From NCBI GenBank assembly GCA_900313005.1, contig ONZJ01000002.1, positions 1,256,996-1,320,995 of the forward strand: DNA of 64,000 nucleotides, in the 5' to 3' direction. Shown piece after piece: positions 1 through 64,000 of the stretch. Position 1 is the first letter of the stretch; the number at the start of each line of letters is the position of its first letter. The notes under the pieces were generated by a model that ran no database searches, was not told the DNA's origin, and was given only the letters and a program-made list of their open reading frames with translations. The stretch comes from Rhodobacteraceae bacterium EL129 (GTDB taxonomy: Bacteria > Pseudomonadota > Alphaproteobacteria > Rhodobacterales > Rhodobacteraceae). The position numbers and the translations under genes are program-made.

Positions 1-527
1 TCTCGGATGCCGTCCAGCTTGCGCAGCTGAAACAACGCAGGCCCAAGTCTGCCGGAAAATTCAACTTTCAAAAGTCGGTCGGGGCTGTCGGTCTTGCGAA
101 ACACATCGCGCAAACCTGCGTGTACGACATCCAGGGCGTCGCGGGGCAGGTTCAGTGTGCTCAGCTGGGATCCTTCTTCAATCCCAAAGGCCTCCTGGGC
201 GCCTGCATTGCGCGCCACAATCTGCAGGTCCGGATCGATGATAAAGGCGGCCAACGTGTTGAATGGTGTGAGAATGGCCGCGAGGTCTGGGGCCTCGTCC
301 TCTTCTGCAGCGCGCGACAGGAACATATCGGCCCGGTCAAGATGCGCCCGGTATGCGGTGTCAAATTGATCAATCGTCTCAATCGTTTGCCGGGCCGCCC
401 GTGCATCCAGCCCCGCTTCGTTCCAGGCATCTATGAAAGCTTCCACGGAATGTGGATCGAGTGCAATGTCGTAAAGCTGATCCACAATCCCATCGGAATT
501 GATCTGGTTTCGTGGTTCTTTCGTCAT
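1..527 (-). CDS. PAS-containing LuxR-like regulator, N-terminal part (runs off left edge)
   Basis: The open frame starts at an ATG read leftward from 527 and stays open to base 1, giving the first 175 residues. The N-terminus has a helical segment (LYDIALDPHSVEAFIDAW, residues 18-35) of the kind found at the start of many alphaproteobacterial LuxR-family regulators. From about residue 91 a PAS-like fold begins (LAAFIIDPDLQIVARNAGA). The helix-turn-helix expected at the C-terminus would lie outside the window, so the family call is inference. Codon use is G+C-rich at third positions like its neighbours. It could also be another PAS-containing signalling protein. Confidence 0.6.
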   Translation of the reverse strand, partial: MTKEPRNQINSDGIVDQLYDIALDPHSVEAFIDAWNEAGLDARAARQTIETIDQFDTAYRAHLDRADMFLSRAAEEDEAPDLAAILTPFNTLAAFIIDPDLQIVARNAGAQEAFGIEEGSQLSTLNLPRDALDVVHAGLRDVFRKTDSPDRLLKVEFSGRLGPALFQLRKLDGIR

Positions 528-711
528 GTAAACAATTTCCACCCGCCAATCCGCCGTCAGTCTGCGGCAAGATTGGGAAAGTTACCAGAAATAAGCTAGA
601 AATGTGGTGTGTCTGCGATTGCCAATATCACATCATCGCACACAGACACACCAGCCGCCCGACAGGTCACAGGAAGAGATAGACCCCTCGGGATAGCCGT
701 GCCGGTTGGGA

Positions 712-1323
712 TCAGGCCAAAGCCATCCATCCACCACCGGCAACCAACAGGGACGCAAGGCCACGGTTCATGATTGCCATCGAACGTTCGGATTTCGTCA
801 AACGCCGCAGCTGCGCTGCCAACGATACAATAAGGACGGCAGCCGTCGCCTCTGCTGCGAAGGTCGTGAATGCAATGATCAGATAGCCGGGCATCTGGAT
901 CGAGGTGATGTCCAGCACTTCGGGCAGCACCAGCGGAAACAGGACCAACATGTAAGGTGATAGAATGCAGGTGACAAAGCCGGCGGCGAGGGCCAGCCAA
1001 GCACCAGAGCGTTTGGCCTCAACAGTGGCCCCCATGTTAAACCCGCCCTTCCAGATATCACGCGCGATCCACAGGATGTAGGCCAGCATGAGGTATTTGC
1101 TATAGGACAGCAGCTCGGGAACAGAGTTCAGCCAAACGCTCATACCAAAGCAGACAGCGGTCATGATCGTGAGGCTTCCCAAGGCTGTCCCAAGGGCGAA
1201 CCCAAAGGCACCTTTGACATCGTTGCTGGCCGCACGGGTCATCAGCAGCAAAAGAAGCGGCCCCGGTGCAACGGCGATTGCGAGAAGTGTGACGAAATAT
1301 GAAAATGTATCAGCCAGCGACAT
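712..1323 (-). CDS. LysE/RhtB family exporter
   Basis: The 203-residue hydrophobic protein has the LysE/RhtB N-terminal signature (a first membrane helix ending in VAPGPLLLLL, then MTRAASNDVKGAFGFALG), with about six predicted membrane helices. The family exports amino acids or related metabolites across the inner membrane; the substrate cannot be read from sequence. The ATG at 1321-1323 overlaps the TGA of the upstream CBU_0592-like gene (ATGA), so the two are translationally coupled. A longer reading in this frame, up to 1575, lies antisense-like within the upstream gene and is not used. Length is normal for the family. Confidence 0.85.
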   Translation of the reverse strand: MSLADTFSYFVTLLAIAVAPGPLLLLLMTRAASNDVKGAFGFALGTALGSLTIMTAVCFGMSVWLNSVPELLSYSKYLMLAYILWIARDIWKGGFNMGATVEAKRSGAWLALAAGFVTCILSPYMLVLFPLVLPEVLDITSIQMPGYLIIAFTTFAAEATAAVLIVSLAAQLRRLTKSERSMAIMNRGLASLLVAGGGWMALA

Positions 1324-1643
1324 CACTGCACCTCCGCTTCGAGGGTTGTGTTCAACACGCGGCGTGTGCTGGGCCATGCTTTCCAGGCGCGCAGTGACAG
1401 GCCGGTCAGGCCGGCGACAATCCAGCTGCCCTGGATCAGGGCAGAGGCGAGGTTGAAGTCGTGTAGAAGGCTGACAGCCACGAGGGATGCGGCAAGGATA
1501 TTGACCAGCGAATAGGTGGTGCTGTTGCCGTCCAGGCAGCCAAGCTGCACTGCGCCGAACGCGGATATGTAGCATAGAAATCCCAAGACCCCGGTCACTT
1601 CGTAGGGGCCGAGGTTGGCCATGTAGTGCATGAAATCAGACAT
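1323..1643 (-). CDS. CBU_0592-like small membrane protein
   Basis: A 106-residue protein with three hydrophobic segments (around residues 14-32, 41-58 and 67-85) and the pattern of the CBU_0592 membrane family (GVLGFLCYISAFGAVQLG; SLVNILAASLVAVSLL; FNLASALIQGSWIVAGLTG). The function of that family is unknown. An AAGGAAG ribosome-binding site lies seven bases before the ATG. The stop overlaps the start of the LysE exporter, so the two form a small operon. Confidence 0.8.
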   Translation of the reverse strand: MSDFMHYMANLGPYEVTGVLGFLCYISAFGAVQLGCLDGNSTTYSLVNILAASLVAVSLLHDFNLASALIQGSWIVAGLTGLSLRAWKAWPSTRRVLNTTLEAEVQ

Positions 1644-1850
1644 AATGTTCTTCCTTTGATGTGATGATCAAAGGTGTAGGCAGCACCGCAAAAGGCCGCA
1701 TCTACCATATGGGGGGTCCGGCCAAGGAAACTGACGTAGGGTAAGGTTTTCCATACCCTAGCCGGGCAGAAAGCGTTTGCGTGCAGGGTCCGGTCACGTC
1801 ACCTTGATATGGACGGGCCGGTTTTTGGGCCATGCAGGATTGGATAATAA

Positions 1851-3158
1851 ATGGATTGGTTTCTTTGGGCTTTGTTGATCGTCACGGTTTGCGTGGTCGT
1901 CGCGGCCGTGCTGAACGGGTTTGTGGCTCCGCTCAAAGTTCATTTTCGCACGACCATGATGACACGGCCTGCACCTGCTGCGCTGGACGAGGCAGCTGAT
2001 CCATTTGTCGGCCTTGCTCTTTCCGGTGGGGGTGCGCGGGCGGCCGTTTTTGGTGCGGCCGGGATGAAAGCCCTTCATGATCGTGGGCTACTTGCCGCAG
2101 TGACCCATGTGTCCAGCGTCAGTGGCGGCGGTTTCCCAGCGTCTTATCTGGCGCTTCACCCTTTGCCGGGGGCTGACGCGGCTGCGGACTATTTCAAACA
2201 GATGCAAAACGTGGTCGCGCATGATTATTTCTGGGACGTGCAAATGCAGCAGCTGCGCAAGCCTCACCGCGCGTTCAGCCCTTCGCGGCGTCTTGTGTCC
2301 TTGCAGGAGGTTCTCAACCGAGAAGACTTTCTGGATCGCGCGACATTCGCCGATTTGCCCACGGATCGCAGGTTCTTCTTTAACACGGTCAGCTATGATA
2401 CCGGGCAGCGCGTCACCTTCAGCAACGGCGCGCTGCCTGCGCCCGACGACGTCGAGGCCGCCAGCGTGCTGCCGCCCCGTTTGCGGTCCATGTCATTTTC
2501 CGAGGCAGATCAGTTGCGCCCGGCGCCAGATGACTTTCCGATGTCTCTTGCGGTTGGCACGTCAGCGGCTTTTCCGCCCTACCTGGGGCCCGCAACGATC
2601 GAGGTGGTGCAGCCTGGAAGGCAGGGCACTCAATATTGGCATCTGGGCGACGGCGGCGTTTTTGAAAACCCGGGCGTCGAAACATTGCGCGAGGCGATCT
2701 ATGCACGCGGCCCGGGGCAATCAGCGACCATCTATGGGTTCAATGCGGGCATGCAGCTGGACAGCAACCTGTCCAGGAACACCCTCGATATCAGCATCTG
2801 GAGCCGTGATGTCACACGGCTGGTTGATGTGCTGACCGAATACGCCACGTCGCACCGCGAGACTATGTTTGACGCGCTGGACGAAAAACATGGGATGCAC
2901 ATCGACTTTGTCGATTTCAACTACATGGACATCGTGCGGCTGACACAATCCGGGAACCCGCCACACCCGCGATGGCTGAGTTGGCGCGGCTGGCACCATT
3001 CCACGGCGGCGGACCGCGCCCAAAGTTTGACGCCTGCAGAGCATCTGGTCAAGATCCCCACTGCGTTCAAGATCTCACGCGGCCACAAAGAGCTGATTGC
3101 CGCCGCCGCAGAAGACTTGGTCGAACTTCGCTTTCCCGCCGCATCATTTTGTCCCTGA
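1851..3158 (+). CDS. Membrane-anchored patatin-like phospholipase
   Basis: The 435-residue protein starts with a membrane helix (residues 3-25) and carries the elements of patatin/cPLA2 acyl hydrolases: the glycine-rich oxyanion loop SGGGARAA (58-65), the nucleophile elbow VSGGG (Ser91), the SAAFPPY segment (238-244) and the catalytic Asp in DGG (267-269). A serine-aspartate dyad lipase attached to the inner membrane is therefore likely, acting on phospholipid or other acyl esters. The gene stands alone, divergent from the LysE pair. The natural substrate and which side of the membrane holds the catalytic domain are not known; no signal-peptidase site is apparent. Confidence 0.85.
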   Translation: MDWFLWALLIVTVCVVVAAVLNGFVAPLKVHFRTTMMTRPAPAALDEAADPFVGLALSGGGARAAVFGAAGMKALHDRGLLAAVTHVSSVSGGGFPASYLALHPLPGADAAADYFKQMQNVVAHDYFWDVQMQQLRKPHRAFSPSRRLVSLQEVLNREDFLDRATFADLPTDRRFFFNTVSYDTGQRVTFSNGALPAPDDVEAASVLPPRLRSMSFSEADQLRPAPDDFPMSLAVGTSAAFPPYLGPATIEVVQPGRQGTQYWHLGDGGVFENPGVETLREAIYARGPGQSATIYGFNAGMQLDSNLSRNTLDISIWSRDVTRLVDVLTEYATSHRETMFDALDEKHGMHIDFVDFNYMDIVRLTQSGNPPHPRWLSWRGWHHSTAADRAQSLTPAEHLVKIPTAFKISRGHKELIAAAAEDLVELRFPAASFCP

Positions 3159-3561
3159 GGCGGTATTGCTCCGCTTCGTAGTGATTGGCGGCGCGCGGTG
3201 CATCGCATTGTATAACTCTAGCGAGGCTGAAGTGTAGGATGAATTCCGTGTGGCGCGCGATTTTCCAGAGGGCGTTGCGGCGTATCTAGACAAGCGCAAA
3301 CCGGATTTTGATGGCGTTGAAACTGACCGCCGTTTGTTTCATCCGACGTCCACTTTGAGCCCAAAGTTACCTATACTGCAGCAAGTACAAGCGGGTGCAT
3401 TCGTGCATCTATGAACTGATTTTTCCCTTCATAAATTCACAAAAGCCTTCACGCGCGTTTCGGGGAATGACTATTTCAGCTCGATTAACCGTGTATGCCT
3501 CGTCTTTACATTCGCAGAACGAGCTTAAGCGGCTCGACGCAAAGCACCGCCTTCGCAGATA
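3159..3561. other. 403-bp gap with no intact gene
   Basis: Apart from the possible enoyl-CoA hydratase remnant at 3238-3312, I see no coding signal. The middle part (about 3340-3520) is A+T-richer than the surroundings. The short frames here lack a ribosome-binding site and the usual third-position G+C bias. Confidence 0.5.
3238..3312 (+). pseudogene. Possible enoyl-CoA hydratase C-terminal remnant
   Basis: Reading from 3238 in the frame of GAT GAA TTC gives DEFRVARDFPEGVAAYLDKR followed by KPDFD. This closely matches the usual end of crotonase-family enoyl-CoA hydratases, where a 'DF-EGV-AFLEKRKP-F' segment precedes the stop. A TAG lies directly upstream in the same frame, there is no start codon or upstream crotonase sequence, and the frame continues into unrelated sequence. 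I take it as the stub left by a deletion. The match is short, so chance similarity cannot be excluded. Confidence 0.4.
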
Positions 3562-4359
3562 TCAAAATGGGTTGGGTCCTAGGCCTGCCTCGATCGGTAT
3601 TCGTATCGAACGAAAGCCGTTTTGCCAGAGGTGAAGCATAAAACCATCTTCCTGCTCCCAAAAACCCACTGGAGCATCGGGTGTTGTATCATAAGCAAAA
3701 CAACTGCTCGGGGATGGGGCCGAAAGGGCCGTTTTACCGCCAATGGTTGCTATTATAGTGCTGTGGATGTGGCCGCATACAATGCGGATGTCTGAATCAA
3801 ATCTCTGCAACAGATCCGCCAGTGGTTTGTGGTCTTGAAGGCCAAGTTCATCCATGAAGGCGATCCCGCTATCGAACGGCGGGTGATGCAGCGCCAATAA
3901 AGTGGGTCTGGACTGGCCTTTGATCAGCGCCTGTTCCAGGAAATCCAAAGTGGTTTCGTCAATCACCCCGCGGCCTTCACCCTCGATCAAAGTATCCAGG
4001 CCGATAAGATTGATGTCGCCAAGTTGGATGTGCCAGTTCAGTTTGCCAGATGAAGGCAGATAGCTGTGATCCGCAAAAGCGGCCCGCATGGGCGTACGCA
4101 AGTCGTGATTGCCCGAGATGACAAACAACGGCAATTTGAGCGGCGCTATAAGGGATTTGAAATGTGCATAGCTTTCTGGGGCACCGTCGTCGGTTAGGTC
4201 TCCGCTGACGAGCACGGCGTCGATCGGGCCAAGTTGAGGCTTGATCTGTTCGATCCGTGCGACCAGCTTGCGGAGTGAGCCTGCGGTATCAAGCTGTCCG
4301 GAAACCAGTCTTCCCGGGGCCACGATATGAGTGTCCGTGATTTGCAGGACTGCCGTCAC
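3562..4359 (-). CDS. Cytosolic calcineurin-like phosphodiesterase (GpdQ-like)
   Basis: The 265-residue protein has all metal-binding motifs of the calcineurin-like/class III phosphodiesterase fold: D9-x-H11 (TDTHI), GD at 53-54, GNHD (83-86), HHPP (158-161) and GHIH (196-199). Relatives include the glycerophosphodiesterase GpdQ and cyclic-AMP phosphodiesterase CpdA. No signal peptide is present, so it acts in the cytoplasm. It is the last gene of the DeoR-ABC operon, and its ATG overlaps the stop of the upstream permease by four bases. I infer that it hydrolyses phosphodiesters brought in by the transporter, such as glycerophosphocholine, but cyclic nucleotides remain possible. Confidence 0.8.
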   Translation of the reverse strand: MTAVLQITDTHIVAPGRLVSGQLDTAGSLRKLVARIEQIKPQLGPIDAVLVSGDLTDDGAPESYAHFKSLIAPLKLPLFVISGNHDLRTPMRAAFADHSYLPSSGKLNWHIQLGDINLIGLDTLIEGEGRGVIDETTLDFLEQALIKGQSRPTLLALHHPPFDSGIAFMDELGLQDHKPLADLLQRFDSDIRIVCGHIHSTIIATIGGKTALSAPSPSSCFAYDTTPDAPVGFWEQEDGFMLHLWQNGFRSIRIPIEAGLGPNPF

Positions 4360-5165
4360 TTGATCCCCGCCCGCAAGAAGGCTTGTACAAACTGACGCTG
4401 GAACAGCAGGAAGGCGATCAACAACGGGGCCACCGACATCATTGTGGCGGCTGAAATCACACTGATATCCACGCCGTTCTCAGGCGCGCCAAAGATCGAC
4501 AGACCCACGGTAAGAGGCCGTGTATCGGGTGAATTGGTTACGATCAGCGGCCACAAAAAATTGTTCCAATGGGTCGAAACCGAGACCAGCGCATAAGCCA
4601 GATAAGTGGGTTTGGCCAAAGGCACATAAACGCGCCAGAGGATGCCGAGCAGGCCGCAGCCTTCGATACGGGCGGCCTCGTGCAGTTCAATCGGAACGGA
4701 TTTGAACGACTGACGCATAAGAAAAATGCCAAAGGCGCTGGCCATATAGGGCATGCCGACGCCGAGGATCGTGTCGAACATACCAAGCCGGGACACCATG
4801 GCGTAGTTCTCGACAATAAGCACTTCGGGCAGGATGAACAGCTGCATCAAAACCAGGATGAACACGAAGTTTTTGCCGGGAAAGTCAAGTTTGGCAAAGG
4901 CAAAACCCGCCAGCGTTGTCAGGATGAACTGGCCGATCAGCACCACTGTCACCAACATGAAAGTGTTGAGGAAATAGCGCAGCCACGGTGCGCCGTCCCA
5001 AGCTGTGCGGAAGTTGTCCAAGGTCCAGGGCGATAGCAGGTTGAAGTTCACCGCATCTGATGTGGAATGAAACGCCGCCCAGACCGCGAACATCAGGGGC
5101 GATATCCAGATCACCGCCAGCAGGATGGCCGCCCCCGGCTCGACGTATTTCAACACAGCGTTCAT
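4356..5165 (-). CDS. ABC transporter permease, UgpE-like
   Basis: A 269-residue inner-membrane protein with six predicted helices and the permease EAA loop (EAARIEGCG from residue 163, then the VPLAKP end) that docks on the ATPase. It matches the MalG/UgpE class of carbohydrate permeases in length and layout. It overlaps the upstream permease gene by four bases and the downstream phosphodiesterase by four bases, so the cluster is translated as a coupled set. Together with the binding protein and ATPase it most resembles a glycerol-3-phosphate/glycerophosphodiester importer. Confidence 0.85.
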   Translation of the reverse strand: MNAVLKYVEPGAAILLAVIWISPLMFAVWAAFHSTSDAVNFNLLSPWTLDNFRTAWDGAPWLRYFLNTFMLVTVVLIGQFILTTLAGFAFAKLDFPGKNFVFILVLMQLFILPEVLIVENYAMVSRLGMFDTILGVGMPYMASAFGIFLMRQSFKSVPIELHEAARIEGCGLLGILWRVYVPLAKPTYLAYALVSVSTHWNNFLWPLIVTNSPDTRPLTVGLSIFGAPENGVDISVISAATMMSVAPLLIAFLLFQRQFVQAFLRAGIK

Positions 5166-6055
5166 TGGTAATGTGTCCGGCGGTCAAGGTAGAAGAACTG
5201 GATCGCGGCCACGATACACAACACCGCCAGCACAAGGATCGTCATGGCCGCCGCATGGGGCGCGTCAAAGAAGGCGAACGCCATTTCCCAGATGTAATAG
5301 AGGATCAATTTAGAAGCATCCGATGGCCCGCCCTTGGTCAGGATAAACAAGTGATCGATCAGCTTGACCGAGTTGATCATCGCGTTGACCATAATGAACA
5401 GTGTCGTGGGCATGAGCAGCGGCAGCACGATCCGGCGCGTATAGGTCCAACGGCTGCAGCCTTCGATATCAGCGGCTTCCTTGAGGTCCTCGGGGATGGT
5501 CTGCAATGCAGCGAGGTAGAAGATCATGAAAAACCCCGCCTCTTTCCAGATGGTCACGATGATCACGGCCCAAAGCGCGGTTTCGGGCTGACCCAGCCAG
5601 TTGACCGAAGGCAAGCCAAAGAGCGATCCGATCTGATCCAGCACGCCCAGTCCCGGCGTGTAAAAGAACAGCCACAGGTTGGCCGCCGCGATCATCGGCA
5701 GCACTGTGGGGGTGAAATAGGCGGTGCGCACAAAGCCGCGTGCGGGGATTTTGGAGTTGGCCCAAAGCGCCATTGCAAGGGCGATGGCGATCGACACAGG
5801 GATGGTGATCGCCGCGTAAAAGAGGTTGTTTTTGACCACGATCCAGAAGGTCGGATCAGCGAACAGATCGGTATAATTCTCGAGCTCGATAAACTCGGAC
5901 GGCTTGCGTCGGGTTTTCTTGGAAAAGAGGCTTGAGATGAACGTCGCAATCGACGGGTAGAACGCAAACAAAGACAGCAGAACGGCAGCGGGCGACAACA
6001 AAAGCCAGCCGTAGATGGCTTGGCGTCGTCGCTCCAGATTGACGTGTTTGCTCAT
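5162..6055 (-). CDS. ABC transporter permease, UgpA-like
   Basis: A 297-residue inner-membrane permease with an early hydrophobic helix (YGWLLLSPAAVLLSLF, residues 15-30) and an EAA loop (EAADIEGCSRW from residue 193). It corresponds to the MalF/UgpA partner, which forms the channel with the UgpE-like subunit. The stop overlaps the start of that partner by four bases. It follows the binding-protein gene after 57 bases. Confidence 0.85.
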   Translation of the reverse strand: MSKHVNLERRRQAIYGWLLLSPAAVLLSLFAFYPSIATFISSLFSKKTRRKPSEFIELENYTDLFADPTFWIVVKNNLFYAAITIPVSIAIALAMALWANSKIPARGFVRTAYFTPTVLPMIAAANLWLFFYTPGLGVLDQIGSLFGLPSVNWLGQPETALWAVIIVTIWKEAGFFMIFYLAALQTIPEDLKEAADIEGCSRWTYTRRIVLPLLMPTTLFIMVNAMINSVKLIDHLFILTKGGPSDASKLILYYIWEMAFAFFDAPHAAAMTILVLAVLCIVAAIQFFYLDRRTHYQ

Positions 6056-6112
6056 ATTCTTGCGCCTTGAAAAATAACCGGCCCCACGGGGTGCGCAGGG
6101 CCGGAGGTTGCT

Positions 6113-7366
6113 TTAGCGGTAGGCTTTCAGCAAGCGATCCGCGGCTTCTTGTGCCTCACCCAAAGCTGCAGCAGGCTCTTTCGCACCTGTTAGGGCCGAT
6201 TGGATGGCGTTGTTCAGACCATCGCGCACACGGGCTGTCTCGAAGGTTGAGAATTCGGCCACCGCATTTTCCAGCTGGTTACGAGCCACGAGGGCCGGAG
6301 GAAATTCAGCCGTGTAAGCTTTCAATGCATCGGTTTCATAGGCGGCGGGTGACACGCCCATGTACCCTGTTGCGATGGACCATTCTGCCGCTTGCTCGGG
6401 CGCTGTCATGAACTGGATCAGCTTCAATGCCGCAGCCTGCTCTTCAGCTGAGGTGTCCTTGAACACATAGAAGTTGCCGCCACCCGTGGGCGAACCTTTG
6501 CGGACATTGGCAGGCAGTTCGGCCACACCGAAATCAAAGCTGGCGTTCTTTTTTACTGCCGTCAGGTTGCCTGTTGAATGCCACATCATAGCAGTCTGGC
6601 CTTCAAGGAAGGCCTGACGCAGAGTGCCCCATTCAACCGTGCCCGTTGGCATGATGCCATGCTCGGCCGACAGTGATTGCCAGAATTTCAACGTGTCCAC
6701 CACAGCGTCATCGCTGAAGTTGGTTGTCAGGCCGTCGTTCGACATGACTTCCTTGCCGTTTTGAATGGCCAGCGCCTGGAACATCCAATAGGGATAACCC
6801 GTGGACGGGATCATCAGACCGTAAGTGTCATCCTTGGTCAGCGCTTTGCCCATCGAGATCATCTCATCCCAAGTGGTAGGCGGGCTTTCAGGGTCCAGCC
6901 CCGCATCGCGGAACATATCCTTGTTGTAGTAGGCCACGATGGTTGAGCGCTGGAACGGGATGCCCCAGGTCTGACCTTCGATCTTACCATTGGCCATCAG
7001 GGCGGGGTAAAAGCTGTCGAGCCATGCGGTATCGTCGGTCAGATCGTCAAACGGCAGGATCAGATCCTGCTCGATCAGGTCATAGGCGTCGATTGAGAAC
7101 ATTACGGCCAGCTGAGCAGGCTCGCCCGAATTGAGAGCTGACAAGGCCCGTACGCGGGTGTCATCATAGTTGCCAGAATAGATCGCATTGACTTTGATAT
7201 CTGGATTTTCCGCCTGGAAATCCGCCACGATACCATCAACCACTTCGGTCAACGCACCGCCCACGGCGATGGGGTAATACATGGTCAGTTCTGTTTCAGC
7301 GGCGGCTGGCAATGCCATGCCCGCAGCCAGAGCCGTGGAAAGGCCCAGAGTTCTCAGATGCTTCAT
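6113..7366 (-). CDS. Extracellular solute-binding protein, UgpB-like
   Basis: A 417-residue periplasmic binding protein with a clear Sec signal peptide (positively charged MKHLR, hydrophobic core, AAA cut site near residue 23). The mature start (ETELTMYYPIAVGG) and segments such as GIPFQRSTIVAYYNKDMF and SPPTTWDEMI match family-1 solute-binding proteins of the UgpB type. It captures the substrate and delivers it to the two permeases. It is the third gene of the operon, 37 bases after the ATPase. The family resemblance points to glycerol-3-phosphate or glycerophosphodiesters; other sugars or polyols cannot be excluded from sequence alone. Confidence 0.85.
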   Translation of the reverse strand: MKHLRTLGLSTALAAGMALPAAAETELTMYYPIAVGGALTEVVDGIVADFQAENPDIKVNAIYSGNYDDTRVRALSALNSGEPAQLAVMFSIDAYDLIEQDLILPFDDLTDDTAWLDSFYPALMANGKIEGQTWGIPFQRSTIVAYYNKDMFRDAGLDPESPPTTWDEMISMGKALTKDDTYGLMIPSTGYPYWMFQALAIQNGKEVMSNDGLTTNFSDDAVVDTLKFWQSLSAEHGIMPTGTVEWGTLRQAFLEGQTAMMWHSTGNLTAVKKNASFDFGVAELPANVRKGSPTGGGNFYVFKDTSAEEQAAALKLIQFMTAPEQAAEWSIATGYMGVSPAAYETDALKAYTAEFPPALVARNQLENAVAEFSTFETARVRDGLNNAIQSALTGAKEPAAALGEAQEAADRLLKAYR

Positions 7367-7403
7367 TTTAAGTCTCCCTTATGGTGTGTTGTAGTTGGGC
7401 GAT

Positions 7404-8426
7404 TTACATCCCTGTGATGCGGTCGCCTTCTTGATTGAATTTGTGCAGTTTCGCGGTGTCGAATGCGATGTCGACGGTGACGCCTTCGTCCATTAGTGAC
7501 AGACCGGGTTGCAAAACGCTCAGGCCCGTCGTGCCCTCATGGCTCAGCCCGATCAGGGTTTCAGATCCCAAGAATTCAGCCTCGCTGACTGTGCAGGTTA
7601 GTTGTCCTTTTCCTTTCTCAACAATCGTCGCGTGTTCAGCGCGCACGCCCAGCGTCAGGTCCTTGTCAAATCCGGCAAGCACCGAAGATTGAATCAGCGC
7701 CATCGGCGGCGCGCCTACAAACTCGGCCACGAAGGTATTGGCTGGACGGTTGTAGAGGTCATCCGGTGTGCCAACCTGTTGAATGCGCCCATCTTTCATC
7801 AAGACAATCTTATCCGCCATGCTCATCGCTTCGGTCTGATCGTGGGTGACGTAGACAACAGTAATGCCAAGATCTCGTTGTAGTTTCTTGATATCTTTAC
7901 GCACTGAATTGCGAAGCTTGGCATCGAGATTCGACAAAGGTTCGTCCATCAAACACAGCCGCTGCCCGGCCACAATCGCACGCGCCAAAGCCACCCGTTG
8001 ACGCTGCCCGCCCGACAACTCTCCGGGTTTGCGGCTTTCCAGTCCGGTCAGCCCGGTGATCTCCAGTGCACGTTTCATCTTCTCGGCGCGCTCCGCCTTG
8101 GGCACACGCCGCACCTTCAGGCCAAAGATTACGTTTTCGGCCACCGATAGATGCGGGAACAAGGCGTAGGACTGAAATACCATCGACAGGTTGCGATCAG
8201 AAGCAGCTGAGGTGGTCACGTCACGGCTATCAATCAGGATCTGGCCTTCGTCTGGAATCTCCAGCCCCGCGAGCAGGCGCAGTGACGTGGACTTGCCACA
8301 GCCCGATGGGCCTAGCAACGCGACAAACGAACCCTCTTCGATTTCAAGCGAAATATCTTCGACGCCAAGCTGCCCGTTCCAGCGCTTGGCGACATCCTTG
8401 AGAATGACAAAGGGGCCGCCGTTCAT
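7404..8426 (-). CDS. ABC transporter ATPase, UgpC-like
   Basis: The 340-residue ATPase carries Walker A (GPSGCGKST, 39-47), the Q-loop (VFQSYALFPH), the signature LSGGQRQRVALARA, Walker B with LMDEPLSNLD, the switch His in YVTHDQTEAMS, and a C-terminal TOBE-type region. This is the MalK/UgpC class energising carbohydrate uptake. The start overlaps the end of the DeoR regulator gene by four bases, so the regulator is co-translated with the transporter it presumably controls. Confidence 0.9.
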   Translation of the reverse strand: MNGGPFVILKDVAKRWNGQLGVEDISLEIEEGSFVALLGPSGCGKSTSLRLLAGLEIPDEGQILIDSRDVTTSAASDRNLSMVFQSYALFPHLSVAENVIFGLKVRRVPKAERAEKMKRALEITGLTGLESRKPGELSGGQRQRVALARAIVAGQRLCLMDEPLSNLDAKLRNSVRKDIKKLQRDLGITVVYVTHDQTEAMSMADKIVLMKDGRIQQVGTPDDLYNRPANTFVAEFVGAPPMALIQSSVLAGFDKDLTLGVRAEHATIVEKGKGQLTCTVSEAEFLGSETLIGLSHEGTTGLSVLQPGLSLMDEGVTVDIAFDTAKLHKFNQEGDRITGM

Positions 8427-9202
8427 GCCAGCTCACTTTCTGCCAGGATCACCCGGTCGCTAATATCTTCGATGAGCGGGGTGAAGGCCGCTTTGGGGGG
8501 GCGATCTAGAATGATGTGATCAATGTCGCTAATGTTTTCCCCGGCAGCAGGGGCAAGACGACCGAACTTGGAGTGATCCAATACCAGCATCGAAACCTGA
8601 GAGTTTTCCCGGATACGTTGACGTGCTGACACCTCGGCGGTGTGGAACTCCAGCAGACTGCCATCCTCTTCAACGCCTGCAACACCAAAAATACCGTATT
8701 CGGCGCGATAACGGCCAAAGAACTCGACCACCTCGTCACCCAGAATATCACGATCGGGCAAACGCAATTCGCCCCCGGGCAGTATGATCCGGTTGGATGT
8801 CTCATCACTGAGCGCCATTGCAGCGCTAAGGTTGTTCGTGATCACCGTCAGTTTTGTTCGGCGATGCAGGGCCCGCGCGACACTCAACGGTGTTGATCCG
8901 ATCGAAATAAAGATCGTTGCCCCATCCGGGATCAATTCGGCAGCCGCTTCGCCGATCGCCTGTTTGCCTATTGGGTTTGTTGCAGTGCGTTGATCGAATG
9001 GCGTGTTGAGGTGCTGTGCATCAAGCTCGATTCGGCCATGCCGACGACGCAGTGTGTCGCCTTCACAAAGCAGGTCAATATCACGCCGAATAGTTTGCAT
9101 TGAAACTCCAAGCGTTTCCGCCAGCGCACCGACGCTCATCACGCCGCGTTCCTGCACCAGGCCAAGAATGCATTCGTGGCGCTTTCGCCTTTTTTCAGAC
9201 AT
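8423..9202 (-). CDS. DeoR/GlpR-type transcriptional regulator
   Basis: A 259-residue regulator with the DeoR winged helix at residues 8-55 (ECILGLVQERGVMSVGALAE, then VSMQTIRRDIDLL) and the DeoR sensor domain (TIFISIGSTPLSVARAL; GVEEDGSLLEF; LVLDHSKFGR), which binds a phosphorylated sugar or polyol. It heads the six-gene operon and faces the HAD phosphatase gene. GlpR-like regulators repress glycerol-phosphate genes until the phosphorylated ligand appears, which fits this context. The likely operator is the 14-bp inverted repeat between the two divergent genes. Confidence 0.88.
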   Translation of the reverse strand: MSEKRRKRHECILGLVQERGVMSVGALAETLGVSMQTIRRDIDLLCEGDTLRRRHGRIELDAQHLNTPFDQRTATNPIGKQAIGEAAAELIPDGATIFISIGSTPLSVARALHRRTKLTVITNNLSAAMALSDETSNRIILPGGELRLPDRDILGDEVVEFFGRYRAEYGIFGVAGVEEDGSLLEFHTAEVSARQRIRENSQVSMLVLDHSKFGRLAPAAGENISDIDHIILDRPPKAAFTPLIEDISDRVILAESELA

Positions 9203-9252
9203 TTACCAAAATCCAATAGAATCGCCTCCAAACGCTAGAAGGGAAATAACGC

Positions 9253-9340
9253 CAAAACAACAAAATTTTGCAACAAACGTCCGTTTACTCCTAATTTATA
9301 CAGGAGATTTCTAACTGCCCCTCTTTATTTTGTTGTTTTG
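9253..9340. promoter_or_regulatory. 14-bp inverted repeat, candidate DeoR operator pair
   Basis: CAAAACAACAAAAT at 9253-9266 is matched base for base by its reverse complement ATTTTGTTGTTTTG at 9327-9340. The arm centres are 74 bp apart, about seven helical turns. Both arms are runs of short TTTTG/TTG steps, like known DeoR-family sites. The pair lies between the start codons of the regulator (9202) and the HAD gene (9431), where both promoters must be. Binding to two sites with looping is an inference. Confidence 0.5.
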
Positions 9341-9430
9341 ATCGATTTGTGGCTTTTTATTTCTTGTGCGCTTGTTACAGTCACATCTGCGGCGCCGTCG
9401 GGGGTCGTTCAAAGTAAGGGCGACCTCAAG

Positions 9431-10315
9431 ATGCAAAGCGCACCAGCGATTTTTGACCGGTATGAGGAAGTGCGCCCACGCTTTCCTACGGTACCATCAC
9501 GCAGTCAGACCAAAGAGATTTCATCTCTCATCGATATCGCTGATGAGGCTTCTGCCTTTGTATTTGATGCTTTTGGAGTTCTAAACGTGGGCGAGACCCT
9601 GATCGAAGGGGCCGACCTTCGGTTGGAGCAATTGCGGGCACTGGAATGTCAGATCCGCATTCTGACAAACGCCGCCAGCTATGATCGTGACGGCGCTGTC
9701 GCCAAATTTCAGAAACTGGGAATATCGGTATTCGAGGAAGAAATTATCACCAGTAGAGATGCGACGCTGCCTTGCCAGACCCCTGGCACTTGGGGCGCAA
9801 TCGCCGCGCCTGAAGACGAAATGGCCGACATAACTTGTGATGTTCGGCGCCTCGGAGATGATCCGGAGGTGTATGATCAGGTTAGCGGTTTTTTGTTTCT
9901 GTCTTCCAGCGGCTGGACGAACGCCAGACAGGCACTACTCGAAACCTCATTGCTGAAACGCGACCGTCCGGTACTTATCGCAAACGCCGATCTAGTCGCT
10001 CCGCGTGACGACGGATTTTCGCTCGAACCGGGGCATTATGGCCATTTGCTTGTAGACCGTGGCCTGAAGCAGGTTCGCTTTTTTGGAAAACCCTTTCCCG
10101 AAGTGTATCAATTGGTCGAAAGGTCTCTACCTGATATTCCTGCAGACCGTATCATTATGTGCGGCGATACGCTTCACACCGATATTCTTGGGGCGATTGC
10201 ACGAGGGTGGCGGGCCGTTCTAGTGACGCAAGATGGCCTTTTTGCAGGCCACGACACAGATGAATTTTGTGCAAAGTCGAAGTTGGCACCAGATTGGCAC
10301 CTAGCCAGAATTTAG
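9431..10315 (+). CDS. HAD-family (NagD-like, class IIA) phosphatase
   Basis: The chosen ATG at 9431 gives 294 residues; the frame is open back to 9338, but that part reads as unlikely hydrophobic sequence across the promoter region. HAD motifs are visible: motif I FDAFGVLN, motif II ILTNAAS, motif III with Lys in FFGKPFPEVY, and motif IV CGDTLHTDILGA. The second motif-I Asp of most HAD phosphatases is Phe here, as in a NagD-related subfamily with DLWGV-type motifs. The gene diverges from the DeoR-ABC-phosphodiesterase operon, so dephosphorylation of the released phosphoalcohol is a reasonable inference. Confidence 0.8.
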   Translation: MQSAPAIFDRYEEVRPRFPTVPSRSQTKEISSLIDIADEASAFVFDAFGVLNVGETLIEGADLRLEQLRALECQIRILTNAASYDRDGAVAKFQKLGISVFEEEIITSRDATLPCQTPGTWGAIAAPEDEMADITCDVRRLGDDPEVYDQVSGFLFLSSSGWTNARQALLETSLLKRDRPVLIANADLVAPRDDGFSLEPGHYGHLLVDRGLKQVRFFGKPFPEVYQLVERSLPDIPADRIIMCGDTLHTDILGAIARGWRAVLVTQDGLFAGHDTDEFCAKSKLAPDWHLARI

Positions 10316-10477
10316 AAGGACATCGTATTTCGACCAATAAGCCGACCTTAGCGTTAGCACGATCAACGGTCGCTCTGTCCCGCAGAGCAGACGCCAATCA
10401 GACAAACGCCTGTAATTATCCGCATACGGCTGCGAGTGTGGACTCGTCCCGCCAATCTGTCCTGACTGCAATCAGCC

Positions 10478-11773
10478 TCAGCGGTTTTCGATATCCACGT
10501 AATCGCGCATCGTTTCGCCTTGGTAGAGCTGACGTGGGCGGCCGATTTTCAGCTGTGGATCAGCGATCATTTCCTTCCACTGCGAAATCCAGCCCACTGT
10601 GCGGCTGACCGCGAAGATGGGTGTGAACATCGACGTTGGAAAGCCCATCGCCTCAAGAATGATGCCCGAGTAGAAATCCACATTCGGGAATAGCTTTTTC
10701 TCGGCGAAATAGGGATCAGCCAGCGCTTGTTTCTCAAGCTCCTTGGCGACTTGCAGGATGGGATTATCCTCAATCCCTAGAAGTTCCAGCACCTCGTCAG
10801 CGGACTGTTTCAACACTTTCGCGCGCGGGTCAAAGTTTTTGTAGACCCGGTGACCAAAACCCATCAGGCGGAAGTCATCATCCTTGTCCTTGGCACGATC
10901 AATATACTCCGGGATCCGGTCGACAGTGCCAATCTCTTGCAGCATTTCCAGACAGGCCTGATTGGCTCCACCGTGGGCTGGGCCCCAAAGGCACGCTATA
11001 CCCGCCGCAATGCACGCAAACGGGTTCGCACCCGACGAAGACGCCAACCGCACGGTCGAGGTCGAGGCGTTCTGCTCGTGATCAGCGTGCAGCGTGAAAA
11101 TCCGGTCCATCGCACGGCTGAGGATCGGGTTGACCACGTAATCTTCGGCCGGGACGGCAAAGCACATCCGCAGGAAGTTCGAGGCGTAATCCAGATCGTT
11201 GCGGGGGTACACAAAAGGCTGCCCCAGCACGTATTTATAGGCCATCGCCGCAATCGTTGGCATTTTGGCGATCAGCCGGATCGTGGCCACTTCGCGCTGC
11301 CAAGGGTCAGCGACATCGGTGCTGTCGTGATAGAAAGCCGACAGCGCGCCAACCACGCCCACCATAATCGCCATGGGATGTGCGTCCCGGCGATAACCAC
11401 GGAACAAGAAGTGCATCTGTTCATGCAGCATAGTGTGATTTGTGACGCGGTCTTCAAAGTCCTCAAGCTGCGTGGTCGAGGGCAGTTCACCGTAGAGCAG
11501 CAGATAGCAAACTTCGAGATAGTGAGACATGCCGGCCAATTGGTCGATAGGATAGCCCCGGTGCAACAATTCGCCCTTGCCACCGTCGATGAAGGTGATG
11601 GTGCTGTCGCAGCTCGCGGTCGAGGTGAAACCCGGATCATAGGTAAAGACACCCGCCTGGCCATAAAGCTTACGGATATCAACGACATCCGGCCCGGCGG
11701 TGGGGGAGTAGATAGGCAGTTCATAGCTGTCGCCGTCAATCTTCAGCGTGGCTGTCTTTTTGCTGTCACCCAT
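10478..11773 (-). CDS. gltA: Citrate synthase
   Basis: The 431-residue enzyme condenses acetyl-CoA and oxaloacetate at the entry of the TCA cycle. It has the length of type II hexameric enzymes and their catalytic residues: His in [15 protein letters not shown], His in [17 protein letters not shown] and Asp in PNVDFYSGI. The N-terminal segment ([15 protein letters not shown]) is typical of alphaproteobacterial GltA. It lies 78 bases downstream of gltX on the same strand and converges on the HAD gene. Confidence 0.97.
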
Positions 11774-11851
11774 TCTGGATGTCCTCCTCTTATCTTTGTC
11801 GCGGGGCGTGTGCCGCCCTCAGCTTTTATAGGTCGATACCTTGCAGCGGAG

Positions 11852-13261
11852 TTAATCCACTGCGGTTCCGGCATCTGTCAGACGGGCGATGGTTTCGTCC
11901 CGTCCCAGCACCAAAGCCATGTCAAACACCGAGGGTGTCGCAGCACGACCCGCCAGAGCCGCCCTGAGCGGACCTGCGAGTTTGCCAAATTTCATGTCAT
12001 GGCTTTCGGCCACTTGTGTGAATGTGGCCTCAAGAGTGTCTCGGTCCCAGTTAGCATTTTGCAAGTGCGGCGTCAATTCCAACAGTATACCACGGGATAC
12101 TGAATCGAGGTTTTTGGCGGCCTTCTCATCTGGATGAATGGGGCGGTCAGATGTGATAAATGTTGCCTTATCAAGTAGTTCTGGGAATGTCTTCGCGCGT
12201 TCTTGCAGGCAATAAAGTCCCTTGTTCATCAACGATAATTTATCATCTGTGAGAGGGGCCTGGCCGGTCGCGGCCAGAAAACCCTGCAATTCATGCAGCA
12301 GTGCAGCATTTTCGCTGGCGGCAATATGTTGTCCGCAGAGGTTCTCCAGCTTCTTAAAATCAAACCGCGCCGGTGATTTGCCAATCCCGCTCAGATCAAA
12401 CCACGCCTGCGCCTGCACGTCGGTAAAAAACTCATCGTCGCCGTGGGACCAGCCCAGCCGTGCCAGATAGTTGCGCATACCTGCCGCCGGATAGCCGATC
12501 TGCTGATACTCCTCGACCCCCAGGGCGCCGTGGCGTTTGCTGAGCTTTTTGCCATCCGCTCCGTGGATCAGGGGAATGTGGGCGTAAACGGGCAGGGGCC
12601 AGCCCATGGCGTCATAGATCATCATCTGACGGGCGGCGTTGTTCAGGTGATCATCGCCTCGGATCACATGGGTCACGCCCATGTCGTGATCGTCCACCGC
12701 CACGGCCAGCATGTAGACCGGCGTGCCGTCCGAGCGCAGCATCACCATATCATCAAGCTGATCATTGCGGATGGTGACATCGCCCTGCACCTGGTCGCGG
12801 ATCACGGTGCTGCCCTCCTGCGGCGCTTTGATACGCACCACATAGGGGGCATTGGGATGGCTGGAAGCATCGGCATCGCGCCAGGGCGAGCGGAACAGGG
12901 TCGAGCGCCCCTCTGCGCGCACCTCATCACGGAAGGTTTGGATTTCTTCTTGTGTTGAGAAGCACTTGTAGGCCTTTCCTTCTGCAAGAAGGTGGTGCGC
13001 CACCTCGGCATGACGACCTGCGCGTTCAAACTGGCTGATCGCCTCGCCATCGTGATCAAGGCCTAGCCAGGCCATCCCGTCGAGGATTGCTTGCGTTGCT
13101 TCGGGTGTCGAGCGCACCCGGTCGGTGTCTTCGATGCGCAGCAGAAATGTCCCGCCACGTCCGCGGGCAAACAGCCAGTTAAAGAGCGCCGTCCGCGCGC
13201 CGCCAATATGCAGATAACCAGTGGGAGACGGGGCAAACCGGGTGACGACAGCGTCTGTCAT
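11852..13261 (-). CDS. gltX: Glutamyl-tRNA synthetase
   Basis: The 469-residue class I synthetase has the HIGH-type motif ([18 protein letters not shown]) and the KMSKS-type loop ([12 protein letters not shown]) with the Rossmann fold between them. It charges tRNA-Glu, and in organisms lacking GlnRS also tRNA-Gln. Alphaproteobacteria often carry two GltX copies, so the exact tRNA specificity here is not certain. Neighbour order gltX-gltA with divergent comEC is usual in the Roseobacter group. Confidence 0.95.
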
Positions 13262-13341
13262 GGGCGAAATTAACCTTTCGGTAAGGTGTATGGAGATAGC
13301 GTTAAGCCCTGTCTATCGGCCCTCAGAAGGGGAAACAAGAC

Positions 13342-15363
13342 ATGGCACCATTCAGCAGCGTGCAGGCCAATTGGCTGGCACAGCGTGGGCATTTGTTCCC
13401 GTGGGTTCCGGTCTGTCTGGCGGCGGGGATCGGGCTGTATTTTTCGCTGAAGTTTGAACCGCAAAGTCAGGAATTCATCTGGGCGGCAGGGGCGTCTGTC
13501 TTGCTGCTGGGGCTGACACGCGCCCTGCCGTATCTGTTGCGTCCTTTGGGGTGGGGCCTGTGGCTGATCCTGATCGGGTTCCTGCTTGCGGGGCTGCGCG
13601 CCAACACGCTGGCAGAACCCGTCCTTGGGTGGCGCTATTACGGACCGGTCGAAGGGCGGATCGTGGGTATTGATCGTTCCTCCTCGGATGCGGTGCGTTT
13701 GACACTGGATCAGGTGCGGCTGCGCGATATACGCCCCTCGCGTACACCGACCCGTGTGCGGATTTCCCTGCATGGGCCGCAAGACCACATCACGCCTGAA
13801 CCGGGGTTGTGGATCATGACCACCGGGCATCTTTCGCCGCCCGGCGGGCCGGTCGAGCCGGGCGGCTTTGATTTTCAGCGCCACGCCTGGTTTTTGCAAC
13901 TGGGTGCCATGGGGTACACCCGCAACCCTGTGCTGATCCGCGCGCCGCCCGATGGCACGCAGCTTGTGTTTGCGGCGCGCATGGCGCTGTCGGCACATGT
14001 GCAGCAGGCCTTGCCGGGGGAACCCGGGGCCTTTGCGGCCGCGATCATGACCGGGGACCGATCTGGGATCGGGCAAGACACGCTGAAAGACCTGCGGGTG
14101 TCTAACCTTGCGCATCTGCTGGCGATTTCCGGGCTGCATATGGGGCTGTTGGCCGGGTTTGTCTTTGCCGCCCTGCGCTATGGCTTTGCCCTGGTGCCAT
14201 ATCTGTGCCTGCGGGTGCCCACCAAGAAGCTGGCCGCGGCGATCGCCATTGTCCTCGCGGCAGGCTATTTGGCGCTCTCTGGCGGCAATGTGGCTACGGA
14301 ACGGGCCTTTGTGATGGTCTTTGTTGCTCTTGTGGCCGTCATTCTGGACCGACAGGTGTTCAGCTTGCGCGCCGTGGCGGTGGCGGCTGTGATTGTCCTG
14401 TGTTTGCGGCCCGAGGCCTTGCTTGGCCCAGGCTTTCAGATGTCCTTTGCGGCAACAACGGCGTTGGTTGCGGCCTTTGGCTGGATACGCGATGCACGGC
14501 TGTCGTTTGGCCCCAAGTGGGCCAAACCAATCGTGGCGGTTTGCATGTCCTCCTTTGTGGCCGGGGCGGCGACGGCCCCGATTGCAGCGGCGCATTTCAA
14601 TCAGATCGCCCACTATGGATTGCTGGCCAATTTGCTGAGCGTGCCGTTGATGGGCATTCTGGTGATGCCGGCCGCGGTCATTGCCGCTTTGGCCTTGCCA
14701 CTTGGGATGGATCAACCGGTGCTCTGGGTGATGGGCAAAGGGGTTGCGTGGATTTTGGGGGTCGCCAACTGGGTGGCGGGTCTCGACGGCGCGCGCGGCG
14801 TGGTGGTCAGCCCCGAGATGTGGGTGCTGCCTGTTCTGGGCTTTGGCGCATTGGTTGTGATGCTGTGGCAGGGCCGGGTTCGGTTCGCCGGGCTTGTGCC
14901 CATGGCGTTGGCGCTGTGGTTTTGGGCCGGGACCGAACGCCCGGATGTTCTGATTTCAGAGAACGGGACTCTGGTGGGGATGATGACCCCTGAGGGCCGC
15001 GCATTGAGCCGCGAGAAGGGGGCCGGGTTTATTGCACGCAACTGGCTTGAGAATGATGGGGACGCGGCCGCGCAAGACATGGCCGCAGCGCGGTGGCATG
15101 TGGTAGACGACCATCCGATCCCTGTACGCGCCTTGAGTGGCAAGAAAGCGGCCGCGACGTTAGAGACCTGCGAAGATGGGGCGTGGGTTGTGCTGAATGT
15201 TGATCCCCCTCAGGGTGCCATTGATGGTTTGCCCTGTCACATCCTGCATCCTGCAACCCTGCGCAAAACCGGGTCGCTGGCGCTCTATCTTTCAACTGAG
15301 GGGGTGCGATCGGTGTCTGCGCGTCAGATCACAGGCACACGGTTGTGGAACACGCGACAATAA
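13342..15363 (+). CDS. comEC: ComEC/Rec2-family DNA-uptake membrane protein
   Basis: The 673-residue polytopic protein has an N-terminal DUF4131-like domain with hydrophobic segments and an OB-like stretch (GPVEGRIVGIDRS), then the competence domain (NLAHLLAISGLHMGLLAGF, ALSGGNVATERAFVM). It would form the channel passing single-stranded DNA through the inner membrane. The C-terminal part (from about residue 540) is short and lacks the metallo-beta-lactamase HXHXDH motif found in longer ComEC proteins. It diverges from gltX and converges on lexA. Confidence 0.88.
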   Translation: MAPFSSVQANWLAQRGHLFPWVPVCLAAGIGLYFSLKFEPQSQEFIWAAGASVLLLGLTRALPYLLRPLGWGLWLILIGFLLAGLRANTLAEPVLGWRYYGPVEGRIVGIDRSSSDAVRLTLDQVRLRDIRPSRTPTRVRISLHGPQDHITPEPGLWIMTTGHLSPPGGPVEPGGFDFQRHAWFLQLGAMGYTRNPVLIRAPPDGTQLVFAARMALSAHVQQALPGEPGAFAAAIMTGDRSGIGQDTLKDLRVSNLAHLLAISGLHMGLLAGFVFAALRYGFALVPYLCLRVPTKKLAAAIAIVLAAGYLALSGGNVATERAFVMVFVALVAVILDRQVFSLRAVAVAAVIVLCLRPEALLGPGFQMSFAATTALVAAFGWIRDARLSFGPKWAKPIVAVCMSSFVAGAATAPIAAAHFNQIAHYGLLANLLSVPLMGILVMPAAVIAALALPLGMDQPVLWVMGKGVAWILGVANWVAGLDGARGVVVSPEMWVLPVLGFGALVVMLWQGRVRFAGLVPMALALWFWAGTERPDVLISENGTLVGMMTPEGRALSREKGAGFIARNWLENDGDAAAQDMAAARWHVVDDHPIPVRALSGKKAAATLETCEDGAWVVLNVDPPQGAIDGLPCHILHPATLRKTGSLALYLSTEGVRSVSARQITGTRLWNTRQ

Positions 15364-15381
15364 TGGCGCTTGAAACGCAAT

Positions 15382-15408
15382 CCGCGCGCCCTCGTAAAAG
15401 GCGCGCGG
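15382..15408. terminator. Hairpin between convergent comEC and lexA
   Basis: CCGCGCGCC (15382-15390) pairs perfectly with GGCGCGCGG (15400-15408) around the loop CTCGTAAAA. No strong T-run follows on either strand, so termination efficiency is uncertain, but the position between two convergent genes fits a shared terminator. Confidence 0.5.
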
Positions 15409-15435
15409 TGGTATTGAATTAAAAGAGAGGTAGGC

Positions 15436-16149
15436 TCAGTAGGTGCGGATCAGACCGACCAGCTTGCCCTGCACCTTCACCTTGTCATCGGGCAAAATGC
15501 GGGTCTCATAGGCCGGGTTGGCAGCCTCCAGCGCAATCGCGTTGCCACTTTTGCGGAAAAAGCGCTTCAGCGTGGCTTCCTGATCTTCGACCAGAGCCAC
15601 CACGATATCACCATTGTCAGCCGTTGATGTTTCGCGGATGACCACGACGTCGCCGTCATTGATCCCAGCATCAATCATTGAATCGCCCTTGACCTCAAGC
15701 GCGTAATGCTCGCCCGAGCCGGACAGCATGGAGCCGGGCACCGCCACGTTGTGGCTGGCATGTTGGATCGCCTCAATCGGGACACCAGCTGCGATTTTAC
15801 CCATGACAGGCAGTTCAATCGCATGAATTGCCTCCACGTCCATGGCGCCTGCTGGAGGGGGATTATCGGGCCGGTCGCCATCAATCACTTGCGGGGTAAA
15901 CCCGTGGGTCGCTTGCCCGCCCATGCTTTCGGGCAGTTTTACAATCTCCAGCGCGCGCGCCCGGTGGGCGAGACGGCGGATAAAGCCGCGTTCCTCAAGC
16001 GCAGTGATCAGGCGATGGATGCCTGATTTGGAGCGCAGATCCAGCGCATCCTTCATTTCGTCAAAACTGGGGGGGACTCCATCACGCTGCACGCGTTTGT
16101 GGATAAAGTTCAACAGATCCAGCTGCTTCTTGGTCAGCATTACGCTCAT
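15436..16149 (-). CDS. lexA: SOS repressor LexA
   Basis: The 237-residue repressor has the N-terminal winged helix ([39 protein letters not shown]), the Ala-Gly self-cleavage site in [10 protein letters not shown], the catalytic Ser in GDSMIDAGI and the catalytic Lys in ATLKRFFR. It represses DNA-damage genes until RecA-stimulated autocleavage. A perfect GTTC-N7-GTTC box 25 bases upstream of the ATG shows autoregulation of the alphaproteobacterial type. Confidence 0.97.
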
Positions 16150-16173
16150 CCTTCGAGAGTTCGGTTCCTCTTT

Positions 16174-16188
16174 GTTCTACGCATGTTC
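16174..16188. promoter_or_regulatory. LexA (SOS) box of lexA
   Basis: GTTCTACGCATGTTC is an exact GTTC-N7-GTTC match, the alphaproteobacterial LexA operator. It ends 25 bases before the lexA start codon, in the expected promoter position. Two further GTTC half-sites lie nearby (16159 and 16164) but not at N7 spacing. Confidence 0.85.
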
Positions 16189-16271
16189 TTGTTTTGTGTC
16201 AACATGCACGTTTTGTCGAGGGGGAAGGGCTGGAAATGAGTTTTTTTGGCAAGATGAAGCAGGCGGGGGGT

Positions 16272-17444
16272 TCAGAGAGAGAGGTAGTGGACTGCATCCC
16301 CGGCTTTGCGGGCGGGATCGTCGGCGGGACGGATCATCAGGGCGTTGGCGTCTGCCAAAACGCTCAGCAAGGCACTGTCTTGCCGGGGCTCAGGCGTGAT
16401 GATGCCGTCCTTCACGATGGCACGCATGTAGTGTTCGCGCGGGCCGCCCTGGGGCATGTCATGACCGAGGCGTGCCGTCAGGCGCGACAAGGGGGCCGCA
16501 CCTAGACCTTGCATCACCCGCAGCATGGGGCGCAGGAACACATGGCCGCAGACCATGGCCGAGACAGGGTTGCCAGGCAGGCCAACCATGGCCGCGGACC
16601 CGAACCGTCCCGCCATCAGGGGTTTGCCGGGGCGCATTTTCACTTTGTAGAAGGCGCGTTCCACCCCCAGATCGGCGGCCACGTCCCCCACCAGATCGTG
16701 ATCGCCCACCGAAGCGCCGCCAATGGTGACCACCAGATCCGCACCGCGTGCCAGCTCGAAGGCGGATTCAAGCGCAGGGCGGGTGTCGCGGGCAATCGGC
16801 AGGATACGAGTGCGCGCGCCATGCTGGTCGAGCAGCGCCTTCAGGCCAAATGTGTTTGACGCGATGATCTGATCCGGGCCGGGGGTCTCTCCGGGCCAGA
16901 CCAATTCGTCCCCGGTGGAAATCAGCGCAACATCAGGCATGCGCGCCACCTGGACCTGCGCCACGTTCATCGAGGCCAGAAGGGCAATGTCCGACGCACT
17001 CAGGAGGCGGGGGCCCTTCAAGCAGTCGCCTGTTTTGAAATCCGATCCTGAGGGGCGGATGTAGGGCTTACCGTCCAGATTGTCGTTCAGGGTGATTTGA
17101 TCCCCGTCGCGTGTCACATCTTCTTGAATGACAACGCGGTCCGCCCCTTCGGGAACGGGTGCGCCGGTGAAGATGCGCACCGCGTGTCCGGGGGCCATGG
17201 GGCCGTCAAAGCGATGCCCTGCCGCAGCCTCTCCGATCACGGTGAACCGCGCGCCGGGCTGGGCTTCGGCATTCTGCACCGCATAGCCATCCATCGAGGA
17301 AGCCGCAAAGGGGGGCTGGTCCCGCGTGGCCACCGCGTCATTTGCGAGGACGCGGCCTGCGGCGTCGGTCAGAGGAACCGTTTCTGAGCCCAAGGGGCCC
17401 ACCAGCGAAAACAGATGGTCCAGCGCCTGATCGACGGTGATCAT
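16272..17444 (-). CDS. moeA: Molybdopterin molybdotransferase MoeA
   Basis: The 390-residue enzyme inserts molybdate into adenylylated molybdopterin. The family signatures are present: [13 protein letters not shown] near the N-terminus, [15 protein letters not shown], the MoCF-like segment [17 protein letters not shown], and [13 protein letters not shown] with [11 protein letters not shown]. The start overlaps the moaC stop by four bases, so the pair is translated together as the last genes of the trpGDC-moaC-moeA run. Confidence 0.95.
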
Positions 17445-17929
17445 GGAGCCTCGTATCGGCCAGATTTGCCGCCGTCTTTTAACATCACGTGAATGCCGCC
17501 GATTTCCATAGCTTTGTCCACGGCTTTGACCATGTCATAAACGGTCAACGCAGCGGCGGAGACGGCGGTGAGGGCTTCCATCTCGACCCCGGTCTGGCCG
17601 GTGGTTTTCACCGTGGCCTCGATCCGGATGCCGGGCAGGGTGGCGTCAGGGATCAGCTCGACCGCGACCTTGCTGATGGCCAGCGGATGACAGAGCGGGA
17701 TCAGATCGGGCGTCTTCTTGGCCCCCATGATGCCGGCCAGTCGTGCCACGGAGAGTACATCACCCTTCTTGGCGCGTCCTTCGGCAATAATATCAAATGT
17801 TTCTGCGGCCATCTTGATGTGACCTGCGGCCACAGCGACACGCGCTGTCACGGCTTTGTCCGAGACATCCACCATGTGGGCGTCACCTTTGCCATCAAAG
17901 TGGGTGAGGCCTGGTTTGACGCCTGCCAT
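17441..17929 (-). CDS. moaC: Cyclic pyranopterin monophosphate synthase MoaC
   Basis: The 162-residue protein matches MoaC end to end: [18 protein letters not shown], the [11 protein letters not shown] active-site loop, and [20 protein letters not shown] with KAVDKAMEI. It acts after MoaA to make cyclic pyranopterin monophosphate in molybdenum-cofactor synthesis. Its ATG directly follows the trpC stop codon, and its end overlaps moeA. Confidence 0.96.
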
Positions 17930-18745
17930 TTACAACCCTCCGGGCGCTTGTGGAGCGGCCAGAATGGCGCGAGTGGCAGCTGTCACATCATCCGCACGCA
18001 TCAACGTCTCGCCGATCAGGAAGCTGCGGGCACCGTAGCGCGCCATGTCGGCCAGATCGGCGGCGGTTTCCAGCCCGCTTTCGCAGACGATCATCCGGTC
18101 CACAGGGACCTGTTTGGCCAGCTTGCGTGTGGTGTCGAGCGTTGTCTCAAACGTATTGAGATTGCGGTTGTTGATGCCCAGCATCTGCGATGTCAGGCGG
18201 GCGGCGCGGTCCAGTTCGTCGGCGTTGTGCACCTCAAGCAGGGCGTCCATGCCCCACTCCGTTGCCGCCGCTTCCAGCTCAGCCGCCTGCATATCACTGA
18301 CCGAGGCCATGATGATCAGAATGCAATCCGCCCCCAGGGCGCGTGCTTCGGCCACCTGATAGGGGTCGTACATGAAGTCCTTGCGCAGCACGGGCAAATC
18401 GCAGGCATTCCGGGCCGCAGGCAGAAATTCCTTGGCGCCTTGGAAGCTGGGGGTGTCTGTCAGCACGGACAGGCAGGTGGCCCCGCCTTCCGCATAGGCC
18501 TGCGCCAGCGTTTCCGGGTCAAAATCTTCGCGGATCAATCCTTTGGAGGGGCTGGCCTTCTTGATCTCAGCAATCAACCCAAATCCAGTTTTGCTGGCCT
18601 TCAACAGGGCGTCGGCAAAGGGGCGCACGCCTGGGGCGTTGCGGGCCTGTGTGTCCATTTCGTCCTGGCTGACCTCGGCTTTGGCGGCTTCGATCTCTTC
18701 CAGTTTGTAAGTTTTGATTTTTTCCAGAATGGTTGGGGTACTCAT
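17930..18745 (-). CDS. trpC: Indole-3-glycerol phosphate synthase
   Basis: The 271-residue TIM-barrel enzyme closes the indole ring in tryptophan synthesis. Typical segments are [62 protein letters not shown] and [10 protein letters not shown], covering the catalytic Lys and Glu residues. The start overlaps trpD by four bases. Confidence 0.97.
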
Positions 18746-19764
18746 GACGCTCTCGATGTGATTTCGGCCAGTTTGTCGATTTTAGCACGGGCCGCACCTG
18801 AGTCGATGCTTGCGGCGGCCATGGCGACACCTTCCTTTGCGTCAGCTGTGCGGCCGGCGACCATCAAGGCCGCTGCTGCGTTTAGCAATACTGCGTCGCG
18901 GTATGCGCCGGGCGCGCCGTCCAGCAAAGCGCGGAAGGCCGCAGCGTTGTCTTCGGGGGTGCCGCCGATGATGTCCTCAAAGGGATGCACGGGCAGGCCG
19001 AATGTATCTGGGTGCACCTCGCGGTCGGTCACCGTGCCATCGGTTGCAAGGTCAGACACCCAGGAGACACCTGTAATTGTCAGCTCATCGGTCCCGTCGC
19101 TGCCGTGGACCAGCCACGCGGCCTCGGACCCCAGCTGACCTAGTGTTTCGGCCATAGGACGAATCAGGTTACGGCTGAATGCGCCGGTGAGTTGGCGTTT
19201 CACTCCGGCGGGATTTGTAAGCGGTCCCAATATGTTAAAGATCGTTCTTGTTGCAAGCTCAGCGCGCACGGGGCCGACATGGGCCATGGCTGGGTGGTGC
19301 ATCGGGGCCATCATGAAGGCAATACCAGCCTCGGCCAAAGCCGCCTCAACGACATCGGGGCCCACCATCACGTTCACGCCCATCTGGGCCTGCACATCTG
19401 CCGTCCCGGATTTGGAGCTGAGGTTGCGGTTGCCGTGTTTGGCCACTGGGACACCGGCGCCCGCAACCACAAAAGCCGTGGCGGTTGAGATGTTAAGCGT
19501 GTGTTTGCCATCGCCACCTGTGCCCACAATGTCCATGGCGCCTTCGGGCGCGGATACCTTGTTGCATTTGGCACGCATAACAGCTGCGGCAGCGGCGTAT
19601 TCGTCCACCGTTTCGCCGCGCGTGCGCAGGGCCATCAGCAACCCACCCATTTGCGCCGGGGTGGCGTCGCCTTCAAAGAGAATCGTAAACGCGGTTTCCG
19701 CCTCGGCGCGGGTCAAGGCACGGTCTGAGGCCGTGCCAATCAGGGGTTTGAGGGTGTCGCTCAT
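18742..19764 (-). CDS. trpD: Anthranilate phosphoribosyltransferase
   Basis: The 340-residue transferase joins anthranilate to PRPP. Signature stretches are the [18 protein letters not shown] phosphate loop, [18 protein letters not shown], and [16 protein letters not shown]. It overlaps trpG by four bases upstream and trpC by four bases downstream, giving a translationally coupled G-D-C cassette. Confidence 0.97.
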
Positions 19765-20342
19765 GCGGGCACCGTCATCACGTCGATGAAGTTCTTCAGC
19801 AGGGCGTGACCGTGCTCGGAGGCGATGCTTTCAGGATGGAATTGCACGCCGTGGAGGGGCAGGGTCTTGTGTTGCAGCCCCATGATGGTGCCATCGTCCA
19901 GTTCGGCTGTGATTTCAAGACAGTCGGGCATTGTATCGCGATCCACCACCAGCGAGTGATAGCGTGTCGCTTCAAATGGCGTGGGCAGCCCCGCAAACAC
20001 ACCTTTGCCCGTGTGGTGCACGGTCCCCATCTTGCCATGAACAATGTCTGTGTGCCGCACGACCTTGCCGCCAAAGATTTGCCCGATGGCCTGATGGCCC
20101 AGGCAAACGCCCATCAGCGGAATGCCTGTTTCAGCGGCGGCTTCGGTCAACGCCAGACAAATCCCAGATTGATCTGGTGTACCGGGTCCGGGGCTGAGCA
20201 GGATGCCGTTGGGTTTCAGCGCCATCGCCTCTTGCACATTCAGGGCATCGTTGCGGTGCACCACCACATCGGCCCCCAATTCGCCCACGTAATGCACCAG
20301 ATTATAGGTGAAACTGTCGTAGTTATCTATCAGGAGCAGCAT
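19761..20342 (-). CDS. trpG: Anthranilate synthase glutamine amidotransferase
   Basis: The 193-residue class I amidotransferase supplies ammonia to TrpE. It has the catalytic Cys in [12 protein letters not shown] and His/Glu in [15 protein letters not shown] start it at the second of two adjacent ATGs, giving the conserved [14 protein letters not shown] beginning; the first ATG (20345) is equally possible. The in-frame extension to 20477 has no trpG-like sequence. trpE lies about 4 kb away, so the two subunits are encoded in separate units. Confidence 0.95.
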
Positions 20343-20511
20343 CATGTAGACTTTCGTGGTTTGAGCCGTTTTCGCCCGTCGGTGATTTTTGGCCCGCGTG
20401 GTTTTTTGGGGGTAGAGACCCCGTATGTGGTCGCGGTATACTTGTTCAGGCTTGCGCATGGGCGTCAAGGGGCGCAAAGCTGGGAAAACAGAAATAACGA
20501 GGGCAAAAGCA

Positions 20512-22122
20512 GTGGCACGCGGAACTTTTTCAGGTGTGATTGTCGGAACATTGGTGTCAGCCTTGGGGTTGGGGACGGCCTCTGTGATGACATCCGACCG
20601 GGTGGGGCCATCGCCTCAGGCGGGGGTGATGGACGTGCCCGAAGGGTCTGAGTTCAATCAACCCCGAGAAGACACAACCGCTGCCTTACCTGGGGACGCC
20701 GAAGCACCTGGCGCAGGATCTGCCCCCGAAGTGAGCGCGCCTGAGCCGGATGATCTGGCGTCGCTGAGCGAAGGGGTCACGGAACCCGCAGCACAGCCTG
20801 AAACCGGTGCGGCCGAAGGCAGCATGACGGCCCCCGCCGAAGCTTCAGGTGAGGCAGGTGTTTCTGTCGACAGCGAAGATCCCGTTTTGCCCAGCCCGCA
20901 ATCTCAGGCCCCCGAAGCGCCTGCCGGTGAAGAGGATTTGTCGATTTCAACCGATCCTGCGCAGCCGGCCATGCCGGACGTCAGCGAGGATGATGCAGCT
21001 TTCCCCGACACCGAGGAGCCGTCCGATGCGATGGCTGAGGCTGTGGTTGAGGACGATGCTGAACCTGAAACCATGAGTGCTGAGGCTGAGACGGCAGAGG
21101 TCGCACAGCCCGAAGCCGAAACGGCGACGGCCCTGTCCGACGCCGAGCGCACCGATGACAAAGCCGAGATGGCTGAACCGGTGGGTGATGGTGCTGTCGC
21201 TGAAATTGAGGGCGGTCTGACAGAAGACGCCGATGTGGATGCAGGGGTATCAGGTGAAACACAGGCACTTGCAGCCGCGTCGCCTGAACCATCCAGCACC
21301 ATCGGTGATCTTGCCCCTGAGGTGAAAACCAATCGCCTGCCTTCGGTTGGGGATCAGCCTGATCCTGAAGCTGACACAGAGGTCGTGCCTGAAACGCCTG
21401 CGACAGAAACTGCAGCGGCTGAGCCTGAGGAAGGCACCGATACACGCCCGCCGTTGGAAAAATATGCGGCTGAGTTTGAAAATCCCGGTGACAAGCCATT
21501 GATGTCGATCGTGCTGATTGATGATGGATCGTCCCCGGTGGGGTTACAGGCGCTTGAGAGCTTTCCCTATCCGCTGAGCTTTGCAGTTGCAGCCAATTGG
21601 GATGGAGCAGAAGACGCGATGGTGAAGTACCGCGCGGCCGGGTTCGAGGTTTTGGCCCTGACGGATCTGCCCGAAGGGTCAGGACCGCAGGATGCAGAGC
21701 AGGCGATGCAGGCGGTCTTTTCGGTTCTGTCCGAGGCTGTCGGGGTCATGGAAGGCACCGGCAGCGGGTTGCAATCCAGCCGTGCCGCCGCCGAGCAATT
21801 GGCCCCCATACTGCTGGACAGTGGGCACGGGGTCGTTCTGTTTCCGAAAGGTTTGAACACAGCGCAAAAGCTGCTGGCGCGCGAAGGCGTGCCGTCGGCT
21901 GCGGTCTTCCGGGACTTTGATGCCAAGGGGCAAAACGCGACGGTGATCCGGCGCTTCCTGGATCAGGCGGCGTTCAAGGCCGGACAAGAGAACGCGGGCG
22001 TGGTCATGGTGGGGCGGTTGCGTCCTGATACGGTCAGCGCGCTGTTGCTCTGGGGGCTGCAGGATAGGGCCAATCGCGTGACATTGGCCCCGGTCTCAGC
22101 CTTGCTGAGCAGTGGTGAGTAA
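20512..22122 (+). CDS. Divergent polysaccharide deacetylase family protein with long acidic linker
   Basis: I start it at GTG 20512, which follows a GAGGG-type ribosome-binding site and gives the family-typical beginning MARGTFSGVIVGTLVSALGL, a membrane anchor or uncleaved signal. Residues of about 55-320 are a low-complexity stretch rich in Glu, Asp, Ala, Pro and Ser. The C-terminal domain (from about 325: PLMSIVLIDDGSSPVGLQAL, PYPLSFAVAANWDG) matches the YibQ-like divergent polysaccharide deacetylase fold. The role is probably in the envelope; catalytic activity is unproven for this family. It diverges from trpG. Confidence 0.75.
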   Translation: MARGTFSGVIVGTLVSALGLGTASVMTSDRVGPSPQAGVMDVPEGSEFNQPREDTTAALPGDAEAPGAGSAPEVSAPEPDDLASLSEGVTEPAAQPETGAAEGSMTAPAEASGEAGVSVDSEDPVLPSPQSQAPEAPAGEEDLSISTDPAQPAMPDVSEDDAAFPDTEEPSDAMAEAVVEDDAEPETMSAEAETAEVAQPEAETATALSDAERTDDKAEMAEPVGDGAVAEIEGGLTEDADVDAGVSGETQALAAASPEPSSTIGDLAPEVKTNRLPSVGDQPDPEADTEVVPETPATETAAAEPEEGTDTRPPLEKYAAEFENPGDKPLMSIVLIDDGSSPVGLQALESFPYPLSFAVAANWDGAEDAMVKYRAAGFEVLALTDLPEGSGPQDAEQAMQAVFSVLSEAVGVMEGTGSGLQSSRAAAEQLAPILLDSGHGVVLFPKGLNTAQKLLAREGVPSAAVFRDFDAKGQNATVIRRFLDQAAFKAGQENAGVVMVGRLRPDTVSALLLWGLQDRANRVTLAPVSALLSSGE

Positions 22123-22153
22123 CGAACGATCGCACTAGTGGATGGGCATGGCG

Positions 22154-23563
22154 TTATGCAGCTGGCTTGGGGTCAATAGGTGTCTCCAATGGACTTTCGT
22201 CTTTGATCCGTTCAGCGGCAGAAAAACACCGGTCTTCGTCAAAAGGGCGTCCGATGATTTGAACCCCTTGTGGCACAGAGTTTGCTAAACACACAGGCAC
22301 CGCGACAGAAGGTAATCCGATGAGATTGCAGAATTCGGTTAATTGGAACGATTGAACCAGTCGTCTCATGGCGCTGGCTCCTTCCAGATCATACCCAACT
22401 TCGAAGGGTTCCAGAGTTGAAACTGGCCCAAGGATCAACGGGTAGTGGTGCATCAATTTAGAGCATTCTGTAGATAACCTGTGGCGGTTCGAGATCGCGA
22501 GCAAATATTCTGTCAGGCTGCGACTTGAAGGTTTGATCGCCGACCTGACAACCTGTGCTGTATCGGGAGACAACTGGTTTATTGTGCCCTCAAGGTCTGA
22601 GGCTTCATTCGTAAAGAAAGCGTCAACGATGTCGGTTGAGCGGGCAAAGAGAGAGGGGTCGATGTCCTCGACAGTGTATCCGGCAGCCCGAAGCGAATGG
22701 ACAGCTGTATCCAATGCGAATGTGACGCCGGGGTCCACGCCCTGACCTGAACTGTCCCGGACCAGCCCGATGTGATGCTCGCGCCCAGGCGCACAGGGCG
22801 GGGCCGCGCCTTGCGTCCAAGTCGGATCTGTCGGGTCAGGCCGCTGCATAACACTCAGAACCAACCTGAGATCAGCAACACTTCTGGCCATGGGGCCATT
22901 CACCGCGGCAATTTGTTCGTAGTAGCTGGGGGGGTAATCGCTCAACATGGACATGTGCGATGAAACGCGGCCTGTGGTTGGGCGCAATCCAAACACACCG
23001 CAGTTGATGGCCGGTTGTCGGGTAGACCCGCCCATGTCATTGCCAATACCTAATGCGGACATGCCCGTCGCAAGGGCAGCGGCCTCTCCACCGCTGGATC
23101 CGCCTGGCGTGCGCGATGGGTTCCACGGATTTTGCGTGGCTCCATGCAGCGCGTTGTCTGTGTGCCACCTGAGGCCGAAGTCGGGCATGTTGCTGCGACC
23201 AATGACAATCGCACCTGCGGCAATAAGATGCTGCACCACGGGGGCGTCCTGCATGGCAATGTTGTCTTTGTAACTGGCCACACCGTAAGTGGTTGCGGTT
23301 CCAGCGACATCAATGTTTTCCTTGATAGTGATCGGCAATCCGTGCAGCGGTCGAAGATGTGCCTCGGAGCGGGGTAAGGCATCTGACAAATCGGCTTTTG
23401 CCAGGGCAGCATCGGCCAAAATGACCGTCAATGCGTTAACGTGAGGATTCACGGCCTCAATCCGATCCAGATGGGCTTGTACGACCTCGCGGCACGAGGT
23501 TTCATTTGCTCGGGTCGCAGAGACAATTTGAGTGGCGCTCCAGCGCCAGAGATCTTGGGACAT
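22154..23563 (-). CDS. Amidase-signature family hydrolase
   Basis: The 469-residue enzyme has the amidase Ser-cisSer-Lys triad context: Lys in PITIKENIDVAG, cis-Ser in TPGGSSGGEAAAL, and the nucleophile Ser in GNDMGGSTRQPA. I start it at ATG 23563, which has an AAAGG site eight bases upstream; an in-frame TTG at 23611 would add 16 residues. The family hydrolyses amides of many kinds, including GatA, but the absence of gatB/gatC neighbours and the sequence suggest a general amidase. The substrate is unknown. Confidence 0.85.
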   Translation of the reverse strand: MSQDLWRWSATQIVSATRANETSCREVVQAHLDRIEAVNPHVNALTVILADAALAKADLSDALPRSEAHLRPLHGLPITIKENIDVAGTATTYGVASYKDNIAMQDAPVVQHLIAAGAIVIGRSNMPDFGLRWHTDNALHGATQNPWNPSRTPGGSSGGEAAALATGMSALGIGNDMGGSTRQPAINCGVFGLRPTTGRVSSHMSMLSDYPPSYYEQIAAVNGPMARSVADLRLVLSVMQRPDPTDPTWTQGAAPPCAPGREHHIGLVRDSSGQGVDPGVTFALDTAVHSLRAAGYTVEDIDPSLFARSTDIVDAFFTNEASDLEGTINQLSPDTAQVVRSAIKPSSRSLTEYLLAISNRHRLSTECSKLMHHYPLILGPVSTLEPFEVGYDLEGASAMRRLVQSFQLTEFCNLIGLPSVAVPVCLANSVPQGVQIIGRPFDEDRCFSAAERIKDESPLETPIDPKPAA

Positions 23564-23727
23564 TGGGGAAGCCTTTGAAGAATGTGAAACAGCACTCGGG
23601 AAATCAGACAAGGCCTGATCCGCGAGACTAAAACCGCTTTGCGTTTCGAGTGGCGCAATCTTGCGATGGGTGCATCATATCAACATGGGGTCAGCCTAAT
23701 GACGTACCCCTGCAAGATCAACTGTTG

Positions 23728-24279
23728 CTACACAGAACCGTCCTGCCAGGCACCAGTGGCCAAACCATCCAAAGACCACTCTCCAATTTGCCAGCGGACC
23801 AGCCGCAGGGTGGGGTGACCCACATGGGCTGTCATCCGGCGGACCTGACGGTTGCGTCCTTCGGAAATAGTGATCTTGAGCCAGCAATCCGGGACGGATT
23901 TACGGTATCTGACGGGGGGATCACGGTCCCATAGGTCAGGTGGCTCAATGCGGCCAACCGTTGCGGGTTTGGTGTGCCCGTCTTTCAGCGGGACACCTTT
24001 GCACAAGGCTGACAAAGCTGCGTCATCTGGCAGGCCCTCAACCTGCACCAGATAAGTCTTCGACATCTTGTGCTTGGGCTCAGCAATGCGGGCTTGCAAT
24101 CGGCCGTCGTCGGTCAGCACCATTAGGCCTTCGCTGTCGCGGTCGAGCCGTCCAGCGGGGTAGACGCCCGGTACGTCAATGTAGTCGGAAAGTGTGGGGC
24201 GCGAGGACCCTTGCATGCCCTTGTCGGTAAACTGAGACAAGACACCGAAAGGTTTGTTGAAGAGGATCACACGGGTCAT
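23728..24279 (-). CDS. rluE: Pseudouridine synthase, RluE-like
   Basis: The 183-residue protein has the RsuA/RluE catalytic motif [17 protein letters not shown] with its Asp, the [11 protein letters not shown] start, and the GRNRQVRRM segment near the C-terminus. It lacks the N-terminal S4 domain, which fits RluE, the enzyme modifying a uridine in 23S rRNA domain V. The exact target is inferred from this architecture. Confidence 0.85.
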
Positions 24280-24312
24280 TTGAGTCCTGTTCGGGCAGCG
24301 GTCAGGCGGGGG

Positions 24313-24340
24313 CTAAGAAAATTCGTACGAATTTTCTTAG
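24313..24340. repeat. 28-bp perfect palindrome after trpE
   Basis: CTAAGAAAATTCG (24313-24325) is followed by TA and then its exact complement CGAATTTTCTTAG (24328-24340). It lies just past the trpE stop and before the RluE-like gene. As RNA it would form a long, A+U-rich hairpin. A related element lies at 28981-29010, also after the stop of a leftward gene. Confidence 0.7.
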
Positions 24341-24350
24341 GGTGTCCAGT

Positions 24351-25862
24351 TCAACCGTTGTCGTTTCCCACGAAGCGTGCGGCATCTGCCGCGGCCCGGC
24401 GGATGGCGTTGGATTTATGGACGGTTTCCATGTACTCGGCCTCGGGGTCGCTGTCATAGACCACGCCGCCGCCAGCCTGAATATAGAGGTTTTCGTCTTT
24501 CACCACAGCCGTCCGCAGCGCGATGCACACATCCATATCGCCGCCTGCACTGAAATAGCCAACACCGCCGCCATAGACGCCGCGTTTTTCAGGCTCCAGC
24601 TCGTCGATGATTTCCATCGCGCGGACTTTGGGAGCACCGGACACCGTCCCCGCAGGCAATCCGGCCAGCAGCGCACTGAGAGCGTCCTGATCCTCTGCCA
24701 ATTCGCCCACAACGTTCGAGACGATGTGCATCACGTGGCTGTAGCGTTCGATGATGAACTCTTCGGTTGGGCGCACCGTGCCGATCTTGGACACGCGGCC
24801 CGTGTCGTTGCGCCCCAGATCGAGCAGCATCAGATGTTCGGCCAGTTCTTTTTTGTCGGCCAGCAAATCGGCCTCGTGGGCGCGATCTTCTTCGGGGGTG
24901 GCCCCACGTGGACGCGTGCCCGCGATGGGGCGGATCGTGACCTCGTCGCCAAAGACCCGCACCAGGATTTCGGGACTGGCCCCCACAACCTGAAAGCCGC
25001 CAAAGTTGAAATAGAACATAAACGGCGACGGGTTGGTGCGGCGCAGGCTGCGATAGAGCGCGAAGGGCGGTTGACGGAAGGGCTGGGTCCAGCGTTGGCT
25101 GGGCACCACCTGAAAGATGTCACCGGCCTTGATGTACTCTTTGGCCTTGTTCACTGCAGCCTTGTAGCCGTCTTTTGTGAAATTGGAGACGGGCGGGGCG
25201 TCCTCGTGGGCATCGCCCAGATCACGGGCTTGCTCGGGCAGGGCACGGCCCATGTCGCGGACGGCGTCCATCACCCGTTCGGCTGCCTGGGCGTATGCGG
25301 CACGGGCATCCAGGCCCGAATTGACCCAGGCCGGAGACACCACCGTCACTTCGCCTTTGACCCCATCCAGCACTGCAACCGCCGACGGGCGCAGCATGAG
25401 TGCGTCGGGCAAACCCAGCGGGTCTGGATTCACATCCGGCAGATGTTCTACCAAGCGGATCATGTCATAACCCAAATAGCCAAACAGCCCGGCCGAGGCG
25501 GCTGGCAGATCATCGGGCAGATCAATCCGGCACTCCGCGATCAGGGCGCGCAGGTTGTCCAGAGGGTTGCCTGTCTGTGCCTCAAAATTGTGGGTATCAA
25601 TGCGTGCGGCCCGGTTGATGCGGCTATCCTCGCCGTGGCATTGCCAAATCACATCGGGCTTCATGCCGATGATGGAGTAGCGTCCACGGACCTCGCCGCC
25701 GGTCACGGATTCCAGCAAGAAGGCATCACGGTCCGCACCGGTGAGTTTCAGCATCAACGACACAGGCGTGTCCAGATCAGCGGCCAGGCGGGTATAGACC
25801 ACCTGGTTCTCGCCCGCTTCAAAACCCTTGGCGAACTCCTCATACGAAGGGGTCAGTTGCAT
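24351..25862 (-). CDS. trpE: Anthranilate synthase component I
   Basis: The 503-residue chorismate-utilising enzyme makes anthranilate with TrpG. Visible landmarks are the LMLKLTGADRDAFLLESV tryptophan-feedback region near the N-terminus, FMFYFNFGGFQVVGASPEIL, RPIAGTRPRGATPEEDR, LMLLDLGRNDTGRVSK and the C-terminal GGVGYFSAGGDMDVCIALRT. It starts 12 bases after ppiD, so it is probably cotranscribed with the chaperone. I see no leader-peptide attenuator. Confidence 0.96.
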   Translation of the reverse strand: MQLTPSYEEFAKGFEAGENQVVYTRLAADLDTPVSLMLKLTGADRDAFLLESVTGGEVRGRYSIIGMKPDVIWQCHGEDSRINRAARIDTHNFEAQTGNPLDNLRALIAECRIDLPDDLPAASAGLFGYLGYDMIRLVEHLPDVNPDPLGLPDALMLRPSAVAVLDGVKGEVTVVSPAWVNSGLDARAAYAQAAERVMDAVRDMGRALPEQARDLGDAHEDAPPVSNFTKDGYKAAVNKAKEYIKAGDIFQVVPSQRWTQPFRQPPFALYRSLRRTNPSPFMFYFNFGGFQVVGASPEILVRVFGDEVTIRPIAGTRPRGATPEEDRAHEADLLADKKELAEHLMLLDLGRNDTGRVSKIGTVRPTEEFIIERYSHVMHIVSNVVGELAEDQDALSALLAGLPAGTVSGAPKVRAMEIIDELEPEKRGVYGGGVGYFSAGGDMDVCIALRTAVVKDENLYIQAGGGVVYDSDPEAEYMETVHKSNAIRRAAADAARFVGNDNG

Positions 25863-25874
25863 CAGGATCGCCCT

Positions 25875-27719
25875 TTACTGGAAATTTGCGTGCACTGCGT
25901 TGATCGCTTGTTGATCAATCTGGATGCCCGTGCGGCTGCGAATGTCATTGGCCAGCGCCTGATAGATGTCCGTGGCCAGCCCGTTCGAGGCATCGGTGCT
26001 GAGCGCATCGCGCAGGCGGATCAGGTCTTCTGCTTCAGGATCTGGAGGGGCGATGCTGTCGAGCCGCATCACAAAGATGCGCCCCTCACCATCCAGAATT
26101 TGCGCATCCGTCTCGGTCATCTCGAAGACGGTTTCGATGAATTCTTCCGGGGCGTCAGGCTGAAACCCACCGCGCGTTACCTCAACCGTTGTGGTTTGCG
26201 GCATGTTGTGATCGGCAAATGCCTCGCCTGACTTCAGGGCCGTGAGGGCAGGGGTGACCTGTTTGCGCAGCTCTTCAATAATAGTTTGCGCGCGCCAGGC
26301 GGCGTCTGCTTCGGCGCGCACGGCGTCAAGAGGCTGGATTTGCGGCTCGATCACCTTGTTCAGGCGCATGGCAAAGATTCCGTCATCCTCGAGCTTGGCC
26401 ACTTCGGGGAAATCAGCGGTGGTGATGGTGGCGGCTGCTGTGCGGAAGGCATCATAGGCGCCGATCCCATCCGTCATCCCTTCGTGCCACTGGATTTTTC
26501 CCAGTTGCATATCGGTTTCTTCCGCCAGTTCCTCAACCGTGGCCCCGCCGGCCAGCAGATCGTCAATCGTTTCGATCTGAGCGTCGATCACACGGCGCGC
26601 CCGGTCGCCGGCCAGTTCATCGCGCAGCATCGGCTGGGCTTGCTCGAAGGGGGTCAGCTGGGCCTGCAACACGCCGTTGACACGAAAGAGCGCCGGACCA
26701 AGAGACGTCTCAAGGGGGCCGGTGACGTCGCCGACGTTGGTCGAGAAGATGGCATCGCCCAGACCCCCTAAGTCCGCCAGGCTCACGTCGCCCATATCCA
26801 CATCGGTCAGCTCCAGTCCGCGCTCGACGACCAGATCGTCAAAACTGACCTCTTCGCTATTAACACGGGCAATCGCGGCTTGGGCCGCGGCCTGATCAGG
26901 AAAGACCAGACGTTCGATCAAGCGGCGTTCAGGCTGGTTGAACTCGTCCGCACGCTCGTCATAGGCGGCGCGCAGGGTGTCTTCGTCTACCTCGACCGTG
27001 TCGATGATCATTTCGGGCGTGAGCCAGGCAAAGGTGATATCCCGGGCCTCGGGTGTGGTGAAATCGGGTAGATGTGTCTGATGATAAGCCATCAGGTCTG
27101 CGTCATCCGGATCGGGCAGACCCGTGATCAGATCGCCCTGATCCAGCATGGCCCATGTGATGGTGCGGCGTTCGCCCACATAGCTCATCAGCGTGTCAGC
27201 ATAGGTTTCAGGCAGGCCGGTGCCGGCGACAACCGCGCCTTGTAGCAAGCTGCGTGCTGCCTCTGACCGCAGGTCGTCTTCGAACTGACCTTCTGTCATA
27301 CCGGTTTGTTCCAGGCGAAAGCGGTAGGCGTCGCGATCAAAATCCCCATTGAGCCCCTGAAAGGCAGGAATTTCGCGAATTTGAGCCGCCAGGTTGTCAT
27401 CACCAATGGAGACGCCCATGATGCGCGCTTCTTCCTCGAGCGATGCGGTGGTGACAAGGCGAGACAGCACGGTCTGGTCAATGCGGTCTGCCTGCGCCTG
27501 CGCAAAGCTGATGGGGCCGCCACGTGCGGCACTTTCGGCCTGAATTTCGGATTGCAGCCCACGGGCATAGTCGCTGAGTGCGATCGGCGTTTCACCAACC
27601 GATCCGACCGAGCGGATGTTGCCACCGAAGTTTCCGACGCTAAAGCCTCCAAGACCAATGATCAAAAGGCCCATGAGGACCCACATGGCCATGTTGCCGA
27701 TGCCTTTTTTGCCTGCCAT
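25875..27719 (-). CDS. ppiD: PpiD-like periplasmic folding factor
   Basis: The 614-residue protein starts with a short cytosolic tail and one membrane helix (MWVLMGLLIIGLGGFSVG, residues 12-29), then a SurA/PpiD N-terminal chaperone domain and a parvulin-type domain around 240-365 (RRLIERLVFPDQAAAQAAIARV region). It would be anchored in the inner membrane and help fold secreted proteins. Parvulin active-site residues are poorly conserved, as is common in PpiD. It is the first gene of the ppiD-trpE unit. Confidence 0.85.
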   Translation of the reverse strand: MAGKKGIGNMAMWVLMGLLIIGLGGFSVGNFGGNIRSVGSVGETPIALSDYARGLQSEIQAESAARGGPISFAQAQADRIDQTVLSRLVTTASLEEEARIMGVSIGDDNLAAQIREIPAFQGLNGDFDRDAYRFRLEQTGMTEGQFEDDLRSEAARSLLQGAVVAGTGLPETYADTLMSYVGERRTITWAMLDQGDLITGLPDPDDADLMAYHQTHLPDFTTPEARDITFAWLTPEMIIDTVEVDEDTLRAAYDERADEFNQPERRLIERLVFPDQAAAQAAIARVNSEEVSFDDLVVERGLELTDVDMGDVSLADLGGLGDAIFSTNVGDVTGPLETSLGPALFRVNGVLQAQLTPFEQAQPMLRDELAGDRARRVIDAQIETIDDLLAGGATVEELAEETDMQLGKIQWHEGMTDGIGAYDAFRTAAATITTADFPEVAKLEDDGIFAMRLNKVIEPQIQPLDAVRAEADAAWRAQTIIEELRKQVTPALTALKSGEAFADHNMPQTTTVEVTRGGFQPDAPEEFIETVFEMTETDAQILDGEGRIFVMRLDSIAPPDPEAEDLIRLRDALSTDASNGLATDIYQALANDIRSRTGIQIDQQAINAVHANFQ

Positions 27720-27769
27720 TTTCCGGTTCCTGCTGGTTTTGGTTGCCGATGTATCTACGCGCTGTGCCC

Positions 27770-28957
27770 CTAAGGGGCAAGAGGCCAGCTGAGGGCGGCG
27801 AGACGGTCAAAAAGTGTGCCGATCTCGGCGCGGTTGACGTTTGCAAAGGCCAGCCGCAATTCGCGTGCGCCCGAAGGATCATCCGCTGGGCGGAACATGG
27901 TGCCGGGCAGCACCAGAACACTGGCCTCTGCTACCAGTTTCTCGGCCAGAACGTTGGAGGGCATGTCAAACGGGTGGCGCAGGTAGGCGAAGTAGGCGCC
28001 GTTGCCCATGAGCTGCCAGCCCCGGGCGGTCAGTTTGGGCATATTGTCTTCAATCGCGGCCCGTCGGTCGAGGATTTCGGCGCGTTCGCCCGCCAGCCAT
28101 TGAGTAAGGTTCTGCATCCCCCAAAGCGCGGCGTGCTGACCCAGCTGGTTGGGGCAGATGGTGACGGTGTCGAGGAACTTTTCGGCCTCGGCCAGACGGG
28201 TAGGCGAGGTCAGCATGGCTCCAACCCGGTGCCCCGTCAGGCGATAGGCCTTGGAAAAGGAATAAAGCTGCACCAGCGTGTCGCCCCAATCCGTGTCGCG
28301 CAGCAAGTCATGCGGTGCGCCGGTGCGGGCATCAAAGTCGCGGTAGGTTTCGTCCACCACAAGGGTGATGCCACGGCGTTTGGCCAGATCATAAAAGGCG
28401 CGCAGCAATGTGTCGGGGTATTCCACTCCGCCGGGGTTGTTGGGGCTGACAAGAACTATGGCACGGGTGCGGTCAGTGATAAGGCGCTCGGCCTGTTCAG
28501 GATCCGGCAGGAGCCCCTCGCCAGCGGCCAGAGGGACGCAGGTCAAGCCGTTCATATCCAGCCACATTTTGTGATTGAAGTACCAGGGCGTGGGCAAGAT
28601 CACCTCGTCGCCTTCGCCCGCCAGAGACATCATCGTGGCGCAAAACGCCTGGTTGCAGCCGGATGTGATGGCGACATTTTCGGCTACCAGTGTCGCGCCA
28701 TAGGCCGCGGACCATTGAAGGGCCACTTCGGCGCGCAGTTCGGGCAGGCCGAGCACGGGGCCATAGAGATGGGCCTCGGGGTTGTTCAGGGCGGTGTCGG
28801 CGATCACCTGACGCAGGGCTTCGGGTGGTGGGTCCACAGGGGCGGCCTGACTGACGTTGATCAGCGGGCGGTCGGCGGGGAATGTTACGCCATCCAACCA
28901 GCGACGGGCCTCCATGACGGGCGGGGCGAATGTTTGGGCGGTGCGCGGCATGGTCAT
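27770..28957 (-). CDS. PLP-dependent class I/II aminotransferase
   Basis: The 395-residue fold-type I enzyme has the PLP lysine in LYSFSKAYRLTGHRVG, the VLVSPNNPGGVEYPD motif, and the substrate-carboxylate Arg near ARELRLAFANV. It probably transfers amino groups between an amino acid and a 2-oxo acid; the substrate is not readable. It lies between gpt and ppiD on the same strand. Confidence 0.88.
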   Translation of the reverse strand: MTMPRTAQTFAPPVMEARRWLDGVTFPADRPLINVSQAAPVDPPPEALRQVIADTALNNPEAHLYGPVLGLPELRAEVALQWSAAYGATLVAENVAITSGCNQAFCATMMSLAGEGDEVILPTPWYFNHKMWLDMNGLTCVPLAAGEGLLPDPEQAERLITDRTRAIVLVSPNNPGGVEYPDTLLRAFYDLAKRRGITLVVDETYRDFDARTGAPHDLLRDTDWGDTLVQLYSFSKAYRLTGHRVGAMLTSPTRLAEAEKFLDTVTICPNQLGQHAALWGMQNLTQWLAGERAEILDRRAAIEDNMPKLTARGWQLMGNGAYFAYLRHPFDMPSNVLAEKLVAEASVLVLPGTMFRPADDPSGARELRLAFANVNRAEIGTLFDRLAALSWPLAP

Positions 28958-28980
28958 CGCTGGGTGATCCTTGACAAACG

Positions 28981-29010
28981 TAAAGAAAATTCTGCGAATT
29001 TTCAGCTTTA
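28981..29010. repeat. Imperfect palindrome related to the 24313 element
   Basis: GAAAATTC (28985-28992), TGC and GAATTTTC (28996-29003) form a perfect inner stem, flanked by TAAAG (28981-28985) and CTTTA (29006-29010) with an AG offset. It shares the AAAATTC...GAATTTT core with the 28-bp palindrome at 24313 and occupies the same kind of site, after the stop of gpt and before the aminotransferase. Confidence 0.55.
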
Positions 29011-29036
29011 GGTAGTTTTAAAAAGAAAGAGCAGGG

Positions 29037-29555
29037 TCAGGTGCCACGGTAAGGTTCGACATATTGCAGCGCCATGTCCCAGGGGAAGAAAATCCATGTG
29101 TCCTGACTGACTTCAGTGATGAAGGTGTGGACCTGTTCGCGGCCCAAGGGTTTGGCATAGACGGTGGCGACATGAGCGTTGGGCATCAAGGCGCGGACCA
29201 CTTCGAGGGTTTTACCGGTATCCACTAGATCATCCACGATCAGCACGCCTGTGCCGTCGCCGACGATTTCCATGTCGGGGCTCTTGAGGACTTCTGCCTC
29301 GCGCCGCTGATCTGCCTTGCCCCCACCTGAATGGTAGGATTTCACCGAAATGGTATCGACCATGCGGATATCCAGCTCGCGCGCGACGATCATGGCCGGA
29401 GCCATGCCGCCACGGGTGATGGCCACAACCGCACGCCAATCTCCACCGTCCGGGCCTTTGCCGTCCAGCCGCCACGCCAAGGCGCGGGCATCGCGGTGCA
29501 ACTGATCCCAGCTGACGTGAAATCCTTTTTCGTGGGGCAGGCGGGTGTCGGACAT
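29037..29555 (-). CDS. gpt: Xanthine (guanine) phosphoribosyltransferase
   Basis: The 172-residue type I phosphoribosyltransferase has the PRPP-binding motif [18 protein letters not shown] and the Gpt-like start ([21 protein letters not shown]). It salvages xanthine and guanine to nucleotides. Length and segments such as [22 protein letters not shown] fit the Gpt subfamily rather than hypoxanthine enzymes. Confidence 0.93.
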
Positions 29556-29595
29556 CTGAGGCGCTCCTGAATATCGTATCAGGAGGTGTTGTGGC

Positions 29596-30207
29596 TTAGC
29601 TGAGCCCGATTTTCAATCCAAAGCCTGCAATCAATGTGCCAAAGGCGCGGTCAATCCAAGCTTTGGCCCGTGCATAGGCCGCTCGTGGCCCGGCAAGCGA
29701 GAAGAGCCGGGCCACCAGAAGATACCACAGGGTTTCGTTCATGAAGATTAAGCCCAGCAAGGCAGCCCGAGTGATCCAAGGCGTATCTGCCGGGACGAGA
29801 CCCACAAAGACCGCGCCAAAAAACACGGCTGATTTGGGATTGGTGAGGAAGGTCACAAGACCCAGCCGAAAGGCTGCCGATGCGCTGCGCGGCGCGATGT
29901 TATCAAGTCTAGGCAGTGGCGCAGAAGCATGACGCCACATCATGACGGCGATGAATATCAAAAACGCTGCACCCAGAACTTTGAGAGCTACGAACAACTG
30001 CGGGACCAGTTCAAATACCAAAGCCAAGCCAGCCATAGCGGCAGCGGCCCAAATGGCTGCGCCCAATCCAAAACCAATGGCGAGGGCTGCTGCAGCCTTA
30101 AACCCTTCACTGGCGGCCAGTTTGACGCTGACCACAAAAGCCGGGCCGGGGCTGATTGCTGCCATTATGTGAATCAACACCACCGTGAAGAAGGCCGCCG
30201 TTGTCAT
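29596..30207 (-). CDS. LysE/RhtB family exporter (second of tandem pair)
   Basis: A 203-residue membrane protein with the LysE signature ([19 protein letters not shown]) and about six helices. It overlaps the upstream LysE gene by four bases. The two are related and probably arose by duplication; they could work as separate exporters or together. Substrate unknown. Confidence 0.87.
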
Positions 30208-30809
30208 TTGCTGAACAAAAGCCGCAGCCCCAGGGCACCAAGGACCACGGCAGCGATGCGGTCAAACACCGGTTTCAGTCGCAGATACCCATCACGCGCA
30301 GGCCGTGTGGACAGTGCCAGTGCAAACAGCCCGTAGGCCAGCACCTCAACCGCGAAGTGATTGCCGATGATCAGGGCTTTGGATGCCAGGCTCATGTCGC
30401 GCGGAAAAATGACGACCAAAACGGCCGAAGCAAAGAGCATTGATTTGGGGTTGGACAGGTTGACCAAAACGCCTCTGACGAAGGCGCTCTTGTCACTGGC
30501 TTGGGTGTCGGGGTTCAGTGGGGCACGGGCACTGCGCCAGATCATCACGGCCAGATAGATCAAATAGGCAGCGCCAATCAGTTTCAGGGTCAGATAGGCC
30601 CAGGGAAAGAGGCGAAAGATCACATCAAGCCCCGCCAGCGCAAGGCAGGTCCAAGTGGCTGCTGCGAGGGCCAGACCGATGCCGGTCAAAACGCCTGCAC
30701 GCTTTCCTTGGGTGATTGTGGTGCGCAACGCCACCAACATGGCAGGGCCGGGGCTGACAAGCGCGGCCAGAAGCGTGAGGTTAAACGCGATCAGATGGGC
30801 AAGTGTCAT
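30204..30809 (-). CDS. LysE/RhtB family exporter (first of tandem pair)
   Basis: A 201-residue membrane protein with the LysE signature (LLAALVSPGPAMLVALRTTI) and a six-helix layout. Its stop overlaps the start of the next LysE gene by four bases. It is 38 bases downstream of fabI on the same strand. Exported substrate unknown; amino acids or their derivatives are usual for the family. Confidence 0.87.
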   Translation of the reverse strand: MTLAHLIAFNLTLLAALVSPGPAMLVALRTTITQGKRAGVLTGIGLALAAATWTCLALAGLDVIFRLFPWAYLTLKLIGAAYLIYLAVMIWRSARAPLNPDTQASDKSAFVRGVLVNLSNPKSMLFASAVLVVIFPRDMSLASKALIIGNHFAVEVLAYGLFALALSTRPARDGYLRLKPVFDRIAAVVLGALGLRLLFSK

Positions 30810-30847
30810 TGGGACCCCCTCAAGGCGGGATGGAAAACCTGCGTTGC

Positions 30848-31654
30848 CTAACCCTTTTCAATATCGGGCGCGTCGACCGCTTTCATCCCAACCACATGGT
30901 ATCCCGCATCGACGTGCAGGTTTTCACCCGTGACGCCGCTGCCCAGATCGCTGAGCAGATAGAGTGCGGATTTGCCCACATCGTCAATGGTCACATTGCG
31001 GCGCAGGGGTGAGTTGTATTCATTCCACTTCAGGATATAGCGGAAATCGCCGATGCCCGAGGCGGCCAGCGTCTTGATGGGCCCCGCCGAGATGGCATTG
31101 ACGCGGATACCGTCCTTGCCCAGATCCTCGGCCATGTACTTAACAGATGCCTCTAGCGCGGCCTTGGCGACACCCATAACGTTATAATGCGGCATCACTT
31201 GCTCGGCACCGTAGTAGGTGAGCGTCAGCATCGAGCCGCCTTCGTTCATCATCTTCTCGGCGCGCTGGGCGACGGCGGTGAAAGAATAGACCGAGATATC
31301 CATCGTCATCATGAAATTGTCGCGGCTGGTGTCAACGTAGCGGCCACGTAATTCGTTTTTGTCGGAAAAGCCGATGGCATGGACCAGAAAATCAATCTTG
31401 CCCCATTTGGCTTCGATTTCGGCAAAGGCTGCATCAATCGAGGCGGCGTCCCCTACGTCACAATCAATCAGCGTGTCCACGCCCAGCTGTTCGGCCAACG
31501 GGATCACCCGCTTTTTGAACGCATCCCCCATGTAGCTGAACGCCATTTCGGCCCCGGCGTCGGCACAGGCTTTGGCAATGCCCCAGGCAATCGACTTGTC
31601 ATTGGCCAGGCCCATGATCAATCCACGTTTGCCCGCCATCAGAGTGTTCGACAT
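30848..31654 (-). CDS. fabI: Enoyl-[acyl-carrier-protein] reductase (NADH) FabI
   Basis: The 268-residue short-chain dehydrogenase-like enzyme carries the FabI nucleotide loop (GLANDKSIAWGIAKA), and the catalytic Tyr-x6-Lys in YNVMGVAK. It reduces the trans-2 double bond in the last step of the fatty-acid elongation cycle and is the triclosan target. The C-terminal AGYHVVGM is typical. It diverges from pdxH. Confidence 0.96.
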   Translation of the reverse strand: MSNTLMAGKRGLIMGLANDKSIAWGIAKACADAGAEMAFSYMGDAFKKRVIPLAEQLGVDTLIDCDVGDAASIDAAFAEIEAKWGKIDFLVHAIGFSDKNELRGRYVDTSRDNFMMTMDISVYSFTAVAQRAEKMMNEGGSMLTLTYYGAEQVMPHYNVMGVAKAALEASVKYMAEDLGKDGIRVNAISAGPIKTLAASGIGDFRYILKWNEYNSPLRRNVTIDDVGKSALYLLSDLGSGVTGENLHVDAGYHVVGMKAVDAPDIEKG

Positions 31655-31868
31655 TGCGCTGGTCCCCTCGTTATCCGTTCCCCCGATCTGAAGTCGGTTC
31701 TCAAACCTTTAGGGGATAGGTCCGGGTGCATCAAGGGCAAGCCGTGGCTTAGGTCTTTGTACGGGGGACGCGGCATCGCTTGAGTTTATGGCAATATGCT
31801 TTAGCTCTTGCAGCGTGTGGGCCGTTTGGATGCGGTCCTGATCCGAAACGCAGCAGGGAGCCGGGACA

Positions 31869-32474
31869 ATGGCAGAACGCGATGGAATTTTTGCAGGGGA
31901 CACTCCGTTTGAGATCGCCGAACGCTGGCTGACCGAAGCGGAAGGCACAGAAATAAACGATCCCAACGCGATGGCCCTGTCGACGGTTGATGCCTCGGGG
32001 CTGCCCAATGTGCGTATGGTCCTGCTCAAGGGGATCGAGCCGGACGGATTTGTTTTCTACACCAATTACGAATCCACCAAGGGGCGCGAGCTGGAGGCCC
32101 ATCCCAAGGCGGCGATGGTCATGCACTGGAAATCACTGCGCCGTCAGGTGCGGGTTCGGGGCACCGTGACCAAGGTGGAAGGCGCCCAAGCGGACGCCTA
32201 TTTTGCGTCGCGCGCTCTCAAGAGCAGGTTGGGGGCGATTACATCTGATCAATCGCGGCCATTGGAATCACGTGCGGCCTTTTTGACCAAACTGGCCAAA
32301 GTGACGGCAGCAAACGGCATTAATCCGCCGAGACCTGCGCATTGGGCGGGTTTCAAAATCACTCCGGTGGAAATAGAATTCTGGGCGGATGGAGCTTACC
32401 GGCTGCATGATCGCTTTGTCTGGCGGCGTGAAACACCTGAAAATATTTGGGAAATCAGCCGCCTCTATCCGTGA
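31869..32474 (+). CDS. pdxH: Pyridoxine/pyridoxamine 5'-phosphate oxidase
   Basis: The 201-residue FMN enzyme makes pyridoxal phosphate. The family blocks are present: [40 protein letters not shown], the [11 protein letters not shown] stretch, and the C-terminal [10 protein letters not shown]. It starts after a CAGGGAG-type site. Gene order fabI/pdxH/csp is common in Rhodobacteraceae. Confidence 0.95.
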
Positions 32475-32596
32475 ATTTCACGTAACGTCAAATGCAACCT
32501 GTTGAATGCGAAGTGAAAATAAGGACTTGCACGTAGTGGTTAATGAGAGCAAGACTGTTGCCAGGCCTTAGGGATGGGGCTTTACGGTAGGACGAC

Positions 32597-33130
32597 GTGA
32601 CGCAAACAGATTTATCCACCCGCCGCGTTTTGGGACGCGTGAAATGGTTTGACCCCGTGAAGGGGTTTGGATTCGTGATCTCGGAAGAGGGCGGCCCCGA
32701 CATTTTATTGCATGCAAATGTGCTGCGTAATTTCGGGCAAAGTTCGGTGGCAGATAACGCCAGCGTGGACATCGAAGTGCAGGATACCGAGCGCGGATGT
32801 CAGGCGGTTGAGGTCCATGCCGTTCATCCACCCGAAGATAATATGACAGCGGGTCTGGCTGATTTTGACGATATTGATCCTGAGGTGATCCGGGCGGCCG
32901 TGCTGCAGCCGGCGCGGGTCAAATGGTTCGACAAGGGCAAGGGTTTCGGGTTCGCCAATACCTTCGGATCAGAAGAAGATGTCTTTGTGCACATCGAAGT
33001 GCTGCGGCGTTCGGGTCTTGCTGATCTGCAACCCGGCGAAGCGCTGGCCATTCGCGTTATAGATGGTAAACGTGGGCGCATGGCTACCGAGGTGTGCGGA
33101 TGGGAAAGTGCGGTCAAATCCCCCGACTGA
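32597..33130 (+). CDS. Double cold-shock-domain protein
   Basis: The 177-residue protein contains two cold-shock domains: RVKWFDPVKGFGFVISEEGG (about residues 14-33) and RVKWFDKGKGFGFANTFGSE (about 107-126), each with RNP1 (KGFGF) and RNP2-like (DILLH, DVFVH) motifs. It would bind single-stranded RNA or DNA as an RNA chaperone. Translation appears to start at GTG 32597 after AGGA. Its 3' end overlaps the DUF192 gene. Confidence 0.9.
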   Translation: MTQTDLSTRRVLGRVKWFDPVKGFGFVISEEGGPDILLHANVLRNFGQSSVADNASVDIEVQDTERGCQAVEVHAVHPPEDNMTAGLADFDDIDPEVIRAAVLQPARVKWFDKGKGFGFANTFGSEEDVFVHIEVLRRSGLADLQPGEALAIRVIDGKRGRMATEVCGWESAVKSPD

Positions 33131-33585
33131 CAACGTTACTGATGGCAACATTCTGGGCACTGCCGGGTTGGGCAGGGGCCTGTGTTGACGATAAGGTACT
33201 GTTGCGTGGCGACTGGGGACAGGCGCGGTTTTCGGTAGAGGTCGCGGACGATCACGCTGAACGCGCTCAGGGTCTGATGAACGTCGAGACCATGCCGCTC
33301 GCCTCGGGGATGCTGTTTGTCTATCCATTTCCACGCGAGGTGGGGTTTTGGATGAAAAACACGTTGATCCCGCTGGACATGATTTTTCTGGATGAGACGG
33401 GCACCGTTGTGAAAGTGCACGAAAACGCGGTGCCGCACGATGTGAACCCGATTATGAGCGAGCATGACACGCTTGTGGTGCTTGAGATCAATGGCGGGCT
33501 TTCCAGTCAGATGGGCATTGTGGCGGGGTCACAGATGCAGCACCCGGCGTTTGAACCCGCGACCGCAGCCTGGCCCTGCGACTGA
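33100..33585 (+). CDS. Exported DUF192 protein
   Basis: The 161-residue protein has a Sec-type signal peptide (hydrophobic TTLLMATFWALPGWAGA) and a DUF192 domain (HAERAQGLMNVETMPLASGM, GFWMKNTLIPLDMIFLDE). The domain's function is unknown. I prefer ATG 33100, with GAGG seven bases before it, over GTG 33094. The start lies inside the end of the cold-shock gene, a 31-base overlap that suggests coupling. Confidence 0.85.
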   Translation: MGKCGQIPRLTTLLMATFWALPGWAGACVDDKVLLRGDWGQARFSVEVADDHAERAQGLMNVETMPLASGMLFVYPFPREVGFWMKNTLIPLDMIFLDETGTVVKVHENAVPHDVNPIMSEHDTLVVLEINGGLSSQMGIVAGSQMQHPAFEPATAAWPCD

Positions 33586-33682
33586 GATCAGGTGATCCGG
33601 CACCCAAATGGGAAAAGCTGACATCATCGTCTCTTTTGGGCTTTTCAAATTTGTTTTTCGAGGCTAGGAGAGGCGCACGGTT

Positions 33683-33759
<77 letters not shown>

Positions 33760-33904
33760 TTTTCTCCTTCTCCTGTATCATTCACGGCTTGGCGCAGCAT
33801 AGACCGCGCGGGCCGTTGGTGATTTTCACATATCTGATCTTCGGAAGTATTCCCGCACATCGTCGGCGTTTGACGGCCATATCCGAATCTCAGAGGGGGG
33901 AGGC

Positions 33905-34021
33905 ATGAATCTTCGGTCTTCGTTTGGCTCAGAAAATGACCCAGAATTTGTGCTTGATGGTGATCTGAACACCACATTGAGTATGTCAGCTGTCACTTCT
34001 GCAAATTTTTTTCTGAGTTAA
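33905..34021 (+). CDS. Possible 38-residue ORF
   Basis: An ATG with GAGG eight bases upstream opens 38 codons (beginning MNLRSSFGSENDPEFVLDGD) and ends at TAA. I recognise no family. It could be a small protein, a gene remnant, or chance; it lies between tRNA-Pro and the nrdJ control region. Confidence 0.2.
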   Translation: MNLRSSFGSENDPEFVLDGDLNTTLSMSAVTSANFFLS

Positions 34022-34277
34022 CCTTTATTAATGAATTTCCATGTTTCGCGAAGCGTCGCGTACGAGGGAAAGATCAGGTGAAGCGGGAAGTCCACAAGCT
34101 AACTCAGCCGAAAGTAAAGGGTTTCACGAATTGCCCACAGGCAGTGGCTTTTCGCGGGTTTCGCCGGAGCCGCGGGCAAATGAATCACGCGGATGTGAAC
34201 GCGAAAGCAGATACGCCATTCGTCAATAACAAATTCCTAAATAATTTCTAAAAAATCCGTTGACCGATTGGGGGGCA

Positions 34278-34324
34278 ATACGTCAGGTTGTGGAAATCGA
34301 CCAACAAGCCACAACATATAGTAG
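34278..34324. promoter_or_regulatory. Candidate NrdR box pair upstream of nrdJ
   Basis: CCACAACATATAGTAG at 34309-34324 agrees with the NrdR consensus aCAcwAtATaTwGtgt at 12 of 16 positions, including the central core. A weaker match (ATACGTCAGGTTGTGG, 9 of 16) starts exactly 31 bases earlier at 34278, the spacing typical of paired NrdR boxes. NrdR represses ribonucleotide reductase genes when dATP is high, which fits the gene downstream. Confidence 0.5.
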
Positions 34325-34519
34325 CGGGTCGAAGGCAGGGGACACACCCTTCTAAACATACAGTCCCGGGCATACCGGGATCGGGTCCATGAGGGCTCGC
34401 TTTTCTCCGCGTCAGCATGTCTGCCGCGACCGAAGAGGTGTGGTCTGCTGCCAAGACCGAACCAGGCCCGCGTGTGTGGGTCCTTTTGACAACCAGCTGG
34501 GATTTAGGGGCAGCTTACG

Positions 34520-37500
34520 ATGAAGATCCAAAGAAAATTTACCAAGGCAGGCCAGGACGCATACAAAGAACTGGATTTCATCACCACCAGTTCGGAAATT
34601 CGCAACCCTGATGGAACGACAGTGTTCAGTCTGGACAACGTCGAAGTGCCCTCCAGCTGGAGCCAGGTGGCCTCGGACGTCATCGCACAGAAATATTTCC
34701 GCAAAGCGGGTGTCCCCCAGAAACTGAAGAAGGTCAAAGAAGACGGTGTGCCAGAATTCCTGTGGCGGTCCGCGCCTGACGGGGATGATGTTGAGACCGG
34801 CGGCGAAACCTCGGCCAAGCAGGTGTTTGACCGTCTGGCAGGGGCCTGGTGCTACTGGGGCTGGAAAGGTGGATACTTCACCAACGAACAGGACGCGCAG
34901 GCTTACTTCGACGAAATGCGCTTTATGCTGGCCGCACAGATGGCTGCCCCGAACAGCCCGCAGTGGTTCAACACGGGCCTGCACTGGGCCTACGGTATCG
35001 ACGGACCCGGCCAAGGTCACCACTATGTGGACTACAAAACCGGCGAGCTGACCAAATCCACATCCGCCTACGAACACCCCCAGCCACACGCCTGCTTCAT
35101 CCAGTCGGTAAAGGACGATCTGGTGGGCGACGGTGGGATCATGGACCTCTGGGTTCGCGAGGCACGACTGTTTAAATACGGCTCTGGCACTGGCACGAAC
35201 TTCTCCTCCCTGCGGGCCGCCAACGAGCCGCTGTCGGGCGGGGGCAAGTCCTCTGGCCTGATGGGCTTCCTGAAAATCGGGGACCGGGCTGCCGGTGCGA
35301 TCAAGTCAGGCGGCACCACACGTCGCGCGGCCAAGATGGTTATTTGTGATGCAGACCACCCTGATATTCAGGAGTTCATCAACTGGAAGGTAAAAGAAGA
35401 GCAGAAAGTGGCGTCGATCGTCGCGGGCTCGAAAATGCACGAAGAGAAGCTGAATGAAATCTTCGGTGCGATCCGGGCCTGGGATGGCAGCTCGGAGGAT
35501 TCAGTTGATCCCAAGAAAAACGCCCAGCTGAAAGACGCCATTCGCGGCGCGAAGAAAACGCAGATCCCCGAGACATACGTCAAGCGCGTGCTGGATTATG
35601 CGCGGCAGGGCTATGACAGCATTGAATTCCCGACCTATGACACCGATTGGGATAGCGAAGCCTACGCATCTGTGTCAGGCCAGAACTCGAACAACTCGAT
35701 CCGGGTCACAGATGCCTTCCTGAAAGCGGTTGAAAATGACGACGATTGGGCGCTGATCAACCGCACTGATGGATCGGTTTCCAAAACCATCAAAGCCCGC
35801 GACCTGTGGGAAGATGTGGGGCACGCCGCTTGGGCCTGTGCCGATCCCGGCATTCAGTACCACGACACGGTGAATGCCTGGCACACATGCCCCGAAGACG
35901 GTGAGATTCGCGGCTCAAACCCTTGTTCCGAATACATGTTCCTGGATGACACGGCCTGTAACCTGGCGTCGATGAACCTGCTGCAGTTCTACAAGGATGA
36001 TGCCTTTGATGCCGAGGCCTACATGCATGCCTCGCGTCTGTGGACCATCACGTTGGAAATCTCGGTGATGATGGCGCAGTTCCCTTCCAAAGAAATTGCC
36101 CAACTGTCTTATGAGTTCCGTACGCTGGGTCTGGGCTATGCCAACATTGGCGGCCTGTTGATGAACATGGGCTATGGCTATGACAGCCCCGAGGGCCGCG
36201 CGCTCTGTGGTGCGCTGACCGCGATCATGACGGGGGTGAGCTATGCCACATCCGCCGAGATGGCCAAAGAGCTGGGTCCCTTCGCAGGCTACGAGCGCAA
36301 CAAGGACCACATGCTGCGGGTCATGCGCAATCACCGCAACGCGGCCTACGGCGCGACAGAGGGCTATGAAGATCTGGCTGTCAAACCTGTACCGCTGGAT
36401 CTGACCAACTGCCCCGACAGCCGTCTGGTTGATCTGGCGATGGCCAGCTGGGACGAGGCGCTGAAGCTGGGTGAAAAGCATGGCTACCGCAATGCGCAAT
36501 CCACAGTGATCGCGCCCACCGGTACCATCGGTCTGGTGATGGATTGTGATACCACCGGGATCGAGCCTGACTTTGCGCTGGTGAAGTTCAAAAAGCTCGC
36601 GGGTGGTGGCTACTTCAAGATCATCAACCAATCGGTGCCTGCAGCCTTGGCGAAACTGGGCTACGGATCGGCGCAAATCGAGGAAATCGTGGGATATGCC
36701 GTGGGCCACGGCACCATCGGCAACGCGCCGGGGGTAAACCATACCTCGCTGACAGGTCACGGCTTTGGCGCCAATGAGCTGGCCAAGGTGGATGCGGCAC
36801 TGGGATCAGCCTTCGACATCCGGTTCGTGTTCAACCAGTGGACGCTGGGCGAAGAGTTCTGCACCAATGTTCTGGGTATCCCGGCGGCCAAGCTGAATGA
36901 CCCAACGTTCGATCTGCTGGCACATCTGGGTTACTCAAAGGCCGATATCGAGGCTGCAAACGATCACGTCTGCGGGACAATGACGCTGGAGGGTGCACCG
37001 CACCTGAAAGAAGAGCACCTGAACATCTTTGACTGCGCCAATCCTTGCGGCAAGAAGGGCAAGCGCTTCCTGTCCACGGATGCCCATATCTACATGATGG
37101 CGGCGGCACAGTCGTTCATCTCGGGTGCGATTTCCAAGACCATCAACATGCCCAATGACGCGACCATCGAGGACTGTCAGAAGGCCTATGAGCTGAGCTG
37201 GTCCCTGGGCGTTAAAGCCAACGCGCTGTACCGCGATGGGTCCAAACTGTCACAACCACTGGCCGCGGCCTTGGTTGAGGATGATGACGAGGCCGCAGAT
37301 ATTCTGGAAAGCGGCAGCAACCAGGAAAAAGCTGCCGTGTTGGCCGAGAAGATCGTCGAGAAGGTGATCATCAAGGAAATCGTTAAATCCCACCGTGAGA
37401 AAATGCCGGAACGTCGCAAGGGCTATACCCAAAAGGCGGTCGTGGGCGGACACAAAGTGTACCTGCGGACAGGCGAATACACCGACGGCTCGCTTGGTGA

Positions 37501-38203
37501 GATTTTCATCGACATGCACAAAGAAGGTGCTGGCTTCCGCGCCATGATGAACAACTTTGCTATCGCAGTGTCGGTTGGCCTGCAATACGGCGTGCCGCTG
37601 GAAGAGTTCGTCGATGCCTTCACCTTCACCAAGTTTGAGCCTGCGGGCATGGTGCAGGGCAACGACAGCATCAAGAACGCCACTTCGATCCTTGACTATA
37701 TCTTCCGCGAATTGGCTGTGTCCTACCTTGACCGCACCGATTTGGCCCATGTGAAACCCGAAGGCGCTGCGTTTGATGATCTGGGCCGCGGCGAGGAAGA
37801 GGGTGTCAGCAACATCTCGGAAATGTCCGATGTCGCCGCCAACCGCTCGCTTGAGGTGCTAAAACAGATCAGCTCGACGGGCTATCTGCGCAAACGTCTG
37901 CCTCAGGAACTGGTGGTGCTGAACGGTGGTCAATCCTTGGGCGGTCTGGCGCTGGACAGCGCGGATCCGGTGGCGGCTTTGGAAACTCTGGTGCCCGAGG
38001 TGACTGCCACGGGAACAGGCACCGCGTCGATGACTTCGACCACAGCCGTGGCCAGTGGCAACGTCGCCATGGATGCGCGCACCAAGGCCAAGATGCAGGG
38101 CTATGAAGGCGAGGCCTGCGGCGATTGCGGCAACTACACGCTGGTGCGCAACGGCACCTGCATGAAGTGCAACACCTGCGGCGCCACCTCGGGCTGTAGC
38201 TGA
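34520..38203 (+). CDS. nrdJ: Vitamin B12-dependent ribonucleotide reductase (class II)
   Basis: The 1227-residue single-chain reductase makes deoxyribonucleotides using adenosylcobalamin as radical source, so it needs no oxygen. It has the class II core: the [20 protein letters not shown] catalytic Cys region, the [20 protein letters not shown] loop, and a C-terminal Cys-rich tail ([12 protein letters not shown] then [14 protein letters not shown]) that acts in re-reduction of the active site. The length matches Rhodobacteraceae NrdJ; no intein is seen. The start [15 protein letters not shown] is family-typical. Confidence 0.97.
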
Positions 38204-38229
38204 GGCTTGGACCACAGGAGGGACACGCC

Positions 38230-38505
38230 ATGGCAAAGATGATCTATCGGGCCACGATCGAGTGCGACGGGGTGACAAGCGAGCCTCTTGAGATCGAGGT
38301 GGAAGTGCTGGGCACATATGGGAAAGGCCGTCTGGCCGTTCCGCCGGGGTTGGCCGGGGTGGTGATGAATGCCTCCACCCATGCCACGGTGCGCACCGAG
38401 GACGGCGAGGAGTTCAAAATCCTCTTCAGCCGGGTGCTGTTCCCGGAATGTGTGGCCGAGTTTGAAACCTCGGGCGCTGTGCCACAAGGTCGAAAGATCG
38501 CCTGA
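38230..38505 (+). CDS. Conserved small protein following nrdJ
   Basis: A 91-residue protein starting 27 bases after the nrdJ stop behind an AGGAGGG site. The sequence reads as a small beta-rich domain (MIYRATIECDGVTSEPLEIE, then VEVLGTYGKGRLAVPPGLAG) with two cysteines. I recognise no named family. Position and good ribosome-binding site suggest it is made with NrdJ; an accessory or unrelated role are both possible. Confidence 0.65.
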   Translation: MAKMIYRATIECDGVTSEPLEIEVEVLGTYGKGRLAVPPGLAGVVMNASTHATVRTEDGEEFKILFSRVLFPECVAEFETSGAVPQGRKIA

Positions 38506-38764
38506 CAGGACAGGCGTAGAACATCACGCTTCCCCGGGTGGGGGCGTGTAGGGGGACAACGGGCTGGGTTCCACCAATTGACGGCCCGCCCCCGACGAAG
38601 ATTTCTCCTGTGCCAGAGGCGCGGAGATGAGGGACGAGGTGGGGGCGGACGTGGTCCTTGCCCATCTTGACACGGGGCGGGTGCGCTCGCCCCTAACGAC
38701 GTTCAGGCCGCAGGCAAAAACCGGGCGGTATCAAATAAGTGAGCCTGAACGGCGAAACTTGATC

Positions 38765-38794
38765 GGGGGGTTCTTTAGAATCCCCCGCTTTTCT
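38765..38794 (+). terminator. Intrinsic terminator of the nrdJ unit
   Basis: GGGGGGTTC (38765-38773) pairs with GAATCCCCC (38778-38786) with one G-U pair around the loop TTTA, followed by GCTTTTCT. The stem and T-rich tail fit Rho-independent termination on the + strand. Confidence 0.7.
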
Positions 38795-38806
38795 TGGATT
38801 TGGGCT

Positions 38807-38829
38807 TCGAATGGCTTTCGGCCATTCGA
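38807..38829. repeat. Strong hairpin next to the nrdJ terminator
   Basis: TCGAATGGC (38807-38815), loop TTTCG, and GCCATTCGA (38821-38829) form a perfect nine-base-pair stem. It has no T-run, so it is more likely a palindromic element or RNA-stabilising structure than a terminator. Confidence 0.55.
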
Positions 38830-38972
38830 CCAATGCGAGGGTTGAGCCTCTCGAGATCCCTGAAGTATTTCAGAGAGAAAAATAGGGGCTGATCCGTCAG
38901 CGCATTTCACTCCGGTGGCGTGGCTTGAGTATTTTGGTTGCGACGGATGTGAAGCTCGGGCAAACCGGGGCC

Positions 38973-39728
38973 ATGGCACGCGCACCTTATATAAGCCTCT
39001 GCATTCCGGCCTATTCCATGGGCGGGCAGGGTGCGGAGTATCTGCTGGACAGTTTCGAGGCGCTGCTGACTCAGAGTTTTGAAGACTTCGAGGTGATTGT
39101 CTCGGATCAATCCGATGATGATGGGGTGGCGACCATCTGCAAGGCCTACATCGACCGGCTGGATATCACTCGGCTGGATAACCGGGCCGGGCTGCGGCAG
39201 GCCTCGGCCAACACCAACAACGCCATGCGCCATGCCAAGGGGCAGGTGCTGAAGGTTTTGTTTCAGGATGACTATCTGGCGGCGCCCAACGCCTTGGCGC
39301 AACATGCTGAGGTCTTTGCACAAAAAGATGTGGCTTGGTTGCTGTGTGGGTCCGGTGTAACGCGCGATGGCAAGGCCCTGGAACATACGATGGTGCCGCA
39401 GATGACGCCCAACCTCTATCTGGGCAAAAACACGGTCAGCAGCCCATCGGTCCTGACGTTGCGCGCAGGTACAGGGCTTGAGTTTGACGAGCGACTGATC
39501 TGGCTGATGGATGTGGATATGTACAAGCGCTGCGAGACCCAGTTGGGCGCGCCGCATATCCTGCCGGACGCCCTGGTGGCAAACCGTCTGCACGCAGGAC
39601 AGGTCAGTGCCGTGGTCACGCCCAGCCTGCGCCGCGAAGAGCTGCGCTATGTGCGCGCCAAACATCGCGATCAAGAGACCTTGGGCAATAGACTGCATTA
39701 CTATAAACAATGGCTCAAAGCCCGCTGA
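38973..39728 (+). CDS. Family 2 glycosyltransferase
   Basis: The 251-residue protein has the GT-A fold pattern: ISLCIPAYSMGGQGAEYLLDS at the N-terminus, VIVSDQSDDDG for nucleotide-sugar binding, and FQDDYLAAPNAL carrying the DxD-like acidic motif. It would transfer a sugar from a nucleotide donor to an envelope or secreted acceptor. I start at ATG 38973; an upstream TTG (38925) would add 16 residues. The TylF-like methyltransferase follows after 22 bases, pointing to joint action. Confidence 0.8.
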   Translation: MARAPYISLCIPAYSMGGQGAEYLLDSFEALLTQSFEDFEVIVSDQSDDDGVATICKAYIDRLDITRLDNRAGLRQASANTNNAMRHAKGQVLKVLFQDDYLAAPNALAQHAEVFAQKDVAWLLCGSGVTRDGKALEHTMVPQMTPNLYLGKNTVSSPSVLTLRAGTGLEFDERLIWLMDVDMYKRCETQLGAPHILPDALVANRLHAGQVSAVVTPSLRREELRYVRAKHRDQETLGNRLHYYKQWLKAR

Positions 39729-39750
39729 CGGGCGATCAGGAGAAGCCCGC

Positions 39751-40521
39751 ATGGATCCGTTTACAGCCCTCGTTCGCCGCCTGCGCAAGGCGCTGACCCG
39801 TGCCCCATACAAGTATGATTACTATGGGGATCATCTGGCGGTGCGGAAGAAATACATTCCGTTTCTGCATGACGACCAATTTCAGCGCACCTGGGATCAA
39901 ACCTGCACCGAAAGCGAACCGCACTGGATCGGTGGCACGCCGGACATCCGCTGGCGCATTCATGTCTGTTTGTGGGCGGCCGAGTGTTGTCTGCGCTTGC
40001 CGGGGGACTTTGCCGAGTTTGGCGTGAACACTGGCCTTCTTAGCACCATGATCCTGCGCAACACGGAGTTTGATGCTTCGGGCAAGAAGTTTTTCCTCTT
40101 TGATACCTATGATGGCATCCCTGAGGAAATGGCCTCGGAAAGCGAGCTCAAGGGCGTACACAAGATGAATCGGAACATGTATTCCGGCAATCCGGCGAAT
40201 GAGAACATCATCGAGTTCTGCAAAAAGCAGTTCGGCCCGCACCCTGGTGCCGTGTTGGTGCCGGGACTGCTGCCCGGCTCGATTGACGATGTGGAGTTTG
40301 ATCTGCTGTCGTATATCTCGATTGATCTGAACATCACCTCGGCCGAGATCGGTACGATTGAAAAGATCTGGGACCGGATCACGCCGGGGGGCATTATCGT
40401 GCTGGATGACTACGGTTTGACCGGTCACGAGGAACAAAACGCCGCGTGGAACGGTTTTGCTGCGCGCCATGACCGCATGATCATGAGCTTGCCCACTGGG
40501 CAGGGGATATTGATGCGATAG
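39751..40521 (+). CDS. TylF/MycF-like SAM-dependent O-methyltransferase
   Basis: The 256-residue protein starts at ATG 39751 behind CAGGAG. Segments such as GDFAEFGVNTGLLSTMIL, FFLFDTYDGIPEEM, LLSYISIDLNITSAEIGTIE and the metal/active-site end GGIIVLDDYGLTGHEEQN match the TylF family of sugar O-methyltransferases. The neighbouring glycosyltransferase suggests that it methylates a sugar in a surface glycan. Exact substrate unknown. Confidence 0.82.
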   Translation: MDPFTALVRRLRKALTRAPYKYDYYGDHLAVRKKYIPFLHDDQFQRTWDQTCTESEPHWIGGTPDIRWRIHVCLWAAECCLRLPGDFAEFGVNTGLLSTMILRNTEFDASGKKFFLFDTYDGIPEEMASESELKGVHKMNRNMYSGNPANENIIEFCKKQFGPHPGAVLVPGLLPGSIDDVEFDLLSYISIDLNITSAEIGTIEKIWDRITPGGIIVLDDYGLTGHEEQNAAWNGFAARHDRMIMSLPTGQGILMR

Positions 40522-40664
40522 GGTGCCTTTCTATGGAAGGCTGATGGCGATGCGGAGCAGAGTGGGCATTCAATCCGAATCTCTATTTATCCGCTTTCTT
40601 GAGACTGGCGACTTTCGAGCCTTAAATTTTTTCTGGTAATCCAATTCGATACCGACCTCTGCAC

Positions 40665-41501
40665 TCACTTGGTTCGAATTTGCTGTCCCAAGAAGTCCAG
40701 GACCTCAGCGATATATCTGTCAGAATTATCAACATGCGGCCAGTGTCCGCTGTCCTCAAAAATGACTACCTTTGCCGCCGGCAGAACCCTTTCTTTGGTC
40801 AGATTCGCGTAGCGTTTGTTGACATATGGATCGTGCGCGCCCCAGAGGATCAAAGAGGGGATATTGCGGCCTGAAAGCCCTTGCTCAATCACACGGCCAA
40901 ACGTTTCCGGGTCAAGCGAACGATAGATCTTCAGAACCGCATCGGTCATCGGTTTGTCAATTCTGTCGTAGATGTCATCAACGAAGTTCGGAGGGTATGG
41001 GCGTGGGCTTCCTCGTTTCATCAACAGTTTCGTGGCCGGACGATTGTTGAGCATAAAGAACAATTCTCCCACGACTGGGATCCGCCACAACACGGCCAGA
41101 AAATGCCATTTGTATGTGGAAACTGCCGGTCCTCCGGTCATCACGATGCTTTGAACACGTTCAGGGTTTCTGGCAGCCCACGTCATCCCCCAAGGCACAC
41201 CCAGATCATGCAGAGTCAGATGAACACTATCGACACCGGCTTGGTCCAAGAGTCCGGAAATGAACGCGCAATAGCCGTCGGCTGTGTAGTCAAAGGCTTC
41301 CGGTCTGTCCGCGCCGGCGAATCCGGGCATGTCCGGAATGAGAACACGTGCAAAGCCCGATAGCGCATCACCGAGGCCTCTAAACTCCTCATTGTTCCCC
41401 GGATTGCCGTGAATGCACAAGACTGCCGAATTTGCAGTTGAATCGCCCGCAACAAGCACCGGGCTATGAACGCCTTCAATTTTATAGCTTTCGGTTTCCA
41501 T
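40665..41501 (-). CDS. Alpha/beta hydrolase with Asp nucleophile
   Basis: The 278-residue protein has the oxyanion HGNP motif (CIHGNPGNNEEFRGLGDAL), a nucleophile elbow with Asp rather than Ser (LTLHDLGVPWGMTW), the acid Asp in LWGAHDPYVNK and the catalytic His in FEDSGHWPHVD. Asp nucleophiles are typical of epoxide hydrolases and haloalkane dehalogenases. The gene and its flanks are visibly A+T-richer and use codons less biased to G/C than neighbours, which hints at later acquisition. Confidence 0.78.
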   Translation of the reverse strand: METESYKIEGVHSPVLVAGDSTANSAVLCIHGNPGNNEEFRGLGDALSGFARVLIPDMPGFAGADRPEAFDYTADGYCAFISGLLDQAGVDSVHLTLHDLGVPWGMTWAARNPERVQSIVMTGGPAVSTYKWHFLAVLWRIPVVGELFFMLNNRPATKLLMKRGSPRPYPPNFVDDIYDRIDKPMTDAVLKIYRSLDPETFGRVIEQGLSGRNIPSLILWGAHDPYVNKRYANLTKERVLPAAKVVIFEDSGHWPHVDNSDRYIAEVLDFLGQQIRTK

Positions 41502-41533
41502 GAATTTCCATCCCCCTTAATCTCCCCACTCTT

Positions 41534-41686
41534 CTACAGATTTTGAGTGAAAGGAAGTGGCTGGCGGTTGGGAGCATCAGCTTGGTGATGCTGAGAAACA
41601 TTCGCTATGTAGACCTCGGTCGAATAGTATGCACCCATCACAATGGGCTTGAAACCAGACTTCTGGCACAATGTTCCTGATATCAT
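41534..41686 (-). CDS. Possible 50-residue ORF
   Basis: Read leftward from ATG 41686, the frame gives 50 residues beginning MISGTLCQKSGFKPIVMGAY. The ordered Cys-Lys-Ser-Gly and the aromatic stretch look non-random, but I recognise no family and no clear ribosome-binding site. It may be a small protein or a remnant in the A+T-richer patch around the hydrolase. Confidence 0.25.
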   Translation of the reverse strand: MISGTLCQKSGFKPIVMGAYYSTEVYIANVSQHHQADAPNRQPLPFTQNL

Positions 41687-41729
41687 ACCCGGTATTTCCA
41701 CACGCTCCGTTTGTCCGGGCAGGCCACTG

Positions 41730-42875
41730 TCATGCGCCATCAGCTGGTGTCATGATGCCTGCGTACCAGCGCGCAAAGCTGGCGACGTTTGGCTCCAGCT
41801 CGGGCTGGAAGCGCCCGGCCACCGCATCGGGGTTCATGAAGCCGCGCTGTTGGTTCTTCAGTGCGGGTACATCTTCGGCGAGGGCGGCATCCATGCGCTC
41901 CAGATAGACGGCGGATTTCTCGGCAAACTCGGGCAGGGCCACGCTTTCGGGGGGGAAGCACGAGGTTTGCACCACTTTGCAGCGGTTCGGCCCCAGCGGA
42001 TAAGCCTCGTAACACCACAGCGCATCCTGATTGGCGGCAAAGCTCATGTTGGGAAACATCCACGTATAGCGCGCGCCGCGGGCGGCAGGACCCGCCAGGC
42101 CGGGGATCGGGGGCAGGGCGGCATGTTGCGTGTCTTCGAGCAGCCCCCCGGTGCCATCCGTGGCGCCATATTGCGTGGCAAAGGCGCCTGCCACATCCTC
42201 TGCCGGGTCGGGCAAAGCATAGACACTGTCGATGCTGTCTGGGTGCACAAAGGGCAGATGGTAATATTCGTTGAAGACCTCAAGAAAGGCCTTCCAGTTG
42301 CAGTCCACTTCGATCTCTAGCCGTCGGGCGCTGACCAGTGTTTCAAGCGGCCAGGGCGCATGAATGTCATCGAAGTCGGCCAGATGTGCGTCCAAGGGGG
42401 CCGCATCGGGGTTCAGACAAATAAACGCAAATCCGTGGCGCTCCTCGGCGCGGTGGGCGATCAATCCGTTGTCGGCTTTGTCAAAGCCTGCCGCGGCCTC
42501 CATTTTCGGGGCCGAAACCAGACGCCCATCAAGCCCGTAAAACCACGAATGAAACGGGCAGCGAATGCCCTTGCATGCGCCAGCCCCATCCACCAGACGT
42601 GCCGCTCGGTGACGGCAGGTGTTGGCATAGCACCGCAATTCACCGTCCTGATCGCGCAGCAGGATCAGCGATTGCCCGGCCATATCCAGCGCCTGATACT
42701 CTCCAGGGGTTGCCACCGTGTCACTGCGCCCGACACAGAGCCAGCTTTGCCGGAAAATCTGCGCAATCTCAGTGTCGCATATTTGCTGGGAGGTATAACA
42801 TTCCGGCGGAAGACATGAGGCCTCGGACGCGGGCAGTTGCGCGGCGGACAGGTCAATTTTGCTCAGGTCGTTCAT
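41730..42875 (-). CDS. Rieske non-haem iron oxygenase, alpha subunit
   Basis: The 381-residue protein has the Rieske cluster ligands C87-x-H89 and C106-x2-H109 (NTCRHRAARLV; RCPFHSW) and a mononuclear iron site with Glu203-x2-His206-x4-His211 (NEYYHLPFVHP). ATG 42875 follows AAGGGAG; an in-frame start 24 bases further up is less well placed. It resembles the choline/glycine-betaine monooxygenase-like class of oxygenases acting on quaternary amines or small aromatics. No reductase gene is adjacent, so its electron donor is encoded elsewhere. Confidence 0.85.
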   Translation of the reverse strand: MNDLSKIDLSAAQLPASEASCLPPECYTSQQICDTEIAQIFRQSWLCVGRSDTVATPGEYQALDMAGQSLILLRDQDGELRCYANTCRHRAARLVDGAGACKGIRCPFHSWFYGLDGRLVSAPKMEAAAGFDKADNGLIAHRAEERHGFAFICLNPDAAPLDAHLADFDDIHAPWPLETLVSARRLEIEVDCNWKAFLEVFNEYYHLPFVHPDSIDSVYALPDPAEDVAGAFATQYGATDGTGGLLEDTQHAALPPIPGLAGPAARGARYTWMFPNMSFAANQDALWCYEAYPLGPNRCKVVQTSCFPPESVALPEFAEKSAVYLERMDAALAEDVPALKNQQRGFMNPDAVAGRFQPELEPNVASFARWYAGIMTPADGA

Positions 42876-42978
42876 GGCGGGCTCCCTTGATGGTGGCAAA
42901 TTGGATCACCCGCATCGTGCCGCCAAGCGGTCTCACCGTATAGCCAAAAACCGCAGGGATGGTCTGAATGCGACGCCT

Positions 42979-43809
42979 TTAACGGGGCTGAGGCTTCAAA
43001 GGTCGGCCATCGGGCAGTGAAATATCAGCCACCTGTTCCGAAATGGGATCATTGCTTAGCGGGTGCAGGCTTGTGTCAAAGTCCCGTGGATCCTTCAAGG
43101 GATGCCAAGCGCCGCTGTTATAAACCTCAAGCCCCGAGAACGACGCCTTATAGCCCATCTTGTCACTGCCGGGCACCCAATAGCCCAGATAGACATAGGG
43201 CAGCCCGGCCTCGCGAGCGATGTCGATGTGATCGAGGATGATGTACGTGCCGATGCTGAGCCGGGTCGTTTCAGGTTCAAAGAAGGAATACACCATCGAG
43301 ACGCCATCATCGAGGATATCGGTCAGGCAGGTGGCAATCAGATCTTTGCTATCCGGGTCGGTGTATTCCACAACGCGGGTGCGAATAGGGGTTTCTTCGA
43401 CCATCGCGGCAAACTCGAAAGCGTCCATATCAGCCATACCGCCATCCGCATGACGGTCGCCCAAATACCGGCGGAAAAGGTCGTATTGCTCTTCGGTCGC
43501 CCAGGGGGATGTGGCCCGGCGTTCAAGATAACGCCCTCGCCTCAATGTGCGGCGCTGGCTTTTGGTCGCTGTGAACTTGGAAACGTCAATCCGCGCGGAC
43601 AAACAGGCCGAGCAATCTGCGCAGGATGGTCGGTAGAGCACATTCTGCGACCGGCGAAACCCTTGCTTGGACAACCCATCATTCAAACGCTGCGCGCCTT
43701 CGCCTTGCAGGGCGGTGAACAACTTACGCTCCATCCGGCCCTCAAGATAGGGGCAGGGTTGCGGGGCCGTCACGTAAAACTGGGGCGCAATGGGTAGAGT
43801 GTGACGCAT
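42979..43809 (-). CDS. bpt: Aspartate/glutamate leucyltransferase (Bpt)
   Basis: The 276-residue enzyme adds leucine from Leu-tRNA to proteins with N-terminal Asp or Glu, marking them for ClpAP through the N-end rule. The Ate/Bpt pattern is clear: [20 protein letters not shown], the Cys-rich [17 protein letters not shown], and the C-terminal [20 protein letters not shown]. Bpt rather than arginyltransferase is chosen from the bacterial type and length. Confidence 0.92.
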
Positions 43810-43910
43810 GAATCCCTTCGATGTCGTCTGCGATGTTCAGACGACGATAGCAACGATGTGCACACAGGCCAAGAAAACATTGTTAGTGTCGTTAAGCCGA
43901 TGTCGCCGTG

Positions 43911-44360
43911 TCAGGCTGTCGCGCGACGGTTCAAAGCCACGGTGCCCAGCATATGATCTGTCAACCCTTGGGCGCGCGCGCTGGAAAGCATCAAAACGGC
44001 CGAGACAAATTGCGCGGGCAAAAAGACGAGTGCTGCACTGAAAATGCCAGTGTGCATGACGGCCATTTGCGCATCAAACCGTTCTCCGGACAGGGTGCGA
44101 AACTCAATCGCGACAAGCAGCATGCCTGGCGTGGCGGACCATTTTGAAATCGTGGCCACGCGGTAGAAAAAGCCCACCAAGAGCATCAGGAACGGAAAGA
44201 AAAAGATCCCCGTGAAGGCCGTAAAGGGCAGGATCAAGACGCATAGGACAAGGATCACAACCGTATCGACCAGAAATGCCATCAGGCGTTTCATGGGGAT
44301 GTCCGCATAGAATTCGGGCTGGGTGTGCGGATCGGGGATATGCCAGGTGTAATCGGTCAT
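43911..44360 (-). CDS. RDD-family membrane protein
   Basis: The 149-residue protein has an RDD-type first helix (PMKRLMAFLVDTVVILVLCV), followed by hydrophobic segments around residues 45-68 and 105-125. RDD proteins are small inner-membrane proteins, some linked to ion transport; function here is unknown. It follows the DUF2852 gene and precedes bpt on the same strand. Confidence 0.8.
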   Translation of the reverse strand: MTDYTWHIPDPHTQPEFYADIPMKRLMAFLVDTVVILVLCVLILPFTAFTGIFFFPFLMLLVGFFYRVATISKWSATPGMLLVAIEFRTLSGERFDAQMAVMHTGIFSAALVFLPAQFVSAVLMLSSARAQGLTDHMLGTVALNRRATA

Positions 44361-44432
44361 CTTCTTGCCCCATCATATAGGAACGCAAACCGCCCGGAAC
44401 CAGACCGGGCGGCGTGATTTAATTGACGGTTA

Positions 44433-44873
44433 TTACGCGCGATCAGGGTCAGGCTCGCTGCGTGGTGAGTTTGCCGCTTCGGCGCGTTCTTTCATGAAAT
44501 CGTCGAACTCGGCCTTGTCGCGGGCGTCGCGCAGGCGTTTGAGGAAAGCCTCAAAGTTCTGTTGTTCTTCTTCCAGGCGACGCAGCGTGTCTGACTTATA
44601 GGTGTCAAAAGCAGCGTTGCCGGTGGTTGAGGTCGAGCGTGATCGCGACGACCACCCACAGCTGCGCGATTGCGATGTGCTGTTGCTGCAAAACATTTTC
44701 TTACTCCAGATCATGTAGAACAAAAGGGCGAGGCCAACAGGCCAGACGAAGATGAATCCAAGCACCATAGCTGCGATCCAGGCCGGTTTGCCTTTGTCAT
44801 CAAGCCAGGCTTCGGTGCGCGCGAACCAACCTGCGTCGGACGGGGCAGGGCCGGAGTGAGCGAAAGAAGTCAT
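44433..44873 (-). CDS. DUF2852 membrane protein
   Basis: The 146-residue protein has one strong membrane segment (AWIAAMVLGFIFVWPVGLAL, residues 31-50) followed by a Ser/Arg-rich stretch and a charged coiled-coil region (TLRRLEEEQQNFEAFLKRLR). This is the layout of the DUF2852 family of Rhodobacterales. Function unknown. Confidence 0.8.
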   Translation of the reverse strand: MTSFAHSGPAPSDAGWFARTEAWLDDKGKPAWIAAMVLGFIFVWPVGLALLFYMIWSKKMFCSNSTSQSRSCGWSSRSRSTSTTGNAAFDTYKSDTLRRLEEEQQNFEAFLKRLRDARDKAEFDDFMKERAEAANSPRSEPDPDRA

Positions 44874-44994
44874 TGCGGAGGGGTCCTTTCTGGGGTTTGT
44901 GTGCGTTAATGTGAATGCCTTTCACATTCCTAAGATTGGTATTCGGGGCGGTGCGCGCAAGGGATAATGTGAAACTTATTTACATTATTTTGAA

Positions 44995-45462
44995 TTAGGA
45001 CGTGAATTCAGCAAGTTGCGCGCCAGAAAGCTGCTGCAACACCTGTGGACCAGAGGCAAAAACATGGCGCGGTGTGCCAGCCGCCGCCCAAACCTGATCA
45101 AACTGCAAGAGATGTGGATCGAAGAACGCGCGCGGAACGGTCAGATGCCCGATGGGCGAAACACCCCCGATGGCAAACCCGGTCTGTGCTCGGATCAGCG
45201 CAGCGTCGGCCTTGCCCAGTTGCTCGCCTGCCACAGCGCTCGCCTTGACAGGATCAACCTGATGACCGCCCGCCGTGACAAAAAGAAGGGCGGTCCCGCT
45301 GTCCTGACCCAGAAAGATGATGGATTTGGCAATCTGGTCCACATGACATCCCACCAGATCGGCGGCCATCTGTGCGGTTGTGGCCTGACCAATCTCAACG
45401 GGCGGGGTGTCGATCCCTGCGGCCTCAAGGGCACGGGTGACACGTTTCAGGCTTTTGGACAT
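44995..45462 (-). CDS. YbaK/ProX-type aminoacyl-tRNA deacylase
   Basis: The 155-residue protein starts at ATG 45462 (MSKSLKRVTRALEAAGID). It has the YbaK/EbsC fold pattern (CHVDQIAKSIIFLGQDSG, KASAVAGEQLGKADAALI, FAIGGVSPIGH). The family clears mischarged tRNA such as Cys- or Ala-tRNA-Pro. An in-frame ATG at 45525 lies over the neighbouring divergent gene start and is not used. Confidence 0.85.
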   Translation of the reverse strand: MSKSLKRVTRALEAAGIDTPPVEIGQATTAQMAADLVGCHVDQIAKSIIFLGQDSGTALLFVTAGGHQVDPVKASAVAGEQLGKADAALIRAQTGFAIGGVSPIGHLTVPRAFFDPHLLQFDQVWAAAGTPRHVFASGPQVLQQLSGAQLAEFTS

Positions 45463-45510
45463 AAGTGCCCCCGGTTGACTTCGCGGTGCAGCATGGCTCA
45501 GAAGTTGAGC

Positions 45511-45894
45511 ATGACACAAGACCAATCAAAGAACGATCTGCTGAGCATCTTGCTGCAACATGAAGAGCAAGTTTGGGACGCCCTATGGACGGGCGATGCT
45601 CAAGCCGACCGCGCCCTGCTGCTGCCCAACTTCCTGGGCGTCTATCCCAGCGGGTTTTCTGATCGCGCGGGCCATGCCGCACAGTTGGAGAATGGTCCCA
45701 GCATCGAGGCATTCCGGCTGAGCGAGGGCCGCGTTCTGCCTGTGGGGGCGGATCACGCCATGCTGTCCTACCGCGCCGATTATACCCGGTTGGGACAGGC
45801 CACACCCGAGGCGATGTATGTCAGCTCGCTCTGGCAGCGTGACGGGCAGTGGTGGCGAAACCTCTTTAGTCAGGACACGCCTGTCGCCGATTGA
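45511..45894 (+). CDS. SnoaL/DUF4440-like small protein
   Basis: The 127-residue protein from ATG 45511 reads as a single cone-like NTF2/DUF4440 fold (LSILLQHEEQVWDALWTGDA at the start, AMLSYRADYTRL and VSSLWQRDGQWWRNLFSQDT at the end). Family members bind or convert small molecules; this one is unassigned. It diverges from the YbaK gene and precedes glnE by 31 bases. Confidence 0.7.
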   Translation: MTQDQSKNDLLSILLQHEEQVWDALWTGDAQADRALLLPNFLGVYPSGFSDRAGHAAQLENGPSIEAFRLSEGRVLPVGADHAMLSYRADYTRLGQATPEAMYVSSLWQRDGQWWRNLFSQDTPVAD

Positions 45895-45925
45895 CGCCAC
45901 GCCCGAACGCCCTCATCGTGATCTC

Positions 45926-48721
45926 ATGACATTTGCCGACCGCATCACCCGATTGCCCCGTGCCTATGCACCTGATCATGGCGCCGAGGCCCGTGCCCTG
46001 ATGCCTGACCTGTCGGGAGATCTTGCGGATTTGATCGACGGTGCTGCGGGGTGCAGCCCTTATCTGGCACAGCTTCTGAGCAAAGAACACGACTGGCTGA
46101 GCACCGCGGTGCAGGCGCCAGAAGACGCGTTGACGGCCGAGTTTGAGCGTCTGAACAGCGTGCCAGATGAAGCCCTGGCCGATGAGCTGCGCCGGGGCAA
46201 GCGGCGGGTGGCTTTGCTGACAGGGCTGGCGGATCTGGCGGGCGTGTGGCCATTGGCAGAGGTCACGGGCCATTTGACCGCCTTTGCAGATCTGGCCTGT
46301 CAGCTTGCCTTGCGCGCCGCCGTTGGACGCGAGATCAAACGTGGCAAACTGCCCGGGGCCACACCGGAGGATTTGCCGACAGCGGCGGGGATGTTTGTGC
46401 TGGCCATGGGTAAGATGGGCGCGGGCGAGCTGAACTACAGTTCGGATATCGATCTAATCTGCCTTTTTGACGAGGCGCAGTTTGACCCTGAGGATTACAA
46501 CGAAGCGCGCGCGTCTTTCATCCGTGCCACCCGCGCCATGTCCTCGATGCTGAATGACCGCACTGCCGAAGGCTATGTGTTCCGCACCGATCTGCGTCTG
46601 CGTCCCGATCCTCAGGTCACACCGGTCTGCATGGGCATGGCCGGGGCCGAGGCCTATTATGAAAGTCTAGGCCGCACCTGGGAGCGCGCAGCCTACATCA
46701 AGGCGCGGCCCTGTGCGGGTGATCTGGAAGCAGGCCAGCGGTTTCTGGACGGGTTGCGGCCATTCGTGTGGCGCAAGCATCTGGATTTCGCCGCCATCGA
46801 GGACGCCCACAACATGCGTCTGCGTATTCGACAGCATAAGGGCTTGGGTGGAAAACTGACCTTGCTGGGTCACAACATGAAACTGGGGCGTGGTGGCATT
46901 CGCGAGATAGAGTTCTTCACCCAGACCCGTCAGATCATCGCTGGGGGGCGCGACCCCGAATTGCGGGTGCGTGGCACGGTTGAGGGGCTGGCGCGGTTGA
47001 CCGAAAAGGATTGGGTGCCCGAGGCGGCAGCACAGGCACTGACAGATCACTACCTGTTTCACCGCGAGGTCGAGCATCGGTTGCAAATGCTACGCGATTC
47101 GCAAACCCATGAATTGCCCGGATCAGAGGCGGAGTTCGATCGACTGGCGGCCTTCATGGGGCGAGAGGTCGATGACCTCAAAGCAGAGCTGACCGAAAGG
47201 CTGACCGATGTGGATACAGTGATCGAAGGGTTTTTCGCGCCCGAAGACGGCGACCCGAGCGATGAGATTTCCGAGGGGGAAGCCGCGCTCGACAAAGATA
47301 TCATTGCCCGTTGGCCCAGTTATCCGGCCTTGCGGTCTGACCGGGCGAGCGAGATTTTCCGCCGTTTGCGCCCGGATATCCTGTCACGGCTTGCCCGTAC
47401 GGCCCATCCGAATGAGGCGCTCTTGGCGTTTGACGGGTTCCTTTCGGGGCTGCCCGCCGGAGTACAGGTCTTTTCGATGTTCGAAGCCAATCCGCAGTTG
47501 ATTGATTTGTTGGTCGATATTGCCGGAACAGCGCCCGAATTGGCCGCGTATCTCTCGCGCCATGCGAAAGTCTTTGACGCGGTGATCGCCGGGGCCTTCT
47601 TCAAGGATTGGCCCGGGCAGGCGGTCTTGACGGAAAAGCTGCGCAAGACCCTTGCGGAAGACGCGGATTACGAGACTAAGTTGATCCGCGCCCGACAATG
47701 GCACAAGGAATGGCACTTTCGCATCGGGGTGCATTTGCTACGCGGCTTGATCTCGGCGGATGCGGCCGGGCAGCAATATGCGGATCTGGCGCAGTCTGTT
47801 TTACAAGCGCTCTGGCCCGCCGTTGTAACCCAGTTTGCTGCCAAACATGGCGATCCGCCCGGGCGCGGCGCCGTGTTGTTGGGCATGGGATCGGTCGGGG
47901 CGGCGCGGTTGAATGCACGGTCTGATCTGGATCTGATCGTGATCTACGACGCCCAAGGGCAAGACAGTTCGGACGGGCGCAGGCCCTTGGCCACGCGAAC
48001 ATATTATGCCCGGCTAACGCAGGCGATGATCACGGCGTTGACGGCGCAAATGGCAGATGGGCGGCTCTACGAGGTGGACATGCGTCTGCGGCCCTCGGGC
48101 AATCAGGGGCCGGTGGCCACCAGTCTGCACTCGTTTCAGGACTACCAGAACACCGAGGCCTGGGTTTGGGAACATCTGGCGCTCACCCGTGCGCGGGTGA
48201 TGGCGGGGGATGAGGGTCTTGGGCAAGACATCGAGGCCTTTCGCACCGAGCTGCTGGCACGCCCACGGGATGCGGCGGCCACCCTACGCGATGTGGATGA
48301 TATGCGCACCCGGCTGATGAGCGCCAAGACGCCCGAAGGACCGCTGGACCCGCGCCGTGGCCCGGGGCATCTGCAAGCGGTGGAACTGGCGGCCCAAACG
48401 GGTTGCTTGCTGGCTGGCAGCCCCCTGCGTGATGTGCCTGACGCGTTGATCGCGGCCCAAGCTATCGGCTGGCTGGAGGCCACAGAGGCGCAGAGTTTGG
48501 AGCGTGCCTATGGGTTGTGCTGGAAATTGCTGCAATGTTCGCGCCTTTTGGGGGATAAACCTGTCGATCCGTCGCAACTGGGCGAGGGAGGTGCCGCTTT
48601 CCTCTTGCGTGAATGCGGATTTGACAGCATCACAGAGCTGCAGACCGCGCTGGAACAGGTGACCAGTGCGGCGTCGGACGTCATTCAGGCTGCATTGGCC
48701 AGACCACCATCCGGGGGATAA
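45926..48721 (+). CDS. glnE: Glutamine synthetase adenylyltransferase/adenylyl-removase
   Basis: The 931-residue two-headed enzyme controls glutamine synthetase. Each half has a nucleotidyltransferase motif: LNYSSDIDLICLFDEA in the N-terminal deadenylylating domain and GMGSVGAARLNARSDLDLIV in the C-terminal adenylylating domain. The start MTFADRITRLPRA at 45926 is the family-typical one; a longer reading into the upstream gene is not. A small gene follows after two bases. Confidence 0.95.
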   Translation: MTFADRITRLPRAYAPDHGAEARALMPDLSGDLADLIDGAAGCSPYLAQLLSKEHDWLSTAVQAPEDALTAEFERLNSVPDEALADELRRGKRRVALLTGLADLAGVWPLAEVTGHLTAFADLACQLALRAAVGREIKRGKLPGATPEDLPTAAGMFVLAMGKMGAGELNYSSDIDLICLFDEAQFDPEDYNEARASFIRATRAMSSMLNDRTAEGYVFRTDLRLRPDPQVTPVCMGMAGAEAYYESLGRTWERAAYIKARPCAGDLEAGQRFLDGLRPFVWRKHLDFAAIEDAHNMRLRIRQHKGLGGKLTLLGHNMKLGRGGIREIEFFTQTRQIIAGGRDPELRVRGTVEGLARLTEKDWVPEAAAQALTDHYLFHREVEHRLQMLRDSQTHELPGSEAEFDRLAAFMGREVDDLKAELTERLTDVDTVIEGFFAPEDGDPSDEISEGEAALDKDIIARWPSYPALRSDRASEIFRRLRPDILSRLARTAHPNEALLAFDGFLSGLPAGVQVFSMFEANPQLIDLLVDIAGTAPELAAYLSRHAKVFDAVIAGAFFKDWPGQAVLTEKLRKTLAEDADYETKLIRARQWHKEWHFRIGVHLLRGLISADAAGQQYADLAQSVLQALWPAVVTQFAAKHGDPPGRGAVLLGMGSVGAARLNARSDLDLIVIYDAQGQDSSDGRRPLATRTYYARLTQAMITALTAQMADGRLYEVDMRLRPSGNQGPVATSLHSFQDYQNTEAWVWEHLALTRARVMAGDEGLGQDIEAFRTELLARPRDAAATLRDVDDMRTRLMSAKTPEGPLDPRRGPGHLQAVELAAQTGCLLAGSPLRDVPDALIAAQAIGWLEATEAQSLERAYGLCWKLLQCSRLLGDKPVDPSQLGEGGAAFLLRECGFDSITELQTALEQVTSAASDVIQAALARPPSGG

Positions 48722-48723
48722 CC

Positions 48724-48999
48724 ATGGACCGTGACCCAATTGACACCAAGGGGCTGATCCGAGAGGCCTATCGCATCGAGGGAATTGATGCAGGGCAATG
48801 CCGCTCGATCTTTCTGGACTGGGCCTTGTCCTTGCCTGATACCGAAGACACCCAGGCCGCACTTGCTGTGATGGTGGCACGCTACGGTGCAGATCATCCT
48901 GAGCACCCGATGACCACAGTTCTCAAGGAAGGTCAGGCCGCATCAGCCCGTCCAAAACGGCGTGGCGGCTGGCGATCGCGCCCGCGCGATGGCGAATAA
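48724..48999 (+). CDS. Small conserved protein following glnE
   Basis: The 91-residue protein starts two bases after the glnE stop and probably shares its transcript. It reads as two helices (GLIREAYRIEGIDAGQCRSI and DTEDTQAALAVMVARYGADH) with a basic C-terminus (RPKRRGGWRSRPR). I recognise no named domain; similar short genes after glnE occur in this bacterial group. Confidence 0.7.
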   Translation: MDRDPIDTKGLIREAYRIEGIDAGQCRSIFLDWALSLPDTEDTQAALAVMVARYGADHPEHPMTTVLKEGQAASARPKRRGGWRSRPRDGE

Positions 49000-49168
49000 G
49001 TACCTGTAATTGATGTATTAAAATCGGTGCATTTGGCTGTTTCCACACCGGAAACGCCTTGTTCTGGCCTGGAAACAATCACGGTAATGCGCCGGAATTG
49101 CCTAAATTGCGCCTAAATTCAGGATCAAATTGTCTTCAGTCATTTGGGCCAAGCCCCAGGAGGAAGAC

Positions 49169-49801
49169 ATGAAAACTGTACGTCTTATTGCCGCACTCGC
49201 CACAGCTGTCTCGCTGTCCGCCTGTGCTTCGGTCGAAACCGTTTCCCGCTCGGCCCCGCAGACTGCACCGGCAGTCCAACCCACATCGGCTGCGCTGAAC
49301 ATTCAAGCCATCAATGTGGACGTGCCCTATACTTTGAGAGTTTCTGAGGCCAACCTTTATTATCCCGGTGGCGACATCGTCTGGCGTGAAGATCCTGCTG
49401 GTGACCGCCATCAGCAAGTGAAAGCCATCTTTGAGGCCGGCCTGCAAAAGGCGGCCGCCAGCGCGCAAGGCACAGTGCCTGTCGTTGTCGACATCGAAGT
49501 GACCCGTTTCCATGCGCTGACAGAAAAAGCCCGCTACACCACTGGTGGTGTGCACGCGGTGCAATTCAAAATGCGCCTTCTGAACCCTGAAACCGGTGTC
49601 GCCTATACAGAATCCCGCGAAATTCAGGCCGATTTCAAAGCCTTTGGCGGCGCTCGTGCCCTTGCTGCGGAACGCAATGGCCTCACGCAGAAGGTACGGA
49701 TCACCAATCGGATTGCCGAAGTTGTGGCACAGGAACTGGCCAACCCCGGTTCGTTCGTGGCGCTGAACAACGGCTTCTTCGGTGCCCTGAATCAAATCTG
49801 A
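49169..49801 (+). CDS. DUF6778-like lipoprotein
   Basis: The 210-residue protein has a lipoprotein signal (LATAVSLSACAS, lipobox LSAC), preceded by a strong AGGAGG at the right distance from ATG 49169. The mature domain (NIQAINVDVPYTLRVSEANL; VVVDIEVTRFHALTEKARYT) fits the Rhodobacteraceae DUF6778 family of unknown function. Its 3' end runs into the hairpin that contains the next gene's start codon. Confidence 0.78.
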   Translation: MKTVRLIAALATAVSLSACASVETVSRSAPQTAPAVQPTSAALNIQAINVDVPYTLRVSEANLYYPGGDIVWREDPAGDRHQQVKAIFEAGLQKAAASAQGTVPVVVDIEVTRFHALTEKARYTTGGVHAVQFKMRLLNPETGVAYTESREIQADFKAFGGARALAAERNGLTQKVRITNRIAEVVAQELANPGSFVALNNGFFGALNQI

Positions 49802-49827
49802 TCTTTCAACAGACACCTAAACCGCTT

Positions 49828-49856
49828 AAGGGGACGGCATGACGCTGTCCCCTTTT
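49828..49856 (+). promoter_or_regulatory. Hairpin with the rlmI start codon in its loop
   Basis: AAGGGGACGGC (49828-49838) pairs with GCTGTCCCCTT (49844-49854), one G-U pair, leaving loop ATGAC whose ATG is the start codon of the RlmI-like gene. The 5' arm contains the purine-rich AGGGGA ribosome-binding site. TT follows, so it may also act as the intrinsic terminator of the lipoprotein gene. Eleven base pairs make it stable enough to block ribosome entry. Confidence 0.6.
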
Positions 49857-51035
49857 CCTATTGTGCGCCTGAAACCCAAAGTGCGCGTCCAAAACATCCG
49901 CCACGGGTTCCCGTGGGTGTATGACAACGAGGTCGTCACCGACCGCCGTACGCGCGCGATTGAGCCGGGTGCCATTGCCGTGTTGGAAGACGCCGAACGC
50001 GCGCCTCTGGGGTTGATCGCGGTCAATCCTGCCTCGCGGATCATTGGCCGTATGCTTGAGCGCGATCTGAGTGTTGCGATTGATCAGGCCTGGTTGGCCG
50101 CCCGGTTGCAACGGGCGCTGGACATGCGTGCGCGGATGTATGACCAGCCGCATTACCGCCTGGTACATGCCGAGGCAGACGGTCTGCCCGGTGTGGTGAT
50201 CGACCGGTTTGGCGATTGCGCGGTGGTGCAGCCCAATGCCGCCTGGGCCGAGAGGCTCTTGCCCGAGCTGACGGCGGCCCTGCAGGAGGTGACCGGCGTA
50301 AAGCATGTGTTGAAAAACGCATCGGGCCGCGCGCGGGCACTGGACGGTCTGGATGATGTCAGCGCGGTTTTGGCAGGGCAGGCACCCGAGGCGCCTTTGC
50401 CCGTGCCGATGAACGGGGCCACATATATGGCTGATCTGACAGGCGGGCAAAAGACCGGACTGTTTTATGACCAACGTCCCAACCATGCGTTTGCGGCCAC
50501 CCTGGCCCAGGGGGCCGAAGTGCTGGATGTGTTCAGCCATGTGGGCGGCTTTGCTTTGGCAGCTTTGGCGGGTGGGGCGAAAAGCGCGCTGGCCGTGGAC
50601 GGCTCGCAACCGGCCTTGGATCTTGCGACCGCAGGGGCCGAGGCCATGGGCAAAACCGCAGTCTTTGGGACGCGCAAGGGCGATGCCTTTGAGGTTTTGA
50701 CCGCCTTAACCGAAGAGGGCGCGCAGTTTGATATTGTAATCTGTGATCCGCCAGCCTTTGCCCCCTCTAAGAAAGCCCTGGATGCGGGTTTGCGTGCTTA
50801 TGAGCGGATTGCCCGGCTGGCGGCCCCCTTGGTGCTCGATGGGGGATATCTGGGCCTGTGTTCGTGTTCACATGCCGCCGATATGTCGAAGTTCCGCACC
50901 GCTTGCATTCGGGGCATCGGACGGGCCGGGCGGGCATCGGCGCTGATCCATTCCGGGTCTGCCGGACCGGATCATCCACAGCATCCGCAGCTGGCCGAAA
51001 GCGGCTATCTCAAATCCCTTTTCTTCCGCTTGTGA
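49839..51035 (+). CDS. RlmI-like 23S rRNA m5C methyltransferase
   Basis: The 398-residue protein has an N-terminal PUA-like region (PIVRLKPKVRVQNIRHGFPW VYDNE) and a SAM-binding Rossmann domain (EVLDVFSHVGGFALAALAGG, VICDPPAFAPSKKALDAG), matching RlmI, which methylates a cytosine in 23S rRNA. Its start codon lies in the loop of the hairpin at 49828-49856. The TGA overlaps the ATG of the PIN gene. Confidence 0.87.
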   Translation: MTLSPFPIVRLKPKVRVQNIRHGFPWVYDNEVVTDRRTRAIEPGAIAVLEDAERAPLGLIAVNPASRIIGRMLERDLSVAIDQAWLAARLQRALDMRARMYDQPHYRLVHAEADGLPGVVIDRFGDCAVVQPNAAWAERLLPELTAALQEVTGVKHVLKNASGRARALDGLDDVSAVLAGQAPEAPLPVPMNGATYMADLTGGQKTGLFYDQRPNHAFAATLAQGAEVLDVFSHVGGFALAALAGGAKSALAVDGSQPALDLATAGAEAMGKTAVFGTRKGDAFEVLTALTEEGAQFDIVICDPPAFAPSKKALDAGLRAYERIARLAAPLVLDGGYLGLCSCSHAADMSKFRTACIRGIGRAGRASALIHSGSAGPDHPQHPQLAESGYLKSLFFRL

Positions 51036-51586
51036 TGAAGGCGCTGCTGGACACCTGTGTAATCTACCCCACGGTGATGCGGCAGATGTTGCTGAGGGTG
51101 GCGGCGCAGGGTGTCTACACGCCCCTGTGGTCCGCGCGCATCATCGAAGAGTGGCAGCGGGCGGCGCAGAAATTAGGGCCGGAGGGTGTGGCCCAAGCGG
51201 GGTCCGAGGCCGCGTTTTTGCGCCTCAACTGGCCGGATGCCGAAGTGACCTGGCCTGCGTCACTGGAGGACCGCCTCTGGCTACCTGATCCGGCCGATAC
51301 CCATGTGCTGGCGGCGGCAATAGCTGGATCGGCGGATGTGATCCTCACACTTAATGCCAAGGATTTCCCGCGTAACATATTGGCCGAAGAAGGCCTGAGT
51401 CGTGCGGATCCCGACTCCTTTTTGCATGGTATCTGGGAGGCGCAGCCCGATCTTGTGGTCAAGGCGGCACAGGAGGTGCTGGCAGAGGCCAACCGACTGT
51501 CGGGCGAAACGTGGGAGATGCGCGGGTTGATGAAAAAAGCGCGCCTGCCACGTGTGGGCAAGGCATTGGCGATACAGCCGGGCTGA
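51035..51586 (+). CDS. PIN-domain protein
   Basis: The 183-residue protein starts at ATG 51035, inside the stop of the RlmI-like gene (TGATG), and shows PIN-domain acidic residues (LLDTCVIYPTVMRQ, WLPDPADTHVLAAAIAGSAD, VILTLNAKDFP). PIN domains cleave RNA; many are toxins, but no small antitoxin gene is adjacent. A helical C-terminus (VVKAAQEVLAEANRLSG) follows the nuclease part. Confidence 0.8.
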   Translation: MKALLDTCVIYPTVMRQMLLRVAAQGVYTPLWSARIIEEWQRAAQKLGPEGVAQAGSEAAFLRLNWPDAEVTWPASLEDRLWLPDPADTHVLAAAIAGSADVILTLNAKDFPRNILAEEGLSRADPDSFLHGIWEAQPDLVVKAAQEVLAEANRLSGETWEMRGLMKKARLPRVGKALAIQPG

Positions 51587-51594
51587 AGCCCGGC
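51577..51594. repeat. REP-like palindrome over the PIN stop codon
   Basis: GCCGGGCT (51577-51584), GA, AGCCCGGC (51587-51594): a perfect eight-base-pair hairpin. The PIN stop TGA lies at its tip, and the convergent M48 gene ends at 51595. It is of the widespread GCCGGGCTTCAGCCCGGC type and could terminate both genes. Confidence 0.65.
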
Positions 51595-52281
51595 CTACGA
51601 TTTGGCCCAGCGGTCGTTCAGTTTCTCAATCGCAGCAATGCGCTCGCCCGTCTTGGGGTGGCTCAATAGCCATGCGGGTGCTGTTCCGGCTTGCGATTGG
51701 GTCAGTGCCTCAAGCTTTTCAAACAGGGCAATCTGCGGCCCGGTGCCGATCCCTGCGCGGGTCAGAAGAGCGGCGGCATAGGCGTCGGCCTCATATTCAT
51801 CCGAGCGTGACAAACGGGCGGCCAGCAGGGTGGTCAGCATATTGGCAATCCAGACGCCTACTCCGGGGATGAACCGGCTTAGCACCATAGCGAGCGCCGT
51901 GCGCAGGGCATTTTGACCGGAAAAATCAATCATCCGGCGGCGGGAATGGCCAAGGGCCACATGTCCCAATTCATGGGCGATGACGCTGGCCATTTCATCT
52001 GCGCTCACGTCGCCGGACTGAAACTTGCGGTAAAAGCCACGGGTGATGAAGATGCGCCCATCAGGGGCGGCCAGGCCGTTGACCGGGTCGATCTCGTAGA
52101 TGTGCACCCGGATGCGCGGCAGGTCCAGCGCCTTGGCTAGCTTGTCACACATCACTTTGAGCATCGGATCGGCGAGTTCAGTCGATTGCGCGTCCAACTC
52201 GCGCCGGGTGCGCCAGGCCGAGAAGTGATACATCACAAGGCCATAACCAACGGCCAGCAGGATGGGGAGGACTTTGAACAT
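51595..52281 (-). CDS. M48-family zinc metalloprotease
   Basis: The 228-residue protein from ATG 52281 has a membrane anchor (MFKVLPILLAVGYGLVMYHF) and the zinc motif HELGH in MASVIAHELGHVALGHSRRR, followed by the third ligand region (DEYEADAYAAALLTRAG). Relatives such as BepA/HtpX act in envelope protein quality control. The frame extending upstream to 52362 has no protease-like sequence. Confidence 0.88.
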   Translation of the reverse strand: MFKVLPILLAVGYGLVMYHFSAWRTRRELDAQSTELADPMLKVMCDKLAKALDLPRIRVHIYEIDPVNGLAAPDGRIFITRGFYRKFQSGDVSADEMASVIAHELGHVALGHSRRRMIDFSGQNALRTALAMVLSRFIPGVGVWIANMLTTLLAARLSRSDEYEADAYAAALLTRAGIGTGPQIALFEKLEALTQSQAGTAPAWLLSHPKTGERIAAIEKLNDRWAKS

Positions 52282-52377
52282 AAGGGATATATGGTGCAGG
52301 GCACGTCCCGGGGCAAGCTCATCCGCCCTGACAGGCGGCCTCGCGGCGAGGCGGGCACGCAAGAGCCCGAAGAGCGT

Positions 52378-53526
52378 TTACCGGATTAGCAAATCCAGAG
52401 GCTGGCGCGACAGGCGCTCAACGCCTGTTTCGGTCACCAGCACCGAATGGCCATAACACATGGCTTTGCCTGCCTCAGAGTCCATCACGATCATATGCAG
52501 GAAAAACACCTGACCGGGTTGCATGATCAGCGGGTTGCCTTCGTAGAACATCGGGAAATCCACCCAGATCGGGTTATAAATCGCCCCCATCGCATAGCCG
52601 CAGGCCTGCGAGCGGGCATGGTGTAACCCGGCGGCATCAAAAGTTCTGGCATAGGCGTCAAAGACATTCCCCATCGGATCGCCGGGACGGATTGCGGCCT
52701 CGCAGGCCTCGAGCGCATTCACACAGGCGCTGTGCATATGGCGCTGGTGATCATCGGGTGAGCCGATCACCACCGTGCGCATCATGGCCGCGTGATAGCG
52801 GGCATAAGCGCCGGACCATTCCCATGTCATCTGATCCTGCGCGTCCAGATGACGTCGGCCCGAGTAATAGCGACACAAAAGTGCATATTCGCCTGAACCA
52901 AGGATAAATTCATTGCCCGCGTAATCCCCTCCGCCCCGAAAGACTGCGCCTTGCATCTCTGCCAGAATGTCGCCCTCGAACGCACCGGGCCCGGTCACAG
53001 CCAGTCCGGCATCCATGGCATCATCGGAGAGTTTTGCGGCCCTACGGTGCATGTCCACCTCAGCCGGGGATTTAAGGCGGCGCAGGGTGCGGATCACCTC
53101 GGAGGCTTCAACCAGATCCGGCAAGGCAGCCCGCAACATCTGACCATTGAAATCGGTCAGGCCTTGGGTTTTTGATTCGTAACCCAATCGGCCGCCAGCG
53201 ACGCCGAGCTTGGTCAGCAGCGCTTTGAGATCATCGGTGGGGTTCACGCCTTCTTTCTCAGCCCAGATATGGATTTCGTCATCCTTGAGGGTCGAGGTCA
53301 GCTGCGCCTGTCGCCAGTCGGGCAGGCGGGTCAGCAGATGCAGATCGCCCGAAGCCGTCAGCACCAAGGCCTGAAACATGGCAAAGCCAAAGGTGTCATA
53401 CCCACAGAGCCAGAAATGGCTTTCCGGGGCGAACATGATCAGTGCGTCAAGTTCGGCCTCCTGTATGGCGGTTACGGCGCGGGTTTTGCGCCGGTCATAT
53501 TCAGCTTGGTCAAAATGAAGGGGCAT
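52378..53526 (-). CDS. Creatinase-like M24 hydrolase without metal ligands
   Basis: The 382-residue protein from ATG 53526 has the creatinase N-terminal domain (LDALIMFAPESHFWLCGYDT) and a pita-bread M24 C-terminal domain (VDMHRRAAKLSDDAMDAGLA, YARYHAAMMRT). The five metal ligands of aminopeptidases are not conserved: the first Asp reads Glu, the second Ala, and the His and two Glu positions are also lost (FFLHMIVMD; MCYGHSVLVTE). Metal-free members include creatinase and ectoine hydrolase DoeA, so a C-N hydrolase is more likely than a peptidase. Confidence 0.75.
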   Translation of the reverse strand: MPLHFDQAEYDRRKTRAVTAIQEAELDALIMFAPESHFWLCGYDTFGFAMFQALVLTASGDLHLLTRLPDWRQAQLTSTLKDDEIHIWAEKEGVNPTDDLKALLTKLGVAGGRLGYESKTQGLTDFNGQMLRAALPDLVEASEVIRTLRRLKSPAEVDMHRRAAKLSDDAMDAGLAVTGPGAFEGDILAEMQGAVFRGGGDYAGNEFILGSGEYALLCRYYSGRRHLDAQDQMTWEWSGAYARYHAAMMRTVVIGSPDDHQRHMHSACVNALEACEAAIRPGDPMGNVFDAYARTFDAAGLHHARSQACGYAMGAIYNPIWVDFPMFYEGNPLIMQPGQVFFLHMIVMDSEAGKAMCYGHSVLVTETGVERLSRQPLDLLIR

Positions 53527-53550
53527 GGTGCGCTCCGAAAAAGATTTTGT

Positions 53551-53650
53551 GCCTCCGGCGGGGATATTTTTGGCCTGAAGAAGGGGCGCGCGCGCTACCT
53601 CTTTCTTCTTGCTGCAAATATCCCGGGGAGTTTGAGGGGCTGGCCCCTCA
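53551..53650. repeat. Intergenic inverted repeat with terminator-like hairpin
   Basis: GGGGATATTTTTGGC and GAAGAAG on the left mirror CTTCTTGCTG and AAATATCCCGGGG on the right with mismatches, spanning 53559-53628. Next to it, TGAGGGGC (53633-53640), TG, GCCCCTCA (53643-53650) is a perfect eight-base-pair hairpin. The block lies after the radical SAM stop and before the M24 start. Similar blocks are frequent between genes in Roseobacters, which I state from memory. Confidence 0.55.
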
Positions 53651-53683
53651 AGGTCTGTTCCAAAAGCGACGTTTAAACAGATA

Positions 53684-54637
53684 TCAGGCCGAGCAGGACG
53701 CGCCGCCCAAAACGCAAAATTTAGCGCAATGGGGGTGGTTGAGCGCCACGTCGCCCTCGGCTTCGGCCAGTGTCGTGCCAAGTTCAAACTCGGGTGAATA
53801 GGGCAAAAGCGTACAGGCTAATACGGATGGGGTAGCAGCGCCTTTGCGTTTGACGACCATGCGAGACGAAGAACACATCATCGCATCAGGAGATTTGTCG
53901 AGGATACCCCAACACGCCGTGGTGATTTCGGGCACTTCAACGGTTTCGTCCATTTCAGGGAAAAGAACGGTCATTCCCGGGTTTTGCGCATCAATCTTAA
54001 AGTCATGAGTGTCGTAAAACGCTTGATATCCGGCGCGGCTGTCGGCATCGGTCTCTCCCCAAACGGTACGACCGGCCACAGCCATTGTGATGTTGTTATC
54101 GCGAAGCCACTGCATGCCTTCAACTGTGCGGGCAAAGGCATCTTTGCCGCGTTCCTTGTCGTGCAATTCGGCTGAATAGTGATCGACGGAAATGCGCAGT
54201 GTCAGCTTGTCACGGTAGGTGTCGGCCAGCTCCAGCAAGCCCGTCTGCACGCGTTTGCGCATCATCGGACGCATGGCGTTCGTCAGGATTAGCACATCGT
54301 AACCGCGTTCCAGCGCCGCGCGGGTGATGTCGATCATCTGGGGGTTCATAAATGGCTCACCGCCGGTGAAAGCAATTTCTCGGATCGGCCAGTTGCGGTC
54401 TTCGATCTGATCCAGATAATCGCGGACTTCATCCGTTGTGATGTACACCAGCCGATCATTGTCGGGCGAGCTTTCGATATAGCAGTTCAGGCAGGTGATG
54501 TTGCACAGGGTTCCGGTGTTGAACCACAGCGTTTCGGGATGTGTCAGTGCCACCGTTGCACGCTCTTCCCCCTTGGCCGTTAGCCTGGGGTCAACAAACT
54601 TGCCGATATTGGCCTGTGCGTGGGTGCCGTCTTTCAT
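53684..54637 (-). CDS. Radical SAM protein with Cys-rich C-terminus
   Basis: The 317-residue protein, started at ATG 54637 behind AGAGGA, has the radical SAM cluster motif CNITCLNC (CxxxCxxC) and the GGEPFMNPQM SAM-binding loop. A TIM-barrel region follows. Near the end Cys residues recur (ACWGILDKSP, CAKFCVLGGASCSA), suggesting a second metal centre or SPASM-like tail. The substrate is unknown. It is adjacent to the creatinase-like gene and divergent from zwf. Confidence 0.8.
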   Translation of the reverse strand: MKDGTHAQANIGKFVDPRLTAKGEERATVALTHPETLWFNTGTLCNITCLNCYIESSPDNDRLVYITTDEVRDYLDQIEDRNWPIREIAFTGGEPFMNPQMIDITRAALERGYDVLILTNAMRPMMRKRVQTGLLELADTYRDKLTLRISVDHYSAELHDKERGKDAFARTVEGMQWLRDNNITMAVAGRTVWGETDADSRAGYQAFYDTHDFKIDAQNPGMTVLFPEMDETVEVPEITTACWGILDKSPDAMMCSSSRMVVKRKGAATPSVLACTLLPYSPEFELGTTLAEAEGDVALNHPHCAKFCVLGGASCSA

Positions 54638-54786
54638 CTGAGCTGGTCCTCTGCCTGTCTTGGTAATGCACCTAACGGCTTGGAGGTCATAAGAAAAGCC
54701 GGGCGTATCCTCGCTGACGCCATTGTGAACGTTTGGCAACCTGTTAAAGTTGCGCCAACCCCGATTGTCAGGGCAGGAGTCTCCTC

Positions 54787-56238
54787 ATGGTATCACGCAC
54801 AATTCCCGTTGATCCGTTTGATCTGGTGATCATTGGCGGCACAGGTGATCTGGCCCGTCGCAAGATCCTGCCTGCCTTGTTCCGACGCTTTTGTGCCGGG
54901 CAAATGGGTGAGGGCAGTCAGGTGATCGGCGCGGCACGCACCGAGATGGACACATCGGCCTATCGCACCATGGTCGAGGAGGCGATAGCCGAGTTTGGCG
55001 GCGATGAGAAATCCAGCAAGGCCAAGCTGAAGAAGTTTATCGCTCTGATCAGCTATGTGACATTGGACGCAAAGGGCGACACCGGTTGGGACGAACTGGC
55101 TGAGGCGGTGAAGTCCGAGCATGTGCGTGCGTTTTACTTCTCGGTGGGCCCAAACCTCTTTGGCGATCTGGCCAAGCGGTTGCAAAAGCACGGCATGGCC
55201 GATGATCTGTGTCGCATTGTGGTCGAGAAACCCTTTGGCCGCGATCTGGAGAGTGCACGTGAGTTGAACAAGGTTCTGGCGCGGCATTTTGACGAAAGCC
55301 AGATTTACCGGATTGATCATTATCTGGGTAAGGAAACCGTGCAAAACCTGATGGCGGTGCGGTTCGGAAACATGCTGTTTGAGCCGCTGTGGAACAGTCA
55401 ATACGTTGATCATATCCAGATCACCGTGGCTGAAAGCGTGGGCGTTGGCGGGCGCGGAGGGTATTACGACAGATCGGGCGCGATGCGGGACATGGTGCAG
55501 AACCATCTGATGCAACTCTTTTGTCTGATCGCGATGGAACCGCCTGCGAAATTTGACCCTGACAGTGTGCGGGACGAAAAGCTTAAAGTTATACGCGCGC
55601 TTGATCCGGTCACGCCGGACAACATCGTGCGGGGCCAATATGAGGCGACCGAGACCAAGCCCAGTTATCGCAAGCAGGTGGAAAACCGCGACAGCAATAC
55701 CGAGAGCTTTGTGGCGCTCAAGGCCAATATCAGCAACTGGCGGTGGGCGGGCACACCGTTTTACTTGCGCACAGGTAAACGCCTGCGCGAGCGCGCTTCC
55801 GAGATCACAGTGATCTTCAAAGACGCCCCGCATTCGATTTTTGAAGAAGACAGTGGTCGGCATCGCAACATCCTGACGATCAAGTTGCAACCCAACGAAG
55901 GCATCGTCCTGGACGTGACCATCAAGGAGCCGGGCCCCGGCGGAATGCGCCTGATTGACGTACCATTGGACATGACATTTGCCGAAGCGCTTGGGCCTGA
56001 TCAGGCCGAATTCCCCGACGCCTATGAGCGGCTGATTATGGACGTGATCCGGGGCAATCAGACGCTGTTCATGCGCGGAGACGAAGTAGAGGCCGCCTGG
56101 GCCTGGACCGACCCGATCATCGCGGATTTTGAGCGTGGCGATCCGCCCTTGGCCTATGCGACGGGCAGTTCCGGCCCGGATGAGGCTTTGGCGCTCATCC
56201 ACCGCGATGGCCGCGCCTGGCGGGAGATCAAGGCATGA
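54787..56238 (+). CDS. zwf: Glucose-6-phosphate 1-dehydrogenase
   Basis: The 483-residue enzyme oxidises glucose-6-phosphate to 6-phosphogluconolactone. Motifs are the nucleotide fold (IIGGTGDLARRKILPALF), the active-site RIDHYLGKETVQN with its catalytic His, and the LRTGKRL segment. It is the first gene of the zwf-pgl-pgi unit, overlapping pgl by four bases, and feeds the Entner-Doudoroff and pentose phosphate pathways. Confidence 0.97.
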   Translation: MVSRTIPVDPFDLVIIGGTGDLARRKILPALFRRFCAGQMGEGSQVIGAARTEMDTSAYRTMVEEAIAEFGGDEKSSKAKLKKFIALISYVTLDAKGDTGWDELAEAVKSEHVRAFYFSVGPNLFGDLAKRLQKHGMADDLCRIVVEKPFGRDLESARELNKVLARHFDESQIYRIDHYLGKETVQNLMAVRFGNMLFEPLWNSQYVDHIQITVAESVGVGGRGGYYDRSGAMRDMVQNHLMQLFCLIAMEPPAKFDPDSVRDEKLKVIRALDPVTPDNIVRGQYEATETKPSYRKQVENRDSNTESFVALKANISNWRWAGTPFYLRTGKRLRERASEITVIFKDAPHSIFEEDSGRHRNILTIKLQPNEGIVLDVTIKEPGPGGMRLIDVPLDMTFAEALGPDQAEFPDAYERLIMDVIRGNQTLFMRGDEVEAAWAWTDPIIADFERGDPPLAYATGSSGPDEALALIHRDGRAWREIKA

Positions 56239-56909
56239 GTTTGCGCGAGTATCCTGATGTTGAAATGATGATGATCGACGTGGCGAACAAGCTGGCGGGT
56301 GAATTGACCGCTGCCTTGGAGCACGAAGAACGCGTGTTGTTTGTGGTACCCGGTGGGACCACGCCCGGCCCGATCTTTGATGATCTTTGCGAAGCAGATC
56401 TGGATTGGTCCCGTGTCGATGTGTTGCTGAGTGACGAACGCTGGTTGCCCGAGGTGCACGTGCGCTCGAACACCCGGCTGATCCGGGAACGCCTGCTGGT
56501 GGGACGGGCGGCCAAGGCGCGATATCTGCCGCTTTATGCTGGGGGACACAGCCCCGAAGAGGCGCTGGCTGAGCTGGAAGTGAACATCGTGCCCAACCTG
56601 CCTATTGGTGTGTGCCTTTTGGGCATGGGAAGCGATATGCACACGGCTTCGCTGTTTCCAGGGGCGGACCGGCTGGAGGAGGCGCTGGACAAACACGCCC
56701 CCATCCTGATGCCCATGCGCGCAGAGGGTGCGCCCGAGCCACGGATCACCCTGACGGCGCATGTCCTCAACGAAGCGCTGGCCAAACATGTTGTCATCAC
56801 CGGCCAGCAAAAACGCGCCGCTTACGAGCGTGCGCTGACGTTGCCAGCCGCCGACGCCCCGATCCGGGCCGTATTGGACGGGGCCACCGTGCATTGGGCG
56901 CAGGACTAG
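56235..56909 (+). CDS. pgl: 6-phosphogluconolactonase
   Basis: The 224-residue protein matches DevB-type lactonases (VLFVVPGGTTPGPIFDDLCE, VDVLLSDERWLPEVHVRSN, LGMGSDMHTASLFPGAD). It hydrolyses the zwf product. The ATG overlaps the end of zwf by four bases, and pgi begins nine bases after the stop. Confidence 0.95.
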   Translation: MSLREYPDVEMMMIDVANKLAGELTAALEHEERVLFVVPGGTTPGPIFDDLCEADLDWSRVDVLLSDERWLPEVHVRSNTRLIRERLLVGRAAKARYLPLYAGGHSPEEALAELEVNIVPNLPIGVCLLGMGSDMHTASLFPGADRLEEALDKHAPILMPMRAEGAPEPRITLTAHVLNEALAKHVVITGQQKRAAYERALTLPAADAPIRAVLDGATVHWAQD

Positions 56910-56918
56910 GAGATGGGC

Positions 56919-58523
56919 ATGTTTGATGATCTTCAGGCCATGGCGGCTGATCTGGCGGATACGGATATCCTGACGCTCTTTGCCACCAAGGACCGGGCGG
57001 CGGATTTCTCGGTCGCGCTGGATGGGATGCTGTTTGATTATTCCAAAACCCGGATAACCGGCGAGGTGCGCCAAACGCTGTTGGATCTGGTTGAAAGCCG
57101 GGGTGTCATCGACAAGCGCAAGGCGATGTTTGCAGGCAAACCCATCAATGAAACCGAAGGTCGTGCGGTGCTGCACACGGCGCTGCGCAATCTGGTTGGC
57201 GCTCCGGTCATGGTGGATGGTGAAAACGTCATGCCCGAGGTGCTGGACACGCTGAACCGCATGCGGGACTTTGCCGAGGATGTCCGCTCGGGTCGATTTA
57301 CGGGGCAGGGCGGGGCGATCACGGATGTGGTGAACATCGGCATTGGGGGGTCTCATCTGGGGCCGGAAATGGGGGCGATGGCCCTATCGCCCTATCATGA
57401 CGGGCCGCGCGCGCATTTTGTGTCCAACGTAGACGGCGCAGATATTGCCGATACGCTGAAAGCCTTGAACCCGGAAACGACGCTGGTGATTGTCGCCTCC
57501 AAGAGCTTCACCACGATTGAGACAATGACAAATGCGCAAACCGCACGGGATTGGATGTCCAACTGGGTCGAGCGCCCGGAAAACCAGTTTGTGGCGCTTT
57601 CGACCGCCGAAGAGAAGACCAGTGCCTTTGGCATTCCGCCGGCCCGCGTCTTTGGGTTCGAGGATTGGGTTGGTGGGCGCTATTCCATGTGGGGGCCCAT
57701 AGGGCTGAGCATCATGCTGGCCATCGGGCCCAATCATTTCCGCGCCTTTCTGGAAGGGGCGCAGGCGATGGACGCGCATTTCCGCGATGCCCCACCACAG
57801 AAAAACATGCCTATCATGCTGGCGCTGACAGGGCTGTGGCATCATCAGGGCTGCGGGTATCCGACCCGCGCCGTGCTGCCCTATGATCAGCGTCTGGCGC
57901 GGTTGCCCGCCTATTTCCAACAGCTGGAGATGGAATCAAACGGCAAACGCGTCACGATGGATGGCACCACGATGGACTATGCAAGCGGGCCGGTCGTCTG
58001 GGGCGAGCCGGGCACAAATGGCCAGCATGCGTTTTACCAACTGATCCATCAGGGCACCGATGTCATCCCTTGCGAATTCATGGTGGCAGCAAAGGGGCAC
58101 GAGCCCGAGCTTGCGCATCATCACAGATTGCTGACCGCCAATTGTCTGGCCCAGTCCGAGGCTCTGATGCGGGGGCGCTCGCTGGAGGTGTCGCGCAGAT
58201 TGATGGCTGACAAGGGGTTTGAGGGGGATGAGCTGGAGCGGCAAGCCCGCCACCGGGTCTTTCCCGGCAACCGTCCTTCGACCACGTTGATCTATGATCA
58301 GCTGACCCCCTATAGGCTAGGACAGATCGTCGCCCTTTACGAGCACCGCGTCTTTGTCGAAGGGGCGATCCTCGGATTGAACTCGTTTGATCAATGGGGG
58401 GTCGAGCTGGGCAAGGTGCTGGCCGTAGAACTGGAACCTGTGCTGAGCGGAGAGGCGTCCGGGAAAGACAAGGACGGCTCAACCTCCCTATTGGTCCACT
58501 TTGTGCACACACACACCAGTTGA
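56919..58523 (+). CDS. pgi: Glucose-6-phosphate isomerase
   Basis: The 534-residue enzyme interconverts glucose- and fructose-6-phosphate. Landmarks: NIGIGGSHLGPEMGAMAL, VASKSFTTIETMTNAQT, and the active-site GEPGTNGQHAFYQLIHQGT with VFVEGAILGLNSFDQWGVE. I prefer ATG 56919, six bases after AGGAG, over 56913. It ends the zwf-pgl-pgi unit. Confidence 0.96.
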   Translation: MFDDLQAMAADLADTDILTLFATKDRAADFSVALDGMLFDYSKTRITGEVRQTLLDLVESRGVIDKRKAMFAGKPINETEGRAVLHTALRNLVGAPVMVDGENVMPEVLDTLNRMRDFAEDVRSGRFTGQGGAITDVVNIGIGGSHLGPEMGAMALSPYHDGPRAHFVSNVDGADIADTLKALNPETTLVIVASKSFTTIETMTNAQTARDWMSNWVERPENQFVALSTAEEKTSAFGIPPARVFGFEDWVGGRYSMWGPIGLSIMLAIGPNHFRAFLEGAQAMDAHFRDAPPQKNMPIMLALTGLWHHQGCGYPTRAVLPYDQRLARLPAYFQQLEMESNGKRVTMDGTTMDYASGPVVWGEPGTNGQHAFYQLIHQGTDVIPCEFMVAAKGHEPELAHHHRLLTANCLAQSEALMRGRSLEVSRRLMADKGFEGDELERQARHRVFPGNRPSTTLIYDQLTPYRLGQIVALYEHRVFVEGAILGLNSFDQWGVELGKVLAVELEPVLSGEASGKDKDGSTSLLVHFVHTHTS

Positions 58524-58534
58524 GCCGTCCTCTG

Positions 58535-58568
58535 ACCCCGACCAAATGGAAAGGATGGCCGGGGTTTT
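58535..58568 (+). terminator. Terminator after pgi
   Basis: ACCCCG (58535-58540) pairs with CGGGGT (58560-58565), extended by CC/GG past one mismatch, and is followed by TTT. It sits between convergent pgi and the fasciclin gene and can serve the + strand. Confidence 0.5.
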
Positions 58569-58580
58569 GACGTGTTGGGT

Positions 58581-59129
58581 TTACTTGGGCACAAGCACGC
58601 TGTTGACCACGTGGATTACACCGTTGGACTGATCCACATCGGCGATGGTCACTTTGGCCGCATTGCCGCTTTCGTCGATGATATAGACATTGCCGCCCTT
58701 CACCTGTGCCGACAGCGCATCGCCCGAAACCGCATTGAAGTGGTACCAGCCATCGCTTGATTTCTTGGTGGCTGCGATAATGTCAGCCGCAGACCAGTCG
58801 CCTGCAACCACATGGGCCGTCAGCACTTTTTGCAGCATGGCCTTGTTCTCGGGCTTCAGCAGGGTTTCGACAGTGTCCTCTGGCAAAGCGGCAAAGGCAT
58901 CATTGACCGGGGCAAAGACGGTAAACGGACCGTCGTCTTGCAGGGTTTCCACCAGACCCGCAGCCTGAACGGCAGCAACCAGGGTGGTGTGATCCGCCGA
59001 GTTGACGGCGTTTTCAACGATGTTCTTGCTTTCATACATCGGCGCACCGCCGACCATGGGATTGGCCGCAAGGGCTGCTGTGGCGGTCAATGTGGCCAGG
59101 GCCAGTGCAATTGATTTTGTGAAACGCAT
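58581..59129 (-). CDS. Exported fasciclin (FAS1) domain protein
   Basis: The 182-residue protein has a Sec signal peptide (TKSIALALATLTATAALA, cut near residue 22) and one FAS1 domain (VAAVQAAGLVETLQDDGPFT, FAPVNDAFAALPEDTVETLL, NGVIHVVNSVLVPK). FAS1 proteins mediate adhesion or surface contacts; the specific role is unknown. Confidence 0.88.
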   Translation of the reverse strand: MRFTKSIALALATLTATAALAANPMVGGAPMYESKNIVENAVNSADHTTLVAAVQAAGLVETLQDDGPFTVFAPVNDAFAALPEDTVETLLKPENKAMLQKVLTAHVVAGDWSAADIIAATKKSSDGWYHFNAVSGDALSAQVKGGNVYIIDESGNAAKVTIADVDQSNGVIHVVNSVLVPK

Positions 59130-59328
59130 TCGGGTTTCCTCCTCTGTGCTCGGGGGATGTCCCGAAGCTTGTGAAGGAACCCACGCAACAGGGTTGGGAA
59201 AGTTTCACGAAAATCAAAGAAAGTGATAAGATATTGGTTTTGCTACATATTCAGGCGCAGGTGCGCAGCGCGCCTTGCAGGAAGGCTGTGGCCATTGCGG
59301 GCCACAGCAACGTCGTTAACCAGAGACG

Positions 59329-60672
<1,344 letters not shown>

Positions 60673-61542
60673 TCAGACGGTTTGTGCCAGCCTGCGTTCG
60701 CGAATGAAGGTATAGAGCCCTGATCCGATGATCAGCCCGGCCCCCAGCAGGGTGATCGTGTCGGGACGTTCGTTGAACACCAACATGCCCGCAATCATCG
60801 AGAATATCATGCGGGTGTAGCGGAACGGCATGATGGCCGAGGCTTCACCAATACGCATGGCTGCAACGATGCCGTAGTATCCGATGGCCCCAAAGATGAT
60901 GCCGAGGATCATCATCTGCCATTCCACGCCCCCAAGGCTCTGCATCTCACCGCCCATCAGCCACATGTATAGCGGTCCGGTGAGCAGCAGCGCGAAGAAG
61001 CCCTGAAATGACACCACAGTGCTGTCGACCCGGGGATCAATTTTGCGGGTGACTAGATCGCGGATGGCCACAAAGAAAACCGCGGCCACAATCCACAGCG
61101 TATTAGGCTCAAACGCCGAGAGGCCGGGGCGGATGATCAGCAGAACACCCAAGAAACCAACGATAATAGCACTCCAGCGGCGCCAGCCGACGGTTTCTTT
61201 CAGGAACAAAGCCGCTCCCATGGTGATCGCCAGTGGCGTGGCCTGAAACACGGTGGCTACGACCGAAATATCAATCAGGGACAGCGCGGTGGCAAAGGCG
61301 ATGGCGGCAAAGACCTCGGCGATAGCGCGGGCTATCGTGGGCCAACGCCATGCGACCGGATCCAGCAGGCGTTGTCCGCGCAGCTTGGCGCTGACGGCAA
61401 AGATGATGGAACTGCCCACACCCAGCCCAAAGAGGATCTGACCGACATGCAGGGTCGAGGACAGCTGTTTAACAAACACATCTTCCACCGTGAAGGCGGC
61501 CATGGCCAGCAGCACCAGCAAAATGCCGTTCAGATTGTTCAT
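60673..61542 (-). CDS. EamA/DMT-family transporter
   Basis: The 289-residue protein has about ten membrane helices in two EamA repeats (LNGILLVLLAMAAFTVEDVF at the start; IFGAIGYYGIVAAMRIGEAS in the second). Such proteins export or import metabolites; the substrate is not readable. It follows the Fur/Mur regulator on the same strand. Confidence 0.85.
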   Translation of the reverse strand: MNNLNGILLVLLAMAAFTVEDVFVKQLSSTLHVGQILFGLGVGSSIIFAVSAKLRGQRLLDPVAWRWPTIARAIAEVFAAIAFATALSLIDISVVATVFQATPLAITMGAALFLKETVGWRRWSAIIVGFLGVLLIIRPGLSAFEPNTLWIVAAVFFVAIRDLVTRKIDPRVDSTVVSFQGFFALLLTGPLYMWLMGGEMQSLGGVEWQMMILGIIFGAIGYYGIVAAMRIGEASAIMPFRYTRMIFSMIAGMLVFNERPDTITLLGAGLIIGSGLYTFIRERRLAQTV

Positions 61543-61575
61543 CGCGTCATGTCCCGGGAAAAAGATGTTACGCGA

Positions 61576-61989
61576 TTACTCGCTCTTTTTAGGCACCGCG
61601 TAAAGCTCTAGCCGGTGGCCGATCAAACGGTAGCCCAGTTTCTCGGCGATCTTTTCCTGCAGGGCTTCGATGTCTGGGTCGACAAATTCAATGACTTCGC
61701 CTGAATTCATGTCGATCAGATGGTCGTGGTGGTCCCGTTCTGCATCTTCATAGCGCGCGCGCCCATCGCCAAATTCCAGCTTGTCGAGGATGCCTGCTTC
61801 CTCAAACAGCTTTACAGTCCGATACACGGTGGCGATTGAGATATTCGCATCCTGAGCCGCTGCACGTGTGTGCAGCAATTCCACATCGGGGTGATCATCC
61901 GACGCCTCGAGCACACCCGCGATGGTGCGGCGCTGGCCGGTCATGCGCAGGCCCTTGGCCTCGCAACGGTCGATGATGGTGTCTGGCAT
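61576..61989 (-). CDS. Fur-family regulator (Fur/Mur type)
   Basis: The 137-residue protein starts at ATG 61989 (PDTIIDRCEAKGLRMTGQRR) and has the Fur winged helix (QDANISIATVYRTVKLFEEA) and metal site (YEDAERDHHDHLIDMNSGEV). It lacks the C-terminal Cys pairs of Fe-Fur and has no Irr HHH haem motif, which fits the manganese-responsive Mur group of alphaproteobacteria. An in-frame extension to 62235 is not family-like. Confidence 0.85.
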   Translation of the reverse strand: MPDTIIDRCEAKGLRMTGQRRTIAGVLEASDDHPDVELLHTRAAAQDANISIATVYRTVKLFEEAGILDKLEFGDGRARYEDAERDHHDHLIDMNSGEVIEFVDPDIEALQEKIAEKLGYRLIGHRLELYAVPKKSE

Positions 61990-62343
61990 AGGACGCCCCC
62001 GAAGTCTGTCGTGCCAATCGGATAAACATTTCGGCCACGATGTGCCACCCATTTTGAGCCTTACGGGGCAAAGCTTGACTTTTGCACCTGCAGCATCCAC
62101 ATGGAGGCCAACCGATGTTTCCTGCCGCGTGAGCAGACCAGCCACCAGAACGGTGCGCCAAGGATAAGAAACGAGACATCGAGGACTGATCCCAAAATCA
62201 CGCGTGGGGCCAAACGCCAATCCAGCCGACTGCATGTTGCAGGGCGGTCAGGGTGTTGGCGCAAACCACGATTGCGGCGCGCCATAGGGGCTGCGCTGAT
62301 GAACCATTGGTTTGGCACGCGATGCGGGTCGGCCAAAAAGGAT
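61990..62343. other. 354-bp divergent promoter region
   Basis: This gap separates the Fur/Mur gene from the RhlE-like helicase and must hold both promoters. On the minus strand, one frame has a hydrophobic run (VILGSVLDVSFLILGAPFWW, around 62130-62190), but without a good start. No clear operator was found. Confidence 0.45.
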
Positions 62344-63669
62344 ATGAATTTGAATTTGTTTGAAGAAATGGGCTTGCCCGCCGTGCTGGTGAAACGACTG
62401 GCAGAACAAGGCATTACAGAACCCACCCCGATCCAAACCCACGCCATCCCTTACGGGCTGGATGGGCATGATGTGATGGGGTTGGCACAAACCGGCACCG
62501 GCAAGACGGCGGCCTTTGGCTTGCCTCTGGTCACACGTCTGATGGACATGCCGGGCAAACCGGCGCCTAAATCCGTGCGGTCGTTGATCCTGGCCCCCAC
62601 GCGCGAGCTGGCGACACAGATCAAAGATGCGCTGGTGCCGATGATTGCAGGTTCACCCATTAAGGTGGCTGTTGTCATGGGCGGTGTGGGCATCAACCCG
62701 CAAATCAATAAGCTGTCGCGGGGCATGGACATTCTGGTGGCCACTCCGGGCCGATTGTTGGATTTGCTGGATCGCCGTGCTCTGACCCTGGCCGATACCA
62801 AGTTTCTGGTACTTGATGAGGCGGATCAGATGCTCGACATGGGCTTCATCCATGCGCTGCGCAAGATCGCTGATCTGCTGCCAAAGGAACGCCAGACCAT
62901 GTTGTTTTCGGCCACCATGCCAAAACAGATGGAGGAGATCGCGGCCAGCTATCTGACCCATCCCAAGCGTGTTGCGGTGAACCCTCCGGGCAAGGCCGCA
63001 GATAAGGTCACACAATGTGTGCACTTCATCGCCAAGTCGGAGAAGCCGAACCTGTTGATTGAACTGCTGGACGCCCACCGGGGCGAATTGGCGCTGGTCT
63101 TTGGCCGCACCAAACACGGCTCGGACAAACTGGCACGCAAGTTGGAGCAGGCGGGCTATTCGGTGGCTGCCATTCACGGCAATAAATCGCAAGGCCAACG
63201 GGACCGCGCCTTGAATGCCTTCCGCGAAGGCAAGGTGACGGTTCTGGTCGCTACTGATGTGGCGGCACGGGGGCTTGATATCCCCGACGTGAAACACGTT
63301 TACAACTACGACCTGCCAAACGTGCCCGAAAACTATGTGCACCGGATTGGCCGGACGGCGCGTGCGGGCAAAGACGGGCAGGCGGTGGCCTTCTGCGCGC
63401 CTGATGAGATGGGCGAGTTGAAAGACATCCAGAAGGTGATGAAAATCTCGATCCCCGTGGCCTCGGGCCGCCCGTGGGAAGAGCTGCCTGATCCAACGGC
63501 CAAACCCCAAGGTCAAGGACGGGGCAAAGGCCGTCGTCGTGGCGGCGGTGGAGGTGGTGGCGGTGGCCAAAACCAGGGCCAGGGCAAGCCGGGTGGCGGA
63601 CAAGGGCGTTCGCGTCGGCGGCGTCGTGGCGGCGGGGGAGGCGGAGGAAACCGAAGCCAAGCAGCCTGA
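62344..63669 (+). CDS. DEAD-box RNA helicase, RhlE-like
   Basis: The 441-residue helicase has the Q motif (EPTPIQTHAIPYG), Walker A (AQTGTGKTAA), PTRELA, TPGRLLD, DEAD (LDEADQMLDMG), SAT, ATDVAARGLDIPDV and HRIGRTARAG in order. A C-terminal tail is almost purely Gly and Arg with a run of nine glycines, likely for RNA binding. ATG 62344 follows AAAAAGG very closely; ATG 62299 is an alternative start. Confidence 0.93.
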   Translation: MNLNLFEEMGLPAVLVKRLAEQGITEPTPIQTHAIPYGLDGHDVMGLAQTGTGKTAAFGLPLVTRLMDMPGKPAPKSVRSLILAPTRELATQIKDALVPMIAGSPIKVAVVMGGVGINPQINKLSRGMDILVATPGRLLDLLDRRALTLADTKFLVLDEADQMLDMGFIHALRKIADLLPKERQTMLFSATMPKQMEEIAASYLTHPKRVAVNPPGKAADKVTQCVHFIAKSEKPNLLIELLDAHRGELALVFGRTKHGSDKLARKLEQAGYSVAAIHGNKSQGQRDRALNAFREGKVTVLVATDVAARGLDIPDVKHVYNYDLPNVPENYVHRIGRTARAGKDGQAVAFCAPDEMGELKDIQKVMKISIPVASGRPWEELPDPTAKPQGQGRGKGRRRGGGGGGGGGQNQGQGKPGGGQGRSRRRRRGGGGGGGNRSQAA

Positions 63670-63691
63670 TCCGATCCGTTCGATATCGACC

Positions 63692-63722
63692 AAAACGGCC
63701 TGCCCAAAGCGGGCCGTTTTCT
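63692..63722. terminator. Bidirectional terminator
   Basis: AAAACGGCCTGC (63692-63703), loop CCAAA, GCGGGCCGTTTT (63709-63720): a twelve-base-pair stem with one G-U pair and T-runs at both ends, between the convergent helicase and cupin genes. Confidence 0.85.
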
Positions 63723-64000
63723 TATGGGTTACAGCGCGCCATGATTTCGGGCGTCACAGGCTCGACCCCATAGGAGCGCCATTCGTGGTCGTCTTCCCAT
63801 TGCCAATGCTCGCGCATCCAGTTGCCCGCGCTGTCCTTATGCCACCACCAGTTCGGTGCACTTAGGTTTCCCCGCCAGATGTAGGACAATATCACTGGCT
63901 CGGTGCCCGTGTGCAGGGAATGCAGCCGCTCGGACGGGGTGACTGAGTACCCTCCCGGCGACAGCGCGTGCGGCACCTCGGCGACCCCATGTTTTATGGT
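63722..64000 (-). CDS. Cupin-fold protein, C-terminal part (runs off right edge)
   Basis: The frame is open from the right edge (TIKHGVAEVPHALSPGGYSV) to TAA at 63722-63724, giving the last 92 residues. The VPHA...PGG..V..SERLHSLHTGTEPVILSYIWRG pattern is the second half of a cupin barrel, and resembles the end of DMSP-lyase-like cupins, with a family-specific tail (SAPNWWWHKDSAGNW). The first half, with most metal ligands, is outside the window, so function is open. Confidence 0.6.
   Translation of the reverse strand, partial: TIKHGVAEVPHALSPGGYSVTPSERLHSLHTGTEPVILSYIWRGNLSAPNWWWHKDSAGNWMREHWQWEDDHEWRSYGVEPVTPEIMARCNP

Follow-up and report, generated by a model that had tools for sequence, protein, structure and literature searches.

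The window, i.e. the whole stretch of 64,000 nucleotides from Rhodobacteraceae bacterium EL129 that was analysed, contains a locus of seven genes: a six-gene operon on the minus strand and a divergent HAD gene on the plus strand (Table 1). A DeoR/GlpR-like regulator, a UgpABCE-like importer, a metallophosphodiesterase and a divergent HAD gene had been placed here in the preliminary description, and all of them are present. Four-base gene overlaps occur at three operon junctions (8423-8426, 5162-5165 and 4356-4359). The HAD gene more likely starts at the ATG at 9431 than at the longest-ORF start at 9338, since Met1 of the former register is nearly invariant among 20 aligned sequences (rows cut at the start of the query). 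A patatin gene at 1851-3158 was ruled out as part of the locus: it is convergent, and other genes occupy that place in the nearest relative (L037).

Table 1 Features of the locus; coordinates are those of the whole stretch
Feature	Coordinates	Strand	Evidence
Metallophosphoesterase, class III / GpdQ-fold phosphodiesterase, last gene of the operon	3562..4359	-	PF00149 69 bits
ABC permease, UgpE-like	4356..5165	-	PF00528 42.4 bits; NF008210 UgpE 108.9 bits (cut-off 297)
ABC permease, UgpA-like	5162..6055	-	PF00528 75.7 bits; NF007852 UgpA 115.4 bits (cut-off 335)
UgpB-related periplasmic substrate-binding protein, signal-like N-terminus	6113..7366	-	PF13416 166 bits; NF008211 UgpB 154.6 bits (cut-off 411)
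ABC ATPase, UgpC/MalK type with TOBE domain	7404..8426	-	PF00005 126.5 bits; TOBE_2 36.6 bits; NF008653 358.4 bits (cut-off 432)
DeoR/GlpR-type regulator, first gene of the operon	8423..9202	-	DeoRC 143.5 bits and HTH_DeoR 50.4 bits, both above cut-off
Operator-like copy CAAAACAACAAAA nearer the DeoR start	9253..9265	+	one of two exact copies in the genome
Operator-like copy CAAAACAACAAAA nearer the HAD start	9328..9340	-	the other exact copy in the genome
Divergent HAD-IIA-type hydrolase, motif I DAFGVL	9431..10315	+	PF13344 52.4 bits; TIGR01460 89.7 bits (cut-off 100.15)

Relatives of the locus were sampled as the best 80 of 262 loci found with the binding protein; 62 had full flanks, and the 18 with short flanks are excluded from every count out of 62. 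As the loci were picked by the binding protein, all such counts are conditional on it. Several pairs across two sets of loci (e.g. L043/L121, L046/L136 and L049/L158) are apparently the same contigs, and the two sets are not summable. Roseovarius sp. 217 (L144) and Ruegeria atlantica (L124 and L149) are among the carriers of such a locus. The DeoR, ATPase and both permease genes were in place in all 62 loci, the metallophosphoesterase in 58 (57 recognised by script plus L091, where it lies 121 bases beyond the limit of the script) and a divergent HAD-IIA gene in 45. This maintained gene order argues that the arrangement is not due to chance. Exactly two copies of the sequence CAAAACAACAAAA occur in the 3.94-Mb genome, both between the regulator and the HAD gene, and it recurs in relatives; its 10-base core was recovered in 49 of 54 divergent gaps, as compared with a mean of 3.7 and a maximum of 10 in shuffled sequences. 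Conserved order and paired operators together support a single coupled locus, as had been proposed. Judged from the position of the operators, the DeoR/GlpR-type regulator probably acts on this pair. It scored below the cut-off of the GlpR equivalog NF008154 (211.9 vs 331 bits). No Pho box with up to three mismatches was detected in the divergent gap (9203-9430), and the nine matches in the entire window do not clearly exceed chance (mean 4.7; nine attained in 6 of 100 shuffles).

Within NCBIfam, the four importer subunits match best to UgpB, UgpA, UgpE and UgpC. All four remain below the curated cut-offs; the previously noted likeness to Ugp stands, but the subunits are not Ugp equivalogs. 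Sugar-type ABC families are matched as well, by the binding protein and the permeases. Among structures in the PDB, the binding protein matched best to UgpB of E. coli (4aq4, 3e-36) and also to Phaeobacter UgpB (9lff, 1e-31), 7c16 (9e-30) and 7c0y (2e-29), the last two of which we take to be the dinucleotide-binding protein of Thermus named in PMC12718374. The structure model of the binding protein was poor (pLDDT 58.7), and the pocket was therefore assigned by sequence alignment alone, with contact residues, including those of the M. tuberculosis UgpB-GPC complex, adopted from the available part of PMC12718374. According to that source, the phosphate contacts of UgpB are Tyr64, Ser143, Ser266 and Tyr342, and glucose-binding proteins are reported not to conserve them; they correspond to Y67, S141, S264 and Y335 in the window protein. 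Of the glycerol contacts Glu88, Gly303 and Arg393, the latter two are retained as G296 and R381, and Glu88, which in UgpB grips the glycerol hydroxyls, is replaced by S91. Pocket counts were based on 103 proteins of 360-480 residues, 76 from the 80 best loci and 27 from L167-L197: at the Glu88 position, each of the 76 near homologues has Ser, and the distant ones have Ser (22) or Ala (5). This replacement raises the possibility of a ligand without a terminal glycerol. The Trp188/Trp191 clamp was paired by HMMER with GYPYW, i.e. Tyr/Trp, and MAFFT alignments gave other registers.

Class III phosphodiesterases bind two metal ions through the ligands D-x-H, GD, GNH, H and GHxH. The corresponding residues of the metallophosphoesterase, D9, H11, D54, N84, H85, H158, H197 and H199, are invariant among 22 aligned sequences including that of the window. 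Its structure model (pLDDT 94.2) matched best to GpdQ (Z 35.7, rmsd 1.8 over 260 residues) and next to Rv0805 (Z 33.7). It scored below the cut-offs of the equivalogs CpdA (121.1/225 bits) and SpdA (107.5/400 bits). No signal peptide was visible and the protein was read as cytosolic. The initial designation as a cytosolic GpdQ-like metallophosphodiesterase is thus upheld as a predicted activity.

The HAD protein is tentatively placed in the HAD-IIA family, exceeding the cut-off of PF13344 and falling short of that of TIGR01460. Phosphatases of this family carry two Asp residues in motif I (DxD), a Lys in motif III and an Asp in motif IV. In all 20 aligned sequences, including that of the window, motif I reads D46-A-F48-G with F48 in place of the second Asp; D46, K220, D246 and D251 (motif III Lys and motif IV Asp) are invariant. 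The gene is present as described, but its product is regarded as a putative phosphatase, given that the acid/base Asp usually found in motif I is absent.

The genome encodes a canonical ugp set elsewhere, comprising UgpB (532 bits), importer genes and a GDPD, and the window locus hence represents a second, distinct system. Both GDPD genes of the genome are located outside the operon, which ends with a PF00149 enzyme instead, in accordance with the departure from the usual GDPD-type UgpQ arrangement noted earlier. A full GlpD (744.5 bits) is encoded at G000:C2:2839765. The window locus has no adjacent Na/Pi transporter or GlpD gene; the genome carries its Na/Pi gene some 2 Mb from here, next to a different ABC importer.

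The reading drawn from one locus was extended by the relatives, which add other phosphodiesterase folds, Na/Pi transporters and sometimes GlpD. A Na/Pi transporter gene directly follows the phosphodiesterase in 37 of the 62 full-flank loci, and GlpD comes after the Na/Pi gene in three of the 62 (L104, L111 and L141); GlpD also adjoins the cassette in the distant loci L177 and L178. In five of 30 distant loci (a genome set without G565) an unrelated enzyme of the EEP family occupies the phosphodiesterase slot, followed in two by GlpD and HAD-IIB. Neither a metallophosphoesterase nor an EEP enzyme was recognised in the slot after the importer in 24 of the 30, absence meaning no tblastn match to two metallophosphoesterase, one EEP and one GDPD query, which a very different phosphodiesterase, e.g. 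that of Pantoea, would escape; L176 breaks off 600 bases beyond the permease. Another ten plasmid records were selected from 40 (20 listed), and six of nine annotated loci showed no phosphodiesterase within about 6 kb in the PLSDB gene tables, which are incomplete. Two candidate replacements were discounted, a convergent GDPD gene next to the Acuticoccus plasmid locus and a PHP gene of the CehA/McbA type beside L139 and L163 (opposite strand). Apart from this, the metallophosphoesterase lay beside neither importer type in four of 26 loci looked at.

On balance, we lean towards a second, self-regulated organophosphate system that takes up a phosphodiester whole and cleaves it in the cytosol toward glycerol-3-phosphate; the nutrient is probably a glycerophosphodiester serving as carbon source. 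After its capture by the binding protein in the periplasm, the phosphodiester would enter intact through the UgpAEC-like ABC transporter; the cytosolic enzyme, to judge by its GpdQ fold and complete metal ligands, would then hydrolyse the diester. With a glycerophosphodiester as substrate, one product would be glycerol-3-phosphate, to be oxidised by GlpD. In the weakest step, the HAD enzyme may act on a phosphorylated product. Such a product is probably also sensed by the DeoR/GlpR-type repressor, which would control operon and HAD gene via its dedicated operator pair, and in many relatives the Na/Pi transporter probably exports surplus Pi. That this transporter completes the set suggests that the nutrient serves as a source of carbon and not of phosphorus only, and the GlpD genes adjoining the cassette point to glycerol-3-phosphate, at least in those five loci. 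Several observations count against this reading: the replacement of Glu88 by Ser or Ala, the distant and plasmid loci without a recognised phosphodiesterase, the restriction of GlpD linkage to a minority, the HAD protein without its acid/base Asp, the missing Na/Pi or GlpD neighbour at the window locus, and a metallophosphoesterase sometimes located away from both importers. With Ser as the Glu88 equivalent, the glycerophosphodiester initially inferred as ligand is still a putative one.

The same import-then-cleave logic could serve another phosphodiester, e.g. a sugar-phosphodiester, a 2',3'-cyclic nucleotide or a dinucleotide. Retained phosphate contacts combined with the Ser at the glycerol-contact Glu would fit such a ligand, as would PDB scores for 7c16 and 7c0y nearly as good as that for Phaeobacter UgpB (with 4aq4 nonetheless the best), the relatedness of the enzyme to CpdA and to the 2',3'-cNMP phosphodiesterase SpdA, and a canonical glycerophosphodiester route already present in the genome; the retained R381 and G296 and the adjoining GlpD genes speak against it, and we consider it rather unlikely. 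An ordinary sugar or polyol importer, its operon ending with an unrelated housekeeping phosphoesterase, would explain the matches to sugar-type families and the 24 distant slots, but appears improbable in view of the conserved phosphate contacts, reportedly unconserved among glucose-binding proteins (PMC12718374, available part), the recurrence of unrelated phosphodiesterase folds in the same slot and the recurrent Na/Pi transporter. A redundant ugp copy for G3P/G1P, to which the best NCBIfam matches would point, is very improbable and was dismissed on the sub-cut-off scores of all four subunits and the canonical ugp and GDPD genes elsewhere, the Ser at the Glu88 position likewise opposing it.

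With ugpBAECQ the locus shares a Ugp-like importer, UgpB-type phosphate contacts and a phosphodiesterase gene within the operon; it differs in its GpdQ-fold metalloenzyme in place of GDPD, in its own DeoR regulator and operators with no Pho box found in the gap, and in the Ser of the binding protein. GpdQ of Enterobacter aerogenes, like Rv0805, CpdA and SpdA, has the same fold and all metal ligands, whereas the window enzyme is 25% identical to GpdQ and its gene closes an operon for an ABC importer. The agrocinopine catabolism (acc) system of Agrobacterium has an importer of another family. As far as the available part of PMC4526662 shows, it likewise combines an ABC importer, a cytosolic phosphodiesterase (AccF), a putative phosphatase (AccG) and a repressor, whose effector is a phosphorylated cleavage product; in contrast to the window locus, it is bound to the Ti plasmid and quorum sensing and has a different substrate. 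The transporter proteins GpxB and UgpB of Phaeobacter sp. MED193 (G1P, G3P) were shown to bind phosphomonoesters, and the phosphate subsite of this UgpB is the same as in the window protein (PMC12718374, available part); a search of that paper gave no hit for 'phosphodiesterase' or 'metallophos'. A word search of titles and abstracts retrieved no description of this gene set.

If the favoured reading is true, roseobacters and their relatives possess, apart from ugp, a carbon-type route devoted to phosphodiesters taken up intact, without evident Pho box control and with Pi as a waste product. Dissolved organic phosphodiesters would thereby be linked to phosphate release, and importer, enzyme and operator would become testable parts. 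More tentatively, the importer may define a distinct ligand class in the UgpB clade, which has kept the phosphate subsite but lost the glycerol carboxylate and serves a phosphodiester nutrient not recognised so far. The catabolic cassette of phosphodiesterase, Pi exporter and HAD may be a portable module that was joined to two or more importers unrelated to each other and reassembled around different phosphodiesterase folds. The fold swap behind a conserved importer offers a useful handle on the identity of the ligand. In L052, the phosphodiesterase, Na/Pi transporter and HAD-IIA genes form one group behind an importer that is unrelated and weakly PhnS-like, an arrangement that also favours the reading preferred above.

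All seven genes of the phosphodiester uptake and breakdown locus proposed in the preliminary description were found between positions 3562 and 10315. Six lie on the minus strand in the order regulator (DeoR), ATPase, binding protein, permease, permease and metallophosphoesterase, and this order together with three 4-base overlaps makes a single transcription unit likely. The HAD gene is divergent; its likely start is ATG 9431, because its Met1 hardly varies across 20 aligned sequences, an argument weakened by alignment rows cut where the query began. A signal-like stretch was recognized by eye at the N-terminus of the binding protein. In the phosphoesterase the catalytic domain begins directly at the N-terminus, and hence the enzyme is read as cytosolic. 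The contrast drawn earlier with the usual ugp arrangement proved right: all importer subunits score below the Ugp cut-offs, and the genome also encodes a canonical UgpB (locus L210; 532 bits against a cut-off of 411), whose gene stands in a row with those of two permease-like proteins and an ATPase (by eye) and with a GDPD gene. By these scores, the window locus is a second system distinct from ugp, and a single cell carries both arrangements. At the operon end, a gene (1851-3158) for a patatin-like phospholipase lies in convergent orientation; its product could supply deacylated lipids, and its neighbourhood differs in the nearest relative.

Two copies of CAAAACAACAAAA face each other in opposite orientation in the gap between the regulator and HAD genes, and are the only exact copies of this 13-mer in the genome. 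With one mismatch, six further places match, against 12 matches for the backward-read control, so only the exact sites are meaningful. A 10-base core (at most one mismatch) occurs in 49 of 54 gaps (the window and 53 named loci), a count inflated by related sequences; 100 shuffled sets gave 3.7 on average and never more than 10. Many gaps hold a further core copy, spaced by 8 bases. Two exact copies, one nearer each divergent start, would fit a dedicated repressor, and the DeoR protein may bind these putative operators. The gap showed no Pho box.

Positions of the operator-like copies and of the gene run in a relative with another importer
Feature	Position	Strand	Remark
Operator-like copy CAAAACAACAAAA	9253-9265	+	exact match
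Operator-like copy CAAAACAACAAAA	9328-9340	-	exact match
LacI / PhnS-like importer gene run (locus L052)	L052:5902-14091		

Named species genomes were scanned with the binding protein, and the best 80 of 262 relatives, mostly with Rhodobacterales names and Roseovarius nearest, were kept. Full flanks are available for 62 of these loci. All 62 have the regulator, the ATPase and both permeases in place; 58 have the metallophosphoesterase (57 within the limits of the script, plus L091) and 45 a divergent HAD-IIA gene. In three (L104, L111 and L141) the HAD is replaced at the same divergent place by HAD-IIB with a DIDD motif, the family model having been run on L111 only. A Na/Pi transporter gene directly follows the phosphoesterase in 37 loci, with GlpD behind it in three; the GDPD and EEP queries matched in 0/62. 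Within the family sample, 14 of 149 genomes gave a binding-protein match (E 1e-150) and 23 of 198 a phosphoesterase match (E 1e-40). Over 120 pairs from 16 loci, window included, binding proteins shared 84% identity on average and phosphoesterases 48%; by sequence, conservation is far stronger in the importer than in the enzyme. On a metagenome contig (L129:729-1639), a second metallophosphoesterase gene, split over two frames, lies beside the HAD gene.

According to PMC12718374, Phaeobacter UgpB with G1P or G3P contacts the phosphate through Tyr64, Ser143, Ser266 and Tyr342 and the glycerol through Glu88, Gly303 and Arg393, with Trp188/Trp191 as a clamp; the paper describes both Tyr and both Ser as also kept in glycerophosphocholine and dinucleotide binders, and not in glucose binders. 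Placed by sequence alignment, the structure model being too poor to use, Y67, S141, S264, Y335, G296 and R381 are kept in the window protein, and S91 stands where UgpB has Glu88; HMMER and MAFFT alignments place the clamp equivalent differently. The S91 position holds Ser in 76/76 near homologues and, among 27 distant ones, Ser in 22 and Ala in 5; R381 is Arg in 76/76 near and 10/27 distant homologues (Thr in 15). At S264, the near homologues have Ser (75) or Thr (1) and the distant ones Thr (15) or Ser (12), and at S141 the near homologues have Ser (75) or Ala (1). Seven further plasmid homologues carry Ser at the S91 position in six cases and Asp in Pantoea, and Arg at the R381 position in three. 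Since the phosphate contacts are kept and Ser takes the place of Glu88, the ligand is likely a phosphoester, which may not end in glycerol.

Judged by the metal-ligand pattern of class III phosphodiesterases, the phosphoesterase lacks none of these ligands, and they are invariant in 22 sequences. GpdQ is the top match of its model (pLDDT 94.2), with a VIA Z of 35.7 and an rmsd of 1.8 over 260 residues at 25% identity; Rv0805 comes next (Z 33.7), and Foldseek likewise ranks GpdQ first. The protein falls outside the CpdA and SpdA equivalogs, and the predicted GpdQ-like fold does not tell the substrate. In the HAD protein the nucleophile Asp is retained, as are the Lys of motif III and the Asp residues of motif IV; motif I reads DAFG in 20/20 aligned sequences. 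Of the divergent HAD phosphatase described earlier, the divergent HAD gene stands; the phosphatase label is unproven, because the usual acid/base Asp is missing from motif I.

The distant set comprises 30 loci (L167-L196; binding proteins 48-73% identical); the class search had returned 33 of 385 genomes at E 1e-100, including our own and one near genome, and one distant genome is absent from the set. In the slot behind the second permease, one of the 30 (L167) has a metallophosphoesterase and five (L172, L177, L178, L180 and L183; tblastn) have an EEP-family enzyme, PF03372 being confirmed for L172 and L180; in L177 and L178, GlpD and HAD-IIB follow. The other 24 have neither enzyme in the slot by tblastn (the sequence of L176 ends early). 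In L185, an EEP gene lies about 5 kb beyond it. The phosphodiesterase of a Nitratireductor plasmid is 45% identical to that of the window. Ten further plasmid records were considered, one unannotated and nine assessed from annotation. Among the nine, a metallophosphoesterase with no BLAST match to that of the window (1e-5) sits directly behind the permeases in Pantoea ananatis. Comamonas has an EEP enzyme two genes on, Acuticoccus a convergent GDPD and Roseicitreum a sugar-phosphate isomerase-like gene. A phosphodiesterase is absent from the annotated loci of Ruegeria TM1040, Paroceanicella, Chelatococcus, Neorhizobium and Pseudoroseomonas, that is, with Roseicitreum counted, from six of nine. 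That one slot is filled by unrelated phosphodiesterase folds is the strongest hint at a phosphodiester as the cargo, and GlpD in L104, L111, L141, L177 and L178 (also L039) is the strongest hint at glycerol-3-phosphate as a product. The best argument against the phosphodiester reading is that many loci lack phosphodiesterase or GlpD genes.

Two relatives without metallophosphoesterase (L163:13092-14087 and L139) have a CehA/McbA-type PHP metallohydrolase gene convergent after the permeases, and one distant relative (L173:13299-14435) has a PhnM-like gene (by eye; phosphonate breakdown) downstream of the importer.

In the agrocinopine system (PMC4526662), an intact phosphodiester is imported and cut inside, and the phosphorylated product acts on the repressor. 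We take the window locus to work likewise, with this system as precedent for intact import, cytosolic cleavage and a product-responsive repressor. For the window locus, the sequence gives the gene set and its order, the operators, the residues of the pocket and of the metal site, and the predicted fold; the ligand, its cleavage, the part played by the HAD protein, Pi export and binding by the repressor are inferred. Most likely, a glycerophosphodiester used for carbon would be imported intact and cleaved inside; glycerol-3-phosphate would then pass to GlpD, for which the genome gives one match over the cut-off, and the phosphorylated cleavage product would act on the repressor as in the precedent. 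In word searches of the literature, no listed title or abstract described this locus.

By gene neighbourhood, the phosphoesterase is tied to two unrelated importers, since among 26 of its 28 matches with flanks (the window itself and G193:C3 left out) a window-type importer adjoins it in 16 (L041 judged by permeases only) and a PhnS-like importer in six (L051, L052, L053, L199, L200 and L203); four have neither (L048, L198, L201 and L202). The L052 run consists of a LacI regulator, PhnS-like binding protein, permease, ATPase, metallophosphoesterase, Na/Pi transporter and HAD-IIA, the binding protein being weakly PhnS-like (NF011620, 85 bits against a cut-off of 310). The Na/Pi co-transporter YjbB promotes Pi export according to PMC11389368, and on this model the Na/Pi gene product is a putative Pi exporter. 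Genome G055 holds a second DeoR-ABC-phosphodiesterase-Na/Pi set (L197, found via the binding protein), in which a paralogous importer (binding protein 47% identical) has its own phosphodiesterase and Na/Pi gene. The sole Na/Pi transporter gene found in our own genome (L211:5784-9319; G000:C2, about 3.27 Mb) adjoins the genes of a different ABC importer, one with a large binding protein that presumably resembles the rhizobial glycerol (GlpV) type.
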